Assembly: GCA_947467625.1 (NCBI GenBank)
Contig: CANIJN010000028.1
Location: 1-33,965 of the forward strand
Origin: Opitutia bacterium
GTDB taxonomy: Bacteria; Verrucomicrobiota; Verrucomicrobiia; Opitutales; Opitutaceae
Length of the DNA stretch: 33,965 nucleotides
Direction: 5' to 3'
The notes beneath the pieces were generated by a model. The model made no database searches. It was not told the origin of the DNA and saw only the letters and a list, made by a program, of their open reading frames with translations. This document shows positions 1 to 33,965 of this stretch, one piece after another. Position 1 is the stretch's first letter; each line of letters starts with the position of its first letter. Both the position numbers and the translations under genes were made by a program.

Positions 1-795
1 CATGAAGGCGTCGACGAGTACCTCGATGCCTTTTTCGCGGCACATGCGAGCGAGGTAGCCGATAGTTGGGACGGTAGGTGGCGAGCCGGCGGCGTAGCCA
101 TCGAGGGAAATGCCGTTGGGCACGACTTCGATGGTGGTGGGCGCGAGCCCGAGGCGGCGGGCCATGTAGTCGGCGTAACGGTGGCTCGGGGAGATGAGCG
201 CATCGGCTGCGGGGAGATGTTGTTTTAAGGCGGCCCAGCACTGGGCGCGGTAGGGCTCGGGCAGGCCGTCGAGAAACGAATCTTCGCCTTGAAAAAAAAC
301 GGCGACGGGCACGCCGAGCCTGCGTTTCAGCTCGGGCGTGAAGCCGACCAGCAAGGCGTTGGAAAGACACACGAGCTCGGGTTGCGCGATGCCGCCGAGC
401 CAGCCGAGGAGTTTGTCGAGCTCTTTGCGCAGCGGGCTGCTGGCGACGTTGAGCATCTCGACGGCCATCGCGCCGTGGGTGCGGGCCGAGGTCATGTGAC
501 TGTGGCGGGCGGCCCAGCGCAGGAGGCTGGTGGAATTGAGCAGCCGGTCGAAGGCGGCGGGCGTCTTGCGGAAGAACGGGATTTTCTGCTGAAGGAAGAC
601 GTTAATTCCGCCGAAAAAAACGGGGACTTTTTCGGCCCCGGCGAGTGTGGTCTCGTCGAGGGTCAGCGGCAGATACATCGGCGCGATGGTGACGTCGTGA
701 CCGGCGCGATGGAGTTCGCGGGCGAGGGCGTTGTCTCGCATGCAGGCGCCACAATAGTAGCTGCCGGTACCGGCGGTGAGGAAAACGATTTTCAC
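1..795 (-). CDS. Glycosyltransferase family 4 (GT-B fold), C-terminus cut by window edge
   Basis: The minus strand is open from a GTG at 795 to the window edge, giving 265 residues of a longer protein. The N-terminus (MKIVFLTAGTGSYYCGACMR) has the strand-loop of a GT-B N-terminal domain, here with a Cys-containing variant (C15, C18) seen in some family 4 enzymes. Near the break, VVPNGI followed by GYLARMCREKGIEVLVDAF is the standard start of the C-terminal nucleotide-sugar domain of GT4 enzymes. The catalytic E-x7-E region lies beyond the edge. GTG 795 is chosen because it overlaps the stop of the upstream chorismate-lyase-like gene by 4 bases (GTGA), which implies translational coupling. Donor and acceptor sugars cannot be read from the sequence. 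In this operon it could glycosylate a small molecule made by the neighbouring enzymes, which is inference. Confidence 0.85.
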   Translation of the reverse strand, partial: MKIVFLTAGTGSYYCGACMRDNALARELHRAGHDVTIAPMYLPLTLDETTLAGAEKVPVFFGGINVFLQQKIPFFRKTPAAFDRLLNSTSLLRWAARHSHMTSARTHGAMAVEMLNVASSPLRKELDKLLGWLGGIAQPELVCLSNALLVGFTPELKRRLGVPVAVFFQGEDSFLDGLPEPYRAQCWAALKQHLPAADALISPSHRYADYMARRLGLAPTTIEVVPNGISLDGYAAGSPPTVPTIGYLARMCREKGIEVLVDAFM

Positions 796-1349
796 GATAG
801 CGGCAGGATTTCGAGAATCCACGCGAGCGGCTCGCCCGATGGTTTCGCGAGGCAATTGAAGCGACCGCAACCCTGGTCGGCCGCCGGAGAAAGCAGTGGA
901 ATCGAGGGCAGCAGGGCGGTGGGCACCGTGAAAAAACCGAGCGGGGCGCTGACGAAAGGGATTTCGAACTGGTGCAAAATCGCGCCCAGTGGGGTGCGGC
1001 CGGCGGTGAGTTCCGCGCGTTGCGTCGTCGTGAACGCGGCGAGGGCCACGGCGAGTACGCCATATTCCACCACGCGGTCGGTGGCGGTGGTGCGGAGGTA
1101 AACTTCGCGCAGATAGTATTCTTCGGTGACCGCAACGTTCAGCACGTCGACGCGGAGTGCGCTGCCGTGAAAGTCGGCGAGCGTGGAGGTCATGTCGCGC
1201 CGATGATCGAGCAACCGTCGGGCGACGGCGGGCAGACTCGCGCCGGGGAGAGCGTGGAAGGCGTCGAGCGGGAGCCGGCAAGCATCGCGCATGAAACGCA
1301 CGAAGGCGGTCGGCAAAGCCTGAATGGCGGGGTGTTCCGTGGCTTCCAC
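792..1349 (-). CDS. Chorismate-lyase-like (UbiC/DUF98-type) protein
   Basis: A 185-residue protein, about the usual size of chorismate lyase (about 165), the enzyme that splits chorismate into 4-hydroxybenzoate and pyruvate. Three blocks match my recollection of E. coli UbiC in order: YYLREVYL at 78-85 (UbiC WLREILL, with its catalytic Arg), GRTPLG at 117-122 (UbiC GKTPLG), and SGEPLAWILEILP at 171-183 (UbiC SGKPLLLTELFLP, with its catalytic Glu). The presumed Arg81 and Glu180 are both kept. There is no signal peptide, so it should be cytosolic. It starts with GTG, 18 bases after the radical SAM stop, and overlaps the glycosyltransferase start by 4 bases. Similarity is remote over the middle of the protein, so another product or a related aryl-acid lyase is possible. 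Confidence 0.65.
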   Translation of the reverse strand: MEATEHPAIQALPTAFVRFMRDACRLPLDAFHALPGASLPAVARRLLDHRRDMTSTLADFHGSALRVDVLNVAVTEEYYLREVYLRTTATDRVVEYGVLAVALAAFTTTQRAELTAGRTPLGAILHQFEIPFVSAPLGFFTVPTALLPSIPLLSPAADQGCGRFNCLAKPSGEPLAWILEILPLS

Positions 1350-1367
1350 GAGCGAAAAACCGAGCGG

Positions 1368-2702
1368 TCAGACGATCTTGTTCGTGCGGTGCTGCGAGAG
1401 AAAAAACTCATGCAGCAGGGTGTCGACGCAAAGGAGGCCGTCGCGGGAAAGGCGGACGTGCGTGGAGTCGACCGTGAGGAAACCCTCGGAGGCCAAGTGG
1501 CCGAGCTGGGCGGCAAAACGCTGCGCGAGATCCACGCCAAATTTTTCCGAGAAATAACCGAGGACGACGCGGCCGAGCTTCATCTGGAGGATAAATTCGC
1601 GGATCATCAGTTCCTCGCGCGAGGTGCGGAAAGCGCGTTTGATGGGGCGCTGCCCCGCGTTGATCGCGGCGAGGTAGGGTTCGATCTCCGTGACATTTTG
1701 GTAGTGGACACCGGCGGCGTGGGAAAACGATGCGACGCCCAAGCCGATCAGGTCGGCCCCGGTCCACAACTCGTCGCGATAGACAAATTTGGTGCGCTGA
1801 GGGTTGAGCACCGCGGTGTAGCCGCTGGCGATGGTGTAGCCGGCGCTCTCGAGGGCAGCGAAGGCTTCTTTGACCCAGCGGCGTTTCGTCTGCCAATCGG
1901 CCACGGGCGCGACGAGTTTTCCCTCGGCCTTCATCTCTTTGTAGATGGTCGTGTTGTAGGGAATCTCCATCTGGTAAATCGTCACGCTGTCGGGCCGCAG
2001 CTTAATCGTCTCCTCGATGTTGCGCTGCCACAGCGCCTCGGTCTCCTCCAACATACCGGCGATCAGATCGATGTTGATCTGGGCGAAATTCTCAGCGCGG
2101 GCGCGCTCGTAGGCGGTAAAGACCTCGGCGGAGCGGTGCGCGCGGCCGTTGATTTGGAGTACGTGGTCGTCGAAGTGTTCGACGCCGAGGCTGAGGCGCG
2201 TGACGCCGACTTCTTTGATGGCGGTGAGTTTACCGGGATTGAGCGTGCCAGGCTCGGCTTCGAAGGCGACTTCCTCGGCGGCGTCCCACGGGAGGACGGC
2301 CTTGAGTTTGTCGGTGAGCTCGTGGAGCTGCTTGGCGGAGAGATAGGAAGGCGTGCCGCCGCCGAAGTAGACGAAGTGCGGTTTGCGGCCTCGGTAGAGT
2401 GGGCGCTCGGCGATGGACTTGAGTTCGGTGATCGTGCCTTCGAGGTAGGTCTGGATGTCTTGGGCATTCTTGTCGGTGTAGACGCGGAAGTAGCAGAAAT
2501 GGCAGCGCTTCCGGCAAAACGGAATGTGGTGATAGAGTCCAAGCTTCGCGCCGGGCGTGGGCTGGGAATCGAGGGCTTTCTCGACCTCGATTTTTTGGTC
2601 TTCGGACCAGAACGAGAACGGCGGGTAGTTCGAGATGAAGTAGTTGCCCGCGAGGGTGGAGCTTTTGACCGGGGCAGGAGGACTGGCGGGGGCGGCGTTC
2701 AT
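1368..2702 (-). CDS. HemN/HemW-like radical SAM protein
   Basis: A 444-residue protein starting MNAAPASPPAP. The radical SAM cluster motif is HIPFCRKRCHFCYF (C-x3-C-x2-C, binding a 4Fe-4S cluster and S-adenosylmethionine), followed by the SAM-contact motif YFGGGTPS. The C-terminal part, with MKLGRVVLGYFSEKFG and a following winged-helix-like stretch, matches the HemN C-terminal domain. The family includes oxygen-independent coproporphyrinogen III oxidase, the heme chaperone HemW and anaerobic heme-degrading ChuW/HutW. The aromatic residues after the third Cys (YFRVYTDKN) differ from the HemN/HemW forms I know, so the exact reaction is uncertain. The gene sits 43 bases after the propeller lipoprotein stop and 18 bases before the chorismate-lyase-like gene. 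The start is the only ATG in the gap. The upstream CTCCTCCT is not a Shine-Dalgarno sequence. Confidence 0.85.
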   Translation of the reverse strand: MNAAPASPPAPVKSSTLAGNYFISNYPPFSFWSEDQKIEVEKALDSQPTPGAKLGLYHHIPFCRKRCHFCYFRVYTDKNAQDIQTYLEGTITELKSIAERPLYRGRKPHFVYFGGGTPSYLSAKQLHELTDKLKAVLPWDAAEEVAFEAEPGTLNPGKLTAIKEVGVTRLSLGVEHFDDHVLQINGRAHRSAEVFTAYERARAENFAQINIDLIAGMLEETEALWQRNIEETIKLRPDSVTIYQMEIPYNTTIYKEMKAEGKLVAPVADWQTKRRWVKEAFAALESAGYTIASGYTAVLNPQRTKFVYRDELWTGADLIGLGVASFSHAAGVHYQNVTEIEPYLAAINAGQRPIKRAFRTSREELMIREFILQMKLGRVVLGYFSEKFGVDLAQRFAAQLGHLASEGFLTVDSTHVRLSRDGLLCVDTLLHEFFLSQHRTNKIV

Positions 2703-2745
2703 AGGAGGAGCGAGGGCGGTTTGACGCGGGTGAGAGACGAAGGAC

Positions 2746-4023
2746 TCAGGGTTTCGGGAGGGCGCGGGAACGAAGGGCAAAGACCGTGCCTTTTTCGCCA
2801 CCGACGACCATGTGTTGCCCGCCGAACGAGGGTGAAGCAACCAACGATTCACCGAGGTCGAGTTGCCAGAGTTCGGCGCCATCGGCGAGGTTGGCGGCGT
2901 AGAGGCGACCGTCGGCGGAGCCGAAGACGACGCCGTCGGTAAACACGATGGGCGAGCCTTCGACGCGGCCGCCGGTCTTGAAGGTCCACGCCGCTTTGCC
3001 AGTGGCGCGGTCGATGGCGTGGAGGTGTTTGTCGCGCGAGCCAATGAGGACGAGGCGGTCGTTAATGGCCGGGGCGCTCATGAAGGGCAGGGCGCGGTCT
3101 TCGTAGGTCCAGGCGACTTTGCCGCCGACGACGTCGAAGGCGACGGTCTGATTGGCGTAGTTGCCGCAGAACGCCATGGTCCCGAAGGTGCCGATCGACG
3201 CGGGAATTTGCGCATCGGTTTGGATTTTATGAACGAGCTTGCCGTCCTTGAGGTTGACGACGTGGAGCTGGGAGTCGCAGCCGCCGAAGACGAGGAAGCG
3301 GCCATCGACGACCGCGGGAGAGCCGTTGATGTAGTCGTCGGTTTTGTAACTCCAGACGAGTTTACCGTCGGCGGCGGCGAGGACGCGCGTCGTGCCATCG
3401 TAGCCGTTGAGGAGAATCCAGTCGGCCCCGGGTGTGGCGGAGTCGGCGGGGGCTTTGATCACGACGGCTCCGGCGCTAATTTTATCCTCGCTGGCGAACT
3501 GCCATGCTTCCTTGCCGGTGTCGGCGGAGAGCGCGTAGAGGCGACCGTCGTTGGAGGCGAGAAAGACTTTGCCGGCGGCGACGGCGGGGGCGGCAGTGAT
3601 GGCATCCTTGGTGGGAAATTCCCAGAGCTGCTGGCCGGAGTCGGCGGACAGGCAATGGAGGGTGCCCTTACCGGTGCCGACGTACACCCGACCGCCGACG
3701 AGGGAGGCTTCAGCGGTGATCGGGCCCGAGGCGGCGAAGGTCCAGGCGATGACCGGATCGCGCGGCAACGTGGTGGCGACGTTGCCGCTGAGGGACGGGC
3801 CGCCGCGGGTCATGGGCCAAGAGATTTCGGGAGCGGCGGGTTTGGACGGAGATTTTTTGGCGAGGTCGGAAGCTGAGCGTTCGCCGCACCCGGTGAATGA
3901 CAGGATTAACCACAGACCGAAAACGAAGGGTAACCCGCCGCGTGAGCGGCGGGATGGGAGGTGATCCGGCCGCCGAATACTCCCTGCACTCACGCGTAGG
4001 GCGACATCAGATGACCGCGGCAT
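2746..4023 (-). CDS. PQQ-type beta-propeller lipoprotein
   Basis: About 425 residues from the ATG at 4023, which overlaps the alcohol dehydrogenase 3' end by 17 bases. A long basic N-region is followed by a hydrophobic core and the lipobox LSFTGC, so it should be a lipoprotein. The mature part begins with the WPMTRGGPSLSG motif and runs through repeated blades such as GRVYVGTGKGTLHCLSADSG and GRLYALSADTGKEAWQF. These are the W-containing PQQ/BamB-like repeats of an 8-bladed propeller. Such proteins act in the periplasm or at the outer membrane, and many do not bind PQQ. GTG at 3993 is an alternative start that would shorten the unusual N-region. An 8-bp hairpin at 3934-3953 lies inside the signal-peptide coding sequence. 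It is the third propeller of the cluster. Confidence 0.82.
   Translation of the reverse strand: MPRSSDVALRVSAGSIRRPDHLPSRRSRGGLPFVFGLWLILSFTGCGERSASDLAKKSPSKPAAPEISWPMTRGGPSLSGNVATTLPRDPVIAWTFAASGPITAEASLVGGRVYVGTGKGTLHCLSADSGQQLWEFPTKDAITAAPAVAAGKVFLASNDGRLYALSADTGKEAWQFASEDKISAGAVVIKAPADSATPGADWILLNGYDGTTRVLAAADGKLVWSYKTDDYINGSPAVVDGRFLVFGGCDSQLHVVNLKDGKLVHKIQTDAQIPASIGTFGTMAFCGNYANQTVAFDVVGGKVAWTYEDRALPFMSAPAINDRLVLIGSRDKHLHAIDRATGKAAWTFKTGGRVEGSPIVFTDGVVFGSADGRLYAANLADGAELWQLDLGESLVASPSFGGQHMVVGGEKGTVFALRSRALPKP
3934..3953. other. Perfect 8-bp GC hairpin inside a signal-peptide region
   Basis: cccgccgc-gtga-gcggcggg forms an 8-bp stem with a 4-base loop. It lies 54 bases past the alcohol dehydrogenase stop on the minus strand and has no T-run, so it does not look like a complete intrinsic terminator. 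It falls in the codons just before the hydrophobic core of the propeller lipoprotein and could slow translation or partly attenuate transcription between the two genes. Confidence 0.4.
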
Positions 4024-5185
4024 GGGGGGGAAACGCACGCTGATAGAGTGAGACGAAGTCGGCGGCGTGCAACGCGCGTGGATTAAATTTTCCGGTCCAC
4101 TGCCGCGTCGCATCATCGGCGAGCACCGCGAAATCCATCGTCGCGGCATCGAGCGGGGGCAACGCGCTGTGGGCAACGATGTCAGTGACCCAGTCGATCA
4201 AGGGGAGCGCAGTCGTGCCGGTGGCGTGGAGGAGTGATTCCAGATGGGCGTAGATGACGGCGGCGGCGGGATCGGTCGCGTTGAACTGCATGACCGCGGG
4301 CAGCATGTGGGCGACGGCGTGACCGTGTACGACGCCGTGGCGCGCGGTGAGCGGATTGGCCGAAGCGTGGGCGGCGCCGAGCATGCTATTTTCAATGGCG
4401 AGTCCGGCGAACGCGGCGCCGAGGAGCATGTGGCTGCGGTCGGCGTCGGTGGGCTGGCCGGTGACGACGCGGGAGATGGCGGAGGACAAATGGCGAAACG
4501 CGGCCTCGGCATACAGCGAAGAGACGGCGTTGCGTTTCGTGCAGACGGCGGATTCGAGGGCGTGTGAGAGCGCGTCGAGGCCGGACAGCGTCGCGGTGGC
4601 ACGCGGAAGGGTGGCGGTGAGTTCGGGATCGAGGATCGCGATCCGGGGGAGGACTTGGGGGGCGCCGCAGGCCATTTTCTCGTGGGAGCCGTCGCGACTG
4701 ATGAGCGTGTAGGACTGGGTCTCGCTGCCGGTGCCGGCGGTGGTGGGAATGGCGATGAGTGGTAGCAGCGGCTTCGTAGCTTTGCCGTAGCCGTGGTAAT
4801 CGTGCATGACGCCCCCGTTGGTGAGGAGAACGTTGGCGGCTTTCGCGGTGTCGAGGCTGCTGCCGCCACCGAGGGCGACGAAACAATCGAACGGTTGCGC
4901 GCGAGCGGCGGTGACGCAAGTGGCGGCGTCGGCTTCGGTGGGATTTTCGCGAGATTCGGCGAAGACCGTGACGGGGAGGCCGGCGGAGACGAGGAGGGCG
5001 CGGGCACGCTCGACGTAGCCGGCGCGGGCGAGACCGGGATCGGTCACGAGAAATACGGAGGTCCCGCCGACCTCACGCACGCAAGCGGCCAATTCACGCA
5101 GCGCCCCGGGACCAAAGACGAGCTTGGGTGCGGGGCGGGAGGCGAATGAGCCGATTGCGGAATCGGAAATCTTGAAATCGGTCAT
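4007..5185 (-). CDS. Iron-containing (group III) alcohol dehydrogenase
   Basis: A 392-residue NAD(P)-dependent dehydrogenase, the normal length for the family. The N-terminal nucleotide-binding part has KLVFGPGALREL, GGGSSLDTAKA and IPTTAGTGSE, all family signatures. The metal-binding C-terminal half keeps the expected ligands: Asp and His in GLDALSHALES, then His in NSMLGAAHASANPL and HGVVHGHAVAHMLP. These enzymes interconvert alcohols and aldehydes (or reduce lactaldehyde, butyraldehyde or succinate semialdehyde) in the cytosol. The gene follows the aldehyde-dehydrogenase-fold gene after 74 bases, so the two probably act in sequence, the alcohol dehydrogenase reducing the aldehyde or oxidising the alcohol. 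A G7 tract (C7 on the coding strand) sits near the 3' end, directly before the next ATG. The substrate cannot be deduced. Confidence 0.92.
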   Translation of the reverse strand: MTDFKISDSAIGSFASRPAPKLVFGPGALRELAACVREVGGTSVFLVTDPGLARAGYVERARALLVSAGLPVTVFAESRENPTEADAATCVTAARAQPFDCFVALGGGSSLDTAKAANVLLTNGGVMHDYHGYGKATKPLLPLIAIPTTAGTGSETQSYTLISRDGSHEKMACGAPQVLPRIAILDPELTATLPRATATLSGLDALSHALESAVCTKRNAVSSLYAEAAFRHLSSAISRVVTGQPTDADRSHMLLGAAFAGLAIENSMLGAAHASANPLTARHGVVHGHAVAHMLPAVMQFNATDPAAAVIYAHLESLLHATGTTALPLIDWVTDIVAHSALPPLDAATMDFAVLADDATRQWTGKFNPRALHAADFVSLYQRAFPPHAAVI

Positions 5186-5259
5186 CAGGAATCGGGAGTT
5201 TCAGAATTTGAAGATCGCCGATTTTAGATGATCGATAAGGGATTTCACGGTTTCTGGGG

Positions 5260-6696
5260 TTAGACCGCGACGAGATCTCCCTGGAGAGCGCGGCGGCGGT
5301 AGAGGAACTCGAAGAGGTTGCCCTCGTGCGGTTGTTCCCATTGCACGCGCATCGTGGAGTAAGGCCCGAGATTGAGGCGCTCGATGTTGGTGCTCGTCAT
5401 GAGATCGATGCTCCACGCTTGGTCGCGGGTGAAGGCCGAGACGACGAGCGACTCGCCGATTTGGCCGATCATTTTTGCCTGGGGAACCTGGAGCACGCTC
5501 GCGAAGGGGAAGCCATACTCGGTGTTGGCGAGCGGGTGGTTGAGGTCGTCGCAGACGATGAGGGTGGGGCGCAGAAACGTTTGGCCGTGCATTTCGACGA
5601 GGCGCGGGCCGTTGCGGTATTTCGCGGTAAGATCGATCGCACCGGGCACGGCGAGAAGTTCGTTGAGACGCTCGTCGATGGCCTTCGCGGATTTCGGATT
5701 GGCGAAACTGCAGAGGACGGCGTCGGGGTGATCCCGCGGCAGCGGTTCGATCGCGGCAAGTTTGCGGGCGAGCGCGTTGGCGAGCGTGTCGCGGTTATTA
5801 CTGATCAGGACGGAGGAGCAGTTGATGCAACTGCGGCCGCCATTTGCGGCGATCGAGTTGACGATGACGTCGAGGTGTTTCGGCCAGTCTGCAGCGAAAT
5901 CGTCGCCGATGACAATTTTGCTGCGACCGGAACCGTGGACGTTGATGTGGCGGTAGGGCGCGTATTTTTTCAGCGTGGCGTCGCTGCCGAACGCGATGGC
6001 TCGGCCGGTGCCGAAGAGGAGGGTGTCGCCGCCGTCGTGAGTGGTCGGATAAAAACCGAAGGCTTCGCGGGGGAAGCCGGCGGCGATCATCGCTTGGATG
6101 AGGCGGAAGGGAGTGAGGGGATCTTCGCGGCCGGGTTTCAGCACGACGGGAATTTTCATCACGAGTGCGGGTAGCCAGAGTGAGTTGACGCCGGGGGAAT
6201 TGCTCGGGAGGAGCACGCCGAGGCTGTTGGTCTCGGCGAAGAAATTTACATCGAGGCCGTTTTGGCGAACGAAGCCGCGGTCGAAGAGCTCGAGGGGCAT
6301 GCCGCGCGTGAGGCCGGAGATCACGGCGCGGATGTTGGACATCGCGGCGTGGACCTTGCCCATGTTGGAGCGCGCGAGGCTGTGCGGAAGACCGGTGAGT
6401 TGCGAAAGGGCGACCGCGTAGTCGTCGGGGCTTTGGAGGCGGTCGTCGTCGCCCCATGGGAGCTTGCCGTGGAGGAAGAGCTCGGCGGCTTTTTCCATGT
6501 AGCCGACAAGGGTCTCGCACGGGATCGCGCGCAGGGCTTCGCCGGATTTGGCGAGTTGTTGGAGGTCGCGACGGATGAGGCCGGAATTGGCGACGCTGAT
6601 TTCGAGCGGCTGGCCGGAGACGTTGAACTGAATTTTGTCGAGACTCCGGTAGGTCTGGCCGAGGCGGAGGACGGGAATGTGGATGGACGAAGTCAT
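5260..6696 (-). CDS. Aldehyde-dehydrogenase-fold protein, probably acylating (acyl reductase type)
   Basis: A 478-residue protein of the aldehyde dehydrogenase superfamily. The N-terminal cofactor domain shows VLLPSNSPGVNSLW and VVLKPGREDPLTPF, and the catalytic loop is GGRSCINCSS with Cys290 as the expected nucleophile. At the site where oxidising aldehyde dehydrogenases carry the ELGGK motif with the general-base Glu, this protein has VHGSGRSKIVIG, so the base is missing. Loss of that Glu is typical of CoA-acylating dehydrogenases and LuxC-type acyl reductases, which reduce an acyl thioester to an aldehyde. Together with the AMP-forming ligase upstream and the alcohol dehydrogenase downstream, it probably forms the middle step of an acid-to-alcohol route. 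The start ATG at 6696 lacks a Shine-Dalgarno sequence. A palindromic repeat separates it from the ligase. Confidence 0.85.
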   Translation of the reverse strand: MTSSIHIPVLRLGQTYRSLDKIQFNVSGQPLEISVANSGLIRRDLQQLAKSGEALRAIPCETLVGYMEKAAELFLHGKLPWGDDDRLQSPDDYAVALSQLTGLPHSLARSNMGKVHAAMSNIRAVISGLTRGMPLELFDRGFVRQNGLDVNFFAETNSLGVLLPSNSPGVNSLWLPALVMKIPVVLKPGREDPLTPFRLIQAMIAAGFPREAFGFYPTTHDGGDTLLFGTGRAIAFGSDATLKKYAPYRHINVHGSGRSKIVIGDDFAADWPKHLDVIVNSIAANGGRSCINCSSVLISNNRDTLANALARKLAAIEPLPRDHPDAVLCSFANPKSAKAIDERLNELLAVPGAIDLTAKYRNGPRLVEMHGQTFLRPTLIVCDDLNHPLANTEYGFPFASVLQVPQAKMIGQIGESLVVSAFTRDQAWSIDLMTSTNIERLNLGPYSTMRVQWEQPHEGNLFEFLYRRRALQGDLVAV

Positions 6697-6719
6697 GGCG
6701 GTGTGGGTCGGTTCGCAGG

Positions 6720-6773
6720 GTAGGGACCGCTCTCCTAGCGGTCTGCGCGGACGACTCGGAGAGCCGTCCCTAC
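6720..6773. repeat. REP-like palindromic element between ligase and dehydrogenase genes
   Basis: A 54-base element is framed by the inverted ends gtagggac and gtccctac. Inside, gaccgct-ctcct-agcggtc is a 7-bp hairpin, and ggacg...cgtcc forms a second arm. The whole can fold as a cloverleaf-like structure on either strand. One end lies 2 bases after the ligase stop codon. The composite architecture is that of interspersed REP/BIME elements, and I believe similar GTAGGGAC-ended palindromes are common in Opitutus-like genomes, but I cannot count copies here. It may protect or terminate the upstream mRNA segment. Confidence 0.7.
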
Positions 6774-6775
6774 CT

Positions 6776-7849
6776 TCAATAAACGCCCTCGATAATCGTT
6801 TTGGTGAGGGACTGGAAGGGCCGGACGTCGCCGACGCCGTCCCAAGGGAATTCGCTGCACGGGGGGCGGCGGATAGCCTCGTCGCGTTCGAGGAAGCGGG
6901 GGACGAAAAACTCCTTCGTCATGGTGGTGAGTTCCACGCGGCCATACTCACCGTAGTTCACGAGCTCGGTCGGATTATCGGGATTGACGATCCGGAGCGT
7001 GGCGCGCGGCTGGGGCGCGTAGTAGGTGAGGCTGTAGTTGTCGGCCTTCGTGAGCTTCTTCGAAATCGCGAGACCCATGAGAGTGTTGCCGTAGGTGGGA
7101 GCGAAGTTGATTTTGTTTTCCAAGACCTCCTCGACGACGAAGCGGACGTATTGCGGGGTCATTGTGGTGCCGCCGACGAAGACGCCTTTGAGGCCGGCCT
7201 TCACGAGCGACATGCGCTCGGCGAGATTTTCGAGGAGGCGCGGGGTCGTGAACATGTTCGTGATCTTGCGGTGGCGCAGGATCGTGGCGGCCTGGTCGAT
7301 GACGTGCTCCTGATATTTTCGGGCCATGGCCATCTCGCCGGTGCCGATGAGGCGCTTCACGAAGCGCGGGTCGAGGTCCACGAAGTAGCAGGAGTCGCCG
7401 CGGTAGTTGGCGAGATGCTCCACGGCGAGGCGCAGACGCCGCGGGCCCGTGGGGCCGACCATGAGCCAATTGCCCTTCGGGAAAAAGTCGGGGCCGTAGT
7501 GGTCGCTGTATTCCTCGTAGTCGGTCTTGTAGTCGTCCCAGCCGACGCGTTGTTTGGGCATGCCGGTGGTGCCGCCCGTCTCAAAGACATTGTAGGGGCG
7601 CTTGGCGTAGGCCTTGGGGACGAAGCGCTCGGGCTGCTCGGTGCGCAGCACGTCGTCGTCGAAGTGCGAGAATTTCTTCGCGATGTCGGCGAAGCACTTG
7701 ATTTCCTTGCGCGGATCCCAGCCGGCGGTCTTGGCCCATTTGAGCCAGTAGTCGCAGCCGGTGGCGGGCGAGAAATGCCACGCGATCATTTTGCGCGTCC
7801 AGCTGTCGAGGGCGGATTGGGCTTGGGCGGGGGTGAGTGTGCTGCTCAT
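6776..7849 (-). CDS. Short AMP-forming acyl ligase (phenylacetate-CoA ligase/LuxE-like)
   Basis: A 357-residue adenylate-forming enzyme. The phosphate-binding loop is FETGGTTGMPKQR (GGTTGMPK at 92-99), the A5-like motif is PTYGNT at 252-256, and VGDVRPF near 339-344 resembles the A7 region. The protein ends about 15 residues later, so it lacks the C-terminal swivel domain and the A10 catalytic Lys found in full phenylacetate-CoA ligases (about 430 residues). LuxE acyl-protein synthetases have a similar compact length. It should activate a carboxylic acid as an acyl adenylate, then hand it to CoA, a protein Cys or directly to the dehydrogenase encoded next. ATG 7849 is preferred: an in-frame extension to 7975 would run through an 18-base tandem repeat. 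Confidence 0.8.
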   Translation of the reverse strand: MSSTLTPAQAQSALDSWTRKMIAWHFSPATGCDYWLKWAKTAGWDPRKEIKCFADIAKKFSHFDDDVLRTEQPERFVPKAYAKRPYNVFETGGTTGMPKQRVGWDDYKTDYEEYSDHYGPDFFPKGNWLMVGPTGPRRLRLAVEHLANYRGDSCYFVDLDPRFVKRLIGTGEMAMARKYQEHVIDQAATILRHRKITNMFTTPRLLENLAERMSLVKAGLKGVFVGGTTMTPQYVRFVVEEVLENKINFAPTYGNTLMGLAISKKLTKADNYSLTYYAPQPRATLRIVNPDNPTELVNYGEYGRVELTTMTKEFFVPRFLERDEAIRRPPCSEFPWDGVGDVRPFQSLTKTIIEGVY

Positions 7850-7870
7850 GAGGGCGAAGGGAGTGAAAAG

Positions 7871-7906
7871 AGGAACGAGGGCGCTGAGAGGAACGAGGGC
7901 GCTGAG
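7871..7906. repeat. 18-bp tandem repeat, two copies
   Basis: aggaacgagggcgctgag occurs twice in tandem (7871-7888 and 7889-7906) and is followed by the first 4 bases of a third copy. It lies in the 156-base gap between the second propeller gene and the ligase, 22 bases upstream of the ligase ATG. I see no promoter or terminator around it. It probably arose by slippage. Confidence 0.8.
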
Positions 7907-8005
7907 AGGACGGTGATGGTGTGAGGGCTCTGAAAGTCGGTCTTGGCCCTCTGTAAAAATAATGATGGGAACCAAGGCGGGATCGTAGAGCCGCCGTGCT
8001 TGAGA

Positions 8006-9544
8006 TTATTTTGCGATCGCGAAGACGTGGGTGATGGTCGAGACGAAGAGGGTGTCGTTGGCGATGACTGGAGAGCTGTAGATCGGGCTGTAAAACTCGA
8101 CTTTGCCGAGGACTTTTTTCTCGCGACCGGCGGCGAGGACGATGAGTTCGCCGTCTTCGGTGCCGCAGTAAACTTTACCATCGGCGACGAGGGTGGATGA
8201 CCAGATGCGGCTGTTGGTGGCATGCATCCAGAGGGTCTTGCCGGTCTTGGCGTCGAAGCAGTGGATGTTGCCGTTGTATTCAGCTTGGAACACAAGATCA
8301 CCGACCACACTCGGGGTGCAGATGGTGCGGCCGATGGTTCGATTGGTCCAGAGTGCCTTGCCGGTGATGTCACCGCGCATGGTTAGATCGAGGACGCTGA
8401 ACATGCCGATGCCGTCACCGTGTTCGGGGTCTTGGCCAATGGACATGTAGGCGCGGTTGTCTTTCACGACGACGGTGCAGACGAGTTCGCTGGGGCCGTT
8501 GAAGGTGGCGTATTTGATCGGTTGGCCATCCTTGGCGCGATACTCGGGAGGATTCGCGTCGTAACGGAACAGTTCTTTTAGGACGGGGGTGCCATCCTTG
8601 TCCTTCACCGGGACAGGATCGAAGCCGTAGCACCAACCGTCGCCGCCGCCCCACACGATCATCGGTTGGCCGTTGACCACCGTGTAAGACGGGGAACTCC
8701 AGCTGCAATGGAGCACGCGCTTGGAGACGCCGGAAACTTCTTCGCCGACGACAGCGCCGGTGTTCTTGTCGAGCACGGCAAAGGCCGGGGCAAAGGGCGC
8801 AGGAATGTTGAGGTGCGACCAATCGACGCCGTTGGAGGTGGCGATGTAGAGGCGGTCGCCGACGATGAGCGGCGAGCAGCTCGAGATATTGTGGGGGAAA
8901 ATGCCGAGCTCGGTGCGTACATCGCTCACCCAGAGGATGTCGGCGCTTTTGGGTCCGACTTCGGTGGGTTTGCCATCGTGCAACGAGAATTTACCTTCGT
9001 CCATGAAGGGACCTTGATTGCCATCGGACTGGCCCTTGACGTCGAAGCAGACGACCTCGCCGCGATTGGTGACGACGTAGCCGCGGTCGCCTTCGATGGC
9101 TGGCGAGGAGCAGATGCCGACGTATTCCCAGTCGCTGACCTTGCCGGAGCCGAGTTTCGGAACGACGAGTTGCCAGAGGAATTCGCCGGTCTTTTCGTCG
9201 AAGCACATGAGCACGCCACGATCGCCCGTTTGTTGGGGATCGCGGGGCGTCTCGTTATTGGTGCCGATGTAGACCCGACCGCCGGCGACGACGGGGGTGC
9301 CATAGGCTTGGGAGCCGAGCTTCGAGACCCAGCGCACGCTCTTCGTGGTCTTGGGGTCGATGGTCTCGCTCTTGGGGAGGAATTTGCCGGGGGAAATGGC
9401 CTCGGGTTCAGGCAGGCCCTTACCGTTGGAGACCATGTTGCGCGTGGGCGAACCGCCCCACATGGGCCAATCGGCTGCGCGAAGCACGGGCGCGGTCAGC
9501 AGGGACGCCGCAAACAAAGAGAGAGGAAGACGCAGGTTATTCAT
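8006..9544 (-). CDS. Secreted PQQ-type beta-propeller protein (512 aa)
   Basis: The protein starts MNNLRLPLSLFAASLLTAPV, a clear Sec signal peptide with likely cleavage after LRA, before ADWPMWGG. The mature domain has repeated propeller blades, for example GGRVYIGTNNETP, GDRGYVVTNRGEVVCFDV, GNIHCFDAKTGKTLW and GKVYCGTEDGELIVLAAG. It fits a single 7-8 bladed PQQ/BamB-like propeller. Members of this type are abundant in Verrucomicrobia and Planctomycetes and mostly have no known function. It should be periplasmic. The ATG at 9544 overlaps the stop of the larger propeller gene by 8 bases, so the two are translationally coupled and the proteins may work as a pair. I see no heme-binding CxxCH motif, so it is not an obvious PQQ alcohol dehydrogenase with its own electron carrier. 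Confidence 0.85.
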   Translation of the reverse strand: MNNLRLPLSLFAASLLTAPVLRAADWPMWGGSPTRNMVSNGKGLPEPEAISPGKFLPKSETIDPKTTKSVRWVSKLGSQAYGTPVVAGGRVYIGTNNETPRDPQQTGDRGVLMCFDEKTGEFLWQLVVPKLGSGKVSDWEYVGICSSPAIEGDRGYVVTNRGEVVCFDVKGQSDGNQGPFMDEGKFSLHDGKPTEVGPKSADILWVSDVRTELGIFPHNISSCSPLIVGDRLYIATSNGVDWSHLNIPAPFAPAFAVLDKNTGAVVGEEVSGVSKRVLHCSWSSPSYTVVNGQPMIVWGGGDGWCYGFDPVPVKDKDGTPVLKELFRYDANPPEYRAKDGQPIKYATFNGPSELVCTVVVKDNRAYMSIGQDPEHGDGIGMFSVLDLTMRGDITGKALWTNRTIGRTICTPSVVGDLVFQAEYNGNIHCFDAKTGKTLWMHATNSRIWSSTLVADGKVYCGTEDGELIVLAAGREKKVLGKVEFYSPIYSSPVIANDTLFVSTITHVFAIAK

Positions 9545-11828
9545 TTGCGGTGATGGCGAGGTTATCGATGAAGACGCGTTTTTGGCTTTGCGGAGAGAAG
9601 GCATAGACAGCGGGAGCGCCGTGGGTATGGAGTTTGGCTTGATGCACTTCGAGGGTCCATTTCGCGGGCTCGGGTTCGCCGCGCGGCCAGAGTTTGGCGC
9701 GGACGAAGCCTCCTTCGCCGGTCTTGTCTTGGTCGACACGAGTTTTCAGGTGGTACCACGTGTTGGCGGTCGCCTCGAAGGGCACCGAGGCGGTGAAGCG
9801 TTCGGCGGTGCTCGTGACTTCCAAGATGCGGTTGTTGGCGGCCATGTTGAAAAGGTAACGTTGGTTAACAAGACCTACGTTCGACATCATTCGGCGGTTG
9901 CCGTCGGTCATCACGTCGGCCTCGATCGTGTAGTTCTTCATATCGGGGCCACCGATGAAATTCATGGTGCGCATGAACAGAAGTGAATCGAGACGATTGC
10001 CGGCGAACTTATTGCCGTCCTTTTCGAAGACGTGCCACTTCAGGCGGGCGCCGAGCCACGGCAAGGGCGGGAATCCCACGTCGGTGCCTTCGTTATTTTT
10101 CTGGCCGAGCGGGAGGGCTTCAAATGTCTCCTTGTGCCCGTAGCCGGCAACGACGCGACCGCGGGAGACGCCCGCGAAGGTCTGCCACTTGGCTTGGATG
10201 GCGCCGGCGGAAAGTTTCGCGCTGGGCCCGGCTTTCACGGTGTTGGCGACCAGCTCGGCATCGACCTCTGATTTTACGAGGGCGGTGGGTGGGATGAACT
10301 TGGCGAAGGTCGCTTCGCTCGTCACGTCCTTCACTCGGCGGCCGGTGGCATCGAGGCCCCAGACCTTAAACGCCTGGGACTGGCCGGCGTAGAGGGCGAA
10401 TTCCGCCGGTACCACTTGCAGGGCGGCGATCGGTGCGGTGGAGAGGGCTGAGGGTGCCGGTGCAGGAAGCGCGGCTGGGATGATCGGCGCGGACGATTTT
10501 GGGCCGAAGCAGTGGAGGCCGTCCTTGGTGAAATAGAGGATTGAATCGCCGTAGAAAGCGGGTGAGCCGAGGCAGGTCGTGCCGGTTTCCATTTTGTTGT
10601 TTGAAACGATGACGGGTTTGTCCCCCTTGACCTCGATCACGAAGAAGCGCGCCTCGTGCATCGGGACGTAGAAGCGGCCATCGGCATAGGCGGGTGAAGC
10701 GTGGACTTGGTCGGCGCCGAGCTTTTCGGCGAAGAGGGTGTGGCCCGTGGCGGCATCGGCGCACTGAAACAGGCCGGTCGAGCCGGTCGAATAGACCCGA
10801 CCGTCGACGAGGAGTGGGGAGCTGGTGAAGGCGCTGAACTCATCGTTGCGCCAGAGTTCGGCTTCTTTACCGAGGATCACGGGCTTCGGGCCGGTGGGAT
10901 ACTCGGTGGGAATCTTGAGGGCGACGAGGCGACCTTGCGTGGACGAGTCGATGTTTTCTTTGCCGTGGATGGCGATGAGTTTGCCGGGACCGGCGAGGAG
11001 GACGTCGGAGTTGAGGCCGCCGTTCGAGAACTTGAAGCGCCAGACGGGTTCGCCGGTGCGGGCGTTGACGCAGGCGACGTGGCCGCAGCCGGTGCCGACA
11101 TAGAAGACGCGATGGCCGCCGAGATCGCCGAAGACTGGCGCGCCCATGGGATTGTCAACCGGGTCGGTGCCCGGCGTGCTGGACCAGACGAGCACGCCGG
11201 TGCGTTTTTCGAACGCGTAGTAGCGGTTGCGGGCCGGGCCGTCCGCTCCCCAGTTGGCGGTGATGGCTTTCGCGTACAAGAAATCCCCATCCGTGACGAG
11301 CGATCCGGTGCGGCTGTTAGGAAACGTGAGGCGGCCGAATTCCTCCATCATCGAGCGCTGCCAGATGATTTTTCCATCGCGCGTGAAGGCCGTGATGACC
11401 CCGCACGTTGATTCGCAGTAGATATTGCCGGTCTCGGCGTCGATGTAGGGAGCGCCAATGGCGTAGCGGTTGTAAACGGTGTCGCTCAGGAAGTCTTTAA
11501 ATTGGTGCTCCCAGAGCTTCGCGCCGGTCGTCACCTCGAGGCAAACGATGGCCTCGATGACATCCCCGCCTCCCTCGCCGTAGTAACACATTGCATACAC
11601 GCGTCCGTCGGCGATGACGGGCGTGCCCGCGCCGTGGGCCTTAAACGTCCAGCGATGGGTCGGCCCGCCGAGGGTGAGGTCAGTCACCAGTTTTTGTTTG
11701 GCGGGGGAGATGCCGTTGTGGTCCGGCCCACGCCAGTTAAGCCACCCGGAGGCCGCGTGCACGCTGCACACGGTGAGGCCAAAAGAACAGACGAGGGCGA
11801 GGGGGAGGAGGCGGGCGGTGATTCTCAT
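9537..11828 (-). CDS. Large secreted PQQ-type propeller with C-terminal jelly-roll domain (763 aa)
   Basis: The start MRITARLLPLALVCSFGLTV is a Sec signal peptide with likely cleavage at VHA before ASGWLNWRGP. Residues about 25-465 carry PQQ/BamB-like blades (GRVYAMCYYGEGGG, VACVNARTGEPVWRF, GRVYSTGSTGLFQC). A Pro/Ala-rich linker follows, then a Big-2/Ig-like stretch (LQVVPAEFALYAGQSQAFKV). The last 170 residues look like a LamG/DUF1080-type jelly roll (NTWYHLKTRVDQDK, VFIDNLAI), usually a carbohydrate-binding or glycan-associated fold. ATG 11828 is chosen for the clean signal peptide. The receptor gene ends 98 bases upstream, and the next propeller gene overlaps by 8 bases. The order propeller, Ig-like and jelly roll suggests extracellular or periplasmic binding of a glycan or glycosylated compound, which is inference. 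Confidence 0.85.
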   Translation of the reverse strand: MRITARLLPLALVCSFGLTVCSVHAASGWLNWRGPDHNGISPAKQKLVTDLTLGGPTHRWTFKAHGAGTPVIADGRVYAMCYYGEGGGDVIEAIVCLEVTTGAKLWEHQFKDFLSDTVYNRYAIGAPYIDAETGNIYCESTCGVITAFTRDGKIIWQRSMMEEFGRLTFPNSRTGSLVTDGDFLYAKAITANWGADGPARNRYYAFEKRTGVLVWSSTPGTDPVDNPMGAPVFGDLGGHRVFYVGTGCGHVACVNARTGEPVWRFKFSNGGLNSDVLLAGPGKLIAIHGKENIDSSTQGRLVALKIPTEYPTGPKPVILGKEAELWRNDEFSAFTSSPLLVDGRVYSTGSTGLFQCADAATGHTLFAEKLGADQVHASPAYADGRFYVPMHEARFFVIEVKGDKPVIVSNNKMETGTTCLGSPAFYGDSILYFTKDGLHCFGPKSSAPIIPAALPAPAPSALSTAPIAALQVVPAEFALYAGQSQAFKVWGLDATGRRVKDVTSEATFAKFIPPTALVKSEVDAELVANTVKAGPSAKLSAGAIQAKWQTFAGVSRGRVVAGYGHKETFEALPLGQKNNEGTDVGFPPLPWLGARLKWHVFEKDGNKFAGNRLDSLLFMRTMNFIGGPDMKNYTIEADVMTDGNRRMMSNVGLVNQRYLFNMAANNRILEVTSTAERFTASVPFEATANTWYHLKTRVDQDKTGEGGFVRAKLWPRGEPEPAKWTLEVHQAKLHTHGAPAVYAFSPQSQKRVFIDNLAITANE

Positions 11829-11855
11829 GGAACGTAGACGATTGGGATGGAGCGA

Positions 11856-11887
11856 TACGGACAAGCGGACAGACGGACAGACGGACG
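11856..11887. repeat. Imperfect 8-bp tandem repeat, four units
   Basis: Four octamers run in tandem: tacggaca, agcggaca, gacggaca, gacggacg. They lie in the 98-base gap between the receptor gene and the first propeller gene, 27 bases upstream of the propeller ATG. Variation in copy number would change the spacing of the leader. No known regulator site is recognised. Confidence 0.7.
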
Positions 11888-11926
11888 AGACGGGCTGGCG
11901 TTACTAAAGGGAGGCTGATCCGTGAC

Positions 11927-14032
11927 TCAATAGACGAAAGAGAGTTGGATGCCGACGCGGCGCGGGGCACCGGGGCTGCCGGCGAAAATCTCGGGATTTA
12001 TAAACCGGTAGTGGTCTTGGTCGAAGAGATTTTGTCCGTAAACGGCTACGGTGTAGTGGTCGAAACGGTAGCGGAGCTGAGCATTGACGAGGCCGTAAGC
12101 GCGTTGGGCAAATGTAGCGGTGTTGCGCTCATCGTAGTAAGTCTTGCCGACTGCGGCGTAGCTCGCATTGGCGGACCAGCCTTGGCCAAAATCGACGGTC
12201 ACGCCCGTGCGCAGGGTGTAGGTAGGGATGAAGGGCACGTACTTGCCATCGACGCGGGTGCCGGCGGCGTCGCGGTGGTCGTCGAAGGTCGCGCTCGTAT
12301 AGCCGGCTTGAAAATCCCACCAGACTTTTTCGACAGGACTCCACATAAACTTCGCTTCGAAACCGCGGGCGATGACTTTGGCCGCGTTGACCACGACGAA
12401 ATCGGTGGAGTTGGGGACGGTCCGTTCGAATTGGTCGTTATCGATGGCATTCCAGAAGGCGAGGACGCTGCCGCCGAAGCGGCCCTTGGGTGGGCCGAAG
12501 GTGACGCCGGCTTCGGTGGCCCAGATTTGTTCGCCGTCAAAGCGGGCGAGCAGGGGATTGCCGGTGAAGCCGCTGTAGCCCTCGGGTTTGTGAGCGATGG
12601 ACGTTTTGGCCTGGAGGTTGAGGGACGAGGAGACGGAGTGCACGACGGCGGCCGACGCGGAGAGCGTGTTGTCGCTTTGGGAGCGGGCGAGGCGCGGGTC
12701 CTGCGGGGAGGGAAAGCCGAGACTGTTCGACGCGACTTTGGTGCGGTCGAGGTCGGACGCGGAGTGCTCGAGGCGGGCACCGAATTTGAGCGTCGTCTTG
12801 GGGGCCAGCGGTTGATCGAGGTTGGCGTAGGCGGCGAGCGTTTTCTGGCCGATGGCGAAGACGGAGCGTTCGGTTTGCACGAAATTCGGCGGCACGTAGG
12901 CGCTCGGTGGGACGACGAAGACGCGCTTGGCATCGCCATTGATCGCGGAGTCGGAGTGGAAGGCTCCGGCGCGCCACTGGGTGCGCTGGGCGCCGGGGGT
13001 CGACTCGAACCGGATTTCCTGCGTCGTGAATTTCTCACTCTGCGTCACGTTGGACGAGGCGAGGGGGAGGGGAGATAGATCGAGGTCGTTGATGGAGGGA
13101 TCGAGGTCCCAGTCTTGGCTGGATGTCGTCACCGCCATGGTGCCCCACGCGAAGGTTTTCTTGGCCTGAAGTGAAAGCTGAATACGCTCCACCTTAGTTG
13201 CACCGTTGGTATCGGATGCGACCTTGAACGGATCGGGACTGAAAAGGGAGGTCAGACGCGTGGCGTCGTCACTGGTTTTTTCCATCGTGAGACCGAAGCG
13301 GACCTGGAGTTGGTCGGCAGCTTTCCAATACAGTGCGCCGCGACCGGCGACGGAGCGGCGGTCATCCGCGCTACGGTTCTTAAAGGTGTTGGTGATGTAG
13401 CCCTCGTGTTCGGATAAGCCGACGCTGGCGCTGTAGCCGACTTTGTCGTTGAGCGGACCGTCGAAGGAAGCTTGGAGGGCAGAGTATTTATAGGAGCCGT
13501 AGTCGAGGAGGACGTTGCCCTGGTGAGTCGCGCCGGGGGTGCGGGTCTTGATATCGATGACGCCGCCGGGGGCGTTGCGACCGTAGTCGGTGCCTTGGGC
13601 GCCGGCCTTGACGGTGAAGCTCTCGATATTGAGCAGTGAACTGGGGTAGGAGGAGACGGAGCCGCTGGGCACATCGTCGATCACGAGGCCGATGGCTGGG
13701 GAGGAGAAGAAAATGGAATTGGTCACGCCGCGGAGGGAGATGACGTCGCCGAAGCCGCGGGTGTCGCTGTTACTCGTGCCGAGATTCGGGGCGAGGCCGG
13801 CCATGTCCTGGAGTTGCGCCACCCCGTGCTGTTCGAGGAGGTATTGGTTAAGTACCGACTGGGAATTCTGAATCCGCAGGCCATCAACGCCGAATTCGGC
13901 GGCGACGTTGAAGGGCGCCATTTGGGTGGTTTGACCTTCCGCCGCGACGATGCGGATTCCGGTGATTTCAGTGGCGGCCGTGATGAGCGCGAGAGCGCAA
14001 ATAGGGCGAATGTTTCGCGTGGTAATCTTCAT
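11927..14032 (-). CDS. TonB-dependent outer-membrane receptor
   Basis: A 701-residue receptor. The N-terminus (MKITTRNIRPICALALITAA) is a signal peptide, followed by TTQMAPFNVAAE, a likely TonB-box region. The plug domain runs to about residue 170 and includes LQDMAGLAPNLG, ISLRGVTNSIF and YGRNAPGGVIDIKTR, the classic plug signatures. The rest is a 22-stranded barrel ending YGQNLFDQDHYRF...VGIQLSFVY, with the aromatic last residue needed for outer-membrane insertion. It is shorter than siderophore receptors with a signalling domain and has no such extension. Such proteins import scarce ligands such as siderophores, vitamins, oligosaccharides or aromatics, and the ligand is not readable here. 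It is the first gene of the leftmost cluster, preceded by a G8 tract and a pseudogene. A small stem (14066-14079) lies in its leader. Confidence 0.93.
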   Translation of the reverse strand: MKITTRNIRPICALALITAATEITGIRIVAAEGQTTQMAPFNVAAEFGVDGLRIQNSQSVLNQYLLEQHGVAQLQDMAGLAPNLGTSNSDTRGFGDVISLRGVTNSIFFSSPAIGLVIDDVPSGSVSSYPSSLLNIESFTVKAGAQGTDYGRNAPGGVIDIKTRTPGATHQGNVLLDYGSYKYSALQASFDGPLNDKVGYSASVGLSEHEGYITNTFKNRSADDRRSVAGRGALYWKAADQLQVRFGLTMEKTSDDATRLTSLFSPDPFKVASDTNGATKVERIQLSLQAKKTFAWGTMAVTTSSQDWDLDPSINDLDLSPLPLASSNVTQSEKFTTQEIRFESTPGAQRTQWRAGAFHSDSAINGDAKRVFVVPPSAYVPPNFVQTERSVFAIGQKTLAAYANLDQPLAPKTTLKFGARLEHSASDLDRTKVASNSLGFPSPQDPRLARSQSDNTLSASAAVVHSVSSSLNLQAKTSIAHKPEGYSGFTGNPLLARFDGEQIWATEAGVTFGPPKGRFGGSVLAFWNAIDNDQFERTVPNSTDFVVVNAAKVIARGFEAKFMWSPVEKVWWDFQAGYTSATFDDHRDAAGTRVDGKYVPFIPTYTLRTGVTVDFGQGWSANASYAAVGKTYYDERNTATFAQRAYGLVNAQLRYRFDHYTVAVYGQNLFDQDHYRFINPEIFAGSPGAPRRVGIQLSFVY

Positions 14033-14054
14033 TATGGCTTAAAGGTGTGTGGTC

Positions 14055-14079
14055 GGGGGGGGCTCCGAGGAAGACCTCG
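14055..14079 (-). promoter_or_regulatory. Leader of the receptor gene: G8 homopolymer and small hairpin
   Basis: On the plus strand a run of eight G (14055-14062), C8 in the mRNA sense, lies 23-30 bases upstream of the receptor ATG at 14032. Beside it is the stem cgagg-aaga-cctcg (14066-14079). I could not place a convincing -35/-10 pair further upstream. The spot fits a slippage-prone expression switch, but only the sequence itself supports this. Confidence 0.35.
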
Positions 14080-14240
14080 TAATGCTGACACGACGCTCTT
14101 TCCCTGTCTGAAAGTGCGATACTCCGTCCAGTTTTTTCGTCGTGATGAGGTGATTTAGTAGCGAGGCGAGCAGCGCCCGCGGCCAGCCCGGCGTTTGGGA
14201 ATGGTTTGCTCGTCATCGACGGGGAGCATCGGCGCGCGGA

Positions 14241-14541
14241 TCAACTGGCTCGGGGGGCGCAGCAGACCATTTCCTGCAGGTAGCGGGGGCGGGCGAGATA
14301 CTGGCGTTCATCGAGGGTGAAGTGCTCGTGAAAACGGAGGCCACCCTTGGCGGGGTCGGTGGAAAGGTTGGGTTGCACGTGGTCACCTAGGGGAAGGTCA
14401 CGCCGCCGGCCTTGCGTGTGAGGGGGAGCGACCCGGCGATGAAACGGCGGGATAGTGGGTGCGGTCGAGAACCGCCGTGGGGAGGGTGATCGCGTCGTCG
14501 GCTTGGTCGCACTGCCGGCACGCCCTCGTGAAGACGTCGGA
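14241..14541 (-). pseudogene. Glutamate dehydrogenase N-terminal remnant, two frameshifts
   Basis: Three consecutive pieces on the minus strand, each in a different frame, follow the N-terminal order of a Glu/Leu/Phe/Val-type glutamate dehydrogenase. The first (14541-14449) reads SDVFTRACRQCDQADDAITL with LDRTHYP. The second (14455-14393) reads SRRFIAGSLPLTRKAGGVTF. The third (from 14387) reads HVQPNLSTDPAKGGLRFHEH and then FTLDERQYLA. In intact enzymes the third piece is GYRVQHN..RGPxKGGxRFHPxVxLDE, which carries the substrate-binding residues. The catalytic Lys region and the whole NAD domain are absent, and the match fades after about 14290. The start codon cannot be placed. It is a decayed gene, on the same strand as the receptor gene and directly upstream of it. 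Confidence 0.75.
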
Positions 14542-14755
14542 ATCGCCGAGCGACGAGACCACCGCGCTGGACCTCTTTCCTTTCGGGTCTGGCGTTGCGG
14601 GGGCGGGCTGTGACAGCGCTGCGTCCCAAGGGCACCGGGCGTCATTGCTTGGTGGCCGACCTTGGTTGGGGTGGGTGGGTTTAGCCATTGGCTTTCGGGA
14701 ATCCGGAATTTTCAATGATTGCCCTTATTTCCGCGGAGAAATTCCGTGTTCACTC

Positions 14756-16198
14756 ATGCTCACTGTCATCTTTCAGTTTATCCGTTGGGTCTTCGAGAAG
14801 TTCGCCGTGGGCGTGCTAATCGTGGGCCTGGGCTTTGCGTCCTGTGGGCTGTGGCTCTTCTTGAAGGACAACGTGGACTTCGAACAGTGGCGCCAGGACG
14901 CGGTCCGTGCGATCACGGGTGAGCGGTCGAAGGTGAAGAGTGCGTTGGACGATGTGCATAAACGGATGGATCGCATTTCCGTTGAAATCACGGCCGAGCA
15001 GGAGCGCGGGAAGCAGGCGGACAAGATTATCGCCACCCTCAGGGACTTGGAGAGCACCTGGGACAAGCTGACGGGTAACTCGGAGCAACAGAAAGCCAAT
15101 GCGGAACGTATCCTGAGTCTCGCGACACTACGACTAACGGTAACGGCCAAGGTCGCGGCGCTCCAGCGGGATTTTACGCGGACTACGTGGGAGCGGGATG
15201 GACTGGAGATCGCGCTGGGTAAGATCGATCAGAAACTGACTGCGGCGCAGGAGCAGCAGTCGAAGGTGCTGCATTACGCTGAACGCGCGTGGAACCATGA
15301 AGTCGGATGGGCGCCGATCCGCATGGCGATCAAAGGATGGGTCGTGGTGGCGTTGGGGCTCTACTTCCTCGGCCCAACGGCGGGGAGAATCTGGCTGTAT
15401 TATTTTCTCGCGCCGTGGATTGCGCGCGGGCGTCCGGTGCGGCTGGAGGAGCGGCTCGCGGTGCTGCCGGAGGTGAGCGCAAGCCAAGTCTCGGCGACGG
15501 TGATGCTGCGGACCGGCGAACGGCTGTGGGTGAAGGAGCGGTTCCTCCAGTCTTCGGATGAGGGGCTGAAACGGCGAGGTCGGACCATGCTGGACTGGAC
15601 GATCCCATTCACCTGTGTCGCGACGGGGTTGGTGGAGCTGATTGAGCTGAGCCATCGCGGGGGGAGCGGGGAGGCGCAGCTCACGCTATCCCACCAAGGC
15701 AATGCCCTCAGCGAGCTCGCGGTGATCACGTTGGCCGAAGGATCCTCGCTCGTGCTGCGGCCGAGTTTCCTCGCGGGGGTCGTGACGAACGAGGGCCAGC
15801 GGCTGAAAATCCGCCGCCGCTGGCAGCTCTTTCGGTGGCAGGCCTGGGTGACGCTGCAGTTTCGATTCTTTGAGTTTGTGGGACCCTGCCAGCTCGTGGT
15901 GGCGGGTAGCCGTGGCGTGAGGGTGGAGCAATTATTGGCGCGCGACGGAGGGGCGGTGGCGGCGCGGCGGACGAATCAGGACGCGACCATGGGCTTTACG
16001 CCTCAGCTCGATTATCGGCCGGTGCGCGCGGAGACGTTTTGGAGCTACTACCGAGGGATGAATCCGCTCTTTGACGATCTGTTTGCGGGCCAAGGGATTT
16101 TTATTTGCCAGCAAGTCGCCGGCTCCGGTGAGGCGCAGCAGGCGCGGAAATTTTGGGCGGGTGTGTGGGGTGGGGTGCTGAAAGTGTTTGGGCTGTGA
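14756..16198 (+). CDS. Unrecognised membrane coiled-coil protein with beta-rich C-terminal domain
   Basis: A 480-residue protein. There is one hydrophobic segment at about 12-36 (FEKFAVGVLIVGLGFASCGL), a charged helical stretch at about 45-175 likely to be a coiled coil (SALDDVHKRMDRIS, IIATLRDLESTWDKL), and a second hydrophobic segment at about 193-220 (GWVVVALGLYFLGPTAGRIW). A beta-rich domain follows to the end. Parts of that domain (LTLSHQGNALSELAVITLAE and FFEFVGPCQLVVAGSRGVRV) recall the AIM24 fold, a weak assignment. With two membrane segments the coiled coil would lie on one side of the inner membrane, probably the periplasm, with the C-terminal domain in the cytosol. The start is ATG 14756; a GGAG about 17 bases upstream is too distant to be a good ribosome site. 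The stop is 2 bases before the phosphatase gene, so they are probably cotranscribed. Confidence 0.8.
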   Translation: MLTVIFQFIRWVFEKFAVGVLIVGLGFASCGLWLFLKDNVDFEQWRQDAVRAITGERSKVKSALDDVHKRMDRISVEITAEQERGKQADKIIATLRDLESTWDKLTGNSEQQKANAERILSLATLRLTVTAKVAALQRDFTRTTWERDGLEIALGKIDQKLTAAQEQQSKVLHYAERAWNHEVGWAPIRMAIKGWVVVALGLYFLGPTAGRIWLYYFLAPWIARGRPVRLEERLAVLPEVSASQVSATVMLRTGERLWVKERFLQSSDEGLKRRGRTMLDWTIPFTCVATGLVELIELSHRGGSGEAQLTLSHQGNALSELAVITLAEGSSLVLRPSFLAGVVTNEGQRLKIRRRWQLFRWQAWVTLQFRFFEFVGPCQLVVAGSRGVRVEQLLARDGGAVAARRTNQDATMGFTPQLDYRPVRAETFWSYYRGMNPLFDDLFAGQGIFICQQVAGSGEAQQARKFWAGVWGGVLKVFGL

Positions 16199-16200
16199 CC

Positions 16201-16863
16201 ATGGAAAATATCGGAATTCTTTTCGACTGGGATGGGGTGATTATCGACTCGTCGCGGCAGCATGAAGCGAGTTGGGCGCGGCTGGCCCGCGAGGAAGGGC
16301 GCGTGCTGCCGGAGGGGCATTTCAAGACCGGTTTCGGCAAGAAGAACGAATGGATCATTCCGCAGCTCTTGAATTGGGCGAGTGAGCCGGCGGAGGTGCG
16401 GCGGCTCTCGCTGCGCAAGGAGGCGGCGTATCGCGAGATCGTGGTGGAAAGCGGATTGAACGCGTTGCCCGGGGTGCGGGTATTCTTGGAGCGTCTGCGG
16501 GATGCTGGCGTGCCGACCTGCATCGGGTCTTCGACGCATCGCGAGAATATCACGACGCTCTTGGGCGTGCTCGGGTTCGAGGGATTGTTCGGCGGCATGG
16601 TGACGTCCGAGGATGTGGCGCACGGCAAACCGCATCCGGATGTATTTCTCAAAGCGGCCGCGAAGACGGGCGTCGCGCCCGAGTGGTGCGTCGTTTTCGA
16701 GGATGCATTCGCGGGGATTGAAGCGGGGCATGCGGGCGGGATGAAAGTGGTCGGGGTGGCGACGACGCACCCGGAGACGGAACTTACCGGTAAAGTGCAC
16801 CGGGTGGTGCACCGACTGGATGAGCTGACGGTTGCGGATTTGCGGGCGCTGGTTTTCGGTTGA
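16201..16863 (+). CDS. HAD-family phosphatase or phosphomutase (beta-PGM-like)
   Basis: A 220-residue haloacid dehalogenase-superfamily protein of subfamily I. Motif I is FDWDGVIIDS, with nucleophile Asp9 and acid/base Asp11. The cap domain spans about residues 17-80. Motif II is the Ser/Thr of IGSSTHRE, motif III the Lys of HGKPHPDVF, and motif IV the acidic pair of VFEDAFAGIEA. The pattern is that of beta-phosphoglucomutase, CbbY and phosphoglycolate phosphatase relatives, so the substrate is probably a small phosphorylated sugar or acid. It lies 2 bases after the membrane protein gene and 3 bases before uvrB, in one likely operon. No signal peptide is visible, so it should be cytosolic. 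Confidence 0.9.
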   Translation: MENIGILFDWDGVIIDSSRQHEASWARLAREEGRVLPEGHFKTGFGKKNEWIIPQLLNWASEPAEVRRLSLRKEAAYREIVVESGLNALPGVRVFLERLRDAGVPTCIGSSTHRENITTLLGVLGFEGLFGGMVTSEDVAHGKPHPDVFLKAAAKTGVAPEWCVVFEDAFAGIEAGHAGGMKVVGVATTHPETELTGKVHRVVHRLDELTVADLRALVFG

Positions 16864-16866
16864 GCG

Positions 16867-18915
16867 ATGCGTTTCAAGCTCGTCTCCGATTACCAGCCGA
16901 AGGGCGATCAACCGTTGGCGATTGCACAGCTCGTGGCCTCGGTGAATGCGGGGAACAAGCACCAGACCCTCTTGGGAGTCACGGGGTCGGGGAAGACGTT
17001 CACGATGGCGAACGTGATCGCGCAGACGCAGCGGCCGACGCTGATTCTCTCGCACAACAAGACGCTCGCGGCGCAGCTCTACTCGGAGTTTAAAAATTTC
17101 TTTCCCGAGAACGCGGTAGAGTACTTTGTCAGCTTCTACGATTTCTACCAACCGGAGGCCTACATTCCGTCGAGCGATACGTTCATCGAAAAGGATTCGT
17201 CGATCAACGAGGAGATTGAACGGATGCGGATCGCGGCTTCGAGTTCGCTGGTGTCGCGGAGGGACGTGATCGTGGTCGCCAGCGTGTCGTGTATCTACGG
17301 ACTAGGTTCGCCGGAAGAATTTTCCGAGATGCGCATTCCGTTGCGGCGCGGCGCGTCGTTGGGGCGACAGAAATTCTTGGAGAAGCTCGTCGATAATATC
17401 TATGAGCGAAACGACTACGAGTTGAAGCCCGGGCGGTTTCGGGTGCGGGGAGACACTGTGGACGTGATGCCGGCGTATCTGGAGCACGGGCTGCGTGTGG
17501 AATTTTTTGGGGATGACGTCGAAGGGTTGAGCGAGTTCGATCCCCTGACCGGCGAAGTGCTCCGCACGCTCGACCAGTTCGATCTCTACCCGGCGAACCA
17601 ATATGTGACGAGCCGTGGGAAACTGGAGCCGGCGATTCACGCCATTCGGGCGGAGCTTGATGAGCGCGTGGCGTTCTTCGAGAAGAACGGCCAATACTTG
17701 GAAGCGCAGCGGGTGCGCATGAGGACGAATTACGATTTGGAGATGCTGCAGGAAATGGGCTTCTGCAACGGCATTGAAAATTACTCGCGACATCTCACGG
17801 CGCGAAAGGCGGGGGAGCGGCCATTCTGTCTGATCGATTTTTTTCCGAAAGATTTTCTCCTGATGGTGGACGAGAGCCACGTGACCGTTCCGCAGATCGG
17901 CGGGATGTTCAACGGGGACAAAGCGCGCAAGACGACGTTGGTGAATTTTGGGTTCCGGCTGCCCTCGGCGTTGGACAACCGGCCGCAGAGCTTTGCGGAG
18001 TTTGAGCAGGTGACGGGGCAGACGCTCTATGTCTCGGCGACCCCGGCGGAGTTTGAACTTAAGAAATCGACGGTCATCGCCGAACAACTCATCCGGCCCA
18101 CGGGATTGATTGATCCGGAGATTGTGCTGCGGCCGACGAAGAACCAAGTGGAGCATCTCATCGGCGAGATCAAAGCGGCCACGGCGTTGGGGCAGCGCGT
18201 GCTCGTGACGACGTTGACGAAACGCCTGTCGGAAGATCTCACGAGTTATTTCCGAGAGGCGAAGATCCGGGTGGAGTATTTGCACTCGGATATCGATGCG
18301 ATCGAACGGGTCGAGATTCTGCGCAATCTGCGATTGGGGAATTTTGATGTGCTCGTCGGAATCAATCTCCTGCGCGAAGGGCTCGATCTGCCCGAGGTGG
18401 CACTGGTGGCGATCCTCGATGCGGACAAGGAAGGTTTTCTGCGCAGTGAAACGAGCCTCATCCAGACGGCGGGCCGGGCGGCGCGGCACATCGAAGGGCG
18501 GGTGATTTTCTACGCAGACAAAGAGACCGATTCGATCAAGCGCACGATGGCGACCGTGAAGTATCGCCGGGAAAAACAGATCGCCTACAACACGGAGCAC
18601 GGCATCACGCCGCGGAGCGTGATGCGCACGGCGCAGACGAGCCTGCGCGTTTACGATGGTTCCGGCGTGCGACCGGAGGATGAGCCGATGGTGGCGGAAA
18701 GTGCCGACGAGGTCGCGGCGGTCATCGCGGAGTTGGAGTTGGATATGCAGGAGGCCGCGGGGCGGTTGGAGTTCGAACGCGCGGCCCTGTTGCGGGATCA
18801 GGTGAATGCGCTGAAGAGCGGGGATTACCGGAAGGTGGCGCAGGCATCGTCCAAAGAATATCCGAAGTCCAAGGCGGGGGCGGGCGGGACGAAGGGGCGG
18901 AAGTCGCGTCGGTGA
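16867..18915 (+). CDS. uvrB: Excinuclease ABC subunit B
   Basis: A 682-residue UvrB, the usual length. It is the DNA-damage verification helicase of nucleotide excision repair, loaded by UvrA, with UvrC cutting afterwards. The Walker A loop is GVTGSGKT (37-44). The strand-separating beta-hairpin region is YDFYQPEAYIP (91-101). The DEAD-like motif appears as VDESHVTVPQ, and the helicase C-terminal motifs include VGINLLREGLDLPEVALV and QTAGRAARH. The C-terminal UVR domain that binds UvrC is present (AAGRLEFERAALLRDQVNAL), followed by a Lys/Gly-rich tail. ATG 16867 lies 3 bases after the phosphatase stop. No LexA-type operator is evident in front, so its expression probably depends on the promoter of the upstream membrane protein gene. 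Confidence 0.98.
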   Translation: MRFKLVSDYQPKGDQPLAIAQLVASVNAGNKHQTLLGVTGSGKTFTMANVIAQTQRPTLILSHNKTLAAQLYSEFKNFFPENAVEYFVSFYDFYQPEAYIPSSDTFIEKDSSINEEIERMRIAASSSLVSRRDVIVVASVSCIYGLGSPEEFSEMRIPLRRGASLGRQKFLEKLVDNIYERNDYELKPGRFRVRGDTVDVMPAYLEHGLRVEFFGDDVEGLSEFDPLTGEVLRTLDQFDLYPANQYVTSRGKLEPAIHAIRAELDERVAFFEKNGQYLEAQRVRMRTNYDLEMLQEMGFCNGIENYSRHLTARKAGERPFCLIDFFPKDFLLMVDESHVTVPQIGGMFNGDKARKTTLVNFGFRLPSALDNRPQSFAEFEQVTGQTLYVSATPAEFELKKSTVIAEQLIRPTGLIDPEIVLRPTKNQVEHLIGEIKAATALGQRVLVTTLTKRLSEDLTSYFREAKIRVEYLHSDIDAIERVEILRNLRLGNFDVLVGINLLREGLDLPEVALVAILDADKEGFLRSETSLIQTAGRAARHIEGRVIFYADKETDSIKRTMATVKYRREKQIAYNTEHGITPRSVMRTAQTSLRVYDGSGVRPEDEPMVAESADEVAAVIAELELDMQEAAGRLEFERAALLRDQVNALKSGDYRKVAQASSKEYPKSKAGAGGTKGRKSRR

Positions 18916-19428
18916 GGCTGTGGGCTGCGGCACGGCAGAGCGGCGGGGCAGAGCAAGGTTGCCTCGAGTGACATCGAAGCAGGGGTTCTGGAACCGTCTG
19001 TTGACTGGAAGCGCCCTGCACGTTCCACGATTGCGACCTCAGCGATCCTCGCCCTCGGATAGTTGGCTTCCCGCCGGCAAGGCCATTTCTTATCCCAATG
19101 TCTCGTGATATTTGGACGATCGTCGAAACCCCGCTCGCTCACGCTCGCAGCTACCGGCGGTCAAAAACGCACATGACGTGGGTATGACCTGCGAGCTCCG
19201 CTCAAACGGATGAACGACCCCGTGTAGCGCCGGGCCTCGTCCCGAAAATCTTGGTGGACGAGGCTGCTGACTGGGTGAGGGACGTTGCCGCAAACGAGTA
19301 TTCCCTCCGGAGTTGGCAGGAGCGGGCGCGGATGCATCCGTCTTTCCTAACGAGGTGTGGTGGCGGAAACGGAGCGTTCGGGGAGGCGCATGTCGTGAAG
19401 AGATCGACGCGACGAAACTAGGCTCGGG
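18916..19428. other. 513-base convergent intergenic region with one strong hairpin
   Basis: No convincing gene is present between the convergent uvrB and hpt genes. The clearest element is the 9-bp inverted repeat gcctcgtcc (19234-19242) / ggacgaggc (19256-19264) with a 13-base loop. It lacks a T-run but sits where a bidirectional end could be. On the minus strand, 19320-19172 stays open in a frame reading GILVCGNVPHPVSSLVHQDF, with no family that I recognise. A gctcgctcacgctcgc segment at about 19134-19149 may be an interspersed repeat. The other short open stretches have the composition of shadow frames. Confidence 0.5.
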
Positions 19429-19998
19429 TTACCCGTGGATTTTTTGCCGGGAGGCTTTGAGGACTCCGATGTGGGTGAGGTTGCGGTAACGCTCTGCGAA
19501 ATCGAGTCCGTAGCCGACGACGAACTTGTCGGGAATTTCGAAACCGACGAGATCGGCCTCGAAGGGGATCTGACGGCGGCCTTTTTTGTCGAGCAATACA
19601 CACACCCGGAGACTGGCGGGACTCATGCCGCGCACCATACCAGCGATGAGTGAAAGGGTTTTTCCGGTATCCAGAATATCGTCGACAATCAGAACGTGGC
19701 GGTCGGTCACATCGAGGGTGAGGCCGTGGACCAGTTTCGGCGCGCTGTGGGACTCGGTGGCGCTGCCGTAACTGGTGGTGCGGATGCAGTCGAGCCGGAT
19801 GGCATTATCGACTTCGCGGAGCAGGTCGGCGGTGAAGAGGATGGCCCCGTTCATGATCGCGACGACGGTGATTTCTTCGTTGCCGTAGATGCGCTTGAGC
19901 TCGCGACCGAGGGATTTTACGCGGCGGCTGATTTGCGCCTTGGTCACAAGAACGCTCTCGAGATCAGGGTGCATGGAAGGCTTTTTTTTCGCGGGCAT
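19429..19998 (-). CDS. hpt: Hypoxanthine phosphoribosyltransferase
   Basis: A 189-residue type I phosphoribosyltransferase. It converts hypoxanthine or guanine and PRPP to IMP or GMP in purine salvage, in the cytosol. The PRPP-binding motif is VLIVDDILDTGKT (102-114), with the expected acidic pair. An active-site flexible-loop segment is TTSYGSATES, and a catalytic-loop segment is VAIMNGAILF. The C-terminal part has VGFEIPDKFVVGYGLDFAERYRN, the purine-binding Phe/Asp segment of the hpt family. ATG 19998 gives a short Lys-rich N-terminus (MPAKKKPSMHP); the ATG at 19974 is an alternative. It is transcribed alone, convergent with uvrB and divergent from the ABC ATPase gene. Confidence 0.97.
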   Translation of the reverse strand: MPAKKKPSMHPDLESVLVTKAQISRRVKSLGRELKRIYGNEEITVVAIMNGAILFTADLLREVDNAIRLDCIRTTSYGSATESHSAPKLVHGLTLDVTDRHVLIVDDILDTGKTLSLIAGMVRGMSPASLRVCVLLDKKGRRQIPFEADLVGFEIPDKFVVGYGLDFAERYRNLTHIGVLKASRQKIHG

Positions 19999-20111
19999 GG
20001 AGGCGGATGTTGAGAGTGGAGCGCTGAGCGAGGAGAGTGAGGGAGGAAAGCGTGGAGAGGCAGGGTGGAGTGGGGCGAGGCAAAGTTGCGGGGCGGCCTG
20101 GGGTAATTCTT

Positions 20112-20140
20112 TTGACAGGGCCGGAGGCTGGACCTTGCTT
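20112..20140 (+). promoter_or_regulatory. Candidate sigma-70 promoter of the ABC ATPase gene
   Basis: TTGACA (20112-20117) is followed by a 17-base spacer and TTGCTT (20135-20140). The -35 box is perfect and the -10 box is poor. It would start transcription about 15 bases before the ATPase ATG at 20162. The location, in the 163-base divergent gap between hpt and the ATPase gene, fits. Confidence 0.45.
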
Positions 20141-20161
20141 CAACGGGCGGTTTCCGCAGGC

Positions 20162-21232
20162 ATGATTTCAATTCGTATTCAGAAGCTGACGAAGCGTTTT
20201 GGTCTGGTCACAGCCTTGCACGATCTTGATCTGGCGATTGAGCCGGGTGAGCTTTTTTTCCTGCTGGGTCCGAGTGGTTGCGGAAAAACCACCCTGCTGC
20301 GGAGCTTGGCGGGTTTTTATATTCCGGAGGAGGGGACTATTTTTTTTGGCGCAGACGATGTAACGCGATTGGCACCGCACAAACGGAATACGGGAATGAT
20401 GTTTCAGGGCTACGCCCTCTGGCCGCACCTGACGGTGGCGGAGAACGTGGCGTTCGGCCTCGAGGAGAGAAAAGTCGTACGGGATGAGGTGAAACGGCGC
20501 GTGGGAGAGGCGTTGGAGTCGGTGCGGATGGGTTCCTATGCGGAGCGCAAACCCAACCAGCTCTCCGGCGGTCAGCAGCAGCGGGTGGCGTTGGCGCGGG
20601 CGCTGGTGGTCCGGCCGCGGTGTCTGCTTCTCGATGAGCCGCTGTCAAATTTGGACGCAAAGCTGCGGTTGGAAATGCGCACGGAAATCAGGAGGGTGTG
20701 CAAGGAGTTCGCGTTGACCGCGGTGTATGTGACCCATGACCAGAAGGAGGCGCTGTCGGTCTCGGATCGCATGGCGATTCTCGACGGGGGACGCATCCGA
20801 CAAGTGGGTACGGCGCGGGAGGTTTACCGTCGGCCGACGTGCAAGCTAGTCGCGAATTTCATCGGGGAGACTGATTTTATGGAGGGGCAAGTCGTTGGCG
20901 CCGACCGTGGCGGTGTCGTGGTGGAGACGGCTTTAGGGCGATTTCACGGCGTACTGGGTAACTTGACGCGGGTTCCGAGTGTGGGTGCGAAGGTCACGCT
21001 GTCCGTGCGACCGGAGTGTTGGACGCTGAGTCGCGAGGCTCCGGAGCGCAACGGTGTGAAAGGCCGGATCGGCGCGTGTGTTTACCTAGGGGAAACAGCG
21101 CAGTATGATTTTTGTACGGGTGAGCAGACGTTGAGAATTATCGAGCTGAATCCACGCTTCCTCGACCAAGCGGGGCGCGGTGAACTTTTTGCGAGTGCGG
21201 CGCCGGAAGACGTCGTGGTTTTGACGGAATGA
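20162..21232 (+). CDS. ABC transporter ATP-binding protein (Fe3+/polyamine/MalK-like type)
   Basis: A 356-residue ATPase of an importer. Walker A is LLGPSGCGKTT (35-44), the Q-loop is MMFQGYALWPH, the signature is LSGGQQQR (134-141), Walker B is CLLLDEPLSNLD (154-165), and the switch His is in VYVTHDQKEA. The C-terminal third (about 240-356) is a TOBE/OB-type regulatory domain (VTLSVRPECW, CVYLGETAQYDF). This architecture belongs to ferric iron, putrescine, sulfate/molybdate and MalK ATPases, with FbpC- or PotA-like the closest feel. Start ATG 20162 begins exactly at the conserved MISIRIQKLTKRFG. A longer in-frame opening from 19889 overlaps hpt and is not credible. The solute-binding protein starts 10 bases after the stop. 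No permease is present in the window. Confidence 0.93.
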   Translation: MISIRIQKLTKRFGLVTALHDLDLAIEPGELFFLLGPSGCGKTTLLRSLAGFYIPEEGTIFFGADDVTRLAPHKRNTGMMFQGYALWPHLTVAENVAFGLEERKVVRDEVKRRVGEALESVRMGSYAERKPNQLSGGQQQRVALARALVVRPRCLLLDEPLSNLDAKLRLEMRTEIRRVCKEFALTAVYVTHDQKEALSVSDRMAILDGGRIRQVGTAREVYRRPTCKLVANFIGETDFMEGQVVGADRGGVVVETALGRFHGVLGNLTRVPSVGAKVTLSVRPECWTLSREAPERNGVKGRIGACVYLGETAQYDFCTGEQTLRIIELNPRFLDQAGRGELFASAAPEDVVVLTE

Positions 21233-21242
21233 GCGAAGTGCG

Positions 21243-22844
21243 ATGTTAAAGCCGCTCTGCATCCTCGCGGCGTTGGTGGCGACGGTAGCTTTGCCGTTCG
21301 CATTGCGGCCGGAGCGCCGGGTGCTCGGTGGAGCGGACGACACGGTGGTCATCATTACTCCTCACAACGAGGCTACTCGTCAGGAGTTCGGTCGAGGTTT
21401 TCAGGCCTGGTATCGGGCGAGGACGGATCGAAGTGTCACGGTGGATTGGAGAGTGGTGGGCGGGACGAGCGAGATTACGCGAGTCATCGAAGGGGCCTAT
21501 AATGCGGCGTTTGAGCGGCACTGGACTGCCAAGGCAGGGAGGACGTGGAGTGCGGAGATTCAGGCTGGCTTTGTGAATCCGAAGCTTCCGGTCGACGCGC
21601 CGGAGGTGGTGCGAGCAGCACGGGCGGAATTTCTGGCTTCTGCGGTGAGTGGTGGCATCGACGTTTTTTTTGGAGGAGGCAGCTACGATTTTATGCGGCA
21701 TGCGCAGGCAGGAAGGATTGTGCCCGCCCGTGTGAGGACGACGCATCCCGAGTGGTTTTCCGATGCGGTGATACCGCGGACCTTTGCCGGGGAGCAGTAT
21801 TGGGATGACGCCGGGTGTTGGGTCGGAACCGTGCTGAGCAGTTACGGGATTCTCTACAACGTCGATGCGCTGGGGCGGTTGGGCCTGAAGCCACCGGAGA
21901 CGTGGCAAGAACTCGGTGATCGACCTTACATGGGGCAGTTGGCGCTGTGTGATCCGACGAAGAGCAGTTCGATGGCGAAGGCGTTTGAGAACATCGTGCA
22001 GCAGGAGATTTGGCGGACCACCGGTGGAGCGAGTGAGGAGGCAAAGCGGCACGCGATTCGGAGTGGTTGGGCGGCGGGTTTGAATACGTTGCAGCGGCTC
22101 GCGGCGAATGCGCGTTATTTTACGGACTCGTCGCAGAAGCCGCCGATCGATGTGGGGCAGGGCGACTGTGCGGCGGGTATCTGTATCGATTTCTACGGTC
22201 GCGCCCAGGCGGAAGCGGTGGCGGTCCGGGGCGTGGCGCGGCTTGGTTTCGTGACTCCGCGAGGAGGCACGGTGAATTCGGTCGATCCTATCGCGCTCTT
22301 GCGCGGCGCGCCGCACCGCGAAGCAGCGGAGTTGTTCATTGAATACACGCTGACGCCCGCTGCGCAAAAACTTTGGAATTTTAAGCCGGGCACGCCGGGT
22401 GGGCCGACGCAGTTTGCACTGCGACGATTGCCTGTACGCCGCGATTTCTACGATCAGGGAGAGTGGAAACCGCTGCGCAGCGACCCGGAAGCTGCACCGT
22501 ATTCGGATCCCGCTCCGCTCGTGTATCGGCCGGAGTGGACGGCGCACTTGATTCGCGAATTGGCGTTTGTGGTGCGGGTGATGTGCCTCGATAGCCATGC
22601 GGAACTGAAGGCGGCGATGCGGACGATCAACGAACTGGGGCCACAGGACCGACCACGGCGCGATGCGGCGATGGCGAAGCTTTTAGACGTGGGCGTGGTC
22701 GATTACGAAAACGTCAACGGGCGGATTCGCCAGACGCTCAACGCAAGGAACAAGGTTGATGAAGTGCGTCTCGCGACCGAGTTGGGCGAGCTGTTTCGAC
22801 GGCAATATCGCGAAGCCGATCGGATCGCGCGCGGCGAAAATTAA
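21243..22844 (+). CDS. Long extracellular solute-binding protein, membrane-anchored
   Basis: A 533-residue protein. The N-terminus MLKPLCILAALVATVALPFA is hydrophobic, with no lipobox and no clean signal-peptidase site, so it may be kept as a membrane anchor. The body is a periplasmic binding fold of the FbpA/family 1 type: VVIITPHNEATRQEFGRGFQ at the start, DVFFGGGSYDFMRHAQAGRI, YGILYNVDALGRLGLKPPETW and LALCDPTKSSSM, and later TPRGGTVNSVDPIALLRGAP. These are the usual positions of Fe3+-type binding proteins. About 130 residues follow the core (from about residue 400), including a helical tail (ELKAAMRTINELGP), longer than the family's normal 330-380. It lies 10 bases after the ATPase gene. 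The ligand is not readable; metal chelates or phosphorylated sugars are possible. Confidence 0.85.
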   Translation: MLKPLCILAALVATVALPFALRPERRVLGGADDTVVIITPHNEATRQEFGRGFQAWYRARTDRSVTVDWRVVGGTSEITRVIEGAYNAAFERHWTAKAGRTWSAEIQAGFVNPKLPVDAPEVVRAARAEFLASAVSGGIDVFFGGGSYDFMRHAQAGRIVPARVRTTHPEWFSDAVIPRTFAGEQYWDDAGCWVGTVLSSYGILYNVDALGRLGLKPPETWQELGDRPYMGQLALCDPTKSSSMAKAFENIVQQEIWRTTGGASEEAKRHAIRSGWAAGLNTLQRLAANARYFTDSSQKPPIDVGQGDCAAGICIDFYGRAQAEAVAVRGVARLGFVTPRGGTVNSVDPIALLRGAPHREAAELFIEYTLTPAAQKLWNFKPGTPGGPTQFALRRLPVRRDFYDQGEWKPLRSDPEAAPYSDPAPLVYRPEWTAHLIRELAFVVRVMCLDSHAELKAAMRTINELGPQDRPRRDAAMAKLLDVGVVDYENVNGRIRQTLNARNKVDEVRLATELGELFRRQYREADRIARGEN

Positions 22845-22869
22845 TCAGAGCGCGATGGGCGCGCGTGAG

Positions 22870-22894
22870 GAAACGTAGGGTCACGTTTCTCTTC
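22870..22894. terminator. Putative bidirectional terminator between convergent genes
   Basis: The inverted repeat gaaacgt-agggtc-acgtttc (22870-22889) has a 7-bp stem and 6-base loop, followed by tcttc. It lies 26 bases after the solute-binding protein stop, in a 270-base gap before the convergent rpe stop. The T-run is weak, so the call is moderate. Nothing else is recognised in 22845-23114, apart from a minus-strand open stretch of Arg/Leu-rich helix without a start. Confidence 0.4.
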
Positions 22895-23114
22895 GGGGCG
22901 GTCGGGCGACGTTAGCCAGGCCGGGGTCGCGGTGCGGTGCGTGCACGGAGGCGTCGCAGAGTGAGCTGCAGGCGTTGCACGCGGAGGTCGGCGTGGAGCG
23001 CCGAGACGTCGCGGAGCGCGGGGTGGTCGGAAAGTGATGTCGCCGGCGTGGTGGGATTCGTGCGACACGAGGAGCGCGAGGACGCGCCGGCGAGCCTACC
23101 AAGACGCGGGCCGG

Positions 23115-23780
23115 TCAGAGGCGGGCGAAGGCGGCGGCGAAGGCGGGCTGGTCGTGGGCCTTGAAGAATGCAGTGCCGGCCACGAAGGTGTCCGCGCCGG
23201 CGGCGTGGCAGTTGGCACCGGTGGCGAGGTCAACCCCGCCGTCCACTTCGAGGCGAAAGGCGAGCGAGCGTTCGCGGCGCCACGTAGCGAGTTGCGTGAG
23301 CTTGGACAGCATGTCGCGGCGGAAGGGCTGGCCACCGAAGCCGGGCTGGACGGTCATGACGAGGATGAGGTCGACTTGGGCGAGGAACGGTTCAACGGCG
23401 CTGACGGGCGTGCCGGGGTTGAGCACGAGGCCGTTGAGGCAACCGAGGGAACGGATGCGGGCGAGGGTGGCGGCGTGATCGAAAGCCGGTTCGATGTGAA
23501 TGCTGATGAGATTGGCGCCGGCCTGCGCAAAGGCTTCGATGTAGTACTGTGGAGCGGACAGCATGAGATGGGTGTCGAAGAAAAGTTTCGAGCCCGCCCG
23601 GCGGAGGGCGGCAAGGGTCTCGGGGCCGAAGGTGAGGTTGGGGACGAAGTGTCCATCCATGATATCGCAGTGCAGCCAGGTGAGGCCCAGGTCGGCAACG
23701 AGGCGGGCGCTGGCGGCGAGATTGGCGTGGTCGCCGGCGAGGAGGGATGGTGCGAGGATCGGGGCGTGCGGCGGGGACAT
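23115..23780 (-). CDS. rpe: Ribulose-phosphate 3-epimerase
   Basis: A 221-residue TIM-barrel enzyme that interconverts ribulose 5-phosphate and xylulose 5-phosphate in the pentose phosphate pathway. The signatures are ILAPSLLAGD at the N-terminus, LHCDIMDGHFVPNLTFGP (36-53) with metal-binding His37 and Asp39, FFDTHLML with His71, MTVQPGFGGQ (phosphate and loop), and LEVDGGVDLATG with the second metal-binding Asp. The length is normal. It is the last gene of a long minus-strand operon, with the lptE-like gene 147 bases upstream. That gap holds an inverted repeat at 23830-23857 but no clear terminator. The plus-strand reading frame opposite is a shadow. Confidence 0.97.
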   Translation of the reverse strand: MSPPHAPILAPSLLAGDHANLAASARLVADLGLTWLHCDIMDGHFVPNLTFGPETLAALRRAGSKLFFDTHLMLSAPQYYIEAFAQAGANLISIHIEPAFDHAATLARIRSLGCLNGLVLNPGTPVSAVEPFLAQVDLILVMTVQPGFGGQPFRRDMLSKLTQLATWRRERSLAFRLEVDGGVDLATGANCHAAGADTFVAGTAFFKAHDQPAFAAAFARL

Positions 23781-23927
23781 GGCGATGCAGAGAGTGCGGG
23801 CAGCGCGTGGAAAATCTCAACCTTGGACTGAGTGATGGTGGCTGCGATTCATCACTCTTATCACGAAGCGGGCTGCGCGGAAGCGAGTCATCCCGCTACG
23901 CGGAAGCGCAGAAGGGATCGGTTCTCC

Positions 23928-24455
23928 TCACCACACGTCGAGGGCGGCGTGGGTAACTTTGGTGGCGAGGGACTCGGCGAGCAGCGGCAGCGTTTGATAT
24001 TCGCTTTGCAGCTGGCCGCTGTCGGTGAAGACCTCGCGGTGGACTTCGATGGGGCGGTTCTCGAAGAGAATTTTGTGGCCGCGTTGGTCGCGGAGGGTCG
24101 CCGCGGTGGTGAGCGTGACGTTAAATTTTCGAGCCAGACCGGTGTCGCCTTCGCGGACGGTCAAGATATCTCGGCGGTAAGAGGTGATGGTAATCGCCAG
24201 GGTGGCGTCGGCGGCCTCGGGGGAATTGACGAGGCTGATGCGGGCGTCACGTGCGAAGGCCTCGCGGAGCTGGGTCGAGAGCAAGGCGCGGGCTTGCGGG
24301 ACAAGCGTTTTATTTTCAACGGGCTCAATGTAGAGCGTGCTGAACGTGAGCTTGCCGGGTGTGCCGGTACCGAGTTGGTAGTGCGAGCAGCCCGGGCCGG
24401 AGAGAAGGGCGAGGAGGAGACAGAGTACGGAGAACAGAGGACGGAGGACGTACAT
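23928..24455 (-). CDS. lptE: LptE-like outer-membrane lipoprotein
   Basis: A 175-residue lipoprotein starting MYVLRPLFSVLCLLLALLSG, with lipobox LSGPGC and the lipidated Cys at residue 23. The mature part starts SHYQLGTG, close to the conserved GYxL start of LptE, and includes the TLYIEPVENKTLVP strand and a helix-strand pattern ending ESLATKVTHAALDVW. LptE plugs the LptD barrel and helps insert lipopolysaccharide into the outer membrane. ATG 24455 is chosen because of the lipobox; an upstream in-frame extension runs through a dispersed intergenic repeat and is rejected. It follows the bamD-like gene by 90 bases. Confidence 0.8.
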   Translation of the reverse strand: MYVLRPLFSVLCLLLALLSGPGCSHYQLGTGTPGKLTFSTLYIEPVENKTLVPQARALLSTQLREAFARDARISLVNSPEAADATLAITITSYRRDILTVREGDTGLARKFNVTLTTAATLRDQRGHKILFENRPIEVHREVFTDSGQLQSEYQTLPLLAESLATKVTHAALDVW

Positions 24456-24461
24456 GGACTG

Positions 24462-24490
24462 GATTCTTCGGCTGCGCTCAGAATGACAAA
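24462..24490. repeat. Dispersed intergenic repeat (TGTCATTCTGAGC...GAAGAATC type)
   Basis: On the minus strand the element contains gtcattctgagcg and then gcagccgaagaatc. It matches from memory a very common intergenic repeat core found in many bacterial phyla, often mis-translated as CHSERSE-like peptides. It sits only 6 bases upstream of the lptE-like ATG, so it forms most of that gene's leader. Confidence 0.7.
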
Positions 24491-24545
24491 AGCGGGCGGG
24501 CCGCCAGGGCTCTCGAATAAAGCGACCCGGGCGGTCGCGCACCCC

Positions 24546-25610
24546 TCAAAACTGCCAGAAGCGCTTTTTCTTGGGCGCGTCGCCTTCGGCTTTGCCCTCA
24601 GGGGAGACTTTCTTGCCGGAAGCTTTGGACTCGACGTCGACGAGGCGGAGCTTCGCGCGGGCCGCGATGGGCGACTCGGGATAAGAGGTGATCGCTTCGT
24701 TGTAGAAGACTTTCGCGGCGGTGTAATTACTGCGCTTGTAGAAATAGAAGTCGCCGATCTTCATTTTGCTCTCGGCAAGCATGTTTTTCATGCGATCGAG
24801 GCCCTTTTCAGCGGCGGCGACGCCGGTGTCTGAGGGGAAGAGCAGCATGAAATCGGTGAAGTAGGTGATGGATTCCTTCGTGGCGGCTTGGTCGTAGTAG
24901 GGGCCGTCGACGAGGGTGGCGTGGGTTTGGCCGAGTTTGAGGTAAGCGTCCGGCGCGAGGAGATTCTGCGGGTAATTATTGATCATCCGGTCGAGTGCAT
25001 CGATGGCGTTTTCGACTTGATCCAATTTTTGGTGGCCCCGCGCGATGTTCATTAAGGAGAGTGGCGCGTAGTCGCTGTAGGGTGCGTTAACCAAGATAGT
25101 TTCGAAAAACTCGATGCCCTTTTCGCGGGACTTAAAGCCGGGGAGGAGTCCCCAGAGCATCCGACCGCGAGCGCCGTCGAGGACGGCGCTGGCAATGCGA
25201 TATTGTTCTCCGATGATTTCGTTGAAGCGTTTAGTGTTGGGATAGCGTCCGACGACGCCCTGAAAATCCTCGAAGGCTTTTTGGTAGTCTTTTCCGGCGA
25301 GCCGAAGCCGGGCGGAGCGATAGAGGGCCTCCGGAGCGTAGATGGAATTGGGGTATTTCTTCGCGACGGTGGCGTAGGCGCGCAGAGCGGAGCGCGTGGA
25401 ACCTTGCTCCTCTTTGGTCCGGGCGCTGTTCATGACGTCGAGCGCCTTGCTACCTTCGGCGCCGGCGAGACCCGAGAGGGCACCGCCTTCAACCCGCCAA
25501 CCGGTTGCCGACGTCCAGACAAGATCGGCACGGCCGACGGCGGACAGAAGGCAGAAAACAGAGGAGACGAGGCAGAGGAAGCGCAGGGCGCGGACGGAAG
25601 GGAGACGCAT
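24546..25610 (-). CDS. bamD: BamD/ComL-like outer-membrane assembly protein with TPR repeats
   Basis: A 354-residue protein. The signal peptide is MRLPSVRALRFLCLVSSVFC with likely cleavage after GRA. Unlike typical BamD it has no lipobox Cys, so it would be soluble in the periplasm or held by partners. From about residue 60 come tetratricopeptide repeats: ALRAYATVAKKYPNSIYAPE, QKAFEDFQGVVGRYPNTK, GIEFFETILVNAPYSDYAPL, NAIDALDRMINNYPQ, ESITYFTDFMLLFP and VFYNEAITSYPESPIAARAK. The spacing and the YPNS-type turns match BamD/YbgF-like proteins. The C-terminus is Lys-rich. BamD is part of the machine that folds outer-membrane proteins. Its position between fabH and the lptE-like gene fits an envelope operon. 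ATG 25610 lies 12 bases after the fabH stop. Confidence 0.82.
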   Translation of the reverse strand: MRLPSVRALRFLCLVSSVFCLLSAVGRADLVWTSATGWRVEGGALSGLAGAEGSKALDVMNSARTKEEQGSTRSALRAYATVAKKYPNSIYAPEALYRSARLRLAGKDYQKAFEDFQGVVGRYPNTKRFNEIIGEQYRIASAVLDGARGRMLWGLLPGFKSREKGIEFFETILVNAPYSDYAPLSLMNIARGHQKLDQVENAIDALDRMINNYPQNLLAPDAYLKLGQTHATLVDGPYYDQAATKESITYFTDFMLLFPSDTGVAAAEKGLDRMKNMLAESKMKIGDFYFYKRSNYTAAKVFYNEAITSYPESPIAARAKLRLVDVESKASGKKVSPEGKAEGDAPKKKRFWQF

Positions 25611-25622
25611 CGAGAAAATTGG

Positions 25623-26615
25623 TTACCAGCGAATCAGGGCGCTTCCGTAGGTCAAGCCCGCCCCAAATGCGACGAGGAGCGTGAGGTCGCCGGATTTAAT
25701 GCGGCCGGTGCGACGGGCTTCGTCGAGGGCCAAGGGGATCGAGGCGGCGGAGGTGTTGCCGTAGCGGTCGACGTTCACGAAGAAACGCTCCATGGGGAGT
25801 TCGAGGTATTCGGAAAGGGCTTCGATGATGCGGAGGTTGGCCTGATGGGGAATCACGAGCGAAATCTGATCAGCGCGCAAGTGATGTTGTTCCAAGATAT
25901 CACGCGCCGCTTCATCCATGACGCGAACGGCCAGTTTGAACACTTCCTTGCCCTTCATCTTGAGGAAGTGTTCGCCGGCCGCGATGGAGGCCGCCGTGGC
26001 CGGGGCGTTGCTGCCGCCACCGGGGATGCAGAGGAGGTCCACACTATCGCCCAGCGCACCGAGCTTGGTGCCAATGAGGCCTTGGCCGGAGACGGGTGAT
26101 TTTCCGACGACCACGGCCCCGGCCCCGTCGCCAAAAAGGACGCAGGTGGTGCGGTCCTTCCAGTCGACGATGGTGGAGAGTTTTTCGACGCCGATGACCA
26201 ACGCGTGCCGGTAGCGGCCGGAACTGAGCATGGCGCACGCGGTGTCGAGGGCGTAGAGGAAACCGGTGCAGGCGGCGTTGAGATCGAAGCACGCGGCGGT
26301 GGTCGGCACCTGGAGTTTTTGTTGAATAATGCACGCGGTGGCGGGCATCGGCATGTCCGGTGTGATCGTGGCGACGATCAGGAGGTCGATATCGGCGGGT
26401 TTCAGGCCGGCGTCGTCGAGCGCGCGGCGGGCAGCCTGAACGCCCATGTCGGATGTGGCTTCACCTGGGGCGGCGATCCGGCGCTCGCGAATCCCGCAGC
26501 GGGTGTGAATCCACTCGTCGGAGGTGTCTACGGTCTTCGCGAGTTCAGCATTACTGAGGATCCGGTCTGGGGCGTAAGAACCGGTGCCGAGGATAACGGT
26601 GGAAAGGGGAGACAT
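25623..26615 (-). CDS. fabH: 3-oxoacyl-ACP synthase III
   Basis: A 330-residue thiolase-fold ketosynthase that starts fatty acid synthesis by condensing acetyl-CoA (or a branched acyl-CoA) with malonyl-ACP. The catalytic triad is complete: Cys116 in NAACTGF, His257 in PHQAN and Asn287 in YGNTSAAS. Other family marks are [12 protein letters not shown], the CoA-binding Trp/Arg segment, and [14 protein letters not shown] 26615 ([14 protein letters not shown]) is preferred over an extension into plsX because it starts at the canonical strand. It follows plsX by 13 bases, and the bamD-like gene starts 12 bases after its stop. Confidence 0.97.
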
Positions 26616-26628
26616 GCCGAGGTAAGCT

Positions 26629-27690
26629 TCAGAGGGAGGGGAGGGGCGCAACCAAAAGCAGATTGGCGCGGGCGACGTCCTCTTCAATCTGATGATTGAG
26701 GTCGGCTTTGATAATTTCGTTGGCGGCCCGGATAGCGTTCTTGATCGCGTAGCGGGTGGAGGAGCCGTGGGCTTTCAGGATGTGGCCGTTCAGGCCCAGC
26801 AGGGGTGCTCCGCCGTAACGCTCGGGATTGATGCGTTCTTTTAGGGCGTTGAACGCGCCTTTGGAGAGCAGGGCGCCGGCCGCGCGCATGGGGTTGGCCT
26901 GAAGCTCTTGCTTGAGCGTACTTGAGAAAAACTTCACGAGCGACTCCCAGCTCTTGAGCATGATGTTGCCGACGAAGCCATCGCACACGACGACGTCGAC
27001 ATGTTCGGCGAAAACGTGGAAGCCCTCGATGGGGCCGGCGTAATTGACGACGTCACCGACGCGGCGGAGTAGGTCGTGGGTTTCGGTGATGAGGGCGTTG
27101 CCCTTACCCTCTTCGGTGCCGATGGTCATCAGGCCGACCCGAGGAGATTTGATGCCGAGCATTACGCGGCAATAGTGGCTGCCCATAATCGCGTTGTGGA
27201 CGAGGTGTTCCGCCTTGGCTTCGGGATTGGCGCCGGCGTCGATCAGGACGAAGTGCCCGCCCTGACGAGGGCAGATCGCGGCCAAAGCGGGACGGGTGAC
27301 GCCCTCCATCGTGCGAAGTCGCAGCGTGCCGCCGGCCATGAGAGCTCCGGTGTTGCCACAGCTGACGACGACACCGGCTTCGCGGTTTTTCACGAGCTCA
27401 ATGGCGCGGACCATCGAGGAGTCTTTCTTTTTCTTCAGCGCGTTGAGGGGCTTGTCGTCCATTGTCACGACTTCGGAAGCGTGAAAAACGGAAAGCCTGT
27501 GCTCACCTGCGAGACCGGCGAGCGCGATGAGCGGATTGAGCTCGGCCTCGTGGCCGACGAGCGTGATCGAGTTGAGCGCCGGAAACTGATGCAGCGCCAA
27601 CCTTACAGCCGCAACCACTTCGGCCGGGCCGAGGTCCCCGCCCATGGCGTCGACTGCAATGCGCCCGCTGGCGCCGGACGGAGTAACCAT
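26629..27690 (-). CDS. plsX: Phosphate acyltransferase PlsX
   Basis: A 353-residue enzyme that makes acyl-phosphate from acyl-ACP for phospholipid synthesis with PlsY. Signatures are [12 protein letters not shown] near the N-terminus, [58 protein letters not shown], and [15 protein letters not shown] in the active-site half. Length and motif order are standard. ATG 27690 lies 35 bases after the rpmF stop, and its own stop is 13 bases before fabH: the classic rpmF-plsX-fabH order. The protein works at the inner face of the cytoplasmic membrane. Confidence 0.98.
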
Positions 27691-27725
27691 CGCGGGGATG
27701 GCGGATGAAAACTAAGCGGACGAGG

Positions 27726-27905
27726 TCAGACCTCGACGTTGAGGACCTGGCGTCCGCGATACATCCCGTTCTTGGGGTTCACACGATGGGAGCGGAAGAG
27801 GGTGCCATCAGTCGGGTCCTTCGCAAACTCGGGAGCGATGAAAGCGTTGGCGGCGCGACGGTTAGCGCTGCGGCGTTTGGATTGTTTGCGTTTCGGATTG
27901 GCCAT
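27726..27905 (-). CDS. rpmF: Large ribosomal subunit protein bL32
   Basis: A 59-residue basic protein that starts MANPKRKQSKRRSANRRAAN and contains RSHRVNPKNGMYRGRQVL. This is bL32 of the Zn-independent type: the four Cys of the zinc-binding form are absent. It sits in the classic position before plsX. The leader CTCCTTCCC before ATG 27905 has no Shine-Dalgarno match. It was found from the sequence itself; the plus-strand reading opposite is a shadow. Confidence 0.95.
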   Translation of the reverse strand: MANPKRKQSKRRSANRRAANAFIAPEFAKDPTDGTLFRSHRVNPKNGMYRGRQVLNVEV

Positions 27906-27970
27906 GGGAAGGAGTTAATTTGAGTGCGTGGGCTGCCTGAACAGCACCCGCAGTATTTGAGAAAAGGTGG

Positions 27971-27999
27971 GATTAAAGAGCGGGCGAATGGCGCGTCAA
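27971..27999 (-). promoter_or_regulatory. Candidate sigma-70 promoter for the rpmF-plsX-fabH operon
   Basis: On the minus strand TTGACG (27999-27994) is followed by a 16-base spacer and TTTAAT (27977-27972), with a 17-base alternative to TTAATC. The boxes lie just beyond the uppP stop at 28019 and give a leader of about 60 bases before rpmF. It probably drives the whole seven-gene envelope block or its first part. Confidence 0.55.
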
Positions 28000-28018
28000 G
28001 CGCGATCATCGCCTCAGC

Positions 28019-29029
28019 TCAGAGGTAAAACACGACAGCGAGCACGGCGGCGAGGGCGAGACGATAATAGGCGAAGGCCGCGAGGCCGTGGCGAGTGAGC
28101 CATTGGACGAGAAAGCGCACGCAGACGGCGGCCGTGATGGCGGCGACGGCGGCGCCCAGTAAAATGGGGAACCAGCCGAACACTTGGATCATGGCGGCCC
28201 CGCTCTTATAGCTCTTGAACATCGTGGCGCCGCTCAAGGTGAGGAAGCCGAGCAAGAAGCTGAATTCGGCAGCGCGGCGCGGATCGAGGCCGGCAAAATA
28301 TCCGCCGACGATCGTCGTCATCGAACGACTGGTGCCGGGCCACATCGCGACACATTGGAGGGCACCCATACCGGCGGCACCGCGCGGCGTGAGATCCGCG
28401 AAGTCGGAGCGAGCGGGTGTGAGCACGGCACGACGACGGCGCCAGAATTCAGCGTAGAGCATGAGAAAGGCGCCGGCGATTTGGGCGATAATGACGGCGC
28501 CGACTGAGAAAAGGTGATCGTTGATCCAATCGTGTGCCAGCAGCCCGAGCACGACGGTGGGGATGAAGGCGATGAGGATATGGAAGAGGAGACGAAGTCC
28601 GGCGGGGTCGCGGCCGAGCAGTCCCAGCAGCATCGACATGAGCGGGGTCCAATAGAGCACTGCGACGGCGGCGATCGCACCGAACTGGATGACGACGGTG
28701 TAGGTGTCGGCGGCGAGTTTGAGCGTGAGCGGCACGCCCTCGGGGTGCTGGGGTGAGGGTTTTTTATACCAGAGAGGCTGACCGTCGCGAGAGGTGAGGG
28801 GCTTGGTGGATTCGAGGTGGAGCAGGCGCGTCGTGATGATGAGGTGGCCGGTGGAGGAGACGGGCAAAAATTCGGTGACGCCTTCGACCACACCCAAAAT
28901 GACGGCATCGATGACGTTCAACTCGGCGATGGGGGCGGGGGCGGAGACCGGAGCGAGGGCGGGCGATTTTGATTGGCCCGAGGCGAACGGCACAAGGGTG
29001 AGGACGAGGAGAAAAATGGCTTTTCGCAC
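28019..29029 (-). CDS. uppP: Undecaprenyl-diphosphate phosphatase, with N-terminal and loop extensions
   Basis: A 336-residue integral membrane phosphatase that recycles the lipid carrier for peptidoglycan. The catalytic segment is LGVVEGVTEFLPVSSTGHL (45-63), with the two conserved Glu (49, 53). A second motif is MWPGTSRSMTTIVGGYFAGL, with the active-site Ser/Arg. Several hydrophobic helices follow. Typical UppP has about 270-290 residues; this one has a signal-peptide-like N-terminus (FLLVLTLVPFASGQ) plus a Pro/Ala linker, and an extra loop at about 72-107 (DGQPLWYKKPSPQHPEG). GTG 29029 is the start used here; internal starts near residue 37 would give a normal-length protein, but no ATG is present there. 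It is divergent from trpD across a 77-base gap. Confidence 0.93.
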   Translation of the reverse strand: MRKAIFLLVLTLVPFASGQSKSPALAPVSAPAPIAELNVIDAVILGVVEGVTEFLPVSSTGHLIITTRLLHLESTKPLTSRDGQPLWYKKPSPQHPEGVPLTLKLAADTYTVVIQFGAIAAVAVLYWTPLMSMLLGLLGRDPAGLRLLFHILIAFIPTVVLGLLAHDWINDHLFSVGAVIIAQIAGAFLMLYAEFWRRRRAVLTPARSDFADLTPRGAAGMGALQCVAMWPGTSRSMTTIVGGYFAGLDPRRAAEFSFLLGFLTLSGATMFKSYKSGAAMIQVFGWFPILLGAAVAAITAAVCVRFLVQWLTRHGLAAFAYYRLALAAVLAVVFYL

Positions 29030-29106
29030 GGGGCGTTGGTTTCAGTTTCGGAGAAGTGCTGCAAATTTATTTGCGGAGTGCCGTCGCCCCGCCTCACTCA
29101 GCGCGC

Positions 29107-30153
29107 ATGTCCACACTTGCCGACCTAACGACCCAACTTACCGGCGGCGCTCACCTAGGATCGACGGACGTGGAAGCGGCGGCCGCGGCCCTCGCTTCGA
29201 CCGAGGCACCCGATGAGGTGAAGGCTGCTTTTCTAGTGGCGTTGGCGGCCAAGGGTGAAACGGCGGGGGAAGTCGCGGCATTTGCGACGGCGTTTCGCGC
29301 GCGGGCGATCAATCCGGGCGTCGAGGCTTGGGCGGACCGGGCGATCGACATCGTGGGCACGGGTGGGGATCACGCCGGTGGTTTTAATATTTCCAGCTTG
29401 GTCGTGCTGACGCTGGCGAGTGCGGGTGTGACGGTGATGAAGCACGGCAATCGCGGGATCACCTCGAAGTGTGGCAGCGCGGATCTGTTGGCGGCGTTGG
29501 GTGTAAATCTCGAAGCGCCACCCGAGCAATTGCGGCGGGCGTTGGACGAGCTGGGGTTCGTTTTTTTCTTCGCGCCGGCGTATCACCCGACGTTCAAAAA
29601 CATTGGGCCTGTGCGCAAGATGCTGGCGGCGCGCGGGCAGCGTACAGTATTCAATATTCTTGGACCGCTGATTAACCCGGGGCGACCGGCGCACGTGTTA
29701 CTCGGAGTGTATGCCGAGCCGTGGGTGGCGAAGCTGGCAGCGGCCCTCGACTCGCTCGGGGCGCAGGCGGGGCTGGTGGCGCACGGCGTGATCGGGCCGG
29801 GCCACGGTATCGACGAACTGACGACGGCGACGGCGAACCGCGTGCAGGGGTGCGGACGTTTGCGTGAAGTGAGCGGGGTCTGGCGGGCTGAGGAGCATGG
29901 GCTCGCGACGTCTCCGTTTTCGGAACTCCAAGGCGGCGATTTGGCGGAGAACATGGCGATCGTTGAGGCATTGCTCGCGGGGCGTGGGGCGAGGGGATTA
30001 GTGGATACGATCGCGCTGAACGTCGCGGTGGCGCTGTGGATTGTCGGTCGGGTCGCGACTGTGCGCGAGGGTATTGAACCGGCGCGCGAGCTTCTGCTTG
30101 GGGGCGCGGTACGGAAGAAAATTATGGCGACGCGGCAATTTTATCTTTCATGA
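29107..30153 (+). CDS. trpD: Anthranilate phosphoribosyltransferase
   Basis: A 348-residue enzyme of tryptophan synthesis that joins anthranilate and PRPP. The PRPP motif is DIVGTGGDHAGGFNIS (81-96), and KHGNRGITSKCGSADLLAAL (112-131) is the anthranilate-binding loop. FFFAPAYHPTFKNIGPVRK and RTVFNILGPLINPGRP are both standard. The end is close to normal. ATG 29107 starts the conserved helix; an in-frame GTG 51 bases upstream would add residues without family support. Its stop overlaps the glmM start by 4 bases (ATGA), so the two are translationally coupled. No other trp genes are in the window. Confidence 0.97.
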   Translation: MSTLADLTTQLTGGAHLGSTDVEAAAAALASTEAPDEVKAAFLVALAAKGETAGEVAAFATAFRARAINPGVEAWADRAIDIVGTGGDHAGGFNISSLVVLTLASAGVTVMKHGNRGITSKCGSADLLAALGVNLEAPPEQLRRALDELGFVFFFAPAYHPTFKNIGPVRKMLAARGQRTVFNILGPLINPGRPAHVLLGVYAEPWVAKLAAALDSLGAQAGLVAHGVIGPGHGIDELTTATANRVQGCGRLREVSGVWRAEEHGLATSPFSELQGGDLAENMAIVEALLAGRGARGLVDTIALNVAVALWIVGRVATVREGIEPARELLLGGAVRKKIMATRQFYLS

Positions 30154-31490
30154 GCCGGAAATATTTTGGCACCGACGGCGTGCGCGGACTGTATGGTGGG
30201 CCCGTGATCAACGAGGAATTTGCGGCGCGCCTCGCGTACGCGGCGGCCATTTGGGCGCGCGGAGTGTCGGGTGGTGGGGTAGTGACGGTCTTGATCGGGC
30301 GCGATACGCGCGGGTCCGGCCTGGCGCTGGAGGCGGCGGTGGCGCGCGGGTTGCGGGCGGGTGGGGCGGAGCCGATTTCGCTCGGGGTCTTGCCGACGCC
30401 GGCGGTGGCGCGGGCGGTGCGCGAGTCCGCGGCGCGGCTAGGGGTGGTGATCACGGCCTCGCACAATCCGGCGGCGGACAATGGCATTAAATTTTTCGGC
30501 GCGAGCGGCGTGAAATTGACCGACGAGGAAGAGGCGATCATCGAGAGCTACCTCGGCGCGCCCATCCCGGAGGGGGCAGGTGAAGCGGTGGCAGAAAACC
30601 GGGCGGTGGCGGGCTACATTGTAGCGGCGCAGGCATTACTGCCGGTGGGTGCGCTCGCGGGATGGCGGGTGGTTCTGGATACGGCGCATGGTGCGACGTG
30701 CGGGACCAGCCCGGTGGTGTTGCGGGGATTAGGTGCGGAGGTGATTGGAATCGGCGACGCGCCGGATGGGACGAACATCAATGCCGGTGTGGGCAGCGAA
30801 CATCCGGTACCGCTCGCTGAAAAAGTGCGCGTGACGGGTGCCCGGTTGGGCATCGCGCATGATGGCGACGGGGATCGGTGCGTGTTGTGTGATGAGCGCG
30901 GAGACGTGCTGGATGGCGACGAGATTTTGACGATCCTTGCAACGCACGCGCTGTCGTTCGGGCGGTTGGCGAAGAACACGCTCGTCGTGACGGTGCAGAG
31001 CAATCTCGGGGTCGATGCGGCGCTGATGGCGGCGGGTGGTCGGGTGGTGCGCACGTTGGTGGGCGACCGCTACGTGATTGCGCGGATGGTGGCCGAAGGG
31101 GCGACGCTCGGAGGCGAGTCCAGCGGACATATCATCTGCGCAAACGTTTCGCCGACGGGGGATGGTCTGGTGGCGGCCTTGATGGTCATCGAAGTGATGT
31201 TGGCGACCGGCCAACCGCTGTCGGCATTGCGGCGGGTGATGAATAAATTTCCTCAGCGGACGGCGGCGCTCGCGGTGAAGGAGAAGCCGCCGCTGGAGTC
31301 GCTGCCGGCGGTGATGACGGCGATCGCTGCGCTCGAGGCCGAACTCGGTTCGCTAGGGCGGGTGCTGGTGCGTTACTCTGGGACGGAGGCGAAACTGCGA
31401 TTGCTCGTCGAGGGGCCGACCGATGCTGTGGTCCGCGGTGGTTTGGCGCGGATCGAGGCGGCGGTGCGGAGCGAGCTGACGGTGCTGTAA
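30150..31490 (+). CDS. glmM: Phosphoglucosamine mutase
   Basis: A 446-residue enzyme that converts glucosamine 6-phosphate to glucosamine 1-phosphate for cell-wall and lipopolysaccharide precursors. The N-terminal signature is KYFGTDGVRGLYG. The phosphoserine loop is VITASHNPAADNG (Ser104), the metal-binding loop is AHDGDGDRC (Asp238-242), the sugar loop is GGESSGH, and the phosphate-binding C-terminal loop is RYSGTEAKLR. All four functional loops are intact and the length is normal. Coupling to trpD is by the 4-base overlap ATGA. The tetratricopeptide gene begins 79 bases after its stop. Confidence 0.98.
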   Translation: MSRKYFGTDGVRGLYGGPVINEEFAARLAYAAAIWARGVSGGGVVTVLIGRDTRGSGLALEAAVARGLRAGGAEPISLGVLPTPAVARAVRESAARLGVVITASHNPAADNGIKFFGASGVKLTDEEEAIIESYLGAPIPEGAGEAVAENRAVAGYIVAAQALLPVGALAGWRVVLDTAHGATCGTSPVVLRGLGAEVIGIGDAPDGTNINAGVGSEHPVPLAEKVRVTGARLGIAHDGDGDRCVLCDERGDVLDGDEILTILATHALSFGRLAKNTLVVTVQSNLGVDAALMAAGGRVVRTLVGDRYVIARMVAEGATLGGESSGHIICANVSPTGDGLVAALMVIEVMLATGQPLSALRRVMNKFPQRTAALAVKEKPPLESLPAVMTAIAALEAELGSLGRVLVRYSGTEAKLRLLVEGPTDAVVRGGLARIEAAVRSELTVL

Positions 31491-31569
31491 CGATTCTGCG
31501 CGGGTGCGTCCGCGGCGACAGAGTCTGGCGTTGACCGCGACGAATGAGGCGACTTCGCTGCGCTTCCTT

Positions 31570-32961
31570 ATGCCCGAAGTTTCCGTCACCTCGCTCGACC
31601 CCCGCCACCAAAAGTTGATCGAAAATGCCCGTGTCGCGATCGATCGCGGCAATCTCGACTACACGCTCGAGGTCACCGCGCAGGTGTTGAAGGTGGCTCC
31701 GGGCTGCCTGCAGGTGCGTAAACTCCAGCGCGTTGCCCAGCTTAAACAGGTCAAAGGCAAGGGTGGTTTCCTATCGAAAACACTGAGCGGAATTTCCAGT
31801 GCGCCGTTTATGTTCGGTGGCGGGAAGAAGGATCCCGCGAAACAGCTGGAATCTGCGGAAGGTTTGCTCGCCAAGGATCCGCACAATGTCGCGGCGCTCA
31901 GAATGCTGGCGGAGGCGGCGGGCGGGTTGGGTTTGCTTGAAACGGTGGCCTTTGCGCTCGACGCGGTGCGCGAGTTGGAGCCGGGCAATCGCGCCAATCT
32001 CATCGCGCTGGGCGAAGCGTGGCTGGCGGCGGGAAAACCCGCGGAGGCGCTGAAGGTCGCGGATGAAATTTTGGTGGCGAAGCCGATGGACGCCGATGCG
32101 CAAACGCTGATGCGCAAGGCGTCGATCGCTCAAACGATGACGAAGGGAAATTGGGAGGGGCAGGGTTCTTTCCGCGACAAACTCAAGGACGAGGCTCAGG
32201 CCGTCATGCTCGAACAAGCGGCGAAGGTGGTCGCTTCCGGCGACATGACGCACCGTTTGCTGGACGAGGCGCTCGCGCTCGTCGCGAAGGAGCCGGCCAA
32301 TCTCAACCACTACCGAACGATTGCGCAGGCCTATCAAAAGCTCGGCAATGTGGAGGAAACGCTGGCGTGGGTACGTAAGGCGCGCCAAGTGCCGGGCGGC
32401 GGCGCGGACTCTTCACTGGAGAAGCAGGAGACCGAACTCGCGACGGCGGTCATTGAGAAACACTTGAAAGCGGCGGAAGCCGCGTTGGCGGCGGCACCGC
32501 ATGACCCGGCGGCGAAAGCCAAGATGGACTCGGCGCGCGCGGAACTCGCGGACTTCAAGCTCACCGAGTCGAAGCGTTACGTGGAGCGTTACCCGAATGA
32601 CCACGAGGCGCGTTACAAGCTCGGCGGGTTGCTGTTGGAACTGGGACAGACGGACAGCGCGATCGGCCAATTTCAACAGGCACAGAAAGGGCCGCAGGTG
32701 CGCGTCGCATCGTTGGTCGGTCTCGGGCGGTGCTTTAAGGCGAAGAAGCTTTTCGATCTCGCGATCGCCCAGCTCACCACGGCGAAGAAAGAGCTGGCGC
32801 AAATGGACGACACTAAGAAGGACGTGATTTACGAACTCGGCCTGTGCTTCGAACTGATGGGCAAGGCGGACGCAGCGATCGGGGAGTTTAAGGAAATCTA
32901 CAGTGAGGACATTGGGTTCCGCGACGTGGCGGACAAGATCAACGCGTTTTACTCGAAGTGA
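31570..32961 (+). CDS. Tetratricopeptide-repeat protein, cytosolic
   Basis: A 463-residue protein without signal peptide or membrane segment. It starts MPEVSVTSLDPRHQKLIENA. A short Gly/Lys-rich part (LSGISSAPFMFGGGKKDPAK) is followed by many helix-turn-helix units of the TPR type, such as NVAALRMLAEAAGGLGLLET, NLIALGEAWLAAGKPAEALK, NHYRTIAQAYQKLGNVEETL, HEARYKLGGLLLELGQTDSA and DVIYELGLCFELMGKADAAI. It is probably a scaffold, with no catalytic motif. ATG 31570 is chosen; an in-frame opening from 31504 has no conserved features. It follows glmM by 79 bases and ends at a terminator. Confidence 0.85.
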   Translation: MPEVSVTSLDPRHQKLIENARVAIDRGNLDYTLEVTAQVLKVAPGCLQVRKLQRVAQLKQVKGKGGFLSKTLSGISSAPFMFGGGKKDPAKQLESAEGLLAKDPHNVAALRMLAEAAGGLGLLETVAFALDAVRELEPGNRANLIALGEAWLAAGKPAEALKVADEILVAKPMDADAQTLMRKASIAQTMTKGNWEGQGSFRDKLKDEAQAVMLEQAAKVVASGDMTHRLLDEALALVAKEPANLNHYRTIAQAYQKLGNVEETLAWVRKARQVPGGGADSSLEKQETELATAVIEKHLKAAEAALAAAPHDPAAKAKMDSARAELADFKLTESKRYVERYPNDHEARYKLGGLLLELGQTDSAIGQFQQAQKGPQVRVASLVGLGRCFKAKKLFDLAIAQLTTAKKELAQMDDTKKDVIYELGLCFELMGKADAAIGEFKEIYSEDIGFRDVADKINAFYSK

Positions 32962-32965
32962 AGTG

Positions 32966-32991
32966 GGGCCGGTCGGTGGTCGGCCCATTTT
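32966..32991 (+). terminator. Intrinsic terminator after the TPR gene
   Basis: gggccg (32966-32971) pairs with cggccc (32981-32986) across a 9-base loop, followed by atttt. It starts 5 bases after the TPR stop, so the trpD-glmM-TPR transcript probably ends here. Confidence 0.6.
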
Positions 32992-33050
32992 GAAACGCGC
33001 ACACCCGAGTGCCGAACGGTCCGATCGGAGGCCACCCTGCTTACTATCCT

Positions 33051-33965
33051 ATGAAAACAAAACGATCCCTCCTCGTGGCTGGTGTGTGTGCGCTGGCTGC
33101 TCTCGGGCCCGCGCGCGCCGATCAAAAAACGAAGACGCTGGATATTTACTGGGTTGATTCCGAAGGTGGAGGCTCGACGTTGATGGTGACGCCGGCCGGT
33201 GAAGGCGTGCTGATCGACACGGGAAATCCGGGTGGGCGCGATCCGGGTCGGATCATCGAGGCGGCGAAGGCGGCGGGGTTGGCGAAAATCGATTACGTGC
33301 TGCTGACGCATTTTCACGGGGATCATTTCGGCGGCGGGGCGGAGGTGGCGCAGGTGTTGCCGTTCGGTACCGTTTTCCAGCGGGCGATTCCGGCGGGTGA
33401 TCCGGATGGACGTGCGCAGTCGTCGTTTCAGGTGCAGATCAAGGGCTGGAAAGAAATCGCGGCGAAGCGTGAGTCGCTGGCGCCAGGCGTGAGTATCCCG
33501 CTGAAGTCGGGTGGCGCCGGTACGCCGAAGATCGAACTACGTTGTCTCGCTGCGGATCAAAAATTTATCGAACCGACCGCAGCTCAGGCGAAGGTGGGAA
33601 ATCCGCTGGCGGGCAGTGGTGCGGCTATCCCCGTCGATACGAGTGACAACGCGAACAGTGCGGTTTTCCTGCTGTCGTTTGGTGCCTTTCGCTTTTTTGA
33701 CGGCGGCGATCTGACGTGGAATCTCGAGGAGAAATTGGTGTCGCCGGTGAATCTCCCGGGCGTAGTGGATGTGTATCAAACGAATCATCACGGACTCGGC
33801 GTGAGCAATAATCCCATCCTTGTGCAGAGTTTGGCGCCGACGGTGGTGGTGATGAATAACGGCCCGCAAAAGGGCGGCGAGGCGGCGAGCTTCGCGGCCA
33901 TCAAGTCGGCGAAGTCGGTACAGGCGACCTATCAGCTGCACGAGAGTTTCAAGTCGCCGGCGGAC
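33051..33965 (+). CDS. Secreted metallo-beta-lactamase-fold protein, C-terminus cut
   Basis: The frame is open from ATG 33051 to the window end, 305 residues. [20 protein letters not shown] is a Sec signal peptide, cleaved after ARA. The mature protein has the fold's first strands ([27 protein letters not shown]) and the zinc motif [11 protein letters not shown] (His87, His89, Asp91, His92). Further on come the strand FRFFDGGDL and [13 protein letters not shown], which are seen in ComEC-like and RNase J-like metallo-beta-lactamase relatives. It should be a periplasmic zinc hydrolase with an unknown substrate. It lies 89 bases after the TPR gene, behind a terminator, so it has its own promoter. 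I see no clear -35/-10 pair in front. Confidence 0.88.

Follow-up and report, generated by a model that had tools for sequence, protein, structure and literature searches.

A gdhA remnant between a receptor gene and a 480-aa gene

The window, a stretch of 33,965 nucleotides from an Opitutia bacterium (Opitutaceae, Verrucomicrobiota), belonged to a 5.6-Mb draft assembly (G000; 362 contigs, 96.1% complete). As listed below, its minus strand carried at 14265-14574 the broken 5′ part of gdhA, a Glu/Leu/Phe/Val dehydrogenase gene, between a TonB-dependent receptor gene and a gene for a 480-aa protein.

11927-14032, minus: TonB-dependent receptor gene, now adjoining the remnant (PF00593, 9.6e-32; PF07715, 7.9e-11)
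14033-14227, minus: DNA upstream of the receptor gene, colinear with that of congener G004 (82.7% over 208 bp, gene start included); outer edge overlaps a scrap and is uncertain
14206-14239, plus: 34-bp scrap of a DndB-like gene (29/34 bases), from a part of the gene ~250 bp away from the next scrap in G004
14237-14264, plus: 28-bp scrap of the same DndB-like gene (27/28 bases as in G004)
14265-14574, minus: gdhA remnant, 5′ part in three frames, start codon lost, internal deletion (six-frame reading; DNA and protein comparison)
14449-14574, minus: gdhA piece 1, N-terminal residues, RSSAVVSSLGDSDVFTRACRQCDQADDAITLPTAVLDRTHYP (six-frame reading; part at 65% identity, E 0.0024)
14390-14449, minus: gdhA piece 2, second frame, RRFIAGSLPLTRKAGGVTFP and then a stop (six-frame reading; DNA alignment with congeners)
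14265-14387, minus: gdhA piece 3, third frame, GDHVQPNLSTDPAKGGLRFHEHFTLDE and later LARPRYLQEMV, ~100 bp gone between the halves (69% identity, E 1.4e-5)
14756-16198, plus: 480-aa protein without a Pfam family, orthologues divergently beside gdhA (Pfam; locus comparison)
16201-16863, plus: HAD-family hydrolase (Pfam)
16867-18915, plus: uvrB (Pfam)

Six-frame reading of 14800-14033 gave three peptide pieces in three frames in the order of glutamate dehydrogenase (GDH), as the first-pass annotation had described, and the match to GDHs that it expected was present. When the 406-aa GDH of G004 (L032:2598-3818; PF02812, 5.4e-55; PF00208, 9.3e-64) was used as a query against the window's genome, its residues 48-79 matched 14387-14292 (the 69% match) and residues 2-27 matched 14523-14446 (the 65% match), both with one-genome E-values; the middle piece gave no separate match in this search. 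On the DNA level, 14620-14292, including ~45 bp upstream of the gene, aligned at 77.3% over 331 bp (E 4e-71) with G004 and at 78.6% over 331 bp with G003, in which gdhA is intact. These matches established homology with gdhA at a level far beyond chance. The end of piece 3 corresponded to a gdhA stretch ~100 bp further on; the copy of it in the sister genome G001 matched at 81% over 37 bp (E 4e-4), and the window copy sat within a weaker 64% match (E 6e-5). The start codon was lost in G000 and G001 alike.

Congeners G003 and G006 have at the same place a gdhA of the same sequence family that is open throughout (424 aa, counted from the first Met), whereas the window keeps the first part, broken, and the piece ~100 bp on. 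PF02812 and PF00208, which a functional GDH holds in one open frame, were not so found in the remnant, and neither model had a match in G000 at E 0.001. The first-pass limits of 14241-14541 lay in the right region, but the coding remnant starts near 14574 and ends near 14265, and 14264-14206 consists of the two scraps of a lost neighbour gene, not of gdhA. The scraps agreed with G004 at 27/28 and 29/34 bases; the best that 60 random sequences of matching base-to-base frequencies achieved was 19 for the one and 21 for the other. Other short DNA matches between the window and G004 were weaker (E 0.009 and above).

Gene order in relatives and deletions in the window

Relatives of the 480-aa protein defined 29 loci, all from genomes labelled as metagenome-assembled and as Opitutaceae or Opitutae (Verrucomicrobiota). 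In 28 of them gdhA or its remnant lay divergently beside the orthologue, and the 29th (L077) was cut by a contig end; 27 had GDH matches of at least 217 residues and one, the locus of G001 (L049), had the remnant. gdhA sequence was likewise beside the orthologue in 8/8 congeners, as a remnant only in G001 and split over two contigs in G005. By this constancy gdhA is old at this place and was inherited vertically. Of the 28 loci, 24 had uvrB and 13 had the HAD phosphatase, some contigs being short, which bore out the expectation of gdhA beside phosphatase-uvrB genes in relatives. In these 28 Opitutaceae loci the 480-aa protein, which has no Pfam family, has kept its place next to gdhA and often also near uvrB.

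In G004 a single contig (L032) gave the order 480-aa gene, gdhA, unnamed gene, convergent DndB-like gene, receptor gene and PQQ genes, with the following positions.

L032, 2598-3818: gdhA
L032, 3623-4714, plus: unnamed gene, no Pfam family, frame only
L032, 4921-6045, minus: DndB-like gene (PF14072, 2.7e-8)
L032, 7124-9229: receptor gene

The receptor gene was already downstream of gdhA in G004, 3.3 kb off, with the unnamed and DndB-like genes between. In G003, gdhA was on one contig and another contig joined the DndB-like gene to the receptor gene, so that the order from gdhA to the receptor was whole in G004 only. gdhA and the DndB-like gene were linked also in G006, L072, L074 and L075. Compared with G004, the window lacked ~4.0 kb in at least four stretches (L032 2833-2934, 2967-5363, 5390-5642 and 5675-~6936, the last edge uncertain by some 20 bases, where the flanking matches overlap), and between these gaps it kept the last gdhA piece and the two scraps of the DndB-like gene. 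As the receptor lies beyond these genes in G004 and is joined to the DndB-like gene in G003, the junction in the window arose by loss of the intervening DNA: it was made by deletion, not by insertion of the receptor.

The first-pass annotation had raised the possibility of an insertion of the receptor cluster next to an old gdhA locus; on this reading the insertion, into gdhA or beside it, would have broken the gene. The receptor does now adjoin the gdhA stump, and the receptor cluster stands in another setting in G007, but as a cause of the decay insertion is refuted by the arrangement in G004, where gdhA is full-length and other genes separate it from the receptor downstream, and by that in G003, where the receptor is linked to a long intact DndB-like stretch (323/374 residues). 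Scraps of the DndB-like gene, moreover, sit at the junction in the window itself. At the insertion site of a mobile cluster gdhA would be interrupted at the cluster border with its neighbours kept; here the intervening genes were deleted. We regard such an insertion as very improbable.

The looser proposal of a rearrangement beside an old gdhA locus held in part. The cluster may have moved there, in the ancestor of G000, G001, G003 and G004, but this would have been before G000 and G001 split from G003 and G004, and so before the decay. The one genome to suggest the move is G007, in which the orthologous receptor cluster comes after an array of PQQ-repeat genes; for one such gene the best match in G000 (80%; best match per genome, among the matches listed, with many paralogues) was on contig C1, not C28. 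In L072, L074 and L075, where gdhA and the DndB-like gene both occur, the available DNA showed no receptor match, and no close receptor relative was found in G002, G005 or G006. Cluster and gdhA were on different contigs in G008, and contig ends limit the view in G006 and G008. No tRNA that might serve as an integration site was found in L051, L052, L072, L074, L075 or L038. At ~79000-98000 of contig C1, G000 had many close-set PQQ-repeat matches, some with in-frame stops (among the matches listed), related to the genes beside the receptor cluster in G007.

The DndB-like gene was long and open beside gdhA in L051, L052, L072, L074 and L075, and only fragments of it were found in G007, G008 and L061 (L034:362-493; L090:490-780; L061:8292-8512); it too seems, from these sequences, to be eroding repeatedly. 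The DndB-like proteins of G003 and G004 were identical over 323 residues. The unnamed gene behind gdhA had matches of 57-77% identity in L033, L034 and L037, and there seem to be two tandem copies in L074.

Age of the decay and loss of constraint

The independently assembled sister genome G001 had the same remnant, scraps and junction as the window. Its contig C279 ran parallel to the window as far as position 14059 (1345 aligned bases, 95.3% identical) and ended in 149 bases identical to those with which the receptor-bearing contig C74 begins. A tree of the 480-aa protein placed G000 and G001 together as sisters (support 100/98). Among 245 gdhA sites that are alike in G003, G004 and G006, 30 changes were common to G000 and G001, 15 were private to G000 and 11 to G001, and two sites differed in both. 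The breakpoint had first been called recent, which these counts and the common junction contradict; the decay began before G000 and G001 separated and is not very recent.

By codon position (1/2/3), G000 and G001 differed at 15/9/5 sites of the remnant, compared with 9/5/61 for the receptor gene (Fisher p 2e-9) and 9/1/20 for the 480-aa gene (p 2e-4). The remnant differences showed no codon constraint. Homology and orthologous position tie the remnant to gdhA, and a frame disrupted relative to intact orthologues, together with codons free of purifying selection, is what characterizes a bacterial pseudogene.

Some 300 bp remain where ~4.0 kb went, part of the remnant in G001 is spanned by an open frame of 157 codons, and the window has an open frame of 134 aa at 14645-14241, all of which could speak for a remnant kept for use as a short protein, a small RNA or a control region of the divergent gene. 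The window, however, holds 134 ORFs of at least 80 aa, and open frames across the remnant are therefore unremarkable. The remnant differences (29/268) were as dense as those at third positions of the receptor gene (61/701; p 0.32) and denser than those at third positions of the 480-aa gene (20/480). A known RNA was rejected, as L049 and L051 gave no match in a gathering-threshold Rfam scan. The chance of a retained use is thus slim indeed. The draft state of the 362-contig source might suggest that the gene is really intact and that errors of sequencing or assembly produced its frameshifts and gaps; this is ruled out for practical purposes by the matching remnant, scraps and junction in G001, as well as by the many substitutions without a codon pattern and the lack of a GDH elsewhere in G000. 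All genomes seem to be draft metagenome assemblies, and an intact gdhA hidden in the few percent missing from the G000 assembly would require chance absence in both sisters.

Glutamate metabolism, other gdhA lesions and known systems

No other GDH was found in G000 with the PF02812 and PF00208 models or the G004 query. PF05088, for a large NAD-GDH as replacement, was present in 0/9 genomes of the genus, including G000, and in 1/14 control genomes. In G000 a complete large subunit of glutamate synthase was encoded once, the gene after it had small-subunit domains, and glutamate synthase was detected in 8/9 genomes of the genus by protein search and in 7/9 by PF01645. None was found in G001, where the nearest contig (C121) starts just beyond those genes; because of this the absence is probably an assembly gap, and a true loss was judged unlikely. 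In a wider sample PF02812 matched in 40/57 genomes, and in 35/45 of the more complete ones; GDH absence is therefore not rare in the order.

The remnant is almost certainly the wreck of a vertically inherited gdhA that decayed in the ancestor of G000 and G001 and was cut down by several deletions. Selection on gdhA ceased in that ancestor, where glutamine synthetase and glutamate synthase presumably covered glutamate synthesis; glutamate synthase may thus have made gdhA dispensable. The gene accumulated frameshifts and substitutions, and its start codon was lost. Four or more deletions, probably by illegitimate recombination, took the unnamed gene, the greater part of gdhA and, except for two scraps, the convergent DndB-like gene; the receptor gene thereby came to adjoin the stump. 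This is an ordinary, well-resolved pseudogene, new as an instance but of a known kind, with the receptor as a bystander. It corrects the idea of a receptor insertion and shows clearly how a gene of central nitrogen metabolism was removed step by step, with the order of the lost genes still legible in the scraps.

Lesions were seen in three of the 27 other gdhA loci (L051, the locus of G004; L068; L076), while 24 were without a break as far as readable (22 at full length, L055 and L067 in part). The G004 gdhA had a stop at codon 10 and a two-codon deletion. Its own changes fell 7/5/7 over the codon positions, against 8/0/89 on the G006 side (p 5e-7), and counted from Met17, 7/12 substitutions were at positions invariant in 24 other aligned proteins; the 480-aa gene of G004, too, had a slight surplus of changes at positions 1 and 2 (3/6/6, p 0.09), and a later start at Met17 could serve its gdhA. 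This gdhA copy lies from L051:9771 upstream. The copy of L068 (8587-7364) had one in-frame stop and that of L076 (9805-8585) several stops and frame breaks. Single stops in draft genomes may be errors, and together these loci give a mild hint of recurrent gdhA loss.

It is possible, though we hold it only tentatively and think it rather unlikely, that gdhA has been lost repeatedly and independently at this conserved place in Opitutaceae, as a convergent and perhaps selected abandonment of GDH, with glutamine synthetase plus glutamate synthase taking its place, for example under scarce ammonium, and with the DndB-like gene eroding too in several lineages. The loss would then be finished in G000 and G001, beginning in G004 and under way in L068 and L076. 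Only such recurrent lesions could make the case more than ordinary, and if the loss is recurrent, a cause such as ammonium scarcity could be tested across habitats.

A literature search at the level of titles and the beginnings of abstracts found no report of gdhA decay in Opitutaceae. In Salmonella, according to Kuo and Ochman 2010 (PMC2916853), 346/378 pseudogenes had a single inactivating mutation. As described there, those pseudogenes resemble the present case in their conserved flanking genes, in deletions, frameshifts and start-codon loss, and in wear mainly by deletion; the gdhA remnant, in contrast, has many lesions, like the rare strongly degraded sort in that set, and comes from a different phylum. 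The loss of ammonia-assimilation genes in Blochmannia, as described in PMC3017870, is similar in that a nitrogen-assimilation gene was lost and the loss was traced against relatives. There the gene was glnA in an obligate insect mutualist, whereas in the 5.6-Mb genome studied here gdhA was lost and glutamate synthase was kept.
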